DNA of 64,000 bases from a candidate division KSB1 bacterium. GTDB taxonomy: Bacteria > Electryoneota > RPQS01. A model generated the notes under the pieces. It saw nothing but the letters and a program-made list of their open reading frames with translations. It was not told the origin of the DNA and did no database searches. This document shows, piece after piece, positions 1 to 64,000 of the stretch. How positions within the stretch are numbered: position 1 is the first letter of the stretch; each line of letters opens with the position of its first letter. The DNA lies in the NCBI GenBank assembly GCA_016214895.1, contig JACRMR010000002.1, forward strand, positions 312,001 through 376,000, in the 5' to 3' direction. The translations under genes and the position numbers were made by a program.

Positions 1-2254
<2,254 letters not shown>

Positions 2255-2356
2255 TGCCTCTTTCCAGGGGGCGGGTTCAGCGGAAGGTGACAGACGCGCT
2301 CGCCCGAATATCGCGCCGCCGTGGGTAGAATGAAAACTAAGTGAAGCACCCGACCA

Positions 2357-2410
2357 GATTCCGGCGGGGTGGGGGCACCCCGCTCGGCGAGGTTACCCCG
2401 CTCGGCGAGG
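2357..2410. repeat. Dispersed hairpin repeat, copy 1 plus a half copy
   Basis: The element GATTCCGGCGGGG - loop - CACCCCGCTCGGCGAGG (2357-2392) is followed by an extra right half, TTACCCCGCTCGGCGAGG (2393-2410). The stem is GCGGGG/CCCCGC. The same flanks (ATTCCGG and CTCGGCG) recur at 17401, 17506, 37435, 37554, 60965 and 61006. It lies in the gap between metK and the upstream pyrophosphorylase gene. Confidence 0.7.
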
Positions 2411-2420
2411 ACTCTATGGC

Positions 2421-3416
2421 TCAATTCGTGATCGCGGAATCCGAGAGAATCTCGCTCGAATCGCCGAGATTGTAGCGCAGGAACTTGCCCACGATGGCCG
2501 AGTTGTTGCCCACCAGCGAGCCTTCAACGAGCGCGTTTTCCACGCGAGCGCCGTCCGCGAGAATCGAATCGCGGACCATCGCGTCACGTACGACCGCGCC
2601 GCGGGCCAGCGTCGCGTAAGGCCCGATTACGGAGCGCTCGATGGTCGTCTCCGGGTGAATGTACACCGGCGGAACCACCACAATATCCGGCCGGTCGTGC
2701 TGGCCGTTGCTGCCGTGCTGGTCCAACAGATGGCGATTCGTCGCCAGCAGCGTCTCGGGCTTGCCGCAGTCAAACCAACTCGTGACCGGAAATGTCATGA
2801 TCGGCTCACCCTGCTCCACCATTAATTGCAGCGCGTCGGTCAACTGGTACTCGCCGCGGGTCGTCAGTTGGCGATCGAATAGAACGTGGATGCAGCGTCG
2901 CAACAATTGCGCGTTGCGAATCATGTAGATCCCCACCAGCACCAAGTTCGATTTGGGATTCTCCGGCTTTTCGACGAGCCGCGAGACCCGACCGTGCTCG
3001 ATTTCGACGACACCGAACCGGCGCGGATCAGCGACCTCTTTCACGCCGAGCGCCGACCCGGTCGAATTGCCGATCACTCGACCGAGATCAATTTCGAAAA
3101 TCGTATCACCCAGAATCACCAGAACTTCGCGATCCTGCTCGTTCAGACCGAGCGATACGGCATGGCCAAGACCTTTCGGTTCCGACTGCACGATGAACTC
3201 CGCCGGAATCGAGTAGTTCTCCCGTACATATTGCTCGATCAAATCACCCATCTGCCCCACGACGAGCGAGACCTCCGTTACGCCCGCCGCCTGCAAGTGA
3301 TCGAGAATATGGCCGAGGATCGGCTTCCCCGCGACATTCAGCAGGACTTTGGGCAGCGTAAACGTGTGGGGCCGAAGTCGCGAGCCGACTCCGGCGACGG
3401 GGATGATCGCTTTCAA
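2421..3416 (-). CDS. NDP-sugar pyrophosphorylase (glucose-1-phosphate nucleotidyltransferase family)
   Basis: This likely transfers a nucleotide to a sugar-1-phosphate to give an activated sugar. The N-terminal motif AIIPVAGVGSRLRPHTFTLPK is the GxGxRLxPxT...PK signature of the family. Also seen are the metal-binding region VILGDTIF, VEKP, and a C-terminal stretch with hexapeptide-like repeats (about residues 235-320). The frame is open upstream to a TTG at 3500, but conserved sequence begins at the TTG at 3416, which has an AGAGG 11 nt upstream. A promoter at 3506-3534 puts the transcription start near 3499, which supports the internal TTG (331 residues). The substrate (glucose or mannose; dTTP or UTP) cannot be told from sequence. 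The upstream PGI/PMI neighbour suggests sugar activation. Confidence 0.88.
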   Translation of the reverse strand: MKAIIPVAGVGSRLRPHTFTLPKVLLNVAGKPILGHILDHLQAAGVTEVSLVVGQMGDLIEQYVRENYSIPAEFIVQSEPKGLGHAVSLGLNEQDREVLVILGDTIFEIDLGRVIGNSTGSALGVKEVADPRRFGVVEIEHGRVSRLVEKPENPKSNLVLVGIYMIRNAQLLRRCIHVLFDRQLTTRGEYQLTDALQLMVEQGEPIMTFPVTSWFDCGKPETLLATNRHLLDQHGSNGQHDRPDIVVVPPVYIHPETTIERSVIGPYATLARGAVVRDAMVRDSILADGARVENALVEGSLVGNNSAIVGKFLRYNLGDSSEILSDSAITN

Positions 3417-3505
3417 ATACCGGGAAGCCTCTGGGTGGTCAATGCGGGCGGCACGGGCCGGGCGCGGCAGGTGCCCAAGGACGGGTCGTGGAACGGGCAA
3501 ACCAA

Positions 3506-3534
3506 AATGTACGAACTTCCCCGGTCCTTTTCAA
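3506..3534 (-). promoter_or_regulatory. Sigma70-type promoter for the pyrophosphorylase gene
   Basis: On the minus strand TTGAAA (3534-3529), a 17-bp spacer and TACATT (3511-3506) form a good sigma70 promoter. It overlaps the stop codon of the PGI/PMI gene. The spacer and -10 share a 16-bp identical sequence with the promoter at 40172-40200. Confidence 0.6.
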
Positions 3535-4601
3535 GCCCGGGTAGTCGCCGATTTTATCCGCGAAATGTTAGGAATATCAAAGGGATCCGTCGCTCTCAGC
3601 AGCGCCAGGAAGACTGAGATGACGTCCAGGAACAAGAGGGACCGCAGCCCCGCTTCCAGCCGGACTTCAGATTCGGGCCAGAGTTCAGACGGGTCAATGG
3701 TCATGTGCGCAATCTGGAGGGAGTCCAACAACTCCCGCAGGGACGGACGCGGATCCACCAGCGGCGTGGACTCGCGCCACCCCCCGAGGAAGACCACCAG
3801 CGGTTGCGGCAACACCTGCCCCAGCGACGACCACGCCTCGACTTCGTTGTGGGCGAGTTCCGGCAGTTCGGCCACGTGCGACCAGGTCTTGGCGTTTTCG
3901 GCGAGTTGTGTGCGAAACCGAAAGGCCAACGCGCCGGTGACCGCGGGATCCACTGAGTAAATCACGGGAACGCGATCGACGAACTTCTCTGCCGCCGCGA
4001 GCGCAAGATTCGCCACCCGATCCAATTGCCGATAACGCGCGACATCCGTCGCGAGACGTTCCCATTGGAGCTCCAGCGGACGACTACCGTCAAACCCGTG
4101 GACTTCTTCCAGAATCGCGAGGAATGCCCCGAGACCAAAGCCGACCGCCGCGCGCGGCGGGTAGCCGCCCGGCAAGCGCAAATGCGGAATGCGATGTTGT
4201 ACCGCGAGTTCCTCCAGTCGGCCGCCGCTCGACATGCTGAACCAAATCCGCTGCGGCGGTACCTGCTGGAATGCCGTGACGGTTTCAATTGTGTTGCCGG
4301 AATAGCTGCTCAACAAGCGAGGATCAACGGATAAGCCGGAACTGCGACAGACCTGAATGCGCAGCGACACCAGCGGCGGCGTGAAACCAAACGCTTGCAC
4401 GAGGTCGCCCGCGACGGCGCTGCCGCCGAGACCGTACCACTCGACCGCGTCCGGGCGAGATAACGAATGATTGCGCGCGAACGCATGACCCAGCTCGAAG
4501 CCGCGACGAACCTGATCCGGCAGTTCCAGGGTCTTGCCGAGCATGTCCTGCGAATCCAGCGTCCGCAGCCGCTCGGCGGAAATATTCAAGTGCTTGGGCA
4601 T
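3531..4601 (-). CDS. Bifunctional phosphoglucose/phosphomannose isomerase (SIS family)
   Basis: This SIS-domain isomerase interconverts fructose-6-P with glucose-6-P or mannose-6-P. At 356 residues it matches the archaeal/bacterial PGI-PMI family, which is shorter than classical Pgi. Motifs are WYGLGGSAVAGDL (first SIS phosphate loop), LSSYSGNTIETV (SYSGNT sugar-phosphate motif), GGYPPRAAVG and the conserved ELAHNEVEAW near residue 250 with the catalytic-region His. It lies 28 bp after ptsI, on the same strand, so PTS-derived hexose phosphate would feed it. Confidence 0.9.
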   Translation of the reverse strand: MPKHLNISAERLRTLDSQDMLGKTLELPDQVRRGFELGHAFARNHSLSRPDAVEWYGLGGSAVAGDLVQAFGFTPPLVSLRIQVCRSSGLSVDPRLLSSYSGNTIETVTAFQQVPPQRIWFSMSSGGRLEELAVQHRIPHLRLPGGYPPRAAVGFGLGAFLAILEEVHGFDGSRPLELQWERLATDVARYRQLDRVANLALAAAEKFVDRVPVIYSVDPAVTGALAFRFRTQLAENAKTWSHVAELPELAHNEVEAWSSLGQVLPQPLVVFLGGWRESTPLVDPRPSLRELLDSLQIAHMTIDPSELWPESEVRLEAGLRSLLFLDVISVFLALLRATDPFDIPNISRIKSATTRA

Positions 4602-4629
4602 ATCGGGAGAGAATGAGGGACGAGCAGAA

Positions 4630-6435
4630 TTACGTGAACCAAATCGGAAGATCGGCCAGGCGCGATTTCAACTCGCCGCTGAGGTAGGTCTGGATCTCCG
4701 CCGCGGTCTTCATCCGCAGCGCCCGCGTCGCGATCTTGCGGCAATCCGCCATCGACAACGTGCGAATCGTCTTCTTGATCTCCGGAATCGCCGTCGCGTT
4801 CGTGGAGATCTCGTCGATTCCCAAACCGAGCAGCAGCGGCGCCGCCACCGGATTCGCGCCGAACTCGCCGCAAATTGCCACCGGAATCTTCGCCTTGTGC
4901 CCCGCGCGAATCGTCTGTTGAATCAGCCGCAACACAGCCGGATGAAACGAACGATAGTAGTTCGACACCATGTCGTTGCCGCGATCCGCCGCCACCGTGT
5001 ATTGCGTCAAATCGTTCGTGCCGATGGAAAAGAAATCGCTCTCCTCCGCCAAATGATCGGCAATCACAACGGCGGACGGAATCTCCACCATGATCCCGAT
5101 CTTGAGCTGCGGATCATGCGGAATCCGCAATCGGTCCAATTCCGCCGACGCTTCGGCCACGACGGCCTTGGCCTCGCGCAACTCCTCCAGCCCGGAGATA
5201 AACGGAAACATGATCCGGACATTGCCCCGCGACGACGCGCGCAAAATCGCCCGCAACTGCGCGCGAAACAAATCGCGCCGCGTCAGCGACACCCGAATCG
5301 CGCGATAGCCGAGAAACGGATTCTTTTCTTCCTTGAGATTTATGGATCCGTGCAGCTTGTCGCCGCCCAGATCGAACGTGCGAATCACCAGCGGCCGCGG
5401 CGCCAGAATCTCCGCCGCCCGGTCGTAAGTGTCGAACTGCTCGTTTTCGGTGGGGACGGTTTCACGCGTCAAGAACATGAACTCGCTGCGAAACAGACCC
5501 ACACCGGTCCCGCCGTGACCCAGCACCGACTCGGCTTCGTAGGGCAACTCAATGTTCCCCCACAGCTGAACTTCGTGGCCATCCGCGGTCTGCGCCGGCA
5601 GATCCTTGAGATTCTCCAGTGACGAGACGAACGCGCGATAGCGCTGCTGCTTGGCGCGATACTCCTCCAACGTGGATTCCGAGGGATGCACGATCACCTT
5701 GCCCGAGTTCCCGTTCAAAACGATCTGATCGCCCGCTTTTACCCGCCACGACAGGTCGGTTACCCCGACCACCGCCGGAATGTCCAGGGACCGCGCCAGA
5801 ATCGCCGTGTGCGATGTCAGACCGCCGGTATCGGCGGCAATCGCCTCGATCAGATGCCGGTCGAGGTGCAACGTATCGGTGGGAGAGAGATCATGCGCCA
5901 CGAGCACTACCGGTTCCGCCGGCGCTTCCGGCATCACATCGCCCTTCCCGCTGATGAACCGCAACAACCGGTTGCGCACGTCGCGAATATCCGCGGCCCG
6001 CTCGCGAAACAGCTCGCCTTCCGTCTTGTCCATGACATCGATCGCATGACCCAGCACGTCATTGACGATGTAGTCCACGCAAAACTGCTCGCGCGTGACC
6101 CGGGCGCGCACATCATCCTGGAACACCACATCGTCGAGAATCAACAGATGCGCGTCAAAGATCTTGGCGGCGGCAATCCCGGCCACCGATAGAGCGCGAT
6201 CCTTGGACCGCTCGATGGCCGCCGCCGTGGCGGTCAAGGCCTGCTCGAACTTCACCAGCTCCCCGGGAACTTCGCCGGGAGCAATCTTGCGCGGCTGCAC
6301 CACGGGCGTCTCGGGCACCAATAAGTGCACGCGGCCGATCGAGATCCCCGGCGAGGCCGGAATTCCGCGCAGCACCAGCTCACCGCCCGTATAGAGCGGG
6401 TGGCTGACCGTCGGCTTGGGAGGGCTAATCTTCAT
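4630..6435 (-). CDS. ptsI: Phosphoenolpyruvate-protein phosphotransferase (PTS enzyme I)
   Basis: EI takes phosphate from PEP and passes it to HPr. The protein has an N-terminal HPr-binding/phosphohistidine domain with GGLTSHTAILARSLDIPAVVG (active His about residue 209) and a C-terminal PEP-binding TIM barrel with RTFDLGGDK, DFFSIGTNDLTQYTVAADR and the active-site Cys in AICGEFGANP. The frame could start at a TTG at 6450, but the ATG at 6435 is preferred. It overlaps the end of ptsH by 11 nt, indicating coupling. Length is about 600 residues, normal for EI. Confidence 0.96.
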   Translation of the reverse strand: MKISPPKPTVSHPLYTGGELVLRGIPASPGISIGRVHLLVPETPVVQPRKIAPGEVPGELVKFEQALTATAAAIERSKDRALSVAGIAAAKIFDAHLLILDDVVFQDDVRARVTREQFCVDYIVNDVLGHAIDVMDKTEGELFRERAADIRDVRNRLLRFISGKGDVMPEAPAEPVVLVAHDLSPTDTLHLDRHLIEAIAADTGGLTSHTAILARSLDIPAVVGVTDLSWRVKAGDQIVLNGNSGKVIVHPSESTLEEYRAKQQRYRAFVSSLENLKDLPAQTADGHEVQLWGNIELPYEAESVLGHGGTGVGLFRSEFMFLTRETVPTENEQFDTYDRAAEILAPRPLVIRTFDLGGDKLHGSINLKEEKNPFLGYRAIRVSLTRRDLFRAQLRAILRASSRGNVRIMFPFISGLEELREAKAVVAEASAELDRLRIPHDPQLKIGIMVEIPSAVVIADHLAEESDFFSIGTNDLTQYTVAADRGNDMVSNYYRSFHPAVLRLIQQTIRAGHKAKIPVAICGEFGANPVAAPLLLGLGIDEISTNATAIPEIKKTIRTLSMADCRKIATRALRMKTAAEIQTYLSGELKSRLADLPIWFT

Positions 6436-6691
6436 GAAACTTGTTCTCAACCAGTTGAACCAATTCGTTCAACAGCGGCGCCTCGTCCTCACCGATACAT
6501 TCAATGATTAACTTGGACCCTTTACCGGCCGCCAGCATCATCACGCCCATAATGCTTTTCGCATTCACACGCATCCCGTCGCGAACGAGAAACACGTCCG
6601 ACTTGTAGCGGCCGGCGATCTTAGTGAACTGGGCCGCCGGCCGGACATGCAGTCCCAGCCGGTTCAGCAGCGTGACTTCTTTCTGAATCAT
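6425..6691 (-). CDS. ptsH: Phosphocarrier protein HPr
   Basis: HPr carries phosphate from EI to EIIA domains. Starting at the ATG at 6691 it is 88 residues, the usual size, and numbers exactly like model HPr: His15 in GLHVRPAA and Ser46 in AKSIMGVMML. Ser46 is the site used by HPr kinase in other bacteria, so regulatory phosphorylation is possible; no hprK was seen in the window. An upstream in-frame ATG at 6727 would add 12 residues overlapping the EIID end and is less likely. Confidence 0.95.
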   Translation of the reverse strand: MIQKEVTLLNRLGLHVRPAAQFTKIAGRYKSDVFLVRDGMRVNAKSIMGVMMLAAGKGSKLIIECIGEDEAPLLNELVQLVENKFHED

Positions 6692-6704
6692 GGGTTCGAT
6701 GAAC

Positions 6705-7445
6705 TCAAAGCAGAACTCCCAATGCAATCGCCGCGACCAACGATAGCAACAACGACAGCGTTACGGTCAGGCGCAACTTCTGCCCGGCCGTCATCACCGC
6801 GAAGGCCACCGCGAACTGCGCGAACAGTGGCCAGGCTCCCGACGAACTCCGGATGAGACTGACTCCCAACACCAGCCCCGCGACCACGACTCCGGTGCGA
6901 TTCAACGCCTTGCGAACCCGCCCTACCCACGGCTCGCCCAGCACCTGCAAAACCCGCTCGCCCAGTTCATATCCTCGGCGAACTGCGAAAACCCGCAACC
7001 GATACAGCGGAACGTTGTAAACGAGCAGGCAAATGGAAGCGGTCACCGCCCAACTGATGACCGAGGGCCAGAGCAGGATCGGAATGATCCCGGCGGCAAA
7101 CACGATCGGTTTCCAGCGATCCCAGATCAGCTGATCGCCCAGCAGTCCCAGCGGTCCCGCCAGCGACTCGCGCCACGAATTGAACTCGGCATCGCCCGCC
7201 GGCGATTTCTCCCGAAGCCGGCGCAAAATCGCGCCCTGCGCGTAAGCCGCGAATACCGGATGAGAATTCATGAAGCCCGCGGCGCGGCGCAACTCCGCCG
7301 CACGACCGCCGCCCCGGCGAAGAGCGGGCAGCAGCGAGAACAAATAGCCTGGCCCCTGCATCGTGCGGAAATTCAGCAGCGTTTGCAGGACATACGACCG
7401 CAACGCGATTTGCCGCGCGTCGGATTTGCTCAGAGTGTCAACCAT
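6705..7445 (-). CDS. PTS mannose/fructose/sorbose family EIID component
   Basis: EIID is the second membrane subunit of mannose-family permeases. The protein (246 residues from the ATG at 7445) begins with the family region ALRSYVLQTLLNFRTMQGPGYLFSLLP, has the N-terminal cytoplasmic part with FMNSHPVFAAYAQGAI, and ends in several hydrophobic segments from about residue 130. The start overlaps the EIIC stop by 16 nt. Seen next to it are EIIC, HPr and EI, but no EIIA or EIIB. Confidence 0.92.
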   Translation of the reverse strand: MVDTLSKSDARQIALRSYVLQTLLNFRTMQGPGYLFSLLPALRRGGGRAAELRRAAGFMNSHPVFAAYAQGAILRRLREKSPAGDAEFNSWRESLAGPLGLLGDQLIWDRWKPIVFAAGIIPILLWPSVISWAVTASICLLVYNVPLYRLRVFAVRRGYELGERVLQVLGEPWVGRVRKALNRTGVVVAGLVLGVSLIRSSSGAWPLFAQFAVAFAVMTAGQKLRLTVTLSLLLSLVAAIALGVLL

Positions 7446-8182
7446 GCAAGTCCTCCGGCGCTCGCGGCGATGAGACCGTACGCGACCACATTCCGTTTGC
7501 GAACAAACCGCGCGAAGAGCACGGCCGCCCCCGCGCCCAACAATCCCGGCCATAGCCCGGAAAACAGCGAGTCCGTCGCTTCGACGATGGAAGTAGGCAC
7601 TCCGAGTGCGGCATAGTCGCCCAAATAGAGGGCCAGCAGCGCGCGGCCAAAGCCGTAGCCGACCAGCGCCAGCAACGCGCCCGTGAGGGCGTGAATGGCG
7701 ACGGCGCCGAGAACGAGCAGACGAAACTGCAGCCGATCGTCTGCCGCGGCCGCCGACACGACACGCGGCGCGACATGATTCATGGCCTTGCGAACGAGCG
7801 GCGTCGCTTCCCCGCCGAGATATGACGCCAGCACGCCGGCCATCGTGGCAATCGCCAACACGAACCAGGCCGGTTCGCCCGCCGCCGTGGCCGGGACCGA
7901 GGCGGCCGTGGCCGTGGCGATCAGCGCGCCGACGTTTCCTTCCGGAAACTTCGCCGCTCCAATCGGCAAGCTGCCCAGCCACAAAAGCTGAAAACCCACG
8001 CCAAAGAACAAACCGATTTCGGGCCGACCCATCAGCAATCCGTACAGCGGACAGGCGATCAACGGCTGACAAATCATCAACTGTCCCACCGCGGTCGTGT
8101 CCAGATAGACAACCATTCCCGCGAGGGCCGCCGCTGTCCAGTGCACGATCAGAAGTCCCGTTCGATCATGAGCTGCGCCCAT
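7430..8182 (-). CDS. PTS mannose/fructose/sorbose family EIIC component
   Basis: EIIC forms the transport channel with EIID. The protein is strongly hydrophobic, about 250 residues, with family stretches TTAVGQLMICQPLIACPLYGLLMG, IGLFFGVGFQLLWLGSLPIGAAKFPEGNVGALIATA near the N-terminus and several membrane spans. The start is uncertain: an in-frame start at 8182 lies inside the preceding gene, and a GTG at 8146, just after the neighbour's stop, gives a more typical N-terminus. It is translationally linked to the EIID gene. Confidence 0.9.
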   Translation of the reverse strand: MGAAHDRTGLLIVHWTAAALAGMVVYLDTTAVGQLMICQPLIACPLYGLLMGRPEIGLFFGVGFQLLWLGSLPIGAAKFPEGNVGALIATATAASVPATAAGEPAWFVLAIATMAGVLASYLGGEATPLVRKAMNHVAPRVVSAAAADDRLQFRLLVLGAVAIHALTGALLALVGYGFGRALLALYLGDYAALGVPTSIVEATDSLFSGLWPGLLGAGAAVLFARFVRKRNVVAYGLIAASAGGLAWLTL

Positions 8183-9255
8183 TCGGCGAGCAGCTCGCGG
8201 TTCTCCGTCGGCGGGAGTTGCTCAAGGTATTTCAAAGCGCGATTGACGTGGCCGCGCGCGCGTTCCGCCGTGAAGCGTACTCCGCCGCGCCGCACCAGCA
8301 AGTCAGTGACCTCTTGAATCCGGCCGGGGGTCGCCTGCGGGTCGCCGAGCGTCGCCGAGATCAGTTCGCGCTCCACGGGCGTCGCATGGGCGTAGGCATG
8401 CCGCGCAATCACCGTCCGCTTGCCCTCGCGAATATCCGCCCCGACCGGCTTGCCCAGCGTTTGTTCATTGCCGATTAAACCGAGGATATCATCCTGAAGC
8501 TGAAATGCCGCACCGCACGCGCTGCAGAACTCCGCCAGCGCGACCGCCAGCGGATGATGGAGATTCGGAGTGTTCAAACCGATGGCCGCTCCGGTCGTCC
8601 CGCAGAACTCGTACAGCGCGCCAGTCTTCTTCCACAACATCGTCTCGATCTGCTCAATCGTGAGCTGGTCGATGGGAACGCGGGAGTATTGCACGTCCAA
8701 CATTTCGCCTTCGACCAGCGTGCAGAGCACGCGCGTGTCCAGTTCATTGATCAACGCCAGCGTCACTTCCGCATCGACGCCGAACTTGCGCGTCAATTCG
8801 GTCATCAGGCTGATCCCCCAGCCGTGCTGGACATCCCCGGCCAGCACCGCCACACTGACTCCGTAGTGCCGCGCTTCCGCGCCCGTGCCGAACAGGGCGT
8901 GCGTCGAAGGCTTGCGGAAGAATCGCTCGTGGACGGTGGGCTGGCCGCGCCGCATCGGATCCCGATCGATGATGTCATCGTGGACCAGCGTCCAGGTATG
9001 AAAGATCTCCGTGGCCGCCGCGACACTGATCGCCGTGGCTTCGTCCCCGCCGACCGCGCCGCAGCACAAGAGCAACACCGCCGGTCGCAGCCGCTTGCCG
9101 CCCGACGCGAAATAGCAGGTGACGGCCTCGCGCATGTCCTCCGGAGCGAAACGACTTACCGTTTCATGATTCAGGACATACGCCTGAACCGCGGAAACCC
9201 GACGTTCAATCTCCTCCTGAAGTCTTTGTGATAATTGAATTTGATAGGTAGGCAA
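8149..9255 (-). CDS. Polyprenyl (trans-isoprenyl) diphosphate synthase
   Basis: This enzyme adds isopentenyl diphosphate to allylic diphosphates to build isoprenoid chains. Motifs are GGKRLRPAVLLL, the first Asp-rich motif LVHDDIIDRDPMRRG, and the second, QLQDDILGL. At 368 residues it is slightly longer than usual, with an extra segment (STHALFGTGAEARHYG) before the GDVQHGW region. It starts at TTG (9255) with a GGAG 7 nt upstream, downstream of a good promoter (9285-9313). It leads the EIIC-EIID-HPr-EI run. Chain length and end product are not predictable here; quinone side chain or lipid carrier are both possible. Confidence 0.9.
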   Translation of the reverse strand: MPTYQIQLSQRLQEEIERRVSAVQAYVLNHETVSRFAPEDMREAVTCYFASGGKRLRPAVLLLCCGAVGGDEATAISVAAATEIFHTWTLVHDDIIDRDPMRRGQPTVHERFFRKPSTHALFGTGAEARHYGVSVAVLAGDVQHGWGISLMTELTRKFGVDAEVTLALINELDTRVLCTLVEGEMLDVQYSRVPIDQLTIEQIETMLWKKTGALYEFCGTTGAAIGLNTPNLHHPLAVALAEFCSACGAAFQLQDDILGLIGNEQTLGKPVGADIREGKRTVIARHAYAHATPVERELISATLGDPQATPGRIQEVTDLLVRRGGVRFTAERARGHVNRALKYLEQLPPTENRELLAEWAQLMIERDF

Positions 9256-9284
9256 CGACCAGCTCCGGAGGTTCTAAACTTCTA

Positions 9285-9313
9285 ATAATACACCCTTTCC
9301 CGCAGAATTGCAA
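9285..9313 (-). promoter_or_regulatory. Sigma70-type promoter of the polyprenyl synthase-PTS operon
   Basis: On the minus strand TTGCAA (9313-9308), a 17-bp spacer and TATTAT (9290-9285) sit about 30 bp upstream of the TTG start at 9255. This is probably the main promoter for the genes down to ptsI. Confidence 0.7.
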
Positions 9314-9366
9314 GCTGGTGTTGGTGCCGTTCAATGAACGGTCCGCAGCGCCGCCGCCCGTGCCGG

Positions 9367-9399
9367 AAAACTTCGCGGGCCGTCATCACGACGGCCCGC
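9367..9399 (-). terminator. Rho-independent terminator after the TolC-like gene
   Basis: A perfect 10-bp stem (GCGGGCCGTC / GACGGCCCGC, 9375-9399) with a 5-nt loop is followed on the minus strand by GAAGTTTT. It separates the TolC-like gene from the promoter of the next operon. Confidence 0.75.
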
Positions 9400-9428
9400 T
9401 GGCGTTTCCGTTCCATTGCGGATCGAGG

Positions 9429-10766
9429 CTACCGCAACTCCATCCCCACCGCCAACTCCAGCGCGATGAGATTACTCTGATACTCCAGCTGCTTCGACAG
9501 ATGATCGGTCTCCGCCTGTGCATAGGTGACCTGAGCATCGCGCAGGGACAACTGCGACGTGGCACCCAGCCGGTAACGCTCGCGCTCGAGTTCCAGCGTG
9601 CGCGAGGCCAACTCGCGATTGCGACCCGTAATTTGCAGCTGATTATACGCATTCTCGAGTGCGTAGAACGCATCGCGTACGTCGCGCTCCAGCGAAAGCT
9701 CAAGCTGCCGCGCCCGGTCCTCGGCCTTGTCCCGGTTCACGCGTTGCTGCACGACATCCAGCTCGCGACTGAAGCCGTCGAATAACGTCCAGCTCAACCG
9801 CAGCGAATAAGTTGCGTAGCGATTCTTCGGGTCCAAGGTCCACGCGTCACTCGTCCCATCGACCTGTTGCGACCGCGACCAGGTGGCGCCGAGCGACGCG
9901 GTCGGCAGGTAGTTCTGTTTAGTGCGCAACAGATTGTACCTCGCCACCTTCGAGCTCAGCCGGGCGATTTCCAGATCCGTGCGGTTGACGTAGGCCGAGT
10001 GGATCAAGTTATCCAACTCGAATTGAAACGGAGTGGCGTCGCCGAACTCCTCGATCGCATAATCGCTCTTCAGATCAATACCCAACGTCTGATTCAACTG
10101 CTCGCGAGCGGATTGCAGATCGCGCGCGGCGGAAGTAATGTCATTTTCCGCGCGGCCCAACGCGATTTGCGCCTGCAACACGTCCAGCTCCGTCACCGCG
10201 CCAACGTCGAATCGCGCCTTGGCCAGATCATAGGCATCTTGCCGCTGATCGCGCAACTTCTGGCTCAACTCGTGGAGCTTCTGCCGGGTCAGTACCAGTA
10301 CCGCCTGCGAGGCAATCGTCCGCGCCAGGGTCTTTCGCGCGTCACCGACCGTGAGGTTGTTGATCGTCTCTTGCGACTTCGCCATCTTGTAAAGGTAATA
10401 CCGCTGCGCTCCGTCAAACAGCAGCCAGCTCGCACTCAAGTCCTGCGACGACGAGCGGGAACTCCCCGTCCGACCCTCAGCGGAAACCGAACCGTCGGGA
10501 TTCGTAAACGTCGCGGTCGAATAGTGACTCTCCGAGAAGTTCGCACCCACCGAGGCGGTCGGCAGGAACTGGCCCGCCGCGTTCACCTTGCCGATCGCGT
10601 TCAGACGGATGTCCTGTTCCGTTTCATGGAGACCGGGATTATTGCGGAATCCGATCTGCACCAGCGAATCCACCGACAGGGGAGCGGTACTGTTCACCAA
10701 CGGGAAGGCGGATGCTGCCCAGGCAGGCATTGACAACAGAAGAAGAGCGGTAAGGCGATAGATCAT
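9429..10766 (-). CDS. TolC-family outer-membrane efflux protein
   Basis: The 445-residue protein has a signal peptide (MIYRLTALLLLSMPAWA), then two similar alpha-helical/beta repeats typical of outer-membrane efflux channels: ARFDVGAVTELDVLQAQIALGRAENDI in the first half and ERYRLGATSQLSLRDAQVTYAQAETD in the second. This fits a TolC-like trimeric exit duct for a tripartite exporter or type I secretion. No periplasmic adaptor or inner-membrane pump lies beside it. It overlaps the upstream cca stop by 4 nt (ATGA), so the two are probably cotranscribed. Confidence 0.9.
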   Translation of the reverse strand: MIYRLTALLLLSMPAWAASAFPLVNSTAPLSVDSLVQIGFRNNPGLHETEQDIRLNAIGKVNAAGQFLPTASVGANFSESHYSTATFTNPDGSVSAEGRTGSSRSSSQDLSASWLLFDGAQRYYLYKMAKSQETINNLTVGDARKTLARTIASQAVLVLTRQKLHELSQKLRDQRQDAYDLAKARFDVGAVTELDVLQAQIALGRAENDITSAARDLQSAREQLNQTLGIDLKSDYAIEEFGDATPFQFELDNLIHSAYVNRTDLEIARLSSKVARYNLLRTKQNYLPTASLGATWSRSQQVDGTSDAWTLDPKNRYATYSLRLSWTLFDGFSRELDVVQQRVNRDKAEDRARQLELSLERDVRDAFYALENAYNQLQITGRNRELASRTLELERERYRLGATSQLSLRDAQVTYAQAETDHLSKQLEYQSNLIALELAVGMELR

Positions 10767-12199
10767 GACGAAGGTTCGCTTCCGGAGTACTGGTCTTTGA
10801 TTTCGTACAGGTAGGCGAGCACGGCATCGTGCTCGTTGGGGACGCGGCCGTCGAGAATGGCCTCTTCCAGCGCGTCCTTTATCTTTCCGACTAATTTGCC
10901 GGGCGGGATGTTGCAGATCGCCATAATCTCGTCGCCGCGAACCGGACTCTGAAACGCGCGAAGCTGGTCTTTTTCCACAACTTCCGAAAGTCGGGCCGTC
11001 AGCGAATCAAACTGCTCGAGATAGCGCCGAACCTTGTTGGGCTTCGACGAAGTGATATCTGCCCGGCAGAGGGTCATCAGCCCGGAAAGGTCGTCCCCGG
11101 CGTCAACAATTAACCGACGAATCCCGCTGTCGGTAACCTCTTCCCGGGTCAGGTTGATCGGTCGCATGTGCAGACCGACCAGCTTGGTAACCCGGGCTGT
11201 GGTATGCTCCGGAAGCCGCATGCGACGTCCGATTGCCCTCATCATCCGCGAACCCACGTCCTCATGACCGTGGAAGGTCCAACCGACCTGCGGCTGGAAC
11301 CGCTTGGTCCGCGGCTTGGCAATGTCATGAACCAACGCCGCCAGCCTGAGTTCCGGATCGGGGGTGAGGGAGGCGATATTATCAACGACCAGCAACGTGT
11401 GGTCGAATACGTCTTTATGGTGATGGGTTCCGACTTGGTCCACACCCGCCAGATTGGCGACTTCCGGGAACACGACATCCAACAGCCCAGTCAAGTACAT
11501 CAATCGCAAGCCGATGGACGGTTGAGACGCCGTCAGCAGTTTGATGAATTCGTCGGTGATCCGTTCTTGGCTGACAATGGCCAGTCTCGGCGCCATCAGC
11601 CGGATCGCGGCCAGCGCCGACGGATCCACGCTGAATTCGAGCTGAGCGGCAAACCGGACCGCCCGCATCATCCGCAGGGGGTCGTCGCTGAAAGTCCGCT
11701 CGGGTTCCAAGGGCGTCCGCAAAACCTTTGATTTCAGGTCCGCGATCCCGCTGAACAGGTCGATAACCGACCCAAAACCGTGGCGGTTCAGCCCGACTGC
11801 CAGCGCGTTCACGGTGAAGTCCCGACGCGTCAGGTCAGCGATTAGACCCGCGGACACCACGTCTGGTTTACGCGATGCAGGGTCATAGGTTTCCGCCCGC
11901 GCGCTTACAAAGTCGAGTTCGACTCCGTGACAGGCGACTCTCGCCGTCTGAAACTTCGCGAATACAATCGGATCACTTGTCCGCAGCTCCCGGGCCACGG
12001 ACTGGCTGAACCCGACGGCATCGCCGATAACCGCGAAGTCGATGTCCTTCAATGGCCTGCCGAGCAGCCGGTCCCGGACGAAGCCGCCGACGGCGTACAG
12101 CTCGACCCCCTCAAGATCGGCGATTGCGCCAAGCCGGTCGATCAACGGGTACTCACCGGCTGCAATCAAGGGGCTGTGCTCAGGGGTGACTGTGGTCAT
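10763..12199 (-). CDS. cca: CCA tRNA nucleotidyltransferase / poly(A) polymerase family with HD domain
   Basis: The N-terminal nucleotidyltransferase core has YAVGGFVRDRLLGRPLKDIDF (metal-binding DxD), the RRDFTVNALAV motif and DDPLRMMRAVRFAAQL. A C-terminal HD domain has HHKDVFDHTLLVV and LVHDIAKPRT. At 478 residues this is the size of HD-containing CCA-adding enzymes. The tRNA-Leu gene in this window does not encode CCA, consistent with a need for the enzyme. A poly(A)- or A-adding specificity cannot be excluded from sequence alone. Confidence 0.9.
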   Translation of the reverse strand: MTTVTPEHSPLIAAGEYPLIDRLGAIADLEGVELYAVGGFVRDRLLGRPLKDIDFAVIGDAVGFSQSVARELRTSDPIVFAKFQTARVACHGVELDFVSARAETYDPASRKPDVVSAGLIADLTRRDFTVNALAVGLNRHGFGSVIDLFSGIADLKSKVLRTPLEPERTFSDDPLRMMRAVRFAAQLEFSVDPSALAAIRLMAPRLAIVSQERITDEFIKLLTASQPSIGLRLMYLTGLLDVVFPEVANLAGVDQVGTHHHKDVFDHTLLVVDNIASLTPDPELRLAALVHDIAKPRTKRFQPQVGWTFHGHEDVGSRMMRAIGRRMRLPEHTTARVTKLVGLHMRPINLTREEVTDSGIRRLIVDAGDDLSGLMTLCRADITSSKPNKVRRYLEQFDSLTARLSEVVEKDQLRAFQSPVRGDEIMAICNIPPGKLVGKIKDALEEAILDGRVPNEHDAVLAYLYEIKDQYSGSEPSS

Positions 12200-12247
12200 G
12201 GGGGTGAGTCAGAATGACAGGAACTGAGCCATTCCGACAGGCGCGCG

Positions 12248-13246
12248 CTATTGTGCCGCACGCACCGCGAGTTCTCGCAATTTCTCTCGTCTTCGCTCGG
12301 AAACGGCCGTTGTTCGAGGAGTTAGCACCCCTCGGTTCGCCCACTCTCGAGCCTCATCGGACCTGCCGAGCCGGTCACAAATCTGCGAGATTTGCAGGCA
12401 AAGGCCGATCTGGTCATACGCGTTGGCCCCGAGGGAACTGTACTGCGCGTACAGATTCCGGGCGATCGCGTCAGCTTCGGGCCAACGTTCCTGCCGGACC
12501 CGAAGGCTGAGTTGCGGCCAGAGGAACCCGCGGCAATTCGGAAATCGTTGCAGCCCGGCCAGACAGATGCTGTCGGCTAAAGCATACTCTTTGTCCTCAA
12601 GCGCAAACCACACCAGCGCGGTCAGGGCCGACCACTTCGAGAAATCTGATCTCTGAACCGCCAGCCACATGTCGCTCCAGCCAGAACTCTTGCTGGGCAT
12701 GAACGGCAGGAAGCCGACCAAAGAGCCATGCGTCGCTACCCCGTAACGATACGCTCCACGCCCGAGATAGGCATCATAAAACTCCGGATCCGCTTCGATT
12801 GCCCGGGCGAACTCGTCCCGCGACTTCATCAGCAACCGGATCGCAGAAAGCGAGCTGCCCTCGCGGTTGAGCAGAAGCGCCTTGGACGAATAACAGCTGC
12901 CGATCAAATAGTGCAAAGCGGCCCGATCCGCGCCGGGCAACGCCAGGTCGGCACGCGCCCGGTGCAGGCAGCTGTCGGAAAGCGCGAAAAATAGACCGCG
13001 ACCCGAGCTATCCTCATAATCCGTTATGCGGGCGTAAATGCCCGCCATTCGAGCATATAGCGCTGCCGCCGCAGACCCGCCGGAATTCAGCACCGAATCA
13101 CAAATCTGGTTCGCGGCAGGGTAATCCCCCGCCACCAGCGTGTCCATCAACGCTTGAAAACCGGAAAGCCGCCGGGTTTCAACCGCTTCCGCAGCGTTGT
13201 CCGGCACTATCGCGCAACCGATGCACAGAAGCAGAAAGAGTTTCAT
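12248..13246 (-). CDS. Secreted TPR-like protein of unknown function
   Basis: I do not recognise a named family. From the ATG at 13246 the protein is 332 residues with a signal peptide MKLFLLLCIGCAIVP. Helical repeats of TPR type are suggested by segments such as ADRAALHYLIGSCYSSKALL, FARAIEADPEFYDAYLGRGAYRYG and QICDRLGRSDEAREWANRG. Such proteins in this kind of genome often act as periplasmic scaffolds. It faces away from the subtilisin gene at 13513 and is followed by cca on the same strand after 48 bp. Confidence 0.7.
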   Translation of the reverse strand: MKLFLLLCIGCAIVPDNAAEAVETRRLSGFQALMDTLVAGDYPAANQICDSVLNSGGSAAAALYARMAGIYARITDYEDSSGRGLFFALSDSCLHRARADLALPGADRAALHYLIGSCYSSKALLLNREGSSLSAIRLLMKSRDEFARAIEADPEFYDAYLGRGAYRYGVATHGSLVGFLPFMPSKSSGWSDMWLAVQRSDFSKWSALTALVWFALEDKEYALADSICLAGLQRFPNCRGFLWPQLSLRVRQERWPEADAIARNLYAQYSSLGANAYDQIGLCLQISQICDRLGRSDEAREWANRGVLTPRTTAVSERRREKLRELAVRAAQ

Positions 13247-13399
13247 GACGGTCATGAAACCAAAACAGAGGAAAATGCTCGGGTCGTTACGGTTCATGCA
13301 GCTTCTGGGACACCGTTGATGGGACTAAGTTACAATAAAAACATAAAAAAGCAAGAAATCGGCGAGAGCGGCAAAGCTGGATCATCGGGGGTAATCGTC

Positions 13400-13428
13400 T
13401 GGCAACCGGGGCGATAAATGCTTATATT
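13400..13428 (+). promoter_or_regulatory. Sigma70-type promoter of the first subtilisin gene
   Basis: TGGCAA (13400-13405), a 17-bp spacer and TATATT (13423-13428) lie about 85 bp before the GTG start at 13513. The -10 and following bases TATATTTAAG are identical to those upstream of tRNA-Leu at 40269. Confidence 0.6.
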
Positions 13429-13512
13429 TAAGCGCTGTGGTATATTGGGCGAGCTGTACGCCGGAGCTACCGAATTTCGGATGAGAGTCACGAGGAACGA
13501 GATCGGGAATTT

Positions 13513-16500
13513 GTGAAGAGCGTTTGCAAGGTGAATAGCACGGGCCGCCCAGGATGGGGTTGGGCACTGCCGCTACTGGTCTTCGGCGCACTGCTGTGCC
13601 TGCCGCAAGGCTTGTCATGGTCTCTCCGGGCCGCGACAGATCCGTCGCAGCCTGGAGTTTCCCGTGAAGCAATGGTCGGCCGAATTGTTATTCTCAGTGG
13701 CCAATTCGACTTATCTGTCCTTCAGCCCGTCACCCGCCGAACAGAGCTGGCCGCACGGAATCGCGAGCTTCTGGTCGGGCTTGAACAAGTTGCAGACGCT
13801 GAACAGACCGGGCTGCTGACGAGGCTCGGCGAGCTCCATGCATCTGGCGAAGTATATACATACCAATCGTTTACAATACTGAATGCGGTGGCGGTTCTCG
13901 CGACCGAAGCTGTCTTCCGGGAGCTTGCCGATAGGCCCGAGGTGGCGTCGATCGAGGAGGACGCCGCGCTCGAGTTGATTGCTCCGCAAGAGGGACGGCG
14001 CGGAGAGCACGAGACGCTGGACTCGCTACATTTCGCCCTGAGGCTGATGCGGGTCCCGGATGTCTGGGCGATGGGCATTACCGGGGCAGGAGTGCTCGTC
14101 AGCCACTGCGATGCGGGAGTCAGCGGCACGCACCCGGCTCTGCAATCCAGTTGGCGCGGGAATTTCGGTTACCCGTGGCAGCAGTGCTGGCTTGACCTGG
14201 CAGGCTCATCGACGACGCCCGTGGCTTACAATACCCACGGAACTCAGACGATGAGCCTGATTTGCGGAATGGCGCCGGGTGACACGGTAGGCGTGGCGTG
14301 GGGAGCGCGCTGGATCTCCGGCGCGCTCAGTTTGTCCGGAGCCGAGACGGTCGCCTCGGCGATTGCCGCGTTCCAGTGGTTGGCCAACCCCGATGGAAAT
14401 GTAAATACGTTTGACGATGTTCCGCGCGTTTGTTCCAATTCGTGGGGAATTGTGCCGGGCTCGATTCCGGCATGTTATGACGTCTTGAATGCCGCTATTG
14501 ACAATCTCGAAGCCGCCGGGGTCGCCGTCGTGTTCGCCGCCGGAAATGAGAATCCGGTGTCCGGAATCCGGATTCCAGCCGACCGGGCCAGCAACATGAC
14601 CGACGGGTTTGCCGTCGGGGCATGGGACTACGCAACGGGTGACGTCTGGGCGCAATCGAGCCGCGGACCCGTGGTGTGTTCGGGAGATCCCGCCCTGAGA
14701 ATCAAACCCGAAGTGGTGGCGCCGGGCGTAAACGTGCGCTGCGCCGGCAGTGGGTCGAGTTACGGCTACGCGACCGGGACCTCGTACAGCGTCGCATATT
14801 CGGCGGGCGTGTTGGCGCTGATGGCTGAGGCAAATCCGGGCCTCGATCCGGATTCGCTGAAGGAGATCCTCCTGTACTCCGCGGTCGATCAAGGTGCAAA
14901 CGGAAATGACAACAACAGCGGATACGGGTTGATTGATGCCCTGGCCGCCGTGCAGGGAGCGATCTACGGAGTCGGTTGGGTGGCCGGCACCGTGACCGAC
15001 GATTGGGGTGAACCGGTCCCGGCGACCTTCACGATTCTGGGTTATCCGCAGCAATTCGTGACGGATGCCTATGGTTATTTCTGTTTCCCGATGCCGGCTC
15101 AGATTCCGCTCACTTGGCAGATCGTCCTTCCGTCGTTCAATGAATTTGAGGCGACGACCGTGTTCTTGCCGGGTGACACGCTGTGGGCGGATGTGGTTCT
15201 GCAACCCAGCAACAATGGCGTGCTGAGCGGAACCGTGATCGACTGCGGAGGACTGCCGGCCGTGGGGTGCACCGTCGAATTGGTGAATCAGCCGCTGCAG
15301 CCGGTGACGACCAACCTGGCGGGGCGATTCCAATTCGGGTTGCCCGCCGGCGTGTATGACGTCACGGCCCGCAACGGATTTTGCGCGGACGCGCTGGTGC
15401 CCGCGGTCCAAGTGATTCCCGGCGGCATTGTGGATATTGAGGTGGTGCTGCCATTCAATCCATCGCACATGTGCGGTCCGCCGGACAGCTTCGGCTATAT
15501 TCCGTGCGACTCGTATGACATGGGCGGCCCGGAGTATCGCTGGATCGAGTGCGCTCCGATCGCCGGCGGACGCGGCGTGGTGCACAATCTTCAGGATGAC
15601 GGTTGCGTGCAAGTCCTGCTGCCGTTTCCGATTACCTACTACGGAATCACGCGAGATCGGCTGTACGTCCATGGCAACGGCTTCGCGCATCTGAACGGTA
15701 CGACGATGGCGGCATATATCAACACGAATCTGCCGACCACGTTGGGACCGGCCATGTTCGGATTGTGGGATGACTTCAGCGACGTTTACGGCGGCGATAT
15801 CTGCTCGTGGTTCGACGCCGGACTGGGGCGGTTCATCGTCGAGTTCTCGCATGTCCCGCGCTATGATTCGCAGGATCAGTTTGCCACGTTTCAAATTCAT
15901 GTGCTGAACCCGGAAGTTTATCCGACAACGACCGGAAACTCGATCATCGAGTATTTTTATGACGCCGTGGATGTCCCGGAGTCCGCGACCGTCGGCATCG
16001 ACTTGTCCGGCGGTTCCAACAGCTACTCGCAATACGGAGCGAACGGAGTCTATCCGGCGCATGCCACGCCGATCGAAAGCGGTCTCGCGGTGCGGATGAC
16101 TCCCGGTGCAGCCGTGGCGGGGTTGGCACAGTTGAGCGTGAGCAATGCACCGCTGGTGGTCGATTTGCCGTCGGGCCAGGCCATGGACACCGCGCTGGTG
16201 TTGGTCAATTCGGGTACGCTGCCGGTTTCCTATGCGGTCGCGGTACCGGGGGATTCGGTGGCCGGGAGCTATGTAGTCAGCGACTCGCGCGCCGGAGGCC
16301 CTCCGTACTCGTTCACCGACATCTCGAGCATTGGGGCGAATCTGGCCGTGGTCGCCGATGATTCGATCTACTTCCCGTATGTACTGCCTTGGCACTTCAA
16401 ACTGTACGACCGGTGTTTCGACCGGGTGGGGATTTGCACGAACGGATTTCTGACGTTTACCTCAGCGATGGCGGAGTATATCAACCAGCCGTTGAGCCTG

Positions 16501-17325
16501 CAGAAAGATCCTTACTATATGCTGGCGCCGTACTGGCGTGATCTGAACTTCCCCAGCGGCGATCAGGGGCGGATCTATTCCTATTCTGACACCGCGAATG
16601 ATCGCGTGATCGTGCAGTACCAGAATGTGCGCTGGTGGGAGTCCACCAACCGGCAGACGTTCCAGATTGTGCTTTGGCATGACGGTCGGATCGACTTCGC
16701 GTACGGCACGTTGAACGGGCCGGTGAATCAGTGCACGGTGGGACTGAAAGGCCGGAATACGGCGCAAATCGCGCAGTTGGCGTACAACTCCACGTTCCTG
16801 ACCAACAACTGCCTGTTGCGCTTTACGCCGCCGACGCCGAGTGGAGTTGCCTTTGCCGAGGTGCGCGATCTCCGGATCGGAGTCCTTCCCGCCGGCGGCA
16901 GCGTCAGTGTGCCGATCCGGCTGACCAATAACACGCTTGGCTTTGGCGCGCTGGACTGCGGTGTGACCGTGCGTTGCTCGGAACCCGACCGAGAATTCTG
17001 GTCGCCAAGCGTTGTTGTGCAGGCGGCCCCGAGCACCATTGCGGCGGCGCTCGTGGCGAGGGCCGGCCTCAGCGGATTGACGCTAAATTGGGCGCGCTTG
17101 AACACGCCGTATTATTGCATCTATAGCGGGACATTGGACGATAGTGTCTTAACGACGCTTGTCGCCACGGTTGCCGACACGTTCTTCGCCATAACGACAC
17201 TGCCATCCGCGCGGCAGCAATTCGAAGTACGCATGTGCGATGGCCCGCCGGTCGCGGGCGGGCCGAGGCTGCCGGGGATCCCAGATGCCATTGTGTCGAA
17301 AGGGGTTGAGGTCGGGCGGAAGTAG
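13513..17325 (+). CDS. Large secreted subtilisin-like (S8) protease with C-terminal beta modules
   Basis: The 1,270-residue product starts at GTG 13513 and has a hydrophobic signal segment (about residues 16-40) and a propeptide-like region (to about 160). The S8 domain has Asp200 (SHCDAG), His242 (NTHGT) and Ser424 (GTS), plus the oxyanion region AAGNEN. The Ser loop is GTSYSVAYSAG, unlike the usual GTSMAxPHVAG. After it come two carboxypeptidase-regulatory-like domains (about 490-640), then two nidogen-like beta-sandwich modules (about 660-860 and 920-1110) and a Fn3-like end. No T9SS-type C-terminal tag is obvious. It heads an exoprotein block with another S8 protease and an M14 peptidase. 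Confidence 0.9.
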   Translation: MKSVCKVNSTGRPGWGWALPLLVFGALLCLPQGLSWSLRAATDPSQPGVSREAMVGRIVILSGQFDLSVLQPVTRRTELAARNRELLVGLEQVADAEQTGLLTRLGELHASGEVYTYQSFTILNAVAVLATEAVFRELADRPEVASIEEDAALELIAPQEGRRGEHETLDSLHFALRLMRVPDVWAMGITGAGVLVSHCDAGVSGTHPALQSSWRGNFGYPWQQCWLDLAGSSTTPVAYNTHGTQTMSLICGMAPGDTVGVAWGARWISGALSLSGAETVASAIAAFQWLANPDGNVNTFDDVPRVCSNSWGIVPGSIPACYDVLNAAIDNLEAAGVAVVFAAGNENPVSGIRIPADRASNMTDGFAVGAWDYATGDVWAQSSRGPVVCSGDPALRIKPEVVAPGVNVRCAGSGSSYGYATGTSYSVAYSAGVLALMAEANPGLDPDSLKEILLYSAVDQGANGNDNNSGYGLIDALAAVQGAIYGVGWVAGTVTDDWGEPVPATFTILGYPQQFVTDAYGYFCFPMPAQIPLTWQIVLPSFNEFEATTVFLPGDTLWADVVLQPSNNGVLSGTVIDCGGLPAVGCTVELVNQPLQPVTTNLAGRFQFGLPAGVYDVTARNGFCADALVPAVQVIPGGIVDIEVVLPFNPSHMCGPPDSFGYIPCDSYDMGGPEYRWIECAPIAGGRGVVHNLQDDGCVQVLLPFPITYYGITRDRLYVHGNGFAHLNGTTMAAYINTNLPTTLGPAMFGLWDDFSDVYGGDICSWFDAGLGRFIVEFSHVPRYDSQDQFATFQIHVLNPEVYPTTTGNSIIEYFYDAVDVPESATVGIDLSGGSNSYSQYGANGVYPAHATPIESGLAVRMTPGAAVAGLAQLSVSNAPLVVDLPSGQAMDTALVLVNSGTLPVSYAVAVPGDSVAGSYVVSDSRAGGPPYSFTDISSIGANLAVVADDSIYFPYVLPWHFKLYDRCFDRVGICTNGFLTFTSAMAEYINQPLSLQKDPYYMLAPYWRDLNFPSGDQGRIYSYSDTANDRVIVQYQNVRWWESTNRQTFQIVLWHDGRIDFAYGTLNGPVNQCTVGLKGRNTAQIAQLAYNSTFLTNNCLLRFTPPTPSGVAFAEVRDLRIGVLPAGGSVSVPIRLTNNTLGFGALDCGVTVRCSEPDREFWSPSVVVQAAPSTIAAALVARAGLSGLTLNWARLNTPYYCIYSGTLDDSVLTTLVATVADTFFAITTLPSARQQFEVRMCDGPPVAGGPRLPGIPDAIVSKGVEVGRK

Positions 17326-17395
17326 GCGGGGAAGAGTAGCTGCGCGAAGCGCGCATCCCCCCCGGCCCCCCACAGGATGTGGGGGGAGTGCCGAC
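17325..17395. repeat. 71-bp direct repeat, copy A, with hairpin
   Basis: This 71-bp unit begins at the last base of the preceding stop codon and recurs at 17577-17647, exactly 252 bp away, with roughly 90 % identity. It contains a C-rich run and a perfect hairpin CCCCCCACA-GGA-TGTGGGGGG (17366-17386), identical in both copies. The hairpin may stop transcription of the upstream protease gene, but no T-run follows. Confidence 0.8.
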
Positions 17396-17505
17396 CTTCC
17401 GATTCCGGGCGGCGGGCGGGCGGACGGCTCGGCGAAGTGCAGCCGGGCGACGCCGTTGGCACCCACAGGTTTGGGTTCAGCGGTTGACGAAACCGTGATG
17501 CTGAC

Positions 17506-17536
17506 AATTCCGGCAGGGAAGGAATCCCTGCTCGGC
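17506..17536. repeat. Dispersed hairpin repeat, copy 2
   Basis: The element AATTCCGGCAGGGA - loop - TCCCTGCTCGGC (17506-17536) is identical over 31 bp to the copy at 37554-37584. Both copies are followed by GAAGATCTCC with one or two inserted bases. The stem GCAGGGA/TCCCTGC differs from the GCGGGG/CCCCGC stem of copies at 2357 and 60965 by paired changes. Confidence 0.8.
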
Positions 17537-17576
17537 AGAAGATCTCCGTTTCCGGCTGCGGGGGGACGGACGGCTC

Positions 17577-17647
17577 GGCGGGGAAGAGCAGATGCGCGCA
17601 GACGCGCACCCCCCCGGCCCCCCACAGGATGTGGGGGGAGTGCCGAC
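17577..17647. repeat. 71-bp direct repeat, copy B, with hairpin
   Basis: Second copy of the 71-bp unit of 17325-17395, with the same 9-bp stem hairpin at 17618-17638. The left 30 bases carry the few differences and the hairpin half is identical. Confidence 0.8.
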
Positions 17648-17749
17648 ACTCCGGGCGCGCGAGGGTGCGCGCCCCGGCGAAAGATTTTGAGTAAACTGAG
17701 ATAGGACTTTGACCACTTCACTGGTTGGAAATGCACAGAGGACAAGACG

Positions 17750-20311
17750 ATGAACTTGCGTAGAACTTGGATCTGGCTGGTTGGACTATTTTGCATATTG
17801 CAGAGCGTGAGTGTCGCCCTTGCGGATGTGAACAAGCTCGCGGTGGACTTGAGCGATGCGTTCGAGCTGACGCCGGGCGCGAAACAGTCGATGATTGTGT
17901 ATTTGGCGGACCGGGTGGACGTGGCCGCGCTGGATGCGGCGTTGTGCGCACAGCACCGCCCGCGCGTCGAGCACCATCGAATTGTCGTCAGCGAACTGCA
18001 GCGGACGGCGGAACGCAGTCAGGGACCCGTGCGGGACGTCTTGAATGAAATGCAGGCGGCGGGGGAGGTTGACGGATACAAGGCATTCTGGATTGTCAAC
18101 GCGTTTGTGGTTTATGGGAGCGAGCAAGCGGCACAGGTGTTGACTGATCGCAGTGACGTGGACTATGTGGAACTGAACTTTGAAGTCGAGTTGATCGATC
18201 CGATCCGCGGTGAACCGCGGGAGTTGCTCGACAGCGATGCCAATACGCCGCCGATCGGAATCCGGGCCCTGAACGCTCCGCGAGTGTGGTACGAATTGGG
18301 CGTGACGGGCGCGGGTGCGCTGGTCGCGAATTGTGACACCGGAGTCGAAGGTGTGCATCCGGCGTTGAGCGGCCGCTGGCGCGGGAATTTCGCGCCGGCC
18401 GCGCAGTGCTGGCGTGCACCGGTCTCCGGGTCATCCACACCGGTGGACAATGATCAGCACGGCACGCATGTCATGGGAACGATTTGCGGCGCCACGAACG
18501 GTGGAACGGGCGACACGACGGGTGTGGCGCCGGGCGCGCTGTGGATCGCCGACGATGCGATCGGCGGCGGAACGGGAAGCGTATTCGATAACAATGTGAT
18601 CGACGCTTATCAGTGGATGGCCGATCCGGACGGCAACATCAATACCGTCAACGATGTGCCGGACGTCTGTCAAAACAGTTGGGGAGTGAACGGCAGCTTT
18701 TCCGGCTACTCGGATTGTGACAACCGCTGGAATGCGGCGATACAAGGCTTGGAAGCGGCGACGTGCGTGGTGACGTTCTCGGCGGGCAATGAAGGGCCGA
18801 GTGCCGCTTCTCACCGCAGCCCGGCGAACGTGGCCATGGACAGCGTGACGTTCTTCTCGATCGGCGCGGCGGACCTGACGAGCGACACGCTCCAGCCCTA
18901 TACAATGGCTAGTTTCTCCTCGCGCGGACCGTCCGATTGCAACGGGTCGATCAAACCGGAAGTGATCGCGCCGGGCGTGAGCGTGTATTCTTCGATTCCG
19001 GGCAGCACGTACTCCAGCGCGTTCAGCGGCACGTCGATGGCCGGGCCGCACGTGGCGGGTATTGTGGGACTTATGAGATCCGCGAATCCGGACGTCGATG
19101 TGCGGACGATTAAGTCGATCATCATGCGCACCGCACATGACCAGGACGCGGCGGGAAAAGATAATACGTCGGGCTGGGGGTTTGTCGATGCCTACGCGGC
19201 GGTGTTGCAAGTCATTTCCGGATACGGCCGGATCGCCGGCGTCATTCGTGACGAGAGCACGCTGAATCCGTTGCAGGCTCAGGTCGAAATCGTGGGCGGT
19301 GCGCAGTTGACGAACTCCAACGGCAGCGGCGCCTACGTGCTGGTCGTGCCGGGGGATTCGACCTACACCGTGCGTTATTCGCTTTACGGCTATGTATCGC
19401 AGGACGTGCAGCTGACCGTTGCCGCCAATGATACGACGGTGCACGATGTGCTGTTGCATCCGCGGCCGGTGGTGTACTTGTTGAACGAGAACTTCGATTC
19501 CGGCGCGCCGGGCTGGTCACACAGCGCGAGTGCCGGCTGGAGTGACCAGTGGCACGTCTCCACGGAGCGCGCGCAGAGCGCACCGAATTCGTACAAGTGC
19601 GGTGACCCGGGAACGGGAACGTACGGGGTGCGCGATGATGCACTCTTGGTCTCGCCGGTGATCCCGGCGCTGCCCGCGGAGGCGCGGTTGAGATTCTCGT
19701 ATCAGATCGAATCGGAGCTGTCGGGCGCGTATCCGGATTCGGCTTATGACGGCGGAGTGCTGGAACTCTCGATGAACGGCGGTGCGTTCGCGGCACTCGC
19801 GCCAGTGGGCGGTTACCCGAAGACCTTCCGGATTCTCGCGGGCGGCGGTAATCCGGTGACGGGACCGCTGGCCGGGCGTCCGTGCTGGGCGGGAAGCCAG
19901 ACCACGTGGAGAATCGTGGAGGTCGATTTGAGCGCGTACGTTGACCGGGATGTTCAGCTTCGTTGGAGATTCGGTTCTGATGCGGGAACCGGATTGGAAG
20001 GATGGTATGTCGATGACGTGGTCGTGTCGGCGTTTGGCCCGGAGACACTGGCGCCGGTGGCCAATCTCGTGGTGTCCGTTTCCGGCAACGATCTGAGACT
20101 GTTTTGGGAGAACGCGGGGAGCGCGGCGTATCGCATTTACAGCGACGTGAACTTGGACGGCGGGTACTTGACGTTCGTGGATCAAACCGCGGACACGACC
20201 TACACAGTGGTAAACGGCTGGAGCGCTCAGAATGAGTTGTTCTACATCGTGCGGTCGTGGAACGGAGTGAATCTGGGACCGCTGCCGCGCGGCGGCGTGC
20301 TCGCACGATGA
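17750..20311 (+). CDS. Secreted subtilisin-like (S8) protease
   Basis: The 853-residue protein has a signal peptide (MNLRRTWIWLVGLFCILQSVSVALA), a propeptide-like region (to about 165) and an S8 catalytic domain with Asp196 (NCDTG), His237 (DQHGTHV) and Ser429 (GTSMAGPHVAG), plus SAGNEG. These are fully canonical, as in bacillopeptidase F-like enzymes. After the protease are a carboxypeptidase-regulatory-like domain (about 500-575), an M6/MAM-like jelly-roll domain (about 580-765, ending GLEGWYVDDVVV) and a Fn3-like domain. It likely degrades extracellular protein. The next gene, an M14 peptidase, starts 57 bp later. Confidence 0.94.
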   Translation: MNLRRTWIWLVGLFCILQSVSVALADVNKLAVDLSDAFELTPGAKQSMIVYLADRVDVAALDAALCAQHRPRVEHHRIVVSELQRTAERSQGPVRDVLNEMQAAGEVDGYKAFWIVNAFVVYGSEQAAQVLTDRSDVDYVELNFEVELIDPIRGEPRELLDSDANTPPIGIRALNAPRVWYELGVTGAGALVANCDTGVEGVHPALSGRWRGNFAPAAQCWRAPVSGSSTPVDNDQHGTHVMGTICGATNGGTGDTTGVAPGALWIADDAIGGGTGSVFDNNVIDAYQWMADPDGNINTVNDVPDVCQNSWGVNGSFSGYSDCDNRWNAAIQGLEAATCVVTFSAGNEGPSAASHRSPANVAMDSVTFFSIGAADLTSDTLQPYTMASFSSRGPSDCNGSIKPEVIAPGVSVYSSIPGSTYSSAFSGTSMAGPHVAGIVGLMRSANPDVDVRTIKSIIMRTAHDQDAAGKDNTSGWGFVDAYAAVLQVISGYGRIAGVIRDESTLNPLQAQVEIVGGAQLTNSNGSGAYVLVVPGDSTYTVRYSLYGYVSQDVQLTVAANDTTVHDVLLHPRPVVYLLNENFDSGAPGWSHSASAGWSDQWHVSTERAQSAPNSYKCGDPGTGTYGVRDDALLVSPVIPALPAEARLRFSYQIESELSGAYPDSAYDGGVLELSMNGGAFAALAPVGGYPKTFRILAGGGNPVTGPLAGRPCWAGSQTTWRIVEVDLSAYVDRDVQLRWRFGSDAGTGLEGWYVDDVVVSAFGPETLAPVANLVVSVSGNDLRLFWENAGSAAYRIYSDVNLDGGYLTFVDQTADTTYTVVNGWSAQNELFYIVRSWNGVNLGPLPRGGVLAR

Positions 20312-20367
20312 CGGCACCACTGCGCAGCATGCGCAGATCACGGCGGAGAATTCTTACAGGCATACCC

Positions 20368-23300
20368 ATGAAGCTCGTTTGTACCATCGCGCTGGCGCTG
20401 GCGTGCATGACCTCGGTGTTCGCCGAGATACAGGGTCCGGCCGACGTGCGGCATCATTCGTTGATTCGCGTCTGGGGCAAGACCCCGGCGCACGAGAAGG
20501 CGATTTTCAAGAACGTGGGGCTCGATTTCATGCCGGGGCCGCAGCCGGGGAACGTGCAGATCGCGGCGTTCCCGGAGGACCTGACGTGGCTTGCCGAGCA
20601 CGGCTATAACTGGGAGTTGATTCACACCGATCTCGAGGAGTTCTATGTCCGGCGGGCGCGGGATGAAGGCAATCTCGACCTCATGGGCGGCTACAGGACC
20701 TACGCCGAGATCGTCACGTTTCTGAATACGCTGCACGCGACGTATCCAACGATTACGACCGCGCCCATGGACATCGGGCGGTCGCTGGGGGATTCCGTAC
20801 TGTGGGCGATGAAGATCAGCGACAATCCGGACGTGGATGAGAACGAGCCGGAGGTGTTCTACAACTCGCTGATTCACGCGCGGGAGCCGGCGGCGATGGA
20901 GGCCGTGCTGCTGTTCATGCAGAATCTCTGTCAGAACTACACCAATAACGTACAGCCGTGGCGGGACATGGTGGAGACGCGCGAGCTGTGGTTCGTGCCG
21001 TGCGTCAACCCGGACGGGTACGCCTACAATCAGAGCACGAACCCGAACGGCGGCGGAATGTGGCGCAAGAACCGCCGGAACAACGGGGACGGTTCTTACG
21101 GGATCGACCTCAACCGCAACTGGTCGTACCTGTGGGGGTACGATAACGTCGGTTCGTCGCCGACGCCGAATTCCGAGACCTACCGCGGTCCGTCACCGGC
21201 CTCGGAGCCGGAGACGCAAGTGATGTCTTCGTTCTTCAATGAGCGCAATTTCATCATCGCGATCAACAATCACACCTACTCGAATCTGTTGTTGAAGCCG
21301 TGGGGTACCAGCACGTATCAGGGCGGGTACACACCGGAAAATGCCACGTACGACGTGATCATCGATTCGATGCAGTATTTCATCCAGCAGAGCAGCGGCG
21401 AAGTGTTCGCGACCGGAACGGCCTGGGAGCTGCTGTACAATACGAACGGTGACTGCAATGACTGGTGCTACGGGGACATCTCCCAGCGCGCCAGAGTCTT
21501 CGGCGTGACGCCCGAGATCGGGACCAGCAGCGACGGGTTCTGGCCCGCGCCGAGCCGAATCCCCACCTTGACGACGGAGATGCAGACTGCTTACCTGTTT
21601 GTGGCGCGGCTTGCCGGCAGTCTGACCCCGCCGGATCAATGGATCAAGAAGACGACCCACCAGCAGACCGAACTGGGTGGCAACGGCAACGCAGTGGTCG
21701 ATCCGGGCGAGCAATTCAGCCTTTCGGTAACCCTGAAGAATGAAGGCGCGCTGGACATTGACGGACTGGTCGGTACGTTATCAACGGCCGATCCGAACGT
21801 CACCGTGCTCACCAACTCGTCCACGTGGCCGACGCTGACTCCGGCGCAATCCAGTACGGGTGCCACCCTGTTTGTGATTCAAGTGAGTGGCGACGCGCCC
21901 AGTTCGTACGGGCTGACCTTTGACCTCACGCTGTCGGCCAGCACCGGTCTCGATACCGTTGTCAATGTCGGCGCGGTGATCGGTACTCCCGTGTTTGTGG
22001 ACGACATGGAAGGCGGTACGAACGGCTGGACGACGGAGGGCACGGGCACACTTTGGCATCTCTCGACGCGACGCGCGGAATCGCCCTCGCATTCGTGGTA
22101 CAGCGGCAACGAGGGCACCGGGCTCTACGACGACAACATGAATGCGAGTCTGGTCAGCCCCGCGGTCATCTTGAGCAACGGCTCCATGCTCAACTTCTGG
22201 CATTACTACAGCCTCGAAACCGATTATGACTACGGCTTCGTCGAGATCAACGCGGGCAACGGCTGGGAGGTGATCGGCGGGCCGTACAACGGATCGTCCG
22301 GTTGGACCTATGAGTCAATATCGTTGGTCGCATACCCGGCAGGCGCGACTGCGCAGATTCGGTTCCGGATGTACACCGATGCCGGTGTCACGCAGGAAGG
22401 CTGGTACGTTGATGACGTTCAGTTAGCGCCGCCGGGAAACATCATGGTCTCGCCACTGGCGCTGGATTTCGGCCTTTTGCCCGGCGAGATCGAAACGCAA
22501 CCCGTCGTGGTACAGAATTCGGGCTTCAATGCAATCAGCTACAACACGGGCTTCGGCAGCGGAGCCACGCTGGATACGAGCGCGGCCGATGCGTACGGCT
22601 ATCGGTGGCAAGATGCGAACGGCCCGTGCGGGCCGCCGTTTGAATGGTTGAACCTCTCCGCCGCGGGAGTGCAACTCACATTTGCGACGGGTGACCAGGT
22701 GCTGGGACCCTACGTGTTGCCGTTTGACTTCCCATTCTACGGCGAGATGTACAACCGGTTCTGGGTTTCGGCGAACGGCTGGATCAGTTTCGCCGACAGC
22801 GCGACAGCATTGGCGGTAAACGTCCCGTTGCCGGGCAGCACGGCTCCGGCGGCGGCAATTTTCGGCTGGTGGGATGATCTGAAACCACAATTAGCGGGAA
22901 CGAATGTCCGCTACTGGAACAACGGAGTCGATTCCGCCGCGGTGTTGTATGAAAACGTGCGGGCCGGGACGGCGCCGAATCAAGGGACGTACAACTTCGA
23001 GATCCTGTTGACTCCCGGCGGCGAGTCCAAGGTGATCTTTGGCAGCATGGGGACTATTCGCCTGAACAGCGCGACGGTCGGAATTCAGAATGCCGCCAAG
23101 ACGGTCGGCCTCATGGCCATCCACAATAATGCCACACCGGTGGGAGACAATCAGGTGCGGCGGTTTGCGATGGGTCCACGTTACGTCGATGTGTTACCCG
23201 TGGCGGGAACGCTGGCGGGCGGAGAAAGTGATACGCTCTACGTGCGTGTGGTCGGCGATCTGCTTTGCTCTGATCCGAGCCTGACTGCATTGCAGGTCCG

Positions 23301-23580
23301 CAGCAACGATCCGGATTCGCCGGTCATCACGATTGCCATCACTGCCGGCGGTGCGGCCGAGCCGGGGGTGCCGATCAACGTGACTGCACTGCGGATCGGG
23401 GATGACATCGAACTGCGGTGGGTGGCGAGCGCGGGGGCAACAGGATACCGCATCGAACGGGCGACAGAATTGGATGGCGTCTATACCCCGATCGATACCG
23501 TGATCGGCACGACGTACACCGATCTCGGCGCGGCGATCGGCGCGCAGCAGGCGTTCTATCACGTGATTGCAACCAACTGA
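20368..23580 (+). CDS. Secreted zinc carboxypeptidase (M14) with accessory modules
   Basis: The ATG at 20368 begins a signal peptide (MKLVCTIALALACMTSVFA); an upstream in-frame ATG at 20257 lies inside the previous gene. The M14 domain has zinc ligands His170 and Glu173 (HAREPAAME), His302 (NNHTYS) and the catalytic Glu383 (TPEIGTSSDGFWP), with NRNWSYLWG between. The remainder of the 1,070 residues holds a CARDB-like stretch, an M6/MAM-like domain (WYVDDVQL), a nidogen-like module also present in the S8 protein at 13513, and a final Fn3-like domain. It would trim C-terminal residues from peptides released by the neighbouring proteases. Confidence 0.94.
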   Translation: MKLVCTIALALACMTSVFAEIQGPADVRHHSLIRVWGKTPAHEKAIFKNVGLDFMPGPQPGNVQIAAFPEDLTWLAEHGYNWELIHTDLEEFYVRRARDEGNLDLMGGYRTYAEIVTFLNTLHATYPTITTAPMDIGRSLGDSVLWAMKISDNPDVDENEPEVFYNSLIHAREPAAMEAVLLFMQNLCQNYTNNVQPWRDMVETRELWFVPCVNPDGYAYNQSTNPNGGGMWRKNRRNNGDGSYGIDLNRNWSYLWGYDNVGSSPTPNSETYRGPSPASEPETQVMSSFFNERNFIIAINNHTYSNLLLKPWGTSTYQGGYTPENATYDVIIDSMQYFIQQSSGEVFATGTAWELLYNTNGDCNDWCYGDISQRARVFGVTPEIGTSSDGFWPAPSRIPTLTTEMQTAYLFVARLAGSLTPPDQWIKKTTHQQTELGGNGNAVVDPGEQFSLSVTLKNEGALDIDGLVGTLSTADPNVTVLTNSSTWPTLTPAQSSTGATLFVIQVSGDAPSSYGLTFDLTLSASTGLDTVVNVGAVIGTPVFVDDMEGGTNGWTTEGTGTLWHLSTRRAESPSHSWYSGNEGTGLYDDNMNASLVSPAVILSNGSMLNFWHYYSLETDYDYGFVEINAGNGWEVIGGPYNGSSGWTYESISLVAYPAGATAQIRFRMYTDAGVTQEGWYVDDVQLAPPGNIMVSPLALDFGLLPGEIETQPVVVQNSGFNAISYNTGFGSGATLDTSAADAYGYRWQDANGPCGPPFEWLNLSAAGVQLTFATGDQVLGPYVLPFDFPFYGEMYNRFWVSANGWISFADSATALAVNVPLPGSTAPAAAIFGWWDDLKPQLAGTNVRYWNNGVDSAAVLYENVRAGTAPNQGTYNFEILLTPGGESKVIFGSMGTIRLNSATVGIQNAAKTVGLMAIHNNATPVGDNQVRRFAMGPRYVDVLPVAGTLAGGESDTLYVRVVGDLLCSDPSLTALQVRSNDPDSPVITIAITAGGAAEPGVPINVTALRIGDDIELRWVASAGATGYRIERATELDGVYTPIDTVIGTTYTDLGAAIGAQQAFYHVIATN

Positions 23581-23606
23581 GGTTGGTGTTGGGTTGGATG
23601 GCGCGT

Positions 23607-23639
23607 AGCAGAGGCACGGTGGTTGACCGTGCCTCTGCT
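23607..23639 (+). terminator. Rho-independent terminator after the M14 gene
   Basis: A perfect 14-bp stem (AGCAGAGGCACGGT / ACCGTGCCTCTGCT) with a GGTTG loop is followed by TGCTTGTGG. It lies 27 bp after the stop codon. Confidence 0.75.
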
Positions 23640-23818
23640 TGCTTGTGGCGCAGAGTACCCGGGTGCCGGGTCCGGGGGCGGCACCCCGATCGGTGGCGAC
23701 GGGGATATTGCGCGGGGAACGGGATTGGTCTCGCCCACCGAGGTGGGCGCTGCGGGGCGATGTTCCGGGTTCGCCCGGCGAGGCGGACGGTACGGGTTGG
23801 TGCATTGGATAAACAAAC

Positions 23819-25519
23819 ATGAAGGCAATGACACGAATTCTATGGGTGGCGGTGGCACTGGCGGGCAGTGCGGCTTCGCTGTACGCAGTGTCCGCGCGTC
23901 CGACGTGGTCGAAGAATTCCATGGTCAGCAGTGCGGACGGGATGGCAACCGAGGTCGGAGTGGCGGTTTTGCGGGACGGCGGCAATGCGATCGATGCGGC
24001 GGTGGCGACGGCACTGGCGCTCGGCGTAACTGAAAATTATGCGAGCGGTATCGGCGGCGGGTGCTTCATTCTGCTGCATACGGCTGACGGCAGGGACATC
24101 GCTATTGACGGAAGAGAGGTGGCACCGGCTGCCGCGACGCGCCTGATGTTTGTGCCGGCCGACACGAGCGCCGAAAGCGACCTCTCCGAGACGGGGCCTT
24201 TGGCGGCAGGCGTGCCGGGCGAATTGGCGGCCCTGAACTATGTGCTTACACAGTTCGGAACGAAGTCGTTGTCGGAACTGCTCGAGCCGGCGATCGCCCT
24301 CGCGGACACCGGATTCATCGCGAATGGTCGGTACGAACGGAATCTCGGGACGCAGGTGGAGCGCATGCGGCGGTTCGATGCGACGAGGCGGATCTTTCTG
24401 ACCAACGAATCGACCGGAAAGAAGCTCGGCGAGCGAATTGTACAGACTGATTTGGCGCAAACACTTCGCCGGATTCAGACCGAAGGAGTGGACGCTTTTT
24501 ATCGCGGGGAGATCGCTTCCGCGATCGCGGACTATTGCGCCGCCTCCGGCGGAATCATCACCCGGGATGACCTGCGCGAATACGAGCCAAAGCGATTAGA
24601 CCCGGTCCGGGGCCGCTATCACGGTCTTGAGGTCGTCGCGATGCCTCCGCCAAGTTCCGGCGGGCTGCACGTCATTCAGATTCTAAACCTGTTGGAGCCG
24701 CTGCGGATCGACACGCTGGGCGCGGGTTCGGCGGCGGCGTACCATACGATTGCGGAGGCCTTCCAAATCGCCTTCGCCGATCGCGCTGAGTTTCTGGGCG
24801 ACCCGCGCTTTACCAAAGTACCCTCCGTTGGTTTGGCGAGCAAAGACTATGCGGAGCAGCGGCGGACCGAAATGCCATTCGCCAGACATGTGCACTTGAG
24901 TGGTCCGGGCAATCCGTGGGCCTTCGACAGTACGGCCGAAAAGCATACGACGCATCTCTGCGTCGTGGACAAGTTCGGCAATGCGGTTTCGCTGACCGCG
25001 ACGATCAACACCCCGTTCGGGAGCGCGGCGGTCGTGCCGGGGACGGGAATCCTTCTGAACAATCAAATGGATGATTTTGTGACGCGACCGGGGCGGCCAA
25101 ACTATTTTGGACTGGTGGGGAATGCCGCCAATGAGGTTGAGCCGGACAAGACGCCGCTGTCATCGATGGCGCCGACGCTGCTGTTGAAGAACGGAAAAGT
25201 GTTCATGGCCATCGGCAGTCAGGGCGGACCGCGGATCATTACGTCGGTCGTGATGGCGATTGTCAATGTGATCGACTACGGAATGCAGCTGCAAGCCGCC
25301 GTGGATGTACCGCGAATCCATCAGCAATGGCTGCCCGACAAGCTGTTCGTCGAGCCGGAAGTGCCCCGCGATGTGCTCGTTGGACTGACCAACCGGGGGC
25401 ATGTTGTGGATAACTCAAGTCGTTGGTCCACCGTCACTGCCATCATGGCTGACACAAGTCGTGGCGGCTGGTGGGGTGCCGCGGACAACCGGGCGGAAGG
25501 GCTGGCGAGAGGTGAATAG
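23819..25519 (+). CDS. ggt: Gamma-glutamyltransferase
   Basis: An Ntn-hydrolase that cleaves gamma-glutamyl bonds such as those in glutathione and self-cleaves into two subunits. The 566-residue protein has a signal-like N-terminus (MTRILWVAVALAGSAASLYA), MVSSADGMATEVGVAVLRDGGNAIDAAVATA, the large-subunit Arg region DGREVAPAAA, the processing site EKHTTHLCVVD (nucleophile Thr377), and the small-subunit PLSSMAPTLL and GSQGGPRI motifs. It is probably periplasmic and continues the peptide-utilisation theme of the three upstream peptidases, though a terminator separates it from them. Confidence 0.95.
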   Translation: MKAMTRILWVAVALAGSAASLYAVSARPTWSKNSMVSSADGMATEVGVAVLRDGGNAIDAAVATALALGVTENYASGIGGGCFILLHTADGRDIAIDGREVAPAAATRLMFVPADTSAESDLSETGPLAAGVPGELAALNYVLTQFGTKSLSELLEPAIALADTGFIANGRYERNLGTQVERMRRFDATRRIFLTNESTGKKLGERIVQTDLAQTLRRIQTEGVDAFYRGEIASAIADYCAASGGIITRDDLREYEPKRLDPVRGRYHGLEVVAMPPPSSGGLHVIQILNLLEPLRIDTLGAGSAAAYHTIAEAFQIAFADRAEFLGDPRFTKVPSVGLASKDYAEQRRTEMPFARHVHLSGPGNPWAFDSTAEKHTTHLCVVDKFGNAVSLTATINTPFGSAAVVPGTGILLNNQMDDFVTRPGRPNYFGLVGNAANEVEPDKTPLSSMAPTLLLKNGKVFMAIGSQGGPRIITSVVMAIVNVIDYGMQLQAAVDVPRIHQQWLPDKLFVEPEVPRDVLVGLTNRGHVVDNSSRWSTVTAIMADTSRGGWWGAADNRAEGLARGE

Positions 25520-25628
25520 CCCATGCGAGAGGAAGAGTGCCTCACGAATGGCCTGAGCCGCCAGTTCGGAACTTAGCCAAGTTCAACAAAATCCGACTTC
25601 AACCGTTCGCTAAATGCTACGCGGTGGG

Positions 25629-25657
25629 TTGATTTGGTTTGCGGAATTCCGTATATT
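25629..25657 (+). promoter_or_regulatory. Sigma70-type promoter of the XRE/partner-switch operon
   Basis: TTGATT (25629-25634), a 17-bp spacer and TATATT (25652-25657) lie 40 bp before the ATG at 25697. This would drive the long run of plus-strand genes ending with fbp. Confidence 0.65.
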
Positions 25658-25696
25658 CAGGACAGATTTTACTGTTCATCTCCCCCCTTTACCGCC

Positions 25697-26113
25697 ATGT
25701 CCAAAATTGGTAGCCGCATCAAGGAAGCGCGAAAGAAGGCCGGGTTCTCGCAGGAGACGCTGGCCGACAAGATTCATGTCAATCGCTCTTACCTCTCCCT
25801 CGTCGAGAACGGGAAATCCTCACCGACATTTGAGTTTCTCGACAAAGTCGCCTCCGGTTTGTCCCTGCAGGTTGAGGATCTCGTGCTCGGCCAGCAGATC
25901 TCCGATTTTGTGCTGACGCACCCGAGTGAGGCGCCCATGTACGAAGGATTGCGCGATTTCATGCAGGATCGAGAACAGATGCTCCTGATGAATCCGTCCG
26001 ATGAGGAGATCAACATCCTGCGCGCCATTCGCGTCGATAAGCGATTCCGGCCTTCCAAGCGGTTCTTTATCGACGCCTTACTGGACTATCGCAAGGGCCG
26101 CATCGGACGGTAG
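25697..26113 (+). CDS. XRE-family transcriptional regulator
   Basis: The 138-residue protein has an N-terminal HTH_3 domain: IGSRIKEARKKAGFSQETLADKIHVNRSYLSLVENGKSSPT. The rest, rich in helices and containing DEEINILRAIRVDKRFRPSKRFFIDALLDYRKGR, is not a domain I recognise. An upstream in-frame ATG at 25634 would overlap the promoter, so the ATG at 25697 is chosen; it lacks a clear ribosome-binding site. It precedes a partner-switching module by 51 bp and may control or be controlled with it. Confidence 0.88.
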   Translation: MSKIGSRIKEARKKAGFSQETLADKIHVNRSYLSLVENGKSSPTFEFLDKVASGLSLQVEDLVLGQQISDFVLTHPSEAPMYEGLRDFMQDREQMLLMNPSDEEINILRAIRVDKRFRPSKRFFIDALLDYRKGRIGR

Positions 26114-26164
26114 CGGTGTCCCCCGACAGTTGACCGATCAGTCTCACATAGGATTTTCAGTTCC

Positions 26165-26503
26165 ATGAAGTACACGACACGCAGCGACGACAAGGTTTAC
26201 ATCTTTGAACTCAAGGGTAAGGTGATGGGCGGGCCGGAATCGGCCAGCTTTCACGATGACTTGAAAAAGGCCGTCGCGGAGGGTCAGCGCAAGGTCATTC
26301 TGGACCTCGGCGAAGTCGAGTGGATGAATAGCTCCGGACTCGGACTATTGATTTCGGCCCTGAGCACGATGCGCAACGCGGGCGGCGAGCTGAAGCTGGC
26401 GCGGGTCACGGACAAGATCGAATCGCTGCTGGTCATCACCAAACTCAATTCGATTTTTGAAGTGCATGCGAATGTCGGTGCCGCGATGGCGAGCCTGAAG
26501 TAG
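26165..26503 (+). CDS. STAS-domain anti-sigma factor antagonist (RsbV/SpoIIAA type)
   Basis: This protein would bind the RsbW-like kinase when dephosphorylated. The 112-residue single STAS domain ends its central strand with EWMNSSGLGLLISAL, containing the phospho-acceptor serine (Ser56/Ser57); the Asp usual before the serines is Asn here. It stands 9 bp before the phosphatase gene, forming antagonist-phosphatase-kinase in order. Confidence 0.92.
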   Translation: MKYTTRSDDKVYIFELKGKVMGGPESASFHDDLKKAVAEGQRKVILDLGEVEWMNSSGLGLLISALSTMRNAGGELKLARVTDKIESLLVITKLNSIFEVHANVGAAMASLK

Positions 26504-26512
26504 CCCGCCCGC

Positions 26513-27988
26513 ATGAGTACACCCGCCGTTCCGAGCGATAGTTCGCGCCGCGGCAGCGCCTTGCCGGCCGATCTGATCGAGCGGGTGGAAGCGCAGCTCG
26601 AAGAAGTCGCGGATCTCTCGCAGACGTTTGTGCAGTCCATGCGGGAAGGGAAGGCCGATCCGGCCCTGGCGGAAAAGTTCGTGACGGCCTCGAAGGAGGC
26701 CACCCGCAGCGGCGGCGTGCTGGAACTCTTGCGCGAGGCGGACCGCGAGCGGCAGGAGAATCAGACGCTCATGGAGATCGGGATGGCGTTCTCCAGCGCG
26801 CTCAGCATTGATGAACTTTTGCGGATGGTGCTGGATTCGCTGCAAAAGGTCGTGCGTTACGACGCGGCGGGAATCTTCCTCTATGATCGCGAGCTGGGAC
26901 AGGTCGAAATCGACTTTGTGCGAGGCTACGAGGGCGCGGATCACGAACTGCTGCATCGCAAATTCCAGCAAGGGGTGAAGCTCGGCGAAGGCATCGTCGG
27001 TTCGGTGATCAAGAGCGGCAAGCCGATGCGCGTTCCGGACGTCAGCAAGTACCCGCCGTACATCGACGGGCGGCACGGCACGAAGTCCGAGATGGCGGTT
27101 CCGATTCTCGTGCGCAATGAGGTGATCGGCGCGCTGAATCTGGAGTCGGACGAAGTGGACGCGTTCAGCACGCGGGACGTCAATAGCCTGATCATCTTTG
27201 CCAGTCACGCGGGGCTGGCCGTGGAACGCGCGCGCGCCGACCGGCTGCGCATGCACGCGAAGCGGATCGAAGAAGAAATCGCGCTGGCGCGACGCATCCA
27301 GAGTTCCTTTCTGCCCAGCCAGCTGCCGAGTTTCCATCCCTACGACTTGGCCGGAATCAACGTGCCATCGAGCGAGGTTGGCGGCGACTACTATGACTTC
27401 ATTCCGATAACGGACACCGATTTGGGGGTCGCCATCGGCGACGTCTCGGGACACGGAGCCGGGGCAGCACTGTTGATGGCCAGCTTTCGAGCCTGTCTGC
27501 GGATCGAGTCGCGCAACAATTTTGCCCTGCGGACCATCTTGTTAAAGGTGAATGACTTCATCTACGAGACGAATCCGCCGGATGCGTTTGTGACCGCGGT
27601 TTATGGTGTGCTGGATCGAAAGCATGACTACTTCAGCTATTCGAATGCGGGTCATAACTACCCGTTCATCCTGCGCAAGTCCGGCGAGCCGGAGTTTCTC
27701 GAAGTTGGGGGCACGTTGTTGGGGGCATTCCCGGACGTGGACTGGGAGGAAGCCCGGGTGCGAATCGAGCAGGGTGAGCTCCTGGTCCTGTACACAGATG
27801 GCGTGACCGAAGCGATGAACGCTCAGGGACGCGAATTCGGCGTCCCGTCGCTGGTGTCGTTGGTCAAAGCGAATCGCAAATTGCGCGCGCGGGACTTGGT
27901 CAAGCTGGTCATGGATACCGTTCTGGAGTATCGTTCGGACGATCAACCGCAGGATGACTTGACGATTTCGGTGATCAAGCATGTCTGA
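26513..27988 (+). CDS. GAF-domain PP2C serine phosphatase (RsbU/SpoIIE type)
   Basis: The 491-residue protein has a helical N-terminus (to about 70), a GAF sensor domain (about 85-245, with KVVRYDAAGIFLYD and SEMAVPILVRNEVIGALNLES), a short linker ARRIQSSFLPSQLP typical of SpoIIE phosphatases, and a PP2C domain (about 280-490). The PP2C metal-binding motifs are VGGDYYDF, IGDVSGHGAGAALLMA, LYTDGVTEA and QPQDDLTISVIK. It would dephosphorylate the STAS protein in response to a signal bound by GAF. Its end overlaps the kinase gene by 8 nt. Confidence 0.93.
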   Translation: MSTPAVPSDSSRRGSALPADLIERVEAQLEEVADLSQTFVQSMREGKADPALAEKFVTASKEATRSGGVLELLREADRERQENQTLMEIGMAFSSALSIDELLRMVLDSLQKVVRYDAAGIFLYDRELGQVEIDFVRGYEGADHELLHRKFQQGVKLGEGIVGSVIKSGKPMRVPDVSKYPPYIDGRHGTKSEMAVPILVRNEVIGALNLESDEVDAFSTRDVNSLIIFASHAGLAVERARADRLRMHAKRIEEEIALARRIQSSFLPSQLPSFHPYDLAGINVPSSEVGGDYYDFIPITDTDLGVAIGDVSGHGAGAALLMASFRACLRIESRNNFALRTILLKVNDFIYETNPPDAFVTAVYGVLDRKHDYFSYSNAGHNYPFILRKSGEPEFLEVGGTLLGAFPDVDWEEARVRIEQGELLVLYTDGVTEAMNAQGREFGVPSLVSLVKANRKLRARDLVKLVMDTVLEYRSDDQPQDDLTISVIKHV

Positions 27989-28397
27989 CCCGGTCCGCAC
28001 AGAGAACCTGATTATCCCGTCGCGGACCGACGAACTCGAGCGCGTGGATACGATCACCGAGCGCATCGGCAGCGAAATGGGGTTTGACGACGGCGCGCGC
28101 GCGGATCTGGGGATCTGCGTGACCGAAGCCGTGAACAATGCGATTGTGCATGCGCACCGGAATGACGAGGCGTTGATTGTCGAGGTGCGATTCACCTGCT
28201 ATGCCGACGCGCTGAAGGTGTCGATCCGCGATCACGGACCGGGGTTCGACGTCGATGCGCTGCCGGATCCGACCGCACCCGAAAACCTGTTGAAGGATCA
28301 TGGGCGAGGAGTCATGCTGATCCGGGCGCTGATGGATGAAGTCATGATTCACCGGCTCGCGGACGGAATGCTCGTCGAAATGGTCAAGAAACTCTGA
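27981..28397 (+). CDS. Anti-sigma factor / serine kinase (RsbW/SpoIIAB type)
   Basis: A small GHKL ATPase of 138 residues: N-box [18 protein letters not shown]1 [10 protein letters not shown] and G2-region [15 protein letters not shown]. It would phosphorylate the STAS antagonist and sequester a sigma factor. No sigma factor gene lies in this window, so the target is elsewhere or is another kind of protein. It is followed 8 bp later by coaD. Confidence 0.92.
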
Positions 28398-28405
28398 GCG
28401 CAGCC

Positions 28406-28897
28406 ATGGCGGAAAAGATCGCGATCTACCCGGGAACCTTCGATCCCATCACCAACGGTCACCTCGATGTTATCCGCCGCGCGGCGGATATTTTTGACCG
28501 TGTGATTGTGACCCTGGCCATCAACTCCAACAAGCAGCCGCTGTTCTCGCCGGCGGAACGGCGCGCGCAGATCGAACGGGCGACCCGCGAGATTGCGCGG
28601 GTCGAGGTGGCCGAGTGCGCGGGGCTGATCGTGAATTTCGCGCGCGAGCGCGGGGCCGTTGCCATCGTGCGCGGCGTGCGCGCCGTGTCTGATTTTGAAT
28701 ATGAGTTCCAAATGGCACTGACCAATCGAAAACTGGCGGAAAAGGTGAATACCGTGTTTCTGACGCCGCATGAAAAGTACGCTTACTTGAACAGCTCCAT
28801 CGTCCGCGAGGTCGCCAGATTGGGCGGGGACATCAGCTGTTTTGTTCCGGAGGAAGTCGCGGTGGAATTGAAGCATAAGTTGGGCGGAGTCCAATGA
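28406..28897 (+). CDS. coaD: Phosphopantetheine adenylyltransferase
   Basis: CoaD makes dephospho-CoA from 4'-phosphopantetheine and ATP. The 163-residue protein has the usual size and motifs: [20 protein letters not shown] (nucleotidyltransferase TxxH-type loop TNGH), [16 protein letters not shown] and the ISSTIVRE-like segment [18 protein letters not shown]. Its stop overlaps the start of the next gene by 4 nt (ATGA), so the two are probably coupled. Confidence 0.97.
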
Positions 28898-29577
28898 TGA
28901 TACCGCGAATCGGAGTTGACCTGGAACCGGGAATTCAAATTGCGCGGACACTGACGGATCTGGACTTGCTGGACTGCGCTTACGGCGCGACGCGCGGCGG
29001 GGCGCGCGGCATCCTGGTTCCGATTTCGGCGTTTGTGGGTTCGCTGGCCTACTCCCCGGAGCTGTTTCATCGACCGGGGCTGCCGCTGTTTACGGTGCGG
29101 ACCGAGGTGGATGATCTGGACCGCGTGCCCGGGCTGGGCTCGGCGCCGGACCGCATTCTCGTGACCGGCGACCGTGGACGCAGCCTGGGCGATCTGTCGC
29201 GGATCACGGACATGATCGCTCGCATCACGGCGTCGGGACAGGAATTCGCGGCGCTGGTTGACCCGGAGCCGGCGACCATCAAGGAAAGTTCGCGCGCGAA
29301 GGCACACTGGGTGTTCTTCAGCACCGAACCGGCCTTTCATGCGGCGTCGCTGGAGGCCGCGCAAGATGAGCTCGGCAGGATTACCTCGGCTGCCCTCGCG
29401 GCAAACAAGCTGGGTCTGCGGGTCGGGTTGTTCGGTCCGGTGGGGCGACAGCTGCCCGCGGCGTTTCGGGCCATTCCGTTTTGCGAAGAATTGTACCCGT
29501 CACCCGACGTATGGAGTCTGGCGCTGCGACTCGGCTGGGAAGGCGGGCTGCGCGAGTTCCGTGAACTGATGAGCTAA
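28894..29577 (+). CDS. Degenerate PdxJ-like protein (pyridoxine 5'-phosphate synthase relative)
   Basis: The 227-residue protein lines up with PdxJ over its whole length: [15 protein letters not shown] with [19 protein letters not shown] with [24 protein letters not shown] with [27 protein letters not shown] with FAASLGLKVNAG, and the C-terminal [10 protein letters not shown] with AVAEMKRLM. The expected catalytic residues are absent: the N-terminal His/Arg region and the HLREDRRHI loop are replaced by [10 protein letters not shown]. Family membership is my inference from pattern. It may be a non-catalytic or altered-function relative. It overlaps coaD by 4 nt. Confidence 0.6.
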
Positions 29578-29587
29578 GGCGGAGCCC

Positions 29588-31132
29588 TTGCCCCGGCGAG
29601 CCATGGCATGGCTGATCATCATCGCCGGTACGATTGCGTGCCGCGCGCTGTACCTTGACGATGTGATCTACAACATCGATGAGGCGGAATATGCGGTGGC
29701 GGCGGATGGATTGAATCAGGGCTGGCTGCCCGGAGTTGATCTGCTGGGATCGACGAAGCCGCCCGGGATTGCGGTACTGTACAACCAGCTCTTCCAGCTC
29801 TTCGGGCGCTCGATGGCGCCACTGCGAATCGCGCAGCTATTACTGACGATTCTGGCCGGTTTGCTCACGGTCGAAATCGCCGCCGTGATCTGGGGACGAT
29901 CGGCGATCGTGCCCACTGCTCTGTTCTACTGGATGGTCGCCAATGCGTTCAGCCTGCCGGAAGAGTTGCTCTCGCTCAGCGTGGAGACTCCCGGTCTGGT
30001 GTTCGCCATGTTCGCGGTCTGGCTGTGCCTGATCCGGCGATCACGATTTGCTCTGGTGATTTCAGGAATCAGTCTGGGGTTGGCACTGCTGTTTCGTCAG
30101 AGCTTTCTGCCGTTTGTACTGCCGATGGTACTCGCCATCGAGACGCGGCAGCAACAACGGCGGGCGGCGATCTGGATCGGGATCGGTGCGTTGCTCGTGT
30201 GGGGAACCGTGCTCGGGATTTACGCGACGCGCGGCGCGCTCAGCTGGTGCTGGGATTCGTGGGTGCGTTATCCGCTGACGTATTCCGGAGATTTGGGGAT
30301 CGCGGGCTTTCTGAGTGCGTTTTTTCTTAACTTCCGTGATTTCGCGTTGCAAGCGCCCATCCCGCTGGCCGGAGCCGCGGCGGGAGTCTTCGCGCTGGCG
30401 GGAGACCGAAGTTTGCCGCGTCGCGCGTTCCTGCTGGCGTTGGCGTTGGCCTCGCTGATCGCGCTCAGCGCCGGGTCGCGATTCTACGGGCACTATTTCA
30501 TTCAGACCTTCCCCGCGTTTGCTCTGCTATGCACCGCCGCCCTGATTTGGTTGTGGCGTCGCGGACTGCCGGCGAAGTCCGTCGTCGTGCTTGCGGTCGG
30601 GGTGGGAGTCTGGATGGCTGCCCAGCACTTCCCGAATTGGCGGACCCGTTTCCCGGGTGCGCCGCCGCGCGGGGTGTCGTTCTATGCGCTGGGCCGCGAC
30701 CAGCTCGAGCTCAAACTCGGGGCGTTCGCGCGCGCGAACACGACACCCGAAGAGACGATTCTGGTGTGGGGCTACTGTCCGCAGATCTACTATCATGCGG
30801 AGCGGCTGCCGGGAGTGCGAGACTACCTGTGCCATTACCTCACCGGCTACTCGCCGTCAGCGTTCGATCCCTACGTGCAACGCGCACCACGCGAGCGCGG
30901 ACATCCGCTGGCCGAAGAGATGTTCGTCGAGGACTTGGAGCGCAGGACCCCGAAGTATATCTTCGACCTCGTGCAGATCACGGACTACGAATTTACGTTT
31001 TACCACTACTCGTTGCGTGACTACGCGAAGTTGCGCGACTACTTGATCCGGAATTATGCTCCGGACCAGGCCATCGGGGATGCGCTGGTCTATCGCCGGC
31101 GGACCCCGGAAGACGATCGCGGACAACCCTGA
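29588..31132 (+). CDS. Membrane glycosyltransferase of the GT-C (ArnT/GT39-like) type
   Basis: A polytopic membrane protein of about 510 residues with roughly ten hydrophobic segments. The acidic motif in the first loop, NIDEAEYAVAADG, is the D/E-containing catalytic loop of lipid-linked-sugar transferases, followed by LLGSTKPPGIAVLYN, the Lys-Pro-Pro motif typical of ArnT-like enzymes. The soluble C-terminal part (from about 340) has EETILVWGYCPQIYYHA. It probably transfers a sugar from a polyprenyl-phosphate donor to an extracytoplasmic acceptor. The start could be TTG 29588 or ATG 29603. Confidence 0.85.
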   Translation: MPRRAMAWLIIIAGTIACRALYLDDVIYNIDEAEYAVAADGLNQGWLPGVDLLGSTKPPGIAVLYNQLFQLFGRSMAPLRIAQLLLTILAGLLTVEIAAVIWGRSAIVPTALFYWMVANAFSLPEELLSLSVETPGLVFAMFAVWLCLIRRSRFALVISGISLGLALLFRQSFLPFVLPMVLAIETRQQQRRAAIWIGIGALLVWGTVLGIYATRGALSWCWDSWVRYPLTYSGDLGIAGFLSAFFLNFRDFALQAPIPLAGAAAGVFALAGDRSLPRRAFLLALALASLIALSAGSRFYGHYFIQTFPAFALLCTAALIWLWRRGLPAKSVVVLAVGVGVWMAAQHFPNWRTRFPGAPPRGVSFYALGRDQLELKLGAFARANTTPEETILVWGYCPQIYYHAERLPGVRDYLCHYLTGYSPSAFDPYVQRAPRERGHPLAEEMFVEDLERRTPKYIFDLVQITDYEFTFYHYSLRDYAKLRDYLIRNYAPDQAIGDALVYRRRTPEDDRGQP

Positions 31133-31196
31133 GCCTTCGGTCGCGCGCAGCGAAGGCGGCCGGATCCGAGACTTTGCACCTGATGGGGAGAACCAC

Positions 31197-31745
31197 ATGA
31201 ATGATCGTTTGCTGGATCGATTTCCGGAGATCGGAGAAATCACCGATGCCGATATGCGCAACAAGACCGTGGCCTGCGTGCTGGAGGCGTTGACACTGGG
31301 CGGATGGCAGGTGGATGATCTGGACCGGGTGCCGTTCACGCTCATGATTCCGAACAACCCGGTGAGCCTGCTGGCGCACTTGCGCGCGACCGTGCAATCC
31401 GCGCTGAAGATCGCCGACACGCTGGAACAGTTTTTTTCGCCGTACTATCGCATCGACCGCGATATACTGCGCTGCGGTGCAATTCTGCATGACATCGGCA
31501 AACTGATGGAATTCATGGAGACGGAAAAGCGCTTCGCCTACAGCAGCGCGGGCCGCTTGCTCAGCCATCCGGTAACGGGAGCCGCGCTGGCCATGAAGCA
31601 TGGACTGCCGCTGGAAGTCGTGCACATTGTCGCGTATCACACGGGCGAGGACGCGGCGCGCTATCGCACCCCGGCGGCGATTGTCGTGCATCACTCGAGC
31701 CAGATCGTTTACGAACCTCTGAAAGACCTGTTGAACATCGCATGA
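31197..31745 (+). CDS. HD-domain phosphohydrolase
   Basis: From the ATG at 31197, with GGGAG 5 nt upstream, the protein is 182 residues. It has an HD domain: RCGAILHDIGKLMEF with His-Asp, then RFAYSSAGRLLSHPVTGAALA and VVHIVAYHTGE. The order resembles the HD domain of YhaM-type 3'-5' exoribonucleases, but the nucleic-acid-binding domain is missing, so substrate is unknown. It overlaps the tryptophanase start by 4 nt. Confidence 0.8.
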   Translation: MNDRLLDRFPEIGEITDADMRNKTVACVLEALTLGGWQVDDLDRVPFTLMIPNNPVSLLAHLRATVQSALKIADTLEQFFSPYYRIDRDILRCGAILHDIGKLMEFMETEKRFAYSSAGRLLSHPVTGAALAMKHGLPLEVVHIVAYHTGEDAARYRTPAAIVVHHSSQIVYEPLKDLLNIA

Positions 31746-33112
31746 AATTCCCGGCAGAACCGTTCCGGATCAAAGTCGTTGAGCGCATTCGTCAGACCAC
31801 GCGCGATGAGCGCGAGAATCTGCTGCGCAAGGCGGGATTCAATGTTTTTATGCTTCCCTCGGAAGCGATTTATGTGGACTTGCTCACCGACAGCGGCACC
31901 GCGGCGATGAGTGATCAGCAGTGGGCGGGCCTGATGGTGGGGGATGAGAGCTACGCCGGTTCGCGCAGCTTCTTTCATTTTGAGGCAGCGGTGCGCGATG
32001 TCACTGGGTTTCCGTATGTGATTCCGACGCATCAGGGGCGAGTCGCGGAGAATCTGTTGTTTTCGACGATTTGTCGGCCGGGAACGGTGATTCCGAACAA
32101 TACGCATTTCGATACGACCCGCGCGAACGTCGAAGCCAACGCCGGCGAGGCCGTTGACTTGCCGATCCCGGAGGCGCTCGAACCCGCGCAGGAGCATCCG
32201 TTTAAAGGCAACATGGACGTGGCAAAACTTGACGAATTGCTGACGGCCAGGAAAGCGGCGATTCCGTTAGTGACGATGACGGTCACCAACAACTCCGCCG
32301 GCGGGCAGCCGGTTTCGATGGAGAATATCCGCGAGACGTCACGCGTCTGCAAACGGCACGGAGTTCCGCTATTTCTCGACTGCGCGCGCTACGCGGAAAA
32401 TTGCTGGTTTATCCACGAACGCGAACCGGGCTACCGCGGCAAGAATATCATCGAGATCGCGCGCGAGATGTTCAGCTATGCCGACGGCTGCTGGATGTCC
32501 GCGAAGAAGGACGCCCTCGTAAACATCGGCGGCTTCCTCGCGATGAAAGATGCCGGACTGGCGCAGCAACTTCAGCAGAAACTGATTCTGATCGAGGGCT
32601 TCCCGACGTATGGCGGGTTGGCCGGGCGCGATCTGGAGGGGTTAGCGATCGGGCTGTACGAAGGGCTCAACGAGGATTACCTGCATTACCGCACGGCGCA
32701 AGTTCAGTATCTCGGCGAGTCGATGATGGCCGCCGGGATTCCGATCGTGCGGCCGGTCGGCGGACATGCCGTGTTCATCGATGCTAAGAATTTCTGCGCG
32801 CACCTGCCGCAGAATCAGTTTCCGGGCGTGGCATTGACCGTCGCGCTCTATCGCGAGGCGGGAATCCGCGGCGTGGAAATCGGAACGCTGATGTTCGGGC
32901 ACAAGGACAAGACAACGGGCGTGGAGGTCTTGCCGAAGCTCGATCTCGTGCGGCTGGCGATACCGCGGCGGGCCTATACGACCGCGCATATGACCTACGT
33001 GGCGGAGTCGGCGCAGAAGATCTATGAGCAGCGCGGGCAGTTGCGCGGTATGAAGTTGGTCTATGAGGCGCCGCGGCTGCGGCATTTCACGGCGAGAATG
33101 GAAGAACTCTGA
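31742..33112 (+). CDS. tnaA: Tryptophanase-like PLP lyase
   Basis: A beta-eliminating lyase of 456 residues. PLP-binding Lys is in ADGCWMSAKKDALVNIGGF, with LLTDSGTAAMSDQQWAG, PTHQGR, NNSAGGQPVS and FLDCARYAEN. Overall similarity in places leans to tyrosine phenol-lyase (SDxQWAG, AGRDLEGLAIGL), but at three diagnostic positions it has tryptophanase residues: Asp in HFDTTR, Ile in VEIGTL (Arg region in TPL), and His in LRHFTAR (Phe in TPL). I therefore call it tryptophanase, giving indole, pyruvate and ammonia. No tnaC-like leader or TnaB permease is visible. Confidence 0.85.
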   Translation: MKFPAEPFRIKVVERIRQTTRDERENLLRKAGFNVFMLPSEAIYVDLLTDSGTAAMSDQQWAGLMVGDESYAGSRSFFHFEAAVRDVTGFPYVIPTHQGRVAENLLFSTICRPGTVIPNNTHFDTTRANVEANAGEAVDLPIPEALEPAQEHPFKGNMDVAKLDELLTARKAAIPLVTMTVTNNSAGGQPVSMENIRETSRVCKRHGVPLFLDCARYAENCWFIHEREPGYRGKNIIEIAREMFSYADGCWMSAKKDALVNIGGFLAMKDAGLAQQLQQKLILIEGFPTYGGLAGRDLEGLAIGLYEGLNEDYLHYRTAQVQYLGESMMAAGIPIVRPVGGHAVFIDAKNFCAHLPQNQFPGVALTVALYREAGIRGVEIGTLMFGHKDKTTGVEVLPKLDLVRLAIPRRAYTTAHMTYVAESAQKIYEQRGQLRGMKLVYEAPRLRHFTARMEEL

Positions 33113-33113
33113 G

Positions 33114-33977
33114 GTGAGAGGCCGCACGGTTGTCGTGACCGGTTGCTCCAGCGGAATCGGCCGCGCGACGGCCACGCTGTTCGCGGAGTCCGGGTTTGAG
33201 GTTGTCGCGACGGCGCGACGTCAAGTCGACCTGCAGGAACTTGCCGTGCACGAGCGCATCCATGTCACGGAGTGCGATGTCAGTGACGAAGACTCGGTGC
33301 GCGCGGCCATTGAGTTCGCCGTGAACCGGTGCGGTGGGATCGACGTGTTGATCAACAACGCGGGTTTTGCGCTGGTCGGACCGGTAGCGACGATCGCGTT
33401 GCAGGACGCCCAGCACCAACTTGATGTGAATACGCTGGGGCCGGTGCGGGTGACGCAGCACGCCTTGCCGCACTTGTTGAAGTCGGCGCAGCCGCGAGTC
33501 ATTCAGATATCGTCGATCGGCGGACGAGTTTACATTCCGCTGGCCGGCTGGTACTCGGCATCGAAGTTTGCGCTGGAAGGCTTGAACGACGCGCTGCGGT
33601 TCGAACTCGAACCGCTGGGTGTGAAGGTGGTGTCGATCCTGCCCGGTCCGGTTCACACGCAGTTCCTGAGCAAACTGGTGTTCCCGGAGTTGCCGAAGGG
33701 CGCACCGGAATTGTATCGGCGATATCAGGCACACTACGGCCGGCGCCGCGACCGAAGACGACCGGGGGCGGTAAGCGCGGAGGCGGTCGCCCGGATCATT
33801 CTAAGCGCGGCGCTGAGCCCGCGACCGAAATCGCGCTATTTTGTTACCGCGCCCGCGAAACTCTTCAATGTGTCGCGCAAATTTCTGCCGGATCGGGTGT
33901 GGGACTATCTGACCAAACGAGCATACGGGTTCGACAAAGTTGAGCGCGAGTATTTCCGGCAACACGGTGATGGCTAA
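33114..33977 (+). CDS. Short-chain dehydrogenase/reductase
   Basis: A classical SDR of 287 residues from the GTG at 33114, 1 nt after the tryptophanase stop. Nucleotide-binding motif VVTGCSSGIGRA, NNAG (INNAGFALVG), the active-site Ser (QISSIGG) and YSASK (Tyr and Lys) are present, and so is the PG motif (LPGPVHTQF). The first acidic/basic residue after strand 2 is Arg-Arg (TARRQ), suggesting NADPH preference. A C-terminal extension of about 60 residues is seen in several SDRs acting on lipids or sterols. Substrate unknown. Confidence 0.9.
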   Translation: MRGRTVVVTGCSSGIGRATATLFAESGFEVVATARRQVDLQELAVHERIHVTECDVSDEDSVRAAIEFAVNRCGGIDVLINNAGFALVGPVATIALQDAQHQLDVNTLGPVRVTQHALPHLLKSAQPRVIQISSIGGRVYIPLAGWYSASKFALEGLNDALRFELEPLGVKVVSILPGPVHTQFLSKLVFPELPKGAPELYRRYQAHYGRRRDRRRPGAVSAEAVARIILSAALSPRPKSRYFVTAPAKLFNVSRKFLPDRVWDYLTKRAYGFDKVEREYFRQHGDG

Positions 33978-34602
33978 AGCGGTGTTCTTTGACTTTGACG
34001 GAGTGTTGATCGACTCGATGCCGGCCCATGTGCGGGCCTGGAAGCAGGTCACCGCCGAGCTGGGGATCGCGGTTGACGGACGGTATTTTGAGTTGCACGA
34101 AGGCGAGAAGCCCGAGTACACCGTGAAGCAGCTGCTGGCGGAGAAAGCGGTCGAACTGTCCGAGGACCAACAGCGCGAATTGATCGAACGAAAGCGACGG
34201 ATTTACCGCGCCGATGCTCCGACCGGGTTGATTCCGAACGCGCGACGGCTGATCGACGCGCTGCGGCTGCGCGGGATCGAGTGCGATATCGTGACCGGGT
34301 CGATCCGCCGAAATCTGGAGGCGACCTTGAGTCGGAGTGAAATGGACTTGTTCACGCGGATTACGACGGCAGATGATTACGACCGGGGAAAGCCGTTTCC
34401 CGATCCGTACTTGACGGGCTGGAAACGCAGCGGCGTGGCGCAGGCGGAGTGTCTGGTGCTGGAAAATGCGCCGCTCGGAATCCGCTCCGCGCGTGCCGCG
34501 GGGTTGAAGACCATTGCAATTGTTACGACGCTTCCCGCGGAGGAGCTGCGGGAGGCCCACCACATCATCACCTCTCACGAGGAGCTACTGAACTATGTCT
34601 GA
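33970..34602 (+). CDS. HAD-family phosphatase/phosphomutase-like
   Basis: A 210-residue HAD hydrolase of the beta-phosphoglucomutase/phosphatase subfamily. Motif I is FFDFDGVLIDSMPAH (nucleophile and acid Asp), motif II the Thr of DIVTGSIRR, motif III Lys in DRGKPFPDPY, and motif IV LVLENAPLGIRSARAAG. The cap inserts after motif I. It overlaps the SDR gene by 8 nt and the fbp gene by 8 nt, so it is in a tight operon. Substrate unknown; a sugar or glycolate phosphate is plausible. Confidence 0.9.
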   Translation: MAKAVFFDFDGVLIDSMPAHVRAWKQVTAELGIAVDGRYFELHEGEKPEYTVKQLLAEKAVELSEDQQRELIERKRRIYRADAPTGLIPNARRLIDALRLRGIECDIVTGSIRRNLEATLSRSEMDLFTRITTADDYDRGKPFPDPYLTGWKRSGVAQAECLVLENAPLGIRSARAAGLKTIAIVTTLPAEELREAHHIITSHEELLNYV

Positions 34603-35641
34603 CGTTAAAGCCGCGACGCTGAATTCGCAGACGCCAAACGTCATCACGATCGAACGGCATATTGTCGATCAGGAGCGGGAGAATCCTGAAGCGACGGGCC
34701 AACTGTCACGGCTGCTGTACCAGATCGCCTTTTCGGCTAAGGTCATCAGCCGCGAGGTCCGCCGCGCGGGCTTGCTGAATATTCTGGGATCGACCGGCAG
34801 GACGAATGTGCAGAACGAAGTCGTGCAGGTGCTCGACGAGATCGCGCATCGCACGGTCGAAGAGGCATTTGATCACTCCGGTGTGCTTTGTTGCATGACT
34901 TCCGAGGAGGTCGAGGACTTGATCCCGATTCCGCCGGAATTCGATCTGGGCAGATACACGCTGGCGTTTGACCCGCTGGACGGCTCATCAAATATTGATG
35001 CGAATGTGAATATCGGAACCATCTTCTCCGTGCACCGGAAGGTCTCGGCGGGGCGGGAGGGACGCGTCGAGGACCTGTTGCAGAAGGGGAAGAAGCAGGT
35101 CGTCGCGGGTTACGTAATGTATGGCTCGTCCACGATGATGGTGTACACGACCGGACGCGGAGTCTATGGCTTTACGCTGGATCCGACGGTCGGCGAATTC
35201 CTGCTCTCGCACCCGGACATCAAAGTGCCGCCGCGGGGCAGTCAATTCAGTTGCAATATGGGCAACTATAAGTACTGGAGCGAAGGCGTTCGCAAGTACG
35301 TTGATGACCTCACGCTGATCGACAAGGACCGGCGCCGGCCGTATTCCCTACGATATATCGGCTCGCTGGTCGCGGACATTCATCGGACGCTAATTTATGG
35401 CGGCATCTTCATGTATCCGATGGACCTGAAGGATCCGAAAAAGCCGTCGGGCAAGCTGCGGCTGCTCTACGAGGCGGCACCGATGGCGATGATCATGGAG
35501 CAGGCGGGCGGCGGGGCCACTGACGGCGTGAATCCGATTACGGAGATCAAGCCGACGGAATTGCACCAGCGCGTGCCGCTGATTATCGGTTCCAAAGACG
35601 AGGTCGACGAGGCCGCGGAGTACATCAGGAAGTACGGGTAA
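34595..35641 (+). CDS. fbp: Fructose-1,6-bisphosphatase class I
   Basis: Removes phosphate 1 from fructose-1,6-bisphosphate in gluconeogenesis. The 348-residue protein has the metal site YTLAFDPLDGSSNIDANVNIGTIFS, the KYW..NY substrate region NYKYWSEG, RYIGSLVADIHRTL and GKLRLLYEAAPMAMIMEQAGG. All are class I hallmarks. It is last in the plus-strand run and is followed by a terminator. Confidence 0.97.
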   Translation: MSDVKAATLNSQTPNVITIERHIVDQERENPEATGQLSRLLYQIAFSAKVISREVRRAGLLNILGSTGRTNVQNEVVQVLDEIAHRTVEEAFDHSGVLCCMTSEEVEDLIPIPPEFDLGRYTLAFDPLDGSSNIDANVNIGTIFSVHRKVSAGREGRVEDLLQKGKKQVVAGYVMYGSSTMMVYTTGRGVYGFTLDPTVGEFLLSHPDIKVPPRGSQFSCNMGNYKYWSEGVRKYVDDLTLIDKDRRRPYSLRYIGSLVADIHRTLIYGGIFMYPMDLKDPKKPSGKLRLLYEAAPMAMIMEQAGGGATDGVNPITEIKPTELHQRVPLIIGSKDEVDEAAEYIRKYG

Positions 35642-35703
35642 AGCGATTGGGCTTATATTAGCAGTTGCTTAGTTCGCGGGTCCGGTGACCCCCGAACGCG
35701 AAG

Positions 35704-35727
35704 GCAGCGGGCCGAGAGGCCCGCTGC
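35704..35727. terminator. Hairpin between converging fbp and DUF4139 genes
   Basis: A perfect 10-bp stem (GCAGCGGGCC / GGCCCGCTGC) with a GAGA loop sits 62 bp after the fbp stop and 52 bp from the converging gene. TGCGTTTA follows on the plus strand, a weak T-run. It may work for both directions. Confidence 0.6.
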
Positions 35728-35779
35728 TGCGTTTACGGAAACGGAATTCGTTGCTATGGAATCTCCCGCGCTCACAGGC

Positions 35780-37285
35780 TTAGCGTTGCGACTTCCAAGC
35801 GCGCCACTCACGGACCTCGTATGTTACGACCAGTTCGCTTTGAGGCTCGACGACGACCGGGAACTCGATTGTGTGGTCTGAAGTCTGGCGGTATTCAGCG
35901 GACGCGGCGAGAATCTTCCACCCCTGGTTGAACCGTTCTTGAATTACCATGTCAACCGCAGCTTCCCGGTCATTTGTTAGCCGGACTTCCCAACTGTCGT
36001 CGTGGCGCGAACCCAACCCCTTTTCGGATCGAAGTTGGTTGCGAACGGCGCTAAGACCTTCGGCACTCCCGACGCGGATGCGGAGTGGATCGTTCTTCGC
36101 AAGGGCAGCGGTTTGGTACTCGCTCACGTACTCGGAGACGCCGCCTTCGCGCGTGCGATAGATACTAACTGTACCGGCGGGCAGCGGCATTCCCAGACCG
36201 GCACTGTCCGTGTTGACCGTCGAGACATAGACTCCGATTCGCGAAGGGTTGTTCCAGTAGGTGTATTCGTAGTTTGTGCGTGTCTTGATCGGGCTGCTCT
36301 GAATCAGCGTGAATTCCTGCTCGACGCCTTCAGGCAGCGATGATTCAACGGGCAGTGTGAAGAGCTTCAGACCGAACAGCTCCTCAACAAAGGCACTGGG
36401 CGGAGCGAGCGGATCACGATAGGCCTGACCGTCAACCGAGACGAGAACTTCTTCGTCTCTGCCTCCCCGGACGTGTATCGCGCCCGCCGGGTCCGTTTTG
36501 AAGCCCGGCTGCCGGGACAACAAACCCTTAACAGTTTCGGTCGCTCGAGTCGCGAGCTGATCGGAGGAGATGCGGAGCCGTTTGGGCGGTGATTGCAGTT
36601 GTCCCGAAACGAGTGTGATCCGGACGTGATCGAAGGCGCGCCCGGTTGCATTCCAGATGCGAGCGGAACCACTGAATATCGCGACAGAGTCGCTTGCCGT
36701 GAGCTCCAGCGTGTAGCCGGCGCTCCAATCCAATCCTTGCAGCGAGTATTTCGCCTCGACGTCATGCGGACCAGCTTCCGCAGCGTTAAGCTTGCAGGTC
36801 AGTACGGGTTCAATCTGGTAGTCGAGCGGCTTTGTGGCATAGCGATATTCCACAACTTGAGTCTGGCGAAGCGTGCGAATCATGCCACCCGGCTGCTCAA
36901 TCACGAATCGCGCGGAGGAGTCGGATTCGTTGCGCGATTCCGGCTGGCCGATGAGCAAGCCGCTGAAGGAGGAACCGTCGCGCAGTACGAACTCGACTTG
37001 TTTGCCCAGGCTTTGACCGAGCAGCAGGTCATCCGTCACCCTGTGGAACTGGAACATCTGCTCCGAGGCCGCGATGCCGTGCCCGGTGATGCGAACGGGT
37101 TCGTCAAGAATGAGTCGCGAGAGATTCTTGAAGCTCACTTGATTATCGCCGGCCGTCAGATCGAACGAACGGACATCGCGCACAACCGCATAGTTCTGAT
37201 CGTAGATCGTAATCAGAAAATGATCGGCGGCAGAAGCCATGAGAGTGCTCGCGAGGAGCAGGACTAGGCAGGCAGCAGCGTTCAT
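35780..37285 (-). CDS. DUF4139 protein with an internal TonB-plug-like segment
   Basis: The 501-residue protein has a signal peptide (MNAAACLVLLLASTLMASA) and a DUF4139-type C-terminus (LTNDREAAVDMVIQERF, TIEFPVVVEPQSELVVTYEVREW) that completes an N-terminal half starting ITIYDQNYAVVRDVRSFDL. Between them, residues about 245-295 read SDQLATRATETVKGLLSRQPG, then AIHVRGGRDEEVLVSVDGQAYRDPL. This is the plug-domain signature of TonB-dependent receptors (LxxxPGV, HVRGGR, EV..VDGxxxxDPL). No beta-barrel follows. The ATG has GGAGGG 7 nt upstream. Function unknown; the DUF4139 call is firm in type, the plug likeness is my reading. Confidence 0.75.
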   Translation of the reverse strand: MNAAACLVLLLASTLMASAADHFLITIYDQNYAVVRDVRSFDLTAGDNQVSFKNLSRLILDEPVRITGHGIAASEQMFQFHRVTDDLLLGQSLGKQVEFVLRDGSSFSGLLIGQPESRNESDSSARFVIEQPGGMIRTLRQTQVVEYRYATKPLDYQIEPVLTCKLNAAEAGPHDVEAKYSLQGLDWSAGYTLELTASDSVAIFSGSARIWNATGRAFDHVRITLVSGQLQSPPKRLRISSDQLATRATETVKGLLSRQPGFKTDPAGAIHVRGGRDEEVLVSVDGQAYRDPLAPPSAFVEELFGLKLFTLPVESSLPEGVEQEFTLIQSSPIKTRTNYEYTYWNNPSRIGVYVSTVNTDSAGLGMPLPAGTVSIYRTREGGVSEYVSEYQTAALAKNDPLRIRVGSAEGLSAVRNQLRSEKGLGSRHDDSWEVRLTNDREAAVDMVIQERFNQGWKILAASAEYRQTSDHTIEFPVVVEPQSELVVTYEVREWRAWKSQR

Positions 37286-37434
37286 GATCGGACCCTCCGC
37301 TGGTGGTTTGAAGTTGCGTTAGACAAAAAGCACAAAGGGCTCCGATTCTTGGAATCGCAGCCCCGAGTCAAAGACCCTTACTGTAGTTCACTCGATGGAC
37401 AGGCGGGCGGTTCCGCGTGGGGCGAAGACGCTCC

Positions 37435-37478
37435 GATTCCGGGCACGTGAAGCCGGCGGACACGTGCCTCGGCGGCGG
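37435..37478. repeat. Dispersed hairpin repeat, variant with GGCACGTG stem
   Basis: The flanks GATTCCG and TCGGCGGCGG are those of the family, but the stem is GGCACGTG / CACGTGCC with a 10-nt loop. A different but fully complementary stem inside constant flanks argues for conserved structure. Confidence 0.7.
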
Positions 37479-37553
37479 AGGGAGAATTCTCCCTTGGAAA
37501 GGGGGACGGGTGCTCTCTTGATTGGCTATGAGCGTGGGATCGAGGTAGAGCGC

Positions 37554-37584
37554 AATTCCGGCAGGGAAGGAATCCCTGCTCGGC
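37554..37584. repeat. Dispersed hairpin repeat, copy identical to 17506
   Basis: AATTCCGGCAGGGA - loop - TCCCTGCTCGGC, 31 bp identical to 17506-17536, followed by GAAGATCTCCC. It lies 20 bp beyond the 3' end of the truncated subtilisin gene. Confidence 0.8.
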
Positions 37585-37604
37585 GAAGATCTCCCGAGTC
37601 CCCC

Positions 37605-38759
37605 CTAACCCCCCCCTCTGCTCGCGGAGAGGGACACGACCTGGAAATTATCTTCCCAATTCAGGGCGGTGTTTAGTGCGAATTCTTGAGCATCACGTCC
37701 ATTATGTGGCCCAGACCGGTGCCCTGCAGAATAGTTTGTGACTACGTACTGTTTCCCGAGGTCGTGGGCTTTGGCGCGAAGATAAAGAAGGAGCCGAGCG
37801 AATGCGTCCGCAGAAACTCCGGCATCCGGAGAATACTTCACGCCAATGACCGGAGCTTCGGACGCAATCCCGGAAAGGTCCGCAAACGTCCCTGTGTTTC
37901 GTCCCGCGATGATAGATGCCATCGAGGTCCCATGACCAAAAGGGTCTTGCAATGCGGGAGGTGGGTTCTGCATTGCCTGATTGATCGCATCCTCATCATA
38001 TTCCCATCCAAGTTCCAAGTTATTGAACGGCGGCAGGAGATTCGTACTCGAACTCGTGTAATCTAGGATCGCCCTGAACAGCGTACTGTGCTCGGTGCTA
38101 CCGTCACGAAGTGCTTGATGCTGGATGTCAAATCCAGTGTCGATGATGCCGAAGATTACGTTTCCTTGTGTTGGCCACGGCACAGGGTACTGTTCATCCG
38201 CTTCTCCATCGTGGATATTCGGACGGCTCTGATCAAGCTGCGGCGTATCCTTCTTAATGACCGGATAGACAATCCTCAGTAGTCGCGTCGGCAACGAGTC
38301 CCACGGCAAGTCAATCGGCCAGTCCCCCATGTACATATAACATGGTTGGGTCCACGTCTGCAGTGAATCTATCCAATCCTTTGTCTCAAATGGACCAAAA
38401 ATGGTGAAACGGAATCCAAAAGACGTCAGTAGCGACGTATCCGCGGGCGACTCCACGTATATGTTTCCACTGACCCACCTTATCCCGTCGTTGCCCGGCG
38501 CTTTGCGGATTCCTTCGTAGTTCGCCGGTGGCGGTCCAACGGATTTACGCGCCTCGCTGCCAAAATAGGTCGGATCGCGGGGAAGATCAACCTGTGTTTT
38601 CTTCACTGCAATCGAGTCCACGGCCTGCGGAGGCAGGGATTCGGGGTCGCCGCCGTGCGGACCAGCCAGCACCATCGTCAGTAGAAACAACGTCAGTGTG
38701 AGAACGCCTAATCCCACGACCTGACCTTTCCCGCGCAAACGCCCTCGACTGTTTCTCAT
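37605..38759 (-). pseudogene. Truncated subtilisin-like (S8) protease
   Basis: The 384-residue frame has a signal-like N-terminus (GLGVLTLTLFLLTMVLAG), the S8 Asp motif IFGIIDTGFDIQHQAL and the His motif DPFGHGTSMASIIAG. It stops before the catalytic Ser region: after NTALNWEDNFQVVS the reading passes into LSASRGGG and a stop, where VAAGNE and later GTSMA would be expected. The junction near 37645 coincides with a hairpin CCCTCT..AGAGGG and a C-run. It keeps a good start (AGGTAGG before the ATG), so the truncation seems recent. The catalytic triad is incomplete, so protease activity is not expected. Confidence 0.8.
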
Positions 38760-38792
38760 GTTCCTACCTCTTCTCGATACGCCCGTTGCCGT

Positions 38793-38938
38793 TTAGGCGT
38801 GCGCACTGGTCTCAATGACGATCTCGCACGGGGCGATTGTTGTCTCGCATGTCCACTCGTTCGTCGAAATACGCACGTCTTGGATCCCCGGGCCAAGAAT
38901 GTGTACTCCCGATGTCCACAATCGCTGACCAAAATTGA
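38793..38938 (-). pseudogene. Possible 3' remnant of an unknown gene
   Basis: A frame on the same strand as its neighbours reads NFGQRLWTSGVHILGPGIQD then VRISTNEWTCETTIAPCEI and ends at TAA 33 bp upstream of the truncated protease. It has no convincing start and begins just past the MFS stop codon. It may be the tail of a gene lost by rearrangement. No family recognised. Confidence 0.25.
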
Positions 38939-40165
38939 TCAGGCTACGACGTCGGCGGGGTGAGTCGTTGGAGTGTCGCGAAGCAGGGATCGCATCATGC
39001 CGGGAAGCCTGATGATCGCGGCGATGAAAATGATGACCAGCACAGCGGCACCGACCCAATAGGGGGCTGACGGAGTGAAGCGCTGGAAGAGGTAGGTGCC
39101 GCAGGGCGGGCCGACGGTCCTTCCCAGAGCGCCGAGGCCCTGCGCGACCCCGAGCGTCGCGCCCTGTTTCGCTGCCGATGCGCTGCGCGAAATCAGCGAC
39201 GATAACGCCGGATTCGAGAGCGCCGATCCCAGGGCATAAAGCGGCACGACCGCAACCATCTGCGCGACCGTCGTGACCAGTCCATTCAACAACAGACCAA
39301 TCGCCATCAGCAATACACCGGCGAGCGCGAGATTGACTTCGCCGAACCGGCGAGTTAGCCGGCCCGTCATCAAGCCCTGCACAACCGCGGCAATGATCCC
39401 CACTTCGCCCAGCAATGCCCCTACGCCGAAGGCACCCAACCCGACACGATGCTCGCTGAATAGCGCGAAGGTCGATTCCATGTTGGAGAACGCGAAGACA
39501 TGCATGAAGAAGATCACGAGTAGGAATGCGAGACGCGGATCACCAAACGTCTCCCGGAGGCGCGTGGGATTCAAATAGGATGGTGTGATGCGGCGGTTGT
39601 GCTCATGCAATGTTTCGGGAAGGCTGAACCAAGCCCAAATGAAGTTTGCCCCGGCCAAACCGGCGGCAATGATCGCAGGAAAGCCATAACCGTAGCGTGT
39701 GAGCAATCCGCCCATCGCCGGGCCGAAAATGAACCCAAGGCCGAACGCCGCTCCAATCAGGCCCATGCCCTTCGCGCGATCCTCAGGTGCAGTAGAATCG
39801 GCAATATAGGCCTGCGCGGTAGGCAGCGATGCGCTGGAGAAGATCCCGGCGATCGTTCGCGCGACGAACAGGAGCGTCAGGCTCTCCGCGAGGCCGAAGA
39901 CCAGAAATGCCGCGCACGAGCCGACGAGACTCATGAGGATGATCGGTCTCCGACCGACACGGTCGGAGACTCGCCCCCAGAATGGCGCAAACAGGAACTG
40001 CATCAGGCTGTAGCTCATCGAGAGCAGCCCAATCGTCAAGGGAGAAGCCCCATAGCTTTCGGCGTAGAAGGGTAAGGCCGGAAGTACCAACCCGAAGCCG
40101 AGCAGGTCGATGAAGATCGTAATGAAGATGATCGAGAGGGGCGAGAGTCGGCGTATGGAGTTCAT
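38939..40165 (-). CDS. MFS transporter, TetA/multidrug type
   Basis: A 12-span major facilitator of 408 residues. The N-terminal motif is FITIFIDLLGFGLVLPALPFYAESYGASPLTIGLL, followed by the loop 2-3 motif A, GRVSDRVGRRPIILMSLVGS, and motif C-like GLGFIFGPAMGGLLTRYG, which is typical of drug-proton antiporters. The ATG at 40165 fits the start of the first helix. The promoter just upstream (40172-40200) places the transcript start at or next to this ATG, suggesting leaderless translation. Confidence 0.9.
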   Translation of the reverse strand: MNSIRRLSPLSIIFITIFIDLLGFGLVLPALPFYAESYGASPLTIGLLSMSYSLMQFLFAPFWGRVSDRVGRRPIILMSLVGSCAAFLVFGLAESLTLLFVARTIAGIFSSASLPTAQAYIADSTAPEDRAKGMGLIGAAFGLGFIFGPAMGGLLTRYGYGFPAIIAAGLAGANFIWAWFSLPETLHEHNRRITPSYLNPTRLRETFGDPRLAFLLVIFFMHVFAFSNMESTFALFSEHRVGLGAFGVGALLGEVGIIAAVVQGLMTGRLTRRFGEVNLALAGVLLMAIGLLLNGLVTTVAQMVAVVPLYALGSALSNPALSSLISRSASAAKQGATLGVAQGLGALGRTVGPPCGTYLFQRFTPSAPYWVGAAVLVIIFIAAIIRLPGMMRSLLRDTPTTHPADVVA

Positions 40166-40171
40166 GAACGG

Positions 40172-40200
40172 AATGTACGAACTTCCCGCCACAATGTAAA
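40172..40200 (-). promoter_or_regulatory. Promoter of the MFS gene, leaderless geometry
   Basis: On the minus strand TTTACA (40200-40195), 17 bp, TACATT (40177-40172). The -10 ends 6 nt before the ATG. It shares the 16-bp plus-strand sequence aatgtacgaacttccc with the promoter at 3506-3534. Confidence 0.6.
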
Positions 40201-40245
40201 GGCTGTCTGCTGCATGGTTTAGGTGGCACAGCGAGCTTCAAACCG

Positions 40246-40274
40246 TTGCAAATGTTGGGGATTCTACCTATATT
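40246..40274 (+). promoter_or_regulatory. Sigma70-type promoter of tRNA-Leu and tig
   Basis: TTGCAA (40246-40251), 17-bp spacer, TATATT (40269-40274). The tRNA starts 9 nt after the -10, so transcription would begin within a few bases of the mature 5' end. Confidence 0.75.
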
Positions 40275-40283
40275 TAAGGTTCC

Positions 40284-40367
40284 GCGAGAGTGGCGGAACT
40301 GGCAGACGCGCCAGACTTAGGATCTGGTGCCCGAAAGGGCTTGGGGGTTCGAGTCCCCCCTTTCGCA
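40284..40367 (+). tRNA. tRNA-Leu (UAG anticodon)
   Basis: An 84-nt cloverleaf: acceptor GCGAGAG pairs with CTTTCGC (one G-T pair), anticodon stem CCAGA/TCTGG with loop CTTAGGA giving UAG, a long variable arm GTGCCCGAAAGGGCTT, and T arm GGGGGTTCGAGTCCCCC. The long variable arm and A discriminator fit leucine. CCA is not encoded. The trigger factor GTG is 21 nt downstream. Confidence 0.95.
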
Positions 40368-40388
40368 CAGCTTAAATCGGAGCATTTT

Positions 40389-41705
40389 GTGGAATTACAA
40401 GTCGAAAAAGAGCAGACCAGTCCGGTCGAATACGTCCTGAAAGTGACGGTCCCGGCGGATACGGTAGCCGAACGGGTAGAATCGGCGATTGACACGATTG
40501 CCCGAAAGGCACAGATTCCGGGATTCCGGGTGGGAAAGGTGCCGCGCAGTGTGGTCGTTTCCAAGTACGGTTCGGCCGTCACGACGGAAACGGTGCAGGA
40601 ACTGCTGCAAGAGGCATATCGCGCCGCCCTCGAGCAATCGGCACTCTTTCCGGTTACTCCGGGCCAGATGAGCGACATCCAGTTCGACAAAGGATCGCCA
40701 TTGTCGTTCAAGGCCAAGGTCGAGGTTCTGCCCGAATTTGACCTGCCGGAGATGAGCGATATTTCCGTCGAGCGATTGGAGCCTGAGGCCGGTGACGAAG
40801 ATGTGATGAACGCACTTGACAATCTCCGCGAAGCGAACGGTACGTTACTGCCCAGCGAATCTGGCGCGACAGAGGAGAGCACGATTACCGCGGATTTCCA
40901 GGAATTGGACGCGGGCGGCGTCCCGGTGATCGGTCGTGTGCAGCGGGACATCGAACTTGACCTGCGGCGGATCAATCTTGGCGAGGATTTTGCTTCCAAA
41001 GTCCAAGGGATTCAAGCCGGGCAGGCGTTCGTGGCGGAGATTCCCATACAAGGCGGCAAGGCGGAGCAGCCGAAATCAACCCGGATGCAAATCACCGTGA
41101 AGACGGTCAAGGAACGGGAGTTGCCCCCGCTGGACGACGACTTCGCCAGGACGATTAATCCGCAGGTGGAGTCGCTGGCTGCGCTGAGATCCGATTTGAA
41201 GAAGTTCATCGAGGCTCGCGCCGCGCATCGGGCGCGCGATGCGATGTACAAGCAGATCGTGGAAGCGCTGCTGCGCAAAGTGGAGTTTCCGGTTCCGCCG
41301 CGATTGGTCGAAGACTATCTGGATCGGGCCACGCACGACGCGGTGCACCACGCCGAGCACAAGCCGGGAGAGCAGGAGATCACGGAGTTCCGCGAGAAGC
41401 ATCGTGGATCCGCGGTCTGGAACATGCGGTGGTACCTGATGCGCAACCGGCTGGTACAAGAGGAAAAACTCGACGTCCCGAAACTCGAACTCGATGCGGA
41501 AATCGAACGGTTGGCGCAGATCGAAGGCTATCCCGTCGACGAATTCAAGGACAACCTGAGCAAAGAACAGCGAGAGCACGTGCGCGAGGACATCCTCGAA
41601 CGCAAAGTGTTTCAGTACCTGGAGGAGCAGGTGACCGTGGTGCCGCGCAAGCTGTCACTCGCCGAGTTCGAAGGCCGGACCCCGGGCCGAATCATCACAC
41701 CCTGA
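40389..41705 (+). CDS. tig: Trigger factor
   Basis: Ribosome-associated chaperone of 438 residues from the GTG at 40389 with CGGAG upstream. An N-terminal ribosome-binding domain has [14 protein letters not shown] (the GFRxGxxP signature), a middle PPIase-like FKBP region with DFQELDAGG and VPVIGRV, and a long helical C-terminal domain. In-frame sequence upstream runs through the tRNA and is not coding. It is followed by clpP and clpX, the common order. Confidence 0.96.
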
Positions 41706-41782
41706 ACACGACAGTAGTTCCCGTCGCGGACCGGGCGTTCGCGACGACACACGATACTCATCATCCTGGAGACACAATCAGC

Positions 41783-42388
41783 ATGACACTCGTTCCGATG
41801 GTCATTGAGCAGACGGGGCGCGGCGAACGCGCGTTCGACATCTATTCCCGGCTGCTCAAAGAACGGATCATATTTCTGGGCACCGCAATCGACGATCATA
41901 TTGCCAGCCTGATCATCGCGCAGCTGCTGTTTCTCGCGGCGGAAGATCCGGAGAAAGACATCAGCTTGTACATCAACAGCCCGGGCGGCGTCGTGACCTC
42001 GGGATTGGCCATCTACGATACCATGCAGCACATCAAGCCTGACGTGGCGACGATTTGCATCGGTCAGGCCGCGTCGATGGGGGCGTTTCTGCTGGCCGCG
42101 GGCGCGGCGGGGAAACGCAGCGTACTGCCGAACTCGCGCATCATGATCCACCAACCGGCGGGCGGCGCACAGGGCCAGGCCAGCGACATCGACATTCAGG
42201 CGAAGGAAATCCTGAAGATCCGCGCGAGACTGAACGAGATTCTGGCGAAGCACTCGGGCCAGCCGATTGAGCGCATCGAAAAGGACACGGACCGCAACTA
42301 TTTCATGTCCGCCGAGGAAGCCAAGGCCTACGGTCTCGTCGATGAGATCATCTTCCCGCGGGCCGTCAAAATGAAGGCAACGAGCTAA
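41783..42388 (+). CDS. clpP: ATP-dependent Clp protease proteolytic subunit
   Basis: 201 residues with the catalytic Ser98 in [11 protein letters not shown], His123 in [11 protein letters not shown] and the Asp of DTDRNYFM near the C-terminus, numbering like model ClpP. The start region [22 protein letters not shown] is typical. It forms the tetradecameric peptidase used by ClpX encoded next. Confidence 0.98.
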
Positions 42389-42390
42389 TC

Positions 42391-43626
42391 TTGAGTACGG
42401 ACCAATTCGAGCAATTCTGCTCGTTCTGCGGTCGCACCGAATCGCAGGTCGCGACCCTGATCAAGCACCACGAAGGGATCGCGATTTGCGATATGTGCGT
42501 GGAGCACGCCCATCAGATCGTCGCGCTGTCGCGCGGCAGCAAGAAATCGCTGCAACTCGACAAGTTCCCGACGCCGCGCGAACTCAAGCGCAAGCTGGAC
42601 GACTATGTGATCGGCCAGGACGACGCCAAACGCAAGATCTGTGTCGCCGTGTACAATCACTACAAACGAATCGGACGCGACGATTTCGGCAGTGACGTTG
42701 AGTTAGAGAAGTCCAACATCCTCTTGATCGGGCCGACGGGTACCGGGAAGACGCTGCTGGCGCAGACGCTGGCGAGATTCCTGCAAGTGCCGTTCGCGAT
42801 CGCCGATGCCACGACGCTGACGGAAGCGGGTTATGTTGGCGAGGATGTCGAGAACGTGCTGGTGCGACTGCTGCAAGCCGCCGATTACGACCTGGCGCGG
42901 GCGGAAATGGGGATCGTCTATATCGACGAAATCGACAAGATCGCGCGCAAGGATACGAACGTGTCGATCACGCGCGATGTGTCGGGTGAAGGTGTGCAGC
43001 AGGCGCTGCTGAAGATCCTGGAGGGCACGGTGGCCTCGCTGCCGCCGCAGGGCGGTCGGAAGCATCCCGAACAGAAGCTCGTCCAGATGAACACCAAGAG
43101 CATTCTGTTTATCTGCGGCGGGGCGTTCGAGGGGTTGGACAAGATCGTGGCCACACGCATTAACCGTCAGCAAATCGGTTTCGGCTCGGAAGCCGTCGGC
43201 ACCTCCGAGCGTGGCAGGATTCTTGGGCAGGTCAGCTTCGAGGATCTGCACGGGTTCGGATTGATTCCGGAATTGATCGGCAGGCTGCCCGTCGTTTCCA
43301 CGCTGGAGCCGCTGTCCGATGACGCGCTGATGCGAATTCTGACGGAACCACGCAACTCACTGGTCAAGCAGTTCGCTCGCTTGTTCGAGATGGAGGGCGT
43401 CAAATTGACCTTTGAGCCGGACGCGCTCAGCCGAATCATTGCGCTGGCGCAGAGTCGGAAGACGGGCGCGCGCGCGCTGCGCTCGATCGTCGAGGAGAGT
43501 CTGACCGACGTGTTATTTGACATTCCGAGTCGCAAGGATGTGGCCGAAGTGGTCGTGACCGCGAAGTCCATCGATCATTTGGAACCCGCGCGGCTGATTC
43601 CCGCCAAGAAGCGAAAGAGCGCTTGA
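42391..43626 (+). CDS. clpX: ATP-dependent Clp protease ATP-binding subunit ClpX
   Basis: 411-residue AAA+ unfoldase. The N-terminal zinc finger has Cys10, Cys13, Cys33 and Cys36; the Walker A is GPTGTGKT, Walker [12 protein letters not shown], and the IGF-type ClpP loop is QQIGFGSE. It starts at TTG 42391, 2 nt after the clpP stop. Confidence 0.98.
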
Positions 43627-43660
43627 TTCACTGAACACCAGCGTGGGCGGCAACTACTCC

Positions 43661-45559
43661 ATGAAAGGTGACGGCAGGTGTTTGTCCGTCACCTTTTTGC
43701 TCATCACGGTAATGCTGGCGGCGGGTTCGTCGCCGGTGCAGGGTGCGCTGCGACCGCCGGCGGAAGTCGCCGCCGTGGACAGCGTGTCGAGCGCCGCCGA
43801 AAAGGGAATCGAGCTGATTCGATTCACGCAATATGCCGGATGGAATCAACGCGTGGACGCGAACGGCAGAGCGTTGGCCTATGTCAAGTGGCGAACCGAT
43901 CAACGATTCGCGGATCAGGATGTGGATCGGATTCGGCAGGATGGACGCTGGTATGCCGGTGGAACGAGGCGCGGCCTGTCCATGCTGGATTTCTGGGTCG
44001 GGGCGGAAGGTGAGCACTTCGACGATCGGCCGAAGCGAACGCATTCCAAACCCGGTGACAAAGCCGACCTGCAGCCGCGCGACGCCGGGATTGTCACTGA
44101 ACCGCTCAAACTCATTCAAACCGCGGCGAGCGCCGTCAGAATCCTGCGCGGCGGCGGGGGGATCGTGCTCACTCCGCTGCGCGGCGTGCGGGCAACGGTG
44201 GGCAGCGGCGCGGTCGAAGACCGGCGAATCGCACGAGTCGAGAATGGTCTTGGCGTATGGAGTTCCATGCGCGCCGACAGCATCATGATCGGCGGATACG
44301 AACAGCATGCCAGCGCGGAATACAATCGTGAGACGCCGCGCAATCACGCGAATACCGATCTGATGGGGCGGTATCAGGTGTACCGCGAGTTCTTTCCCGG
44401 AAACTCGAATCGCGCGGACGCCGCCGGAACACTGTACCGCCGGGATATCTACCTCGATGCGTCCGACTTGCTGTCGCGGCGCAAGGATGAGCACTACGAA
44501 ATCCGCGACGTGCTCAACTATCAGGTGCACCGCCTGCTGGATGCGGAGTTCAGCGGCGAAATCGAGCACGACCGAACCACACAAGCCGGAGCCGGCAGCG
44601 CGGATTTCAAACTCGAAGAGAACCAGACCGGTTTCGGCGCGAAACTTGCCGCGCGGTCGAGCGACTACGCGGGGACACTGGGGATCGACCTGCGCCAGGT
44701 GACGCAGACGATCCGCGGCGAAGTCCTGCAGGGGCTCAAGACCGATCTGCTGCTGAACGGGAGCGCGCCCGCGCCACTATCTTCACGCCTACGACTGCGT
44801 TTGTTGGTCTCGAAATACCGGCTGGATACGCGCAGCGAAAGCAATCATGATGACCGCGACGAATTGCGATACACCGGAGAGGCCGTGTGGACGAAGCCGC
44901 TGTTCACCACGATGATCTTCGAATGGCATGGGTCGGTGATGCTGGATCATCTGGTCTATGTCTTCGCGGAGAACTCGGCCAATAACCGTTGGACGCGCTA
45001 TCTTGTGACCGGGACGAGGCTGCGATATCGACCGGCAGCGTCAATCGACAACTTTCTGCGGGCCAATGTCTCGGCCAACTACTCCGATTACGATTTCGAA
45101 ACGAATTCGCGCACGACACGATCGACCGTGTTTCGCCGACTGACACTGGGCGACTCCACTCGAGTCCAAGTCAGCGGCAGGACCGCGGCGCGATTCAACG
45201 TCGCCGGACAGATCGAGGAGTTCGGCAGATTGTACTGGGATTCGTTTGAAGAGGAACGCAGCGACGAGACCCGCTCGTACAGTGCATCCGCGGAGGCGGT
45301 CTTCACTCTGAATCCCCGGGACGAAATCGCGGCCGGCGGATTATGGGACAGCCGTCGCAGCCTGCGCTTTCCCGAGCATGTCGGTGATCCCGAACTGGTT
45401 TATCAAGAATATCAGACTTACGGTCCGGTGGGATCGCTGCGGCACGAGGGAGCGCAGTTGACGATTCGCATCAGCGCACGAGCGCTGCGTCAACTGCGGT
45501 TGGAGCAACCGGATCGCTGGCTGTACACCGGGGAGGCGGTAGTGGCATGGAGATTCTGA
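43661..45559 (+). CDS. Predicted outer-membrane beta-barrel protein, function unknown
   Basis: I do not recognise a family. From the ATG at 43661 it is 632 residues with a signal peptide (LSVTFLLITVMLAAGSSPVQG) and long alternating-polarity stretches in the second half (for example RLRLRLLVSKYRLDT, TRLRYRPAASIDNFLRANVSANYSDY). It ends in Phe (VVAWRF), the usual last residue of outer-membrane barrels. The first third is soluble-looking. A GTG at 43643 would add 6 residues. It sits between clpX and rsmE, overlapping rsmE by 13 nt, so expression may be coupled to them. Confidence 0.75.
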   Translation: MKGDGRCLSVTFLLITVMLAAGSSPVQGALRPPAEVAAVDSVSSAAEKGIELIRFTQYAGWNQRVDANGRALAYVKWRTDQRFADQDVDRIRQDGRWYAGGTRRGLSMLDFWVGAEGEHFDDRPKRTHSKPGDKADLQPRDAGIVTEPLKLIQTAASAVRILRGGGGIVLTPLRGVRATVGSGAVEDRRIARVENGLGVWSSMRADSIMIGGYEQHASAEYNRETPRNHANTDLMGRYQVYREFFPGNSNRADAAGTLYRRDIYLDASDLLSRRKDEHYEIRDVLNYQVHRLLDAEFSGEIEHDRTTQAGAGSADFKLEENQTGFGAKLAARSSDYAGTLGIDLRQVTQTIRGEVLQGLKTDLLLNGSAPAPLSSRLRLRLLVSKYRLDTRSESNHDDRDELRYTGEAVWTKPLFTTMIFEWHGSVMLDHLVYVFAENSANNRWTRYLVTGTRLRYRPAASIDNFLRANVSANYSDYDFETNSRTTRSTVFRRLTLGDSTRVQVSGRTAARFNVAGQIEEFGRLYWDSFEEERSDETRSYSASAEAVFTLNPRDEIAAGGLWDSRRSLRFPEHVGDPELVYQEYQTYGPVGSLRHEGAQLTIRISARALRQLRLEQPDRWLYTGEAVVAWRF

Positions 45560-46266
45560 CCCGTGAATGGGGTGAGTTCGTGTACGCACCGCCCGAAGCA
45601 AGAACCGGCGATCTGGTCAGGCTTCCGACGGCGGAGGAGCATCATCTGTATGACGTGTTGCGGTTCAAAGTCGGGGCGAAGGCGCGGGTTACTGACGGGG
45701 CCGGATGTGTGTACGACTGCGAAGTGCAGAGCGATCGCACGCTCCGAATCCTACAGGAGCACCGCGAATTCGGCGAGGCCACGATGCGTTTGACGCTGGT
45801 GATGGCCGTGCTGAAAGGCGATACGAACAAAGCGGTGGTCGATAACGCGACTCAACTCGGAGCGGTTAGGATTCGATTCTTCCACGGCGCGCGCAGCGAG
45901 GGGCGGATGGACGAATCCAAGGTTGATAAGCTGAGACGGGTCGCACTGGTGGCGGTCAAACAGTGCGGGCGGGCACGGCTGCCGAGCATCGAATGCTGTC
46001 GTGACCTGACGGCGGCGTTGGGCCGGTCGGATGAGGGCGCGGCGCGGTACATCGCGCATCCACTGAGCAACAGTCCGGGTGGTTCGCCCGGTGGCGCGAT
46101 GAACGTCGAGATTCTGGTCGGACCCGAAGGCGGATTCACGGACAGCGAGGCGCAGGCGGCGATGGACGCCGGCTACGAACCGCTGGACTTGGGTGTACGG
46201 CGATTGCGAGCGGAATGCGCGGCTGCTGCCGCGATTACCACACTGGTGCAAGCGACTCGGCCGTAG
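45547..46266 (+). CDS. rsmE: 16S rRNA (uracil1498-N3)-methyltransferase
   Basis: A SPOUT methyltransferase of 239 residues that modifies U1498 of 16S rRNA. Motifs are EEHHLYDVLRFKVGAKARVTDGAG, the SAM-knot ILVGPEGGFTDSEAQAAMDAGY, and the C-terminal LDLGVRRLRAECAAAAAITTL (usual LGxRILRxETA). The His-His-rich N-terminal PUA-like region is typical. Last gene of the tig run. Confidence 0.95.
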   Translation: MEILTREWGEFVYAPPEARTGDLVRLPTAEEHHLYDVLRFKVGAKARVTDGAGCVYDCEVQSDRTLRILQEHREFGEATMRLTLVMAVLKGDTNKAVVDNATQLGAVRIRFFHGARSEGRMDESKVDKLRRVALVAVKQCGRARLPSIECCRDLTAALGRSDEGAARYIAHPLSNSPGGSPGGAMNVEILVGPEGGFTDSEAQAAMDAGYEPLDLGVRRLRAECAAAAAITTLVQATRP

Positions 46267-46297
46267 GCAACCCGACAGGGGAGAGGCGCTAACGAAG

Positions 46298-46330
46298 CAG
46301 GCACCGCGGGGGCGGTGCCTGTTCACTTTT
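46298..46330 (+). terminator. Rho-independent terminator between rsmE and the FlgM-like gene
   Basis: A perfect 10-bp stem CAGGCACCGC / GCGGTGCCTG with a GGGG loop, followed on the plus strand by TTCACTTTT. The converging small gene ends in the same stretch, so it may serve both strands. Confidence 0.75.
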
Positions 46331-46529
46331 CGGCGGAAGTCCGGGGGACCCCGACATCATCGAGCATCCGGCGCGCGAGTTCCTGCAGCACCTCGGGTCG
46401 ATCATAATACGCGTGCCGGATGCGCGCGTGCAGGCTTCGCGCGAGCTCGCCCGTCAGCGGGGACTCGCCGCCGCCGGCATGGCGCTGAGTGTGTTCATTC
46501 CGGGCTTCGCCCTTGCGAAATCGAATCAT
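46323..46529 (-). CDS. Small FlgM-like protein (possible anti-sigma factor)
   Basis: A 68-residue frame downstream of the HD-GYP gene. Its C-terminal half, ARSLHARIRHAYYDRPEVLQELARRMLDDVG, resembles the helix-turn of FlgM-type anti-sigma-28 proteins (I..G.Y..p.v.e.lA..ll). The first half is not recognisable. The match is pattern based and short. No flagellar gene occurs in the window, so another role is equally possible. Confidence 0.4.
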   Translation of the reverse strand: MIRFRKGEARNEHTQRHAGGGESPLTGELARSLHARIRHAYYDRPEVLQELARRMLDDVGVPRTSAEK

Positions 46530-46574
46530 GGCGGGGTCGGGGTCACCATTGCGATGGACGGACGCGTGTTCTTG

Positions 46575-47702
46575 TCACATTATCGGCTGCTCCTGAAGTT
46601 TCTTGACGAGTTGACTCGCGTACACACCGGACCTGTTAGACGGACCCATCACATAGGCGAGAAGTCGCAACATTTCGCCGTCGAGTTCCTGCGACATGCG
46701 CTGATGTATGAAGGTCATCGCATCGAAGCCGCGCATGGCCGGTTTGTAGGAGCGGTGAGAAGTCAGCGCGTCATAGATATCGACGACGGAGCAGATTCGG
46801 GTCGGGAGCGAGATTCGGGCCGATGGCAACCGACGCGGATAGCCGTTGCCATTCAGCTTCTCATGATGGTCGTGTATGATCTCCAGCGCCATCGGGACCA
46901 ACTGCTGATGGCACTGCATCAAGCTGACCCCGTGCTCCGGATGTCTCTCCAACTGTTTCAGTTCGGAAACCGAGAGCATTCCCGGCTTGTTCAGAATGTA
47001 GGTGGGCACGCGACTCTTCCCGATATCGTGCAGGAGCAGGCCGAGGGAAAGGTCGCGCAGCTCTTCCTCATTCTTATGGCCGGTTTCCAGCAGCAAGCCA
47101 GTCCCAAGCACCGCGACGTGCACACTGTGCGTATAAAGGCTGTAATCGAGCGCGAAAAGCGCGGCCATGGTCCTGACCATGGCCGGTTCACTGGCCAGCA
47201 GCGCCACCGAGTGCGCCATGAGTTTGCGATTTGTATTCACCAGCACGGGGGAATCCGGGCGCTCAAACGTGGAGCGGACAATTGCGCTCGTGGTCGTGTA
47301 CAGGATCTCGGACTTCTTCTCCGGGGGCGTCGTCGCGGACAACAGCATCTTGCCGATAGTCTTGTCCACAAATGTGTGATAGGCCTCGATATCGCGCTCC
47401 TTGATGAAGAGCGTATCGATCCCCTTCGCGATCAGCTCCCGGCGCTTGACTCCGGTCAACTCGATGTTGGCGGACTTGTAAAGGTGATAACGCACTCCGG
47501 AGCGCCCCGGGATCGCAATGTAGAGCTCGAAATGCGCCTCACTGTCCGGGGGCAACGTGGCCAGCGGAGCGGGGTGGAAGACGGCGGTTTCTTCCGTGTC
47601 GGCGGGGCGGGAGCGAGGATCTGCGATCATGGCCGCGCCGCCCGGTGTGTCAGTGTCGTTGAAAGAGAAGAGTTCATCTGCCGAATGGCGGGCAAAGTGC
47701 AT
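46575..47702 (-). CDS. HD-GYP domain protein (putative c-di-GMP phosphodiesterase)
   Basis: A 375-residue protein with an N-terminal PilZ-like/unknown region (about 50-130), then an HD-GYP domain (about 170-360): YTHSVHVAVLGTGL, LSLGLLLHDIGKSRVP (HD), MALEIIHDHHEKLNGNGYPRRL (the GYP loop), and ICSVVDIYDALTSHRSYKPAM. All motif residues for metal and c-di-GMP binding appear present. The first ATG (47702) is only 13 nt past a terminator; an ATG at 47630 (MIADPRSRP) may be the true start. Confidence 0.88.
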   Translation of the reverse strand: MHFARHSADELFSFNDTDTPGGAAMIADPRSRPADTEETAVFHPAPLATLPPDSEAHFELYIAIPGRSGVRYHLYKSANIELTGVKRRELIAKGIDTLFIKERDIEAYHTFVDKTIGKMLLSATTPPEKKSEILYTTTSAIVRSTFERPDSPVLVNTNRKLMAHSVALLASEPAMVRTMAALFALDYSLYTHSVHVAVLGTGLLLETGHKNEEELRDLSLGLLLHDIGKSRVPTYILNKPGMLSVSELKQLERHPEHGVSLMQCHQQLVPMALEIIHDHHEKLNGNGYPRRLPSARISLPTRICSVVDIYDALTSHRSYKPAMRGFDAMTFIHQRMSQELDGEMLRLLAYVMGPSNRSGVYASQLVKKLQEQPIM

Positions 47703-47714
47703 GCCCCGAAAGAC

Positions 47715-47745
47715 AATCGACCCGGTCGCGAGGACCGGGTCGATT
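47715..47745 (-). terminator. Terminator after tRNA-Lys
   Basis: A perfect 13-bp inverted repeat (AATCGACCCGGTC / GACCGGGTCGATT, 5-nt loop) lies 3 nt past the tRNA 3' end. On the minus strand GTCTTT follows. Confidence 0.65.
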
Positions 47746-47748
47746 TTG

Positions 47749-47821
47749 TGAGGGCACCGGGACTCGAACCCGGGACACCCGCCTTAAAAGGGCGGTGCTC
47801 TACCTACTGAGCTATGCCCTC
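47749..47821 (-). tRNA. tRNA-Lys (UUU anticodon)
   Basis: A 73-nt cloverleaf on the minus strand: acceptor GAGGGCA/TGCCCTC, D arm with AGCTCAGTAGGTAGAGC, anticodon stem CCGCC/GGCGG and loop CTTTTAA giving UUU, T arm CCGGGTTCGAGTCCCGG, discriminator A. CCA is not encoded. It follows purA by 40 bp. Confidence 0.96.
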
Positions 47822-47861
47822 TCGTCTCGCAATTCGCAATGCCGTGTTGCCAGATACCACT

Positions 47862-49136
47862 CTACTTGACAATGGTCTGTTCCCGGGACACGCCGACGGA
47901 GACAATCGACACCGGCGTCTCCGTGAACTGCTGGATAAACTCGAGGTAGCCGCGGGCCTGCGGCGGCAGGTCGTGCCACGACCGCACCGTGTCCAGCGGC
48001 TCCGTCCAGCCCGGCAGGGCCTCGTAAACCGGTTCCAATTGGCTGAGCACGCGGCTATCGGACGGAAAGTTCTTGTAGATGCGCGAGTCATCCCGATAGG
48101 CGATGCACACGCGGAGTGGGTCGATGCCGGTCAGCACGTCAAGCTTGGTAATCGCCCAAGAGTCCACGCTGTTGATCCGCGCGGAGAACCGTGCCACGAC
48201 GCCGTCAAACCAGCCGCAGCGCCGCGGCCGCCCCGTTGTTGCGCCGTATTCCTCGCCGCGCTCGCGGAGATTCACGTGGCTGTCGGTTTCTGAAAGCTCG
48301 GTGGGAAAGGGGCCTTCGCCCACGCGCGTCGTGTAGGCCTTGATGATCCCGAGGACGCGATCAATCTTGCGTGGCCCGATCCCGAGACCCGTACAGGCGC
48401 CGCCGGCCGCCGGATTGGAAGACGTGACGAACGGATACGTGCCCATATCTACGTCGAGCAAGGAGCCTTGCGCGCCTTCGAGAATCAGCCGCTTGCCGTC
48501 GCGGATCGCGTCATTCAAATAGACCGAGACATCCTTTACGTAGGGATCGATCTTCTCGTCAAATGCCAGATACTCATCGACAATCCGATCCACCTCGAGT
48601 TCGGCACCGCCGTACACGCGCGCCAGCAGGAGGTTTTTCTCCCGCACATTGTCGATGATCTTGCGGCGCAGCGATTCGCGGTCCAGCAAATCCACGATGC
48701 GAATCCCCACGCGGGCGACCTTGTCCACGTAGGCCGGGCCGATGCCGCGGCCGGTCGTGCCGATCTTCGTGCGTTCGGGCGAGGCTTCAATCACCTGATC
48801 GAGTTGCTTGTGATACGGCATGATGAGGTGAGCCTGATGACTCACAAACAGGCGATCCTTGAGTGAGATGCCGGCCGCTTCGATCTGCTCGATCTCTGCG
48901 CACAGGGCGACCGGATCGACAACGACTCCCGCTCCGATCACACAGGTCGTGGCCGGACGCAGGACTCCGGCGGGGAGCAGATGGAAGACATATTTCTTCC
49001 CGGCATGCACTACCGTGTGGCCGGCGTTCGCCCCGCCCTGATAGCGGGCGACGATATCCGCGTCCTCGGCGAGATAATCTACAATCTTGCCCTTGCCTTC
49101 ATCACCCCACTGCGCACCGACGACCACCGTTACCAT
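47862..49136 (-). CDS. purA: Adenylosuccinate synthetase
   Basis: Joins IMP and aspartate using GTP, the first committed step to AMP. The 424-residue protein has VVVGAQWGDEGKGKIVDYLAEDADI (GTP P-loop and catalytic Asp), GGANAGHTVV (catalytic His), GTTGRGIGPAYVDKVARVGIR, EGAQGSLLDVDMGTYPFVTSSN and the TTGRPRRCGWFD loop. All are intact. A hairpin lies 15 nt upstream of its ATG. Confidence 0.98.
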   Translation of the reverse strand: MVTVVVGAQWGDEGKGKIVDYLAEDADIVARYQGGANAGHTVVHAGKKYVFHLLPAGVLRPATTCVIGAGVVVDPVALCAEIEQIEAAGISLKDRLFVSHQAHLIMPYHKQLDQVIEASPERTKIGTTGRGIGPAYVDKVARVGIRIVDLLDRESLRRKIIDNVREKNLLLARVYGGAELEVDRIVDEYLAFDEKIDPYVKDVSVYLNDAIRDGKRLILEGAQGSLLDVDMGTYPFVTSSNPAAGGACTGLGIGPRKIDRVLGIIKAYTTRVGEGPFPTELSETDSHVNLRERGEEYGATTGRPRRCGWFDGVVARFSARINSVDSWAITKLDVLTGIDPLRVCIAYRDDSRIYKNFPSDSRVLSQLEPVYEALPGWTEPLDTVRSWHDLPPQARGYLEFIQQFTETPVSIVSVGVSREQTIVK

Positions 49137-49150
49137 GCGGCACCGCTTTC

Positions 49151-49179
49151 AATAAAACTGCCCCGCTCTCGCGGGGCAG
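49151..49179 (-). terminator. Terminator after secF, close to the purA start
   Basis: On the minus strand CTGCCCCGC-GAGA-GCGGGGCAG is followed by TTTTATT. The 9-bp perfect stem plus T-run is a strong intrinsic terminator for secDF. It is only 15 nt from the purA ATG, leaving no room for a promoter between them. Confidence 0.85.
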
Positions 49180-49206
49180 AGGAGAGCACAATCCTGAAAT
49201 GAAGCG

Positions 49207-50115
49207 TCAGCGTTTCTTACCCTTTAAAACGGCCTTCTCGGCCCATTCGACCACAACCGGCGCCGACACGAACACCGTAGCATACGCCGAAGCAATCACG
49301 CCGACCAACATGACGAACGCGAAGCCGCGCAGCACCTCGCCGCCGAAGACGTACAGCACCAGCGTCGTCAGAAACACCGTGACCGACGTAATGACCGAAC
49401 GCGACAGCGTCTCATTGATCGAAAGGTCCATGATCTCGCCCATCGACATGTTCCGCAGCTTCTTCATGTTTTCGCGAATGCGGTCAAAGACGACAATCGT
49501 GTCATTGATCGAGTAGCCAATAAGCGTCAGAAACGCGGCCAGCACCGCCAGCGAGAGTTCATAATTGAAAAAGACGAGGAAGGCCAGCGTCACGCCGACG
49601 TTGTGGACGAGCGCAATGATGCCGCCGATCGCGAACTCGAAGCGGAACCGCCAGGAGATGTAGATCAGGAGCAGGCCAACCGCAATGATGCCGGAAAGAA
49701 TCGCCGAGTTGCGCAGTTCGCGACCGACACGCGGACCGACCATCGACACGTTGCGAATCTCGACCGGGTTGCCCGGAAAGGTCCGATCCAACCGCTCCTT
49801 GATCTGCTTTTGCGTGGCGTCGCTGTTTTCGGTGACCTTGGTCCGGATCAGGATGTCCGACTGCTGGCCGAGCCGGCCGATGGTCTTGACCTCGCCGATT
49901 TCGATGCCGCCGAAGGCGTCACGAACCTGACTCTCACTCAGCGGCTGCGCGAACCGGACGGTCATGTCCAGGCCGCCGCGAAAGTCCACGGACCAATTCG
50001 GCCCGCGGATGATCATCGCGATGATGCCCGCCAGGATCACCACTCCGGAAATCGTCGCCGTACGATAACGATGAACAACGAACTTGTAATTGGCGTTGTG
50101 GAAAAACTGTGGCAT
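49207..50115 (-). CDS. secF: Protein translocase subunit SecF
   Basis: A 302-residue membrane protein with six spans, part of the proton-driven SecDF complex that aids Sec export. Motifs: WSVDFRGGLDMTVRF in the first periplasmic region, SWRFRFEFAIGGIIALVHNVGVTLAF and LIGYSINDTIVVFDRIREN (D/R motif in TM4-5 loop), and LYVFGGEVLRGFAFVMLVG. It overlaps the secD stop by 1 nt. Confidence 0.97.
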   Translation of the reverse strand: MPQFFHNANYKFVVHRYRTATISGVVILAGIIAMIIRGPNWSVDFRGGLDMTVRFAQPLSESQVRDAFGGIEIGEVKTIGRLGQQSDILIRTKVTENSDATQKQIKERLDRTFPGNPVEIRNVSMVGPRVGRELRNSAILSGIIAVGLLLIYISWRFRFEFAIGGIIALVHNVGVTLAFLVFFNYELSLAVLAAFLTLIGYSINDTIVVFDRIRENMKKLRNMSMGEIMDLSINETLSRSVITSVTVFLTTLVLYVFGGEVLRGFAFVMLVGVIASAYATVFVSAPVVVEWAEKAVLKGKKR

Positions 50116-52169
50116 CAGACGCTCAATGTCTTGAGTTGGCGACCCTGAGTGAAGGCGTCGTACACGAGCCTCGTCAGGAAGATCGCCGTGAACATGTTAA
50201 TGACAATACCAACCGTGAGCGTCAAGGCGAAGCCCTTGATTGCTCCGGTACCGTAAATCAGCAGTACGACACCGGCAATGGCCGTCGTCGTATTGGAATC
50301 GATAATCGTCAGCAAGGCGCGATTAAAGCCGGTGTCAATCGCCACGCGTACGGTCTTGCCCGCGCGCAACTCTTCCCGGATGCGCTCGAAGATCAGCACG
50401 TTGGCGTCCACGGCCATACCGATCGTCAGGATGATGCCCGCGATTCCCGGCATCGTCAGCGTGAACTGGAACATCGCCAATGCGCCCATCAGCAAGAAGA
50501 CGTTGAAGATCATCGCGAGATCCGCGATCAGGCCCGAGGCGCGATAATACCAGACCATGAACAGAATGACGGCGAGGAACGAGATACTCAAGCAAAGCTG
50601 CCCGGCCCCGACCGACTCTTCACCCAGCGACGGGCCGACCGTGCGCTCCTCAGCGATCGAGACCGGCGCGGGCAGAGCGCCGGCGCGCAGCACAATCGCG
50701 ATATCGCGAGCTTCAGCCATGTCGTCCAATCCGGTGATGACCGCCGAGCCGCCGGAGATCTTGTCGCGGATATTCGGCGCCATATAAACCTTGTCGTCCA
50801 GCACAATGCCCAGCCGCTTGCCGACGTTCGCGCCGGTGACGCGGGAGAAGATCCGTGAACCCTCGCGATTAAACTCCATTTGTACGATCGGCTTACCGGC
50901 CTGATCCGGCTCGTAGCCCGAGCCGATCGACGAATTGGCATCGCTGATCGTGGCCCCGGTCAGTTCGGCCTGCTTCTTGACCAGATAGAGTATCCAGTAC
51001 TCGTTGCCTTCGGTGCCCTGAATCTGCGACTTGCTCGACCAATAGAACGCCACATCGGTGGGAATCAAGCGCTGGTATTCCTTGGCCGAGAGCAGACGTA
51101 CGACGCGGCTCTTATTGGAGGCCTCGACCAAGATGTCCTGCGCGCCGCCAACAAAGAGCGACAGTAACGGGTGGGCCGCGGCCGATGTGTCCTGGGCCGC
51201 CGAATCGAGGGCCGCAGCCGCGAGCGAATCCGCCAGCTTGACGCTATCCGTCCTGATTTTCGAGGTATCGGTCTGCGCGTGCTTCGACGTATCGGCCTTG
51301 ACCGCGGCGCTGTCGGCGGCAAGCGGCTCCACGGGAGCCTCACCCTTCTGCCGCGCGAGAATACCTTGATCGAGCTTGGTTAGAATGTCACGGGCGCGCT
51401 CCGCATCCACGAGGATCTTGAAATCAAGCTGAGCCGTGCGTCCGACAAGTTCGCGGGCCCGGACGGGATCTTTCACGCCGGGAAGCTCGAGTGCGATCCG
51501 GCGCGTGCCCAGCTTGGAGATGGACGGCTCCGAGACGCCGAACTGGTCAATACGATTCCGCAGAATCTCGAGCGATCGATCCACCGCGTCGTCCGCTTGT
51601 GTCGTCAAATCCGTGATGATCGCATCATCGGTTTGACCGGCCTCGCCCCAATAGCGACTCAGCGAGGCCTTCTCGCGGACCGCCAGGGCGTGCAAGGTCT
51701 CCAGAACGTCGATATCCGATTCCCGCGCGCGAGTGCGCAGCGCGGAAAGCATGCGGTCGTAAACCTCGTCCTTGCCCTTGGCGCTATTGTCTAACATCTG
51801 CACAAGGTCAACCTCGAGCACGAGGTACATACCCCCTTGCAGGTCCAGACCGCGCTTGATGGCTTTCGGACGATAGTACTTGATATCCGTGTAGAAGTCC
51901 CCGCGGAGGTACTCGAGCTGCTTAACCGCTTCTTCCTTGGTCAGCGCATCGAGATTGCCGCTCTCGATCTCGGATTTCAGGTCAACGTCGTCACGGTAGA
52001 TGTCCGTTCCCAAGCGAGCCAGAGGAATCCCCGACGTCTCCGACAGCTTGGTCAGGAGCACCGACTCTTGGTTGGACATGTTCTCGTACTTGACGGTGGG
52101 ATAGAGGTAATACCCGCCGAGGCCAAGCAGGACGACCAGAACGATGATTCGTGAACGAATGGATTTCAT
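50115..52169 (-). CDS. secD: Protein translocase subunit SecD
   Basis: A 684-residue partner of SecF. GLDLQGGMYLVLEVD in the first periplasmic domain, FGVSEPSISKLGTRRIALELPGV, then six C-terminal spans with IILTIGMAVDANVLIFERIREELRAGK are typical. It has an extra Ala/Asp/Ser/Thr-rich stretch (about residues 270-335, with repeated DTSK and ADS units) between the periplasmic P1 halves, as in some long SecD proteins. Its promoter lies within the end of rluD. Confidence 0.97.
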   Translation of the reverse strand: MKSIRSRIIVLVVLLGLGGYYLYPTVKYENMSNQESVLLTKLSETSGIPLARLGTDIYRDDVDLKSEIESGNLDALTKEEAVKQLEYLRGDFYTDIKYYRPKAIKRGLDLQGGMYLVLEVDLVQMLDNSAKGKDEVYDRMLSALRTRARESDIDVLETLHALAVREKASLSRYWGEAGQTDDAIITDLTTQADDAVDRSLEILRNRIDQFGVSEPSISKLGTRRIALELPGVKDPVRARELVGRTAQLDFKILVDAERARDILTKLDQGILARQKGEAPVEPLAADSAAVKADTSKHAQTDTSKIRTDSVKLADSLAAAALDSAAQDTSAAAHPLLSLFVGGAQDILVEASNKSRVVRLLSAKEYQRLIPTDVAFYWSSKSQIQGTEGNEYWILYLVKKQAELTGATISDANSSIGSGYEPDQAGKPIVQMEFNREGSRIFSRVTGANVGKRLGIVLDDKVYMAPNIRDKISGGSAVITGLDDMAEARDIAIVLRAGALPAPVSIAEERTVGPSLGEESVGAGQLCLSISFLAVILFMVWYYRASGLIADLAMIFNVFLLMGALAMFQFTLTMPGIAGIILTIGMAVDANVLIFERIREELRAGKTVRVAIDTGFNRALLTIIDSNTTTAIAGVVLLIYGTGAIKGFALTLTVGIVINMFTAIFLTRLVYDAFTQGRQLKTLSV

Positions 52170-52218
52170 AGACTTGAATTCGCCAAAAGATCTGCCTTAA
52201 CTTCGCGGAAAACTCACA

Positions 52219-52247
52219 AATATAGGGCTTTTATTCACCAATGTCAA
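52219..52247 (-). promoter_or_regulatory. Consensus sigma70 promoter of secDF
   Basis: On the minus strand TTGACA (52247-52242), a 17-bp spacer and TATATT (52224-52219). The -35 lies inside the last codons of rluD. The best-scoring promoter in the window by eye. Confidence 0.8.
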
Positions 52248-53241
52248 GGTTTTTGTGAGCATCTTCACGCAATAAATTCAGTATCTTAGTGAAATTGGAG
52301 GGCGGGTCTTGGGACCATTCCAGAGATTCCTTTGTGATCGGATGCACAAACCCCAGTGAGCGCGCGTGAAGTGCAACATCGGGCATTTCCATCAGTAACT
52401 GCTCATAGAAGTGTGTCCGTGACCCGGCCATGTTGTTGATTCGCTTCTGCCTGCCACCGTAAGTGCCGTCGCCGAACAGGGGATGACCTTCATGCTCCAG
52501 ATGCGCACGAATCTGATGTGTCCGCCCCGTTCTGAGCCGCAAGGTCAATAAGGTAATGTCGCGATAGGTCTCTTCGACCTTGTAAGTGGTCACGGCCTCC
52601 TTGCCTCCGCGACGAACCACGGCGAAGCGCTTGCGGTCACCGGGGTGTCGGCCTAATGGAGCGTCGATCTCGCCCACGTTCGACTTGAAACGGCCCCACA
52701 CCAGAGCCATATACTCACGCTTGACGGTGCGGGCGGCAAACTGCTCCGTCAGGCGGCGATGAACCTGCTCGTGCTTGGCTACCACGAGCAAGCCTGACGT
52801 GCCCTTGTCGAGCCGATGCACGATGCCCGGACGGACCGAGCCGGACGCGTGCGCCTGGCCGAAATGATGGAGCAGCGCATTGACCAGCGTGCCGGAAAAA
52901 TGGCCGTGCGCCGGATGAGTGACCATGCCCTGCGGCTTGTTCACCACGAGCAGCACGTCATCTTCATAGCGAATATCCAGCGGAATCGGTTCCGGGAGGA
53001 TGTCGTGCACGGCCTGATCGCGAAAAAAGATTTCCACCGTCTCGGAGGGACCGATCCGCTGCGACTTCTTGGGCGGTTTGCCGTTTATCAGCACCAACCC
53101 CGATTCGATCAGTTCGTGGACTTTGTGGCGGGAGATTGCAGGTAGCGCCTGCTGCAGGAAGCGGTCAATCCGCAGACGTTGCTGACCGGGTGCCGTCGTC
53201 AGACGAAACGGTTGCGGCGGATGATCCGGGAGCGAGGTCAT
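52231..53241 (-). CDS. rluD: Pseudouridine synthase, RluD/RluA family
   Basis: Starting at the ATG at 53241 (MTSLPDHPPQ) this is 336 residues. An N-terminal S4 domain (RIDRFLQQALPAISRHKVHELIESGLVLINGKPPKKS) precedes the catalytic domain with the Asp motif IVHRLDKGTSGLLVVAKH and the C-terminal LRTGRTHQIRAHLEHEGHPLFGD. It likely modifies 23S rRNA. An upstream frame extension lies inside lspA and is not used. It overlaps lspA by 77 nt. Confidence 0.94.
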   Translation of the reverse strand: MTSLPDHPPQPFRLTTAPGQQRLRIDRFLQQALPAISRHKVHELIESGLVLINGKPPKKSQRIGPSETVEIFFRDQAVHDILPEPIPLDIRYEDDVLLVVNKPQGMVTHPAHGHFSGTLVNALLHHFGQAHASGSVRPGIVHRLDKGTSGLLVVAKHEQVHRRLTEQFAARTVKREYMALVWGRFKSNVGEIDAPLGRHPGDRKRFAVVRRGGKEAVTTYKVEETYRDITLLTLRLRTGRTHQIRAHLEHEGHPLFGDGTYGGRQKRINNMAGSRTHFYEQLLMEMPDVALHARSLGFVHPITKESLEWSQDPPSNFTKILNLLREDAHKNLDIGE

Positions 53242-53740
53242 GCGGGGAGGGGGAATGGGCGGGTCTTCGATCAAACAACACCAGGAGCGCAACCAACAGC
53301 ACACCAACGGTTACGCACGAGTCCGCGACGTTAAACACAGGCCAACGGTCCATGATGAAGTCCGGAAAGTCGGCGTCGAGGAAATCCGTGACCTCACCGT
53401 ACAGCGTACGATCGATCGAGTTACCAATCGCGCCGGAGAAGAAGAGCAGGATCGGCCAGCGCAAAGCGTCGCGACGACGGATCAAGATAGACAAGTAAAC
53501 CGCCAGCGCTGCCGCGGCGGTCCACCCGAAGATCAACAGCAGTGTACGGGAGGGAACCGGCAGACCGAAGGCCACGCCGGGGTTCAACACATAGGTAAGT
53601 CGTATCAGATCTTCACCGATCAGCGAGATCGACTCGCCGACCTGAAAACTCGAGCGGATCAGGTATTTCGTCCATTGATCAAAAGCGATCAGGAACGCCG
53701 CACCGCCGAACCACGGCCAGAGGGCCGGCTTACCGCTCAT
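53165..53740 (-). CDS. lspA: Prolipoprotein signal peptidase
   Basis: Type II signal peptidase that cuts lipoprotein signal peptides before the lipidated Cys. Four hydrophobic spans; catalytic Asp motifs GNSIDRTLYGEVTDFLD and FNVADSCVTVGV, and FDQWTKYLIR near the N-terminus. The 191-residue protein has a longer C-terminal tail (about 30 residues, Ser/Ala/Asp-rich) than usual, overlapping the rluD start. Its start overlaps the previous gene by 4 nt (ATGA). Confidence 0.95.
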   Translation of the reverse strand: MSGKPALWPWFGGAAFLIAFDQWTKYLIRSSFQVGESISLIGEDLIRLTYVLNPGVAFGLPVPSRTLLLIFGWTAAAALAVYLSILIRRRDALRWPILLFFSGAIGNSIDRTLYGEVTDFLDADFPDFIMDRWPVFNVADSCVTVGVLLVALLVLFDRRPAHSPSPHDLAPGSSAATVSSDDGTRSATSAD

Positions 53741-54219
53741 TCGCGTCCGCTGTTTTCTTCTTCGTTGCGCTTTTTCGCCGCGATGCAGAGCCGAGCGTGC
53801 GGAATCGCTTCAAGTCGCTTGAACTCGATCGGCGCCGCGGTTTCCTGGCAGTAGCCGTACGTTCCGTTGTCGATGCGCTCGATCGCGCCTTCGAGGAGGC
53901 GCAGCATCTTGCCTTCGCGACTCGCGAACATGAACGCCTTCTCGCGCTCCTGCGCATCCGTGCCCTGATCAGCCATGTGATAGCTGTAGGTGGAGTTGTC
54001 GCCGGAGTACTGGTCGGTCGTCGTCTCCATCGAGGTCTCGCGCAGGTAGCTCAGCTCGCGCAGAATCTCCTTGCGCTTCTGAATGATGATCTCGCGGAAG
54101 TACTCTTTCCATTCCGGCGCGTACAGCGCCGGCTTCTCGCCAGCCGGCCACTTCGCCTTCTCGGTCGCCTTGGACTTCGACTCGCGCGGCTTGGCCGGAT
54201 TCGTCTTGTTCGTGCTCAT
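53737..54219 (-). CDS. DksA/TraR-like protein with reduced zinc finger
   Basis: A 160-residue protein of the DksA/TraR superfamily: a Lys-rich N-terminus, a coiled-coil region (about 40-75, KRKEILRELSYLRETSMETTT), a tip with Asp, and a C-terminal zinc-finger-like fold ERIDNGTYGYCQETAAPIEFKRLEAIPHARLCIAAKKR. Only one Cys remains of each CxxC pair (CQET and CIAA), so four-Cys zinc binding is not possible. This occurs in many DksA-like proteins. It probably acts on RNA polymerase. It lies between ileS and lspA. Confidence 0.88.
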   Translation of the reverse strand: MSTNKTNPAKPRESKSKATEKAKWPAGEKPALYAPEWKEYFREIIIQKRKEILRELSYLRETSMETTTDQYSGDNSTYSYHMADQGTDAQEREKAFMFASREGKMLRLLEGAIERIDNGTYGYCQETAAPIEFKRLEAIPHARLCIAAKKRNEEENSGRE

Positions 54220-54237
54220 TCGATTGCCGAATTCCTT

Positions 54238-57200
54238 TCAACGGGTTACGGACGCGGCGGCGGATGCACGATGAACGGCGACCGTCAGTTTCTGGCCGTT
54301 CGAATCCAGCTCCGTACCCGTCACAGCAAGTTTTAACTCAAGCTCGCTCGATAAAGTTTCGCGGCATATGTAGTCGCGGAAGGCAACCACCGCCTGCCGA
54401 AGTTCCGCGGAGTCCGTGTGGAGCTCGGCATGAATCCGATCCGTAATCTCGAAACCGGATTGCTTGCGCAAGTTCTGAATATGATGCACAAGTTCACGGG
54501 CATGCCCTTCCGCAATCAGCTCCGCCGTCAGCTCGGTGTCGAGCGCGACCGTCATATAGCCGTCGCTTTTCAGGGCCATGCCCGCACGCTCTGTGCGGCG
54601 AATCTGGATATCCTCAGCCGTAAATTCAAGGCTGTCATAGCTGACCGACTGGCCGGATTCGAGGCCCTGAATCTCCGGATCCCCGAGCTTCGAGATGAAC
54701 TCGGCGACCTCCTTCATCCGACTGCCGACTTTCTTGCCGAGCGTGCGGAAGTTGGCGGCGGCCGAGCGATGAACCAAGTCGCGATCATCGTGACGAAATA
54801 TCACCGTTTTTACGTTCAATTCGTCGGCGATAATGTGCAAAAACGGGGCCAGATCCTCCTCTTTCTCCTTGTCCGGAACGACCCAGATCAGGTTACTTAA
54901 GGGCTGACGAACCTTGAGATTACGTTCCTGCCGCAGCGCCCGAGCGAGGCTGACCGCTTCGCCGACCCGACCCATGTGATCTTCCAGCTCACGATTCCGT
55001 TTGGATGTCTCAGCAACCGGAAACGCGGAGAGATGAACGCTGATGGAGGCCGTGTCGTCGAATCCTCGCACGAGATTCTGATAGATGTGCTCGCTCAGGA
55101 AAGGCAGGAATGGCGCCAGAACCCTCGTCAGTCCCGTTAGCACCTCATAGAGGGTTGCGTATGCGGCCGACTTGTCGGAGTCGCTTTCAGACTTCCAGAA
55201 ACGACGCCGCGAACGACGAATATACCAGTTCGTGAGCAGATCGAGAAACTTCTCGATCGCGCCCGCGGCGGGAGCCACATCGAAATCATCAAGGTGCAAA
55301 CACACCCGCTCGAGCATGCGATGATACTCGCTGAGAATCCAGTGGTCGAGCTGCGTCAAGGCGGGCTTTGCCGTCGAATCGGGAGCCCAGCCGTCGATCT
55401 GCGCGTACGTTACGAAGAACGAATAGGAATTCCAGAGCGGGAGAATCACCGCGCGAACGGCATCGCCGATCTCTTCCTCGCCGAAGCGCTTGGAGTTCCA
55501 GGGATTCGACGAATAGAAGATCCAGCGAACCGGATCGGCACCGAACTTCTCGAACAACGCCAGCGGATCGACGACATTGCCGAGCGATTTGGACATCTTC
55601 AGACCCGTGCTGTCCAAAACCAGCTCGGTGCAGATCACGTTCTTGTAGGACGACCAATTGACCGAATTGTTCCAGAATTTCTTGCGCGCAGGTGTGGTCG
55701 CCTTTTGCTGCATCGATTTCGCCACCAGGCAAGAGCAGGCCAACAGCGTGTAGAACCAGCCGCGGGTCTGGTCGAGGCCTTCGCAGATGAAATCGGCCGG
55801 GTACTGTGACTCAAACTCAGTTTCGGAACCGGGCTTCGCGGGTAATCCGAATTGTCCCCACGGCATCAGGCCCGCATTGAACCAACTGTCAAGCACGAAA
55901 TTCTCGCGACGCAACTCGCGGCCAGCAGGGGTACGAAGCACGATCCCGTCGATCGCGGGCTTGTGCGGATCGAAGTCACTTGAAAGTGGGACACCAGCTT
56001 GCTTGGCGAGTTCATGCAGCTCCGCGAGGCTACTGACACAGATCGACTCGCCACCATCTTCTGTTTGCCACACCGGGAGCGGGCTGCCCCAGTAGCGCTC
56101 GCGCGTGACGTTCCAATCGCTGACATTCTCGAGCCAATTGCCGAAGCGGCCTTCCTTAATATGATCGGGCCGCCAACCGATATGTTGGTTGGCTTCGATC
56201 ATCATTTCCTTTAGCGCCGTCGCGCGTAAGAACCACGCCGGACGCGGGAAATACATGAGCGGCGTCTTCGTCCGGTAATCGAACGGATAGCTGTGCGTGT
56301 ACTTCTCTTTGCCGAGCACCAAACCGCGCGCCTGCAAGTACTTGAGGATGTCAACGTCGAGACCCTCCTCGCGGAACTCGCGGCCGCTGAACGGCTTGGC
56401 GAAATCGGCGACGAGGCCGTTGGCATCGACGGCAAGCACCACCGGGATTTCCTGCTTCCGCAAAATGCGGAAGTCGTCCTCGCCATAGTTCGCGAGATGA
56501 ACGAGGCCGGTGCCGTCTTCGGTCGTGACATACTCATCCGCGACGACCGTACACGCTTTCGGATTGTCGAGCCTCAGCCAGTCAAACAGCGGCTCATAAC
56601 GCAGCCCCGCGAGATCCTGGCCGACATGATGCGAAACGATGTGATGCTGTCCAAGCATCGGAGAGATCGTCTGATGTCGAGCATGTGCGAGAATCAACCG
56701 ATCACCTTGCTTGCCCGCCGACGAATCCGCCGTCAATTCGATGGTGATGTACTCAATCTCGGGACCGACTGCCACCGCGAGATTCGAGAGCAGCGTCCAC
56801 GGTGTCGTCGTCCAGGCAGTCAGATAGGTGTTGGGCTGATCGAGCAGCCGGAACTTGATAAAGAGCGTGAGGTCGGTGACATCCTGATAGCCCTGCGCAA
56901 CTTCGAAATTCGAGAGCGTCGTGCCCGAGCGCGGACTGTAGGGCATCACGCGATAGTCTTTGTAGAGATAGCGCGGCGATTGGCCGAGCCGCAGTGCGCG
57001 TTCACGAGCCTCGCCGGCGAGTTCGAGATCCCAAGCCTGCTTCAGCGTCCACCAGTCCGACTGAATGTAGTACGGCTCGTAGGTCGCGTAGGCATGTTCG
57101 AGATCGACGAAGCGACCGCAGCGGCGAATCGCGTTCTCCCACTCGCGCTTGAAGCGAAACACGGTGCCGCGACAGTACTCGACATATTTGGCCTCGCCGT

Positions 57201-57531
57201 ACGCGAGAATATCGCGCTTGGAGGTGAAGCCGAGTTCCTTGTCGGACGTCATCTCAATCGGCAGTCCGTGCGTGTCCCAACCCGCCTTGCGCAGCACGCG
57301 ATAGCCCTGCATGGTCTTGTAGCGCGGCCACAAATCTTTGAGCGCGCTCTGCATCATGTGCCCGATGTGCGGCAACCCGTTGGTTCCGGGCGGGCCGTCA
57401 TAAAATACGAAATCGCCTTTGGGCGCGGGCCGGTTCACCGACTGCTGAAAGACATCGTGGGTCTTCCAGAACTCGAGCAGCTCGCGATCAAACGCCGGCA
57501 AATCTAATTTATTGGGAACGGGGGATAGCAC
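54238..57531 (-). CDS. ileS: Isoleucyl-tRNA synthetase, type 2
   Basis: Class I synthetase of 1,097 residues, longer than E. coli IleS (938) and starting with the type-2 pattern PVPNKLDLPAFDRELLEFWKTHDVF. HIGH motif is GLPHIGHMMQSALKD, and the KMSKS loop is GLKMSKSLGNVVDPL. The editing domain (about 185-400) has TAWTTTPWTLLSNLAVAVGPE. Type-2 enzymes are often less sensitive to mupirocin. The start is GTG at 57531, 10 nt after the HepT stop, so the accessory genes upstream may influence its expression. Confidence 0.97.
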   Translation of the reverse strand: MLSPVPNKLDLPAFDRELLEFWKTHDVFQQSVNRPAPKGDFVFYDGPPGTNGLPHIGHMMQSALKDLWPRYKTMQGYRVLRKAGWDTHGLPIEMTSDKELGFTSKRDILAYGEAKYVEYCRGTVFRFKREWENAIRRCGRFVDLEHAYATYEPYYIQSDWWTLKQAWDLELAGEARERALRLGQSPRYLYKDYRVMPYSPRSGTTLSNFEVAQGYQDVTDLTLFIKFRLLDQPNTYLTAWTTTPWTLLSNLAVAVGPEIEYITIELTADSSAGKQGDRLILAHARHQTISPMLGQHHIVSHHVGQDLAGLRYEPLFDWLRLDNPKACTVVADEYVTTEDGTGLVHLANYGEDDFRILRKQEIPVVLAVDANGLVADFAKPFSGREFREEGLDVDILKYLQARGLVLGKEKYTHSYPFDYRTKTPLMYFPRPAWFLRATALKEMMIEANQHIGWRPDHIKEGRFGNWLENVSDWNVTRERYWGSPLPVWQTEDGGESICVSSLAELHELAKQAGVPLSSDFDPHKPAIDGIVLRTPAGRELRRENFVLDSWFNAGLMPWGQFGLPAKPGSETEFESQYPADFICEGLDQTRGWFYTLLACSCLVAKSMQQKATTPARKKFWNNSVNWSSYKNVICTELVLDSTGLKMSKSLGNVVDPLALFEKFGADPVRWIFYSSNPWNSKRFGEEEIGDAVRAVILPLWNSYSFFVTYAQIDGWAPDSTAKPALTQLDHWILSEYHRMLERVCLHLDDFDVAPAAGAIEKFLDLLTNWYIRRSRRRFWKSESDSDKSAAYATLYEVLTGLTRVLAPFLPFLSEHIYQNLVRGFDDTASISVHLSAFPVAETSKRNRELEDHMGRVGEAVSLARALRQERNLKVRQPLSNLIWVVPDKEKEEDLAPFLHIIADELNVKTVIFRHDDRDLVHRSAAANFRTLGKKVGSRMKEVAEFISKLGDPEIQGLESGQSVSYDSLEFTAEDIQIRRTERAGMALKSDGYMTVALDTELTAELIAEGHARELVHHIQNLRKQSGFEITDRIHAELHTDSAELRQAVVAFRDYICRETLSSELELKLAVTGTELDSNGQKLTVAVHRASAAASVTR

Positions 57532-57541
57532 GGAATCAAAG

Positions 57542-57880
57542 TCAATCTTCAGGGGGTACTAAGGGAGCCAAATAGTCAAGCAACTCAGGGACAGCGGCGG
57601 TCATCAGTTCCCAGAGTCGAGCATAATCTACTTTGTGGTATTGATGAGCCACGATGTTTCGCAATCCGGTCCATGCTGACCAATGAACTTCGGAATGAAA
57701 ATCACGGAACTCCTCAGACAACCGACTGGCCGCCTCACCGAGAATCTCGAAATACCGTTCTGACATTCGTTGGATATCTTCATCAGCAAGAAAGGTCGTG
57801 TAGTCTGCCTTACGCGAAATTCGAACCAGCGCCCGGCAGGCGTCACGCATGTCTCTAACGGACGCCTCATCCTGCCACAT
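57542..57880 (-). CDS. hepT: HepT-type toxin (HEPN RNase) of a HepT/MntA pair
   Basis: A 112-residue (119 from the first frame start at 57901) HEPN protein of the DUF86 family. The RX4HXY motif is RNIVAHQY in GLRNIVAHQYHKVDYARLWE. In studied systems HepT is an RNase whose Tyr in this motif is AMPylated by MntA. The gene overlaps mntA by 14 nt from its second ATG, the usual coupled arrangement. It sits directly before ileS. Confidence 0.88.
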   Translation of the reverse strand: MWQDEASVRDMRDACRALVRISRKADYTTFLADEDIQRMSERYFEILGEAASRLSEEFRDFHSEVHWSAWTGLRNIVAHQYHKVDYARLWELMTAAVPELLDYLAPLVPPED

Positions 57881-58190
57881 AAAACCGCTGCGAGTTGGCA
57901 AGTATATGGCGTCGGCGAATTGGATTTCTGCTTTGCTCTACCGCACTCCGCTCGACCAGATCAATCCTACGGCCGATGATCTCCGACAGTTCTTGTTCAG
58001 CATGCATGATGTCAAACACAGACCAACCGTCCTTCGGCGCGAACGTCACCAGCACGTCCACGTCGCTGTCGGGGCCGAAGTCGTCGCGCAGTACCGAGCC
58101 AAAGAACGACAGCTCGATGATCTTCCACTTCTGGCAGAAGGCCTCGATCTGAGCGCGGTCAACGGGGATGCGGGGTTCGGCGGGCGTCAT
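57867..58190 (-). CDS. mntA: MntA-type nucleotidyltransferase antitoxin
   Basis: Starting at the ATG at 58190 the protein has 107 residues. It has the minimal nucleotidyltransferase signature GSVLRDDFGPDSDVDVLV (GSX10DXD), and a second Asp region later (GRRIDLVE). It would AMPylate and neutralise HepT. The ATG is 2 nt past the stop of the secreted protein gene upstream, so these may share a transcript. Confidence 0.88.
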   Translation of the reverse strand: MTPAEPRIPVDRAQIEAFCQKWKIIELSFFGSVLRDDFGPDSDVDVLVTFAPKDGWSVFDIMHAEQELSEIIGRRIDLVERSAVEQSRNPIRRRHILANSQRFYVAG

Positions 58191-58192
58191 TG

Positions 58193-59623
58193 TTAGTATT
58201 TTGCGGTGACCGTGTAGAACTGACGCGGCGCGGTCGGATTGATGATCTGCCAGAACTCGGGCTCGTCCACGTCGATGGTCGCGATCCAACTCCAAGGGCC
58301 GTTCTCAGATGGTGACGAGAAGATTGAGTAGCGGTATGCAGTCGGCACCGGTTCCCACGACAACCGGAGTTCACGGAGTTCGCCGAATGCTTGAATCACC
58401 AACCCGCCGACCTCTCGAACTTGTTTGTAAACCCGCGCGATGCGCGTTGACGGGGAGTATGTTACGATATCTGCGGGACGGTTCGATTGCTTGATCGCAT
58501 AGGCAGAAGAATTGCCCAATATGCTACTCGTGATGTCGAGCGAATCACCGTTAGACGCATCAAACACTGAAAAGTACCCGCCTTGGCCCTGGCCAGTCCA
58601 TCGAAGAAAGCGCTCGTCGGAGCTGCCGAGTATGGTCCCGGACAATATCCATCCGGACAAGAGAGGATTCGCCCATATTGTATCATTCATGTCACCGTCG
58701 GTGCAGACTCCACCTGAGAGGAGAACACGCATGGACCCGGAGGAGTCGACCTGTGCACAGAGCGCCGGCGTGGGTGGGCAGGGCGAAGAGTAATCACAGC
58801 CTAACGGGCAATCCACGAAGTCGGCGCAAAGCGTTACGGAGTTGGGACTCGCGCCGTCTAGAACGATACGCTGTAGGTGCGCACTCGAACCCCATTGATC
58901 ACAGGCCTCGCCTGCCGGTGCACAATCGACGTGATAGTCGCTTCGAGACGACTTGGCGAACGTCGTTTGAGCAAAGTCCGCAAAGATCGAAATCCCGAAT
59001 CCGCTCTCACTTTCGATATCGTGACCCATTCCGTCGCAGTAACGCCGCGTTGAATACACTGGAATTGCATTCCGAGCGCTCAGGGGAGGCGGAGGCCATG
59101 TGAACAGCCCAGTGACATTGACAATCCAATATTCCCCGTTTGAACACTGGTTGGTCTCATAGAAAAACGGAATTGGACTGCCGACAACCGATCCGTCGAT
59201 GGTACTAATTGCCAAGACGAAATGGGCCGCAGGATCGGAGTATGGATCGTCGTACTTGGCCGTGCAGTAGACGAGAGGTTGGAACGGTGACGACGGACTG
59301 CGTCCGAGCGCGATATCAAATGCCGCCTGTAAGTACATTTCCCCACCTCCGATGTACAATTCAGATGGTATCTGCATGTAAGCCAACGGAGCATCAAGTG
59401 TGAGTCGGTAGACGATGGTGTCGCCAGTGTCAAGTTGGCGCTGCGCCCACCCATACGTCGAATCCGACATCCAGTGCTGCAAGTCCCACGGTCCGTCACC
59501 AGGAAGCTGGACTTCGGCCTCGAGCGCGAGTTCGAGACCAAACACGGTGGTGCAGTACACCAGCATGAGAGCCATGGAAAAGAACAGTCGAAAACAGGGC
59601 TGGACCAGAACAGATGAATACAT
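58193..59623 (-). CDS. Secreted protein of unknown function with Fn3-like C-terminus
   Basis: No family recognised. 476 residues with a hydrophobic signal (LFFSMALMLVYCTTVFG) and a very strong ribosome-binding site AGGAGG 4 nt before the ATG. Cys-rich middle (DCAPAGEACDQWG, DCPLGCDYSSPCPP) suggests disulfides outside the cell. The C-terminus LRLSWEPVPTAYRYSIFSSP ending in FYTVTAKY resembles the Fn3-like ends of exported proteins in this genome (compare the M14 end). A promoter-like TTGAAA-17-TGTAGT (about 59655-59683) overlaps the duplicated pnp tail. Confidence 0.65.
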   Translation of the reverse strand: MYSSVLVQPCFRLFFSMALMLVYCTTVFGLELALEAEVQLPGDGPWDLQHWMSDSTYGWAQRQLDTGDTIVYRLTLDAPLAYMQIPSELYIGGGEMYLQAAFDIALGRSPSSPFQPLVYCTAKYDDPYSDPAAHFVLAISTIDGSVVGSPIPFFYETNQCSNGEYWIVNVTGLFTWPPPPLSARNAIPVYSTRRYCDGMGHDIESESGFGISIFADFAQTTFAKSSRSDYHVDCAPAGEACDQWGSSAHLQRIVLDGASPNSVTLCADFVDCPLGCDYSSPCPPTPALCAQVDSSGSMRVLLSGGVCTDGDMNDTIWANPLLSGWILSGTILGSSDERFLRWTGQGQGGYFSVFDASNGDSLDITSSILGNSSAYAIKQSNRPADIVTYSPSTRIARVYKQVREVGGLVIQAFGELRELRLSWEPVPTAYRYSIFSSPSENGPWSWIATIDVDEPEFWQIINPTAPRQFYTVTAKY

Positions 59624-59669
59624 GCGCCCTCCTATTTCAGACCGGAGACCGCCAACTACAATCTATCGA

Positions 59670-59720
59670 CTACAATCTTTCAATCAGCCGCTTCCTTATT
59701 CTGCGTCACCTTCGGTTCGG
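59670..59720 (-). repeat. Duplicated 3' end of pnp (decayed)
   Basis: 51 bp matching the last 50 bp of pnp (60075-60124) with one inserted base and a few substitutions (about 44 of 50 identical). The insertion breaks the frame, so this is not coding. Together with the real pnp end it brackets the lone nucleotidyltransferase gene. Confidence 0.8.
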
Positions 59721-59726
59721 ATGATC

Positions 59727-60068
59727 TCAATGGACAACTCGCGGGAGCAGACGAACACTATCCTCCACGGCCGTGCGAATGGTCAGGAAGTCCCGCTGCT
59801 TCGCTCCAAATTCCTCAGGCGTGTACGCCACAAGGTCCACGAGGTCGTTCCGATCCCACAGCTTGATGAGGTGGGCGACACGATCCCGCCACCGCATGCC
59901 CGCGAAGCGCTCCGAGATGATGATGAGATCGTAGTCGCTTTCGGCGCGTGCGTCACCGCGCGCGCGGCTGCCGAAGAGCAGCACAAGTTGCGGGTTGTAC
60001 TCGCGTTCGAGTCTGCCCAAGAACGGTGCTAAGTCGCGCTCAATTGCCGCTGAATCCAATGGACACAA
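59727..60068 (-). CDS. Lone minimal nucleotidyltransferase
   Basis: A 113-residue protein with GSRARGDARAESDYDLII (GSX10DXD) and a downstream DLVDLVAY region with the third Asp. This is the MNT fold also seen in MntA, but no HEPN partner gene is adjacent on either side. The start is TTG at 60068, 6 nt past the pnp stop. It could be an orphan antitoxin or an enzyme with a different partner. Confidence 0.82.
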   Translation of the reverse strand: MCPLDSAAIERDLAPFLGRLEREYNPQLVLLFGSRARGDARAESDYDLIIISERFAGMRWRDRVAHLIKLWDRNDLVDLVAYTPEEFGAKQRDFLTIRTAVEDSVRLLPRVVH

Positions 60069-60074
60069 ACCTCA

Positions 60075-60896
60075 CTACAGTCTTTCAATCAACCGCTTCA
60101 TGATCTGCGTCATCTTCGGTTCGGCTTTGGCCGCGTTCTCGAGGATGTGCGGAATCGAGGCGGGCTTGAGGCAATCGGCGAAGCCCTCGTCGGTGACGAT
60201 GGACATGCCGAAGCACTCGAGGCCGGCGTGATTGGCGACGATGATCTCCGGAACCGTGGACATCCCCACCACGTCCGCACCGATCGTGCGCATGAAGCGA
60301 TATTCCGCGCGCGTTTCGAGATTCGGACCGGGGACCGCGACGTACGTGCCGCGATGAACCTTGAGCTGCAATTCCATCGCAATCTGCTCCGCCATCTCGA
60401 TCAGGCGGCGCGAATAGGGCTCGCTCATGTCGGGAAAGCGCGGGCCGAGATCATCATGATTCGGGCCGATCAGCGGATTGTCGCCAAGCAGATTGATGTG
60501 ATCGTCCATGATCATCAGATCGCCGGCTTTGTAGAGCGGATTGACACAGCCGCAGGCATTCGAGACCAGCATCACCTTCACGCCCAGCGCCTTCATCACG
60601 CGCACGGGATAGGTGATCTGCTGCATCGTGTAGCCTTCATAATAATGAAAGCGGCCCTGCATCGCGACCACCGCTTTGCCGCCAAGTTCGCCGAAATGCA
60701 GTTTGCCCGCGTGACCCTCGACGGTCGAGAACACGAAGTTCGGCACCTGCTCGTACGGAATCACCAGATCGCTCTTGATCTCCCGGGCCAGGCCACCGAG
60801 ACCCGTTCCCAGAATGATGCCGACGTGCGGGGTTACCTTCAGCTTCGGCCGCAGCGCGGCAACGGTCTCGTCGATGTGTTGCTTCAGATCGCTCAT
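60075..60896 (-). CDS. Purine nucleoside phosphorylase (trimeric type)
   Basis: Cleaves inosine/guanosine with phosphate. The 273-residue protein has GIILGTGLGGLAREI (phosphate loop), VEGHAGKLHFGELGGKAVVAMQGRFHYYEGY, NACGCVNPLYKAGDLMIMDDHINLLGDNPL, and GPNLETRAEYRFMRTIGADVVGMSTVPE. The base-binding Asn of mammalian enzymes is in a region reading SIVTDEGFAD, with Asp. This is the low-molecular-mass PNP family. Its 3' end is duplicated 400 bp downstream. Confidence 0.96.
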   Translation of the reverse strand: MSDLKQHIDETVAALRPKLKVTPHVGIILGTGLGGLAREIKSDLVIPYEQVPNFVFSTVEGHAGKLHFGELGGKAVVAMQGRFHYYEGYTMQQITYPVRVMKALGVKVMLVSNACGCVNPLYKAGDLMIMDDHINLLGDNPLIGPNHDDLGPRFPDMSEPYSRRLIEMAEQIAMELQLKVHRGTYVAVPGPNLETRAEYRFMRTIGADVVGMSTVPEIIVANHAGLECFGMSIVTDEGFADCLKPASIPHILENAAKAEPKMTQIMKRLIERL

Positions 60897-60964
60897 TGAG
60901 ATGTGACTCGCCTGCTCAGGACGGCAATAGATAATTGTTCAGTCGTGGTCTGCGTGCCGGGCTT

Positions 60965-61060
60965 GATTCCGGCGGGGAAACAGTCCCCGCTCGGCGGCGG
61001 ATGGCGATTCCGGCGGGCTGAGGGCACCCCGCTCGGCGTATCGCAAGTCCCCGCTCGGCA
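60965..61060. repeat. Dispersed hairpin repeats, two copies plus a half copy
   Basis: In the 170-bp gap between pnp and divIVA: GATTCCGGCGGGG-AAACAGT-CCCCGCTCGGCG (60965-60996), GATTCCGGCGGG-CTGAGGGCA-CCCCGCTCGGCG (61006-61038) and a right half CCCCGCTCGGCA (about 61048-61060). Same flanks as the elements at 2357, 17506 and 37554. Confidence 0.75.
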
Positions 61061-61066
61061 GGCAGA

Positions 61067-61579
61067 TCAAGAGTTTTCGGTACCGGACCGCGACAGCACG
61101 AACGGCTGGGAATCGGGAATCTTGTCGGGTGACTCGTCTTCCAGTAGATCGAGCAATTCCATGTGCGATTTGAGCAGGAAGCGCAGCCGCTTAATGTACG
61201 CGTCACGGTGGATCTTCAGGCTGCGCAATTCTTCCTGAATCGCTACCACGTCGCGTTGAGCCTTTAGTTTCAACTCATCGGCGGAGAGCTGAGCTTCGCG
61301 CATGGACTGCTCGCGCTCCTGGGCAATCTGTTCGCGAGCAATCTTAGCGTTGTCCTGCGCCGCGACCATGGAATCGCGCAGGCTCTTTTCCAAGTCGAGG
61401 TAGGCTTCGAGCTTGGTCTCGGTCATCCGCAGCCGCTCGCCCAGCGAGGCTGTCTGCGTTTGTAACTCGCTCAGCTCGTCGGCGATCCGCTCCAAGAAGG
61501 CGCGAACTTCGGCCGGATCATAACCGCGCATGACCCGCGTGAATTCGTGTTTGGCAACATCGAGAGGTGAGAGGGGCAT
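61067..61579 (-). CDS. divIVA: DivIVA-domain protein
   Basis: A 170-residue coiled-coil protein. The N-terminal DivIVA motif LSPLDVAKHEFTRVMRGYDPAEVRAFLERIADEL is intact, followed by a long coiled coil (about 35-140, heptads of Leu/Glu/Arg/Gln) and an acidic tail. Members recruit division or wall machinery to curved membrane. In Gram-negatives a gene next to yggS and pnp is common. Confidence 0.9.
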   Translation of the reverse strand: MPLSPLDVAKHEFTRVMRGYDPAEVRAFLERIADELSELQTQTASLGERLRMTETKLEAYLDLEKSLRDSMVAAQDNAKIAREQIAQEREQSMREAQLSADELKLKAQRDVVAIQEELRSLKIHRDAYIKRLRFLLKSHMELLDLLEDESPDKIPDSQPFVLSRSGTENS

Positions 61580-61640
61580 ATGAAGAAAACGCTAAGAGGC
61601 TGAAAAGCTGAGACGCGGAAATCCGATCCCGGAGCGGGAA

Positions 61641-62363
61641 TCAGACCTGAGGTGCGGGGCGAGGGCCGAAGAGAATCGAACCGAGGCGAACCTCCGTCGC
61701 GCCCTCCGCGATCGCCAACTCGAAATCGCCAGACATGCCCATCGAGAGAGTCGTCCAGTCCGGAGGCTTCAGCTCGCGGGCAACATCTTCCCAGAGCGTG
61801 CGAAGTTGCCGAAAGCTTGCCCGAATCCGGCCCTGATCGTCCGTCTGCGGGCCAACAGCCATGAGACCGGCAAGCTCGAGATTCGGGCAGTCGTTCAGCA
61901 GGTCGTTCGCGAGCGCAAGAGTCTTGTCGGGTCTGACCCCGTACTTCTGGGGTTCGCCCGAAGTATTCACCTCGACTAACACCCGCAGCCTGGAAACTTC
62001 CTGATTCAGCTTCTGGCCAAGCTCCACGCTGTCCACGGTGTCAACGGCCTGGAATAGTTTTGCAGCCCGGCGCACCTTATTGCTCTGTAAGTGGCCAATT
62101 AGATGCAGAACCGGGCAGAAGTCGCCGCCAAAGGACTTGCTATCCTCATATTTTTCAACGGCTTCCTGAACCCGGTTCTCGCCGAAATGACGGATGCCAA
62201 GGGCATAGGCTTTGCGCGCTACGTCCCCGGGGAAGTTCTTGGTCGCCGCGACCAGGGTTACGGAATCGGTCTGACGCCCGGCCGAACGACAGGCGCTGCG
62301 GATCTTGTCCAGAACCAGTTGATAATTCCGTGAGAGGTCAGCTTCGGCAAGCTCAGAACACAT
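61641..62363 (-). CDS. YggS-family PLP homeostasis protein
   Basis: From the ATG at 62363 this is 240 residues. PLP Lys is in TLVAATKNFPGD, followed by the motif FGENRVQEAVEKYE, HLIGHLQSNKVRRA, VEVNTSGEPQKYG, GLMAVGPQ and the C-terminal LSMGMSGDFELAIAEGATEVRLGSILFGPR. An upstream frame start overlaps the -10 of the promoter and is not used. Confidence 0.94.
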   Translation of the reverse strand: MCSELAEADLSRNYQLVLDKIRSACRSAGRQTDSVTLVAATKNFPGDVARKAYALGIRHFGENRVQEAVEKYEDSKSFGGDFCPVLHLIGHLQSNKVRRAAKLFQAVDTVDSVELGQKLNQEVSRLRVLVEVNTSGEPQKYGVRPDKTLALANDLLNDCPNLELAGLMAVGPQTDDQGRIRASFRQLRTLWEDVARELKPPDWTTLSMGMSGDFELAIAEGATEVRLGSILFGPRPAPQV

Positions 62364-62391
62364 AGTGGGAGGCCAATTGAGGCAAGCACAA

Positions 62392-62420
62392 AATATAGCC
62401 ATTTTGCGTTAGTTCCGCAA
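62392..62420 (-). promoter_or_regulatory. Sigma70-type promoter of yggS-divIVA-pnp
   Basis: On the minus strand TTGCGG (62420-62415), 17 bp, TATATT (62397-62392), about 30 bp before the yggS ATG. Confidence 0.65.
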
Positions 62421-62603
62421 GCAATTCGGCCGCGGGGAGAAATCTGGTGATGGTCGGCTATCGATTAAATTCAACAATGTTTCAACTTGATTGCTGCAAA
62501 ATGGGTCACCGCGCCGCAAGCCTGAACACCTATCTTGCACGTTATTAACCCCATCGCCCCCCAAAAGGCGCGACAAGATGATGATTCTGTGAGGAGAAAT
62601 CAG
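62421..62603. other. Intergenic region between divergent promoters
   Basis: The stretch between the promoter of yggS and that of the lytic transglycosylase gene has no gene and no strong repeat. A short inverted repeat GGAGAAA ... TTTCTCC (62593-62613) overlaps the -35 of the plus-strand promoter and could be an operator; it lacks a T-run and is not a terminator. Confidence 0.5.
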
Positions 62604-62632
62604 TTGTTTCTCCCTAAAAAAATCAGTACATT
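62604..62632 (+). promoter_or_regulatory. Sigma70-type promoter of the lytic transglycosylase gene
   Basis: TTGTTT (62604-62609), 17-bp spacer, TACATT (62627-62632), about 120 bp before the ATG at 62754. Confidence 0.5.
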
Positions 62633-62753
62633 CCGACCTATACCGTCAAAGGCGGCCTTACGAGGTCGATTCCATTCGTGTAAGCTTTTGAAATACGTGA
62701 TGTTAGGGCGCGTTGCGGAGCCCCTGTCAGGCACGACCAATCTGTTGGAGCCC

Positions 62754-64000
62754 ATGACCAAACAGCTCTTCTCCTTGGCAGTCCTTGCATTAGCGTTTGC
62801 GCTATACACCGGTGGTTGCGCATCGCTCAACGCGTCCTCCGGCGGGACGTCTGCCTCGGTAACCCAACGACAGAAATTCAGCCAACTCGATCTTTCGGAC
62901 TTGTCCAACCGCGACAAGTGGAGTCTGGCACGGGAAGCCTATCAGCAGGCGCTGCACGAAGAGAAGCGAAAAGACGCCGATGCCGCCGCTGAATTCTATG
63001 AAGCAACATTAGAATTGCTCGGCAGTCTGGATGTCGGCGCGATCGAGGTGCCCGCCCAACGCGTACTTGAGTTCCAGCGCACGGTCCTCGCGAGTTACAA
63101 CAAGTTCATGGCGTCGATCGAGACGCTGCCGCCAACCGCCGGAACAGCCGTGGTGCTGGAGGCGGTCCCGGACGAGGAAGCTGACGATGTCAGCCTCCCC
63201 TCGAAATCCGAGAAGGATCGCGACAGTGTGGCGCCGCAGGCGATCGTCGCTCACCCGAATCCGCTGCCGGAAGTGCCGCTGACTCTGAACGGCCAAGTCT
63301 CGGGTCAGCTTACGTTCTTTATGAACAAGGGCCGGAAGGTGATGGAGCGCTGGATGGAGCGCTCAGCCCTGATGTTCCCGCGGATGCGCCCGATTTTGCG
63401 CGAAGAAGGCATGCCCGACGACTTGATGTTCCTCGCGATGATCGAGTCCGGGCTGAATCCGCGCGCCTACTCCTATGCGCACGCGGCGGGAGTCTGGCAG
63501 TTCATCCCGGGTACCGGCCGCATTTTCGGATTGCAGGTGAATCAGACGTTCGATGAACGACTGCACGTGGAGTCCGCAACGCGCGCCGCCTGTCGCTATC
63601 TGCGGAAGCTCTACGAAGAGTTCGGAGACTGGTATCTCGCATTCGCCGCCTACAATTGCGGTGAACAGCGGGTCCGCCGGGAAATCGCTCGCAGCCATAC
63701 GACGAGTTATTGGCGGCTGAACCGGCTCCCCAAGCAGACGCGAAGTTACGTGCCGGCATATCTGGCAACGAAGGCGATTTGCGAGAATCCACGGCAGTAC
63801 GGCTTCGGCGAAATGCCGGAGGAGATTCCGTTCGAATGTGATCGGATCTTTGTCAAGGACTGCTACCAACTCGATCAGATTGCGTATGCAGCCGGTTGCG
63901 ACGCGCTGGAAGTGCGGGACCTGAATCCGGAGTTCCGCCGGTCGGTGACTCCGGGTGGCCAGACCTCAATGGTGCGGTTGCCCAAATCCCCGCGCGACGA
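62754..64000 (+). CDS. MltD-type lytic transglycosylase lipoprotein (3' end beyond the window)
   Basis: Cleaves peptidoglycan glycan strands. The ATG at 62754 has GGAG 4 nt upstream and starts a lipoprotein signal MTKQLFSLAVLALAFALYTGGC with a lipobox Cys. A helical region (about 45-170) precedes the SLT domain with catalytic Glu in LAMIESGLNPRAYSYAHAAGVWQFIPGTGR, then the SLT motif WYLAFAAYNCGEQRVRREI. The frame is open to the window end at about residue 415, where MltD proteins carry LysM repeats. The last residues (LDQIAYAAGCDALEVRDLNPEFRR) already resemble a LysM motif. Confidence 0.92.
   Translation, partial: MTKQLFSLAVLALAFALYTGGCASLNASSGGTSASVTQRQKFSQLDLSDLSNRDKWSLAREAYQQALHEEKRKDADAAAEFYEATLELLGSLDVGAIEVPAQRVLEFQRTVLASYNKFMASIETLPPTAGTAVVLEAVPDEEADDVSLPSKSEKDRDSVAPQAIVAHPNPLPEVPLTLNGQVSGQLTFFMNKGRKVMERWMERSALMFPRMRPILREEGMPDDLMFLAMIESGLNPRAYSYAHAAGVWQFIPGTGRIFGLQVNQTFDERLHVESATRAACRYLRKLYEEFGDWYLAFAAYNCGEQRVRREIARSHTTSYWRLNRLPKQTRSYVPAYLATKAICENPRQYGFGEMPEEIPFECDRIFVKDCYQLDQIAYAAGCDALEVRDLNPEFRRSVTPGGQTSMVRLPKSPRD

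Follow-up and report, generated by a model that had tools for sequence, protein, structure and literature searches.

A DUF4140/DUF4139 protein with an inserted half plug of a TonB-dependent receptor in a candidate division KSB1 bacterium

Results

Organization of the locus

We analyzed a window of 64,000 nucleotides from a candidate division KSB1 genome (assembly GCA_016214895.1, contig JACRMR010000002.1, positions 312,001–376,000). A single open frame on the reverse strand (35780..37285) encodes a DUF4140/DUF4139 protein of 501 residues, delineated by its open reading frame, by Pfam and by an AlphaFold model in which the frame is mostly above pLDDT 90. All of its parts lie on the reverse strand. 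The protein starts with a probable Sec signal peptide (res. 1–20, MNAAACLVLLLASTLMASAA; 37226..37285), read by eye and modeled as a helix at residues 2–15, and we infer that it is exported. The N-terminal part of the DUF4140/DUF4139 frame (res. 21–236; 36578..37225), aligned to plug-less relatives, leads into an insert (res. 237–293; 36407..36577) that stands in place of the usual 25–29-residue linker and is, very probably by capture, the N-terminal half of the plug of a TonB receptor. The C-terminal part of the DUF4139 frame (res. 294–501; 35783..36406), assigned from Pfam, alignments and AlphaFold, completes the protein.

Three plug elements can be discerned in the insert. The plug helix and PGF motif (res. 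241–262; 36500..36565) align with Cir and BtuB, and residues 241–255 are helical both in the full model and in a single-sequence model. The HVRGGR motif (res. 271–276; 36458..36475) is also supported by the Cir/BtuB alignment and is conserved in the receptors of the phylum. The VDG motif (res. 284–286; 36428..36436) is the final conserved plug motif ahead of the breakpoint.

A first-pass annotation of the window had read a plug start flanked on both sides by DUF4139-type sequence, with no barrel. The flanks were confirmed by a DUF4139 match (PF13598) at residues 177–452, with 40.7 bits against a cut-off of 31.8. The Plug family (PF07715) is matched at residues 238–288, below its cut-off of 23.9, with 15.1 bits in the whole protein and 19.3 bits for the isolated piece; the match covers model positions 11–67 of 107. 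The DUF4140 match is under its cut-off, as is that of the model for the mucoidy inhibitor MuiA, TIGR02231 (28.3 bits, cut-off 112.6). No barrel family was matched by Pfam in the 501-residue protein, and DUF4139 sequence resumes after residue 296. By inspection, the protein has no recognizable TonB box: the stretch before residue 237 is DUF4139 sequence, and the region upstream of the donor receptor's plug is absent from the capture in the alignment.

The flanking genes are unrelated and encode a complete fructose-1,6-bisphosphatase (34595–35641) and a subtilase (37605–38759). A short dispersed repeat (37545–37605) borders the subtilase ORF at its 3′ end; parts of this repeat have matches at ~75 other or like sites across the genome. 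The catalytic-domain match of this subtilase goes no further than position 135 of the 288-position model, which makes truncation next to the repeat probable. Elsewhere in the window, a cluster of secreted hydrolases on the forward strand (13513–25519) comprises two complete subtilases, a zinc carboxypeptidase and a gamma-glutamyltranspeptidase; each complete subtilase is followed by a regulatory-like domain, which is above cut-off in the first only.

The insert occupies the position of a short linker

A resident DUF4139 paralog of 451 residues lacks the plug and matches residues 4–230 and 296–495 of the 501-residue protein, skipping the plug segment. The same division is seen in relatives from the phylum, whose DUF4139 proteins match the protein as two pieces, while the plug segment matches separate receptors, mostly of 1,200–1,300 residues. 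The linker measures 68 residues here versus 25–29 in all 30 of the aligned DUF4139 relatives, and 27–41 residues in 80 further DUF4139 proteins from other bacterial and archaeal genomes; a plug is absent from the linker of those 30 relatives and of the 80 other proteins. The segment is foreign to DUF4139, against the refuting condition set by the first-pass annotation that it be scored within that family. The proposal that a plug-like loop might be a feature of the family does not hold family-wide, since most members have a short linker. In the alignments, this linker is otherwise low in complexity and variable in length.

No ortholog of the half-plug DUF4139 gene was found, and the gene is known in one genome only, so selection on the insert can be gauged only against its donor. 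A scan of named genomes with the 501-residue sequence alone returned no matches, and a scan with an alignment succeeded. A search of viral contigs found no relatives of the insert. We drew no conclusions from an alignment of receptor plugs together with DUF4139 proteins, because its linker region was misaligned. Across 16 genomes (its own and 15 others), the Plug model gave ~125 matches, all but two of which reach model position 88 or beyond. The two that stop at positions 67–69 are in the 501-residue protein and in a MuiA protein of genome G376; hence, in this set, the half plugs that lie outside receptors all belong to DUF4139 proteins.

Donor lineage, age and constraint of the half plug

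The genome also encodes a TonB-dependent receptor of 1254 residues (G000:C2, 12.8–16.6 kb; L005, 3815–7579), which carries a CarbopepD_reg_2 domain, a Plug domain (36.5 bits, above cut-off) and a β-barrel domain. By BLAST, the segment is 54–57% identical to the plug of this receptor over ~70 residues (E 1e-19 to 3e-21). The identity is 54% for residues 231–300 and 61% for residues 237–293 (35 of 57 residues); set against receptors at large, the resident one stands at 57–60% and the others are lower. Segment trees pair the insert with the resident receptor (support 92/91, and 97/87 in a second set), and the two share the string VDGQAYRDPL, where related receptors have forms such as VDGVDFRDPL. 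The segment tree rests on 57 columns and is by itself modest evidence, with which the shared residues and identities agree. BLAST and tree thus bear out the plug start, in an insert (36407–36577) slightly wider than the interval first noted (36404–36560). The resident receptor belongs to the family and lineage that donated the half plug but is complete, with regulatory domain, whole plug and β-barrel.

Several DxNxNGxxDxxE-like repeats between the plug and the barrel of this receptor resemble calcium-binding loops, and a beta-helix lipoprotein follows the receptor. Most genomes of the phylum encode receptors whose plug is related, and the majority of these are comparable in length.

At the DNA level, insert and receptor are 63% identical, with 42% identity at third positions. 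Only 16 of the 35 identical residues use the same codon (dN 0.32, dS ~1.9); saturation at synonymous sites is accompanied by conservation of the protein sequence. The third-position G+C of the insert (0.67) equals that of the host gene, and the receptor has 0.80. The DNA identity, the third-position divergence, the dS and the host-like G+C point to an old capture and not to an assembly join, in line with the earlier view that the continuous reading frame is not a sequencing join.

We simulated an unconstrained insert at the observed third-position identity. The observed protein identity was found in <1% of runs if at least one-fifth of the divergence was placed on the insert branch; with one-tenth, P was 0.38 for the whole piece and 0.02 for the core. 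Neutral evolution of the insert is therefore rejected unless about one-tenth or less of the divergence lies on its branch. In the tree, the insert branch is longer, not shorter, than that of the receptor. The insert keeps 16 of the 16 plug positions that reach 80% conservation among receptors of the phylum. The DUF4139 frame retains 24 of 47 positions conserved at 95% and 48 of 100 conserved at 80%; it is still modeled with high confidence and, in a tree of the frame, sits on a very long branch. Because the half plug is better kept than the frame and the frame's branch is so long, the gene looks, from its sequence, like a diverged second DUF4139 copy with the half plug as its best-kept part.

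Structure models and comparison with known plugs

AlphaFold was run on the 501-residue protein with 77 DUF4139 relatives as the alignment. The frame, mostly above pLDDT 90, is interrupted by an uncertain excursion at residues ~230–297, in which residues 257–296 fall below 50. A single-sequence model of the insert (pLDDT 66) has one helix and three strands, and a structural search with this lone model matched no solved plug. The models speak neither for nor against a plug fold, as the insert is not folded with confidence either in the protein or alone. We infer a folded half plug, for an insert that is of low confidence in the full model. With the whole model as query, the structural search returned short matches to Sm-like domains but nothing useful at global scale. 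These matches, to Sm, Lsm and Hfq proteins, have target TM scores of 0.56–0.80 over 60–75 residues; by order and strand pattern we place them at about residues 90–150, in the N-terminal half of the model. If the placement is true, an Sm-like barrel would lie within a secreted protein.

A profile of the segment aligns to residues 30–82 of Cir and 29–83 of BtuB, spanning the first plug helix to the VDG motif (PDB 2gsk, 1nqe, 2hdf). In BtuB and Cir, the plug sits inside its own barrel, whereas the captured half plug stands outside any barrel. Residue R273 corresponds, in the Cir/BtuB alignment, to the arginine that plugs conserve in their RG motif and, judged by motif, is presumably equivalent to R93 of FhuA. 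The conserved plug arginines of FhuA, R93 among them, are predicted to bond barrel glutamates (PMC11658791). Force spectroscopy divides the BtuB plug into two parts, of which ~50 residues past the Ton box, assigned to residues 23–73, unfold under TonB pull (PMC5413942). By alignment, the captured piece nearly coincides with this separable, force-labile half. The near match may explain both a piece that stands alone and the end point common to two captures.

Receptor modules in the same DUF4139 loop elsewhere

A DUF4139 search of 386 genomes led to a 715-residue frame with an enlarged loop in genome G376. Within the loop lie a regulatory domain and a plug that breaks off at model position 69. 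Complete versions, 47–100% identical, are present in nine genomes of that phylum and define a MuiA-type family (P0002) with the order DUF4140, CarboxypepD_reg and half plug, DUF4139. The likeness to the 501-residue protein extends to the loop, to the plug limits (model positions 11–69 versus 11–67) and to an own-lineage receptor source: in a tree, the inserted plug pieces group with that phylum's own receptors. Unlike the 501-residue protein, the family also carries the regulatory domain, has complete copies in nine genomes and shows plug decay, with plug motifs intact in most members and decayed in some (L182, L183, L195). In one genus (g344), MuiA and receptor pieces share 87.5% DNA identity over 128 bp versus at most 78% to other genera, pointing to a recent conversion or recapture in that genus. 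Insert–receptor DNA identity of MuiA genes is highest within a genus or genome (L178–L180, L201, L202), the best match of L178 being the receptor of its own genome, a pattern that suggests gene conversion between MuiA and receptor genes.

In a third phylum, 28 of 71 strong DUF4139 matches, by our own count, span at least 1,100 bases versus the usual ~930. We scanned 19 of these 28. DUF4139 and DUF4140 were found in every one, the regulatory domain in 17 and a plug in four (27–72 bits), including both proteins that lack the regulatory domain. SusC/RagA signature models score above cut-off in two of the SusC-type insertions, and most of those examined have a TonB-box-like motif, LxEVVVTG, behind the regulatory domain. 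The phylum bears SusC and is therefore probably Bacteroidota. Like the 501-residue protein, these SusC-type MuiA proteins (TIGR02231) have an N-terminal module of a receptor in this DUF4139 loop. They differ in being longer, with an N-terminal domain of their own and mostly with the regulatory domain and TonB-box-like motif; their plugs extend to the end of the model and have SusC-like donors, whereas the plug of the 501-residue protein stops at position 67.

In genome G065, the loop of a DUF4139 protein (L257) contains a regulatory domain together with EYGYVVDGLSDNQ, a stretch that may be a further decayed plug piece, from an additional lineage. No DUF4139 insert was found in the phylum of G345, in which ~60 genomes with DUF4139 were covered. 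An alignment of all insert kinds places each in the same DUF4139 loop, and the recognized domains in the examined insertions are all receptor N-terminal modules. Such modules (carboxypeptidase-regulatory domain, TonB box, plug) occupy this loop in at least two other phyla. The first-pass annotation had known of no such architecture, a statement that is wrong in substance. A search for homologs with the same join, which it had suggested, gave a divided answer, with no ortholog but with same-loop receptor insertions in other phyla. Domain combinations of receptor modules with DUF4139 appear in Pfam. Our literature search, in a limited collection, found no report describing receptor modules in the DUF4139 loop. 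The 501-residue protein is an independent, minimal case, a half plug without regulatory domain or TonB box; this bare half plug, of independent origin and in a short DUF4139 subfamily, was found in one genome only.

Discussion

The 501-residue protein very probably arose by capture of a piece of a receptor plug that was then retained for a long time. The initial proposal of an inserted and retained plug fragment is strongly supported by the donor family and lineage, the insertion site and the long persistence. In an ancestor of this genome, ~57 codons from a resident TonB-dependent receptor gene would have entered a second copy of the DUF4139 gene, in an exposed loop between two β-strands. The captured piece would run from the first plug helix through VDG, leaving behind the regulatory domain, the TonB box, the second half of the plug and the barrel. 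Purifying selection would then have kept the piece, as roughly half of the family-conserved positions disappeared from the DUF4139 frame; the original task presumably stays with the ordinary DUF4139 paralog.

Two readings of the junction itself were rejected on identity and codon evidence. A linker that converged by chance on plug-like motifs would suit a Pfam Plug match that alone is under its cut-off, but is hardly credible given 54–57% identity over ~70 residues to one receptor family at E ~1e-20, with lineage-specific shared residues. An assembly join or binning error has in its favor that the gene is known from a single draft assembly of 26 contigs; it is very improbable, as it would need two in-frame joins and would carry receptor DNA nearly unchanged, against the 63% identity, the saturated synonymous sites and a third-position G+C that matches the host gene and not the receptor.

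What the half plug does is less certain. The protein is most likely a periplasmic plug mimic, whose β-frame would display the half plug; this would dock where the receptor normally takes its own plug, for instance on the barrel wall or on the other half plug, thereby placing the protein at the receptor or modulating the latter. Taken as a whole, from capture through retention to docking, we hold this account to be somewhat better than even, and the docking role taken alone, a matter of function, to be tentative. Against this account stand the single-sequence insert model that matched no solved plug, the missing TonB box, the fact that no receptor gene was seen adjoining, and the second-phylum plug part, which decays in some members as a passenger might. 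Captured modules also differ between phyla, so that one shared function is not forced. Indeed, the insert may be a tolerated passenger without a task of its own, in a permissive loop that repeatedly takes DNA from abundant receptor genes, its motifs kept only since changes would cause misfolding or aggregation. The low-complexity, length-variable loop, the strongly diverged frame of the 501-residue protein, and the 87.5% DNA identity within one genus versus at most 78% to other genera, which fits recurrent recombination or conversion, all speak for a passenger; the variation of the captured modules among phyla and their decay in some lineages, several second-phylum members included, keep it a serious rival that we consider quite possible, if short of probable. 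It accords poorly with an insert that is the best-conserved part of the protein (16/16) inside a relaxed frame, and with the restriction of recognized domains, in the insertions examined, to receptor N-terminal modules. A further alternative, that TonB pulls receptor modules in DUF4139 proteins and that the 501-residue protein is a reduced member of such an energy-coupled device, draws on the LxEVVVTG motif kept by most SusC-type insertions and on the two SusC/RagA signatures. The 501-residue protein has neither the upstream box region nor such a motif, and without a TonB box its half plug cannot be pulled by the known route, which makes this alternative improbable.

DUF4139 is widespread in bacteria and also found in archaea. 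Its literature is nearly nil; within the collection searched, mentions are few and none concerns function. That unrelated lineages place outer-membrane receptor modules in one DUF4139 loop is the first concrete hint of where the family works, and it hints at an unrecognized link between the DUF4139 and TonB-receptor families. As a long shot, DUF4139 proteins with receptor modules could be accessory parts of TonB-dependent transport, in which a displayed half plug, as a spare copy, reversibly replaces the subdomain that TonB unfolds and pulls, and so seals or gates the barrel while transport proceeds; if so, repeated capture into one loop would be selected convergence. The case is of a known kind, in that receptor modules in the DUF4139 loop exist in sequenced genomes, and the variant found here is the bare half plug. 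Lacking a TonB box and coinciding with the force-labile subdomain of the plug, this piece separates plug contact from energy coupling.
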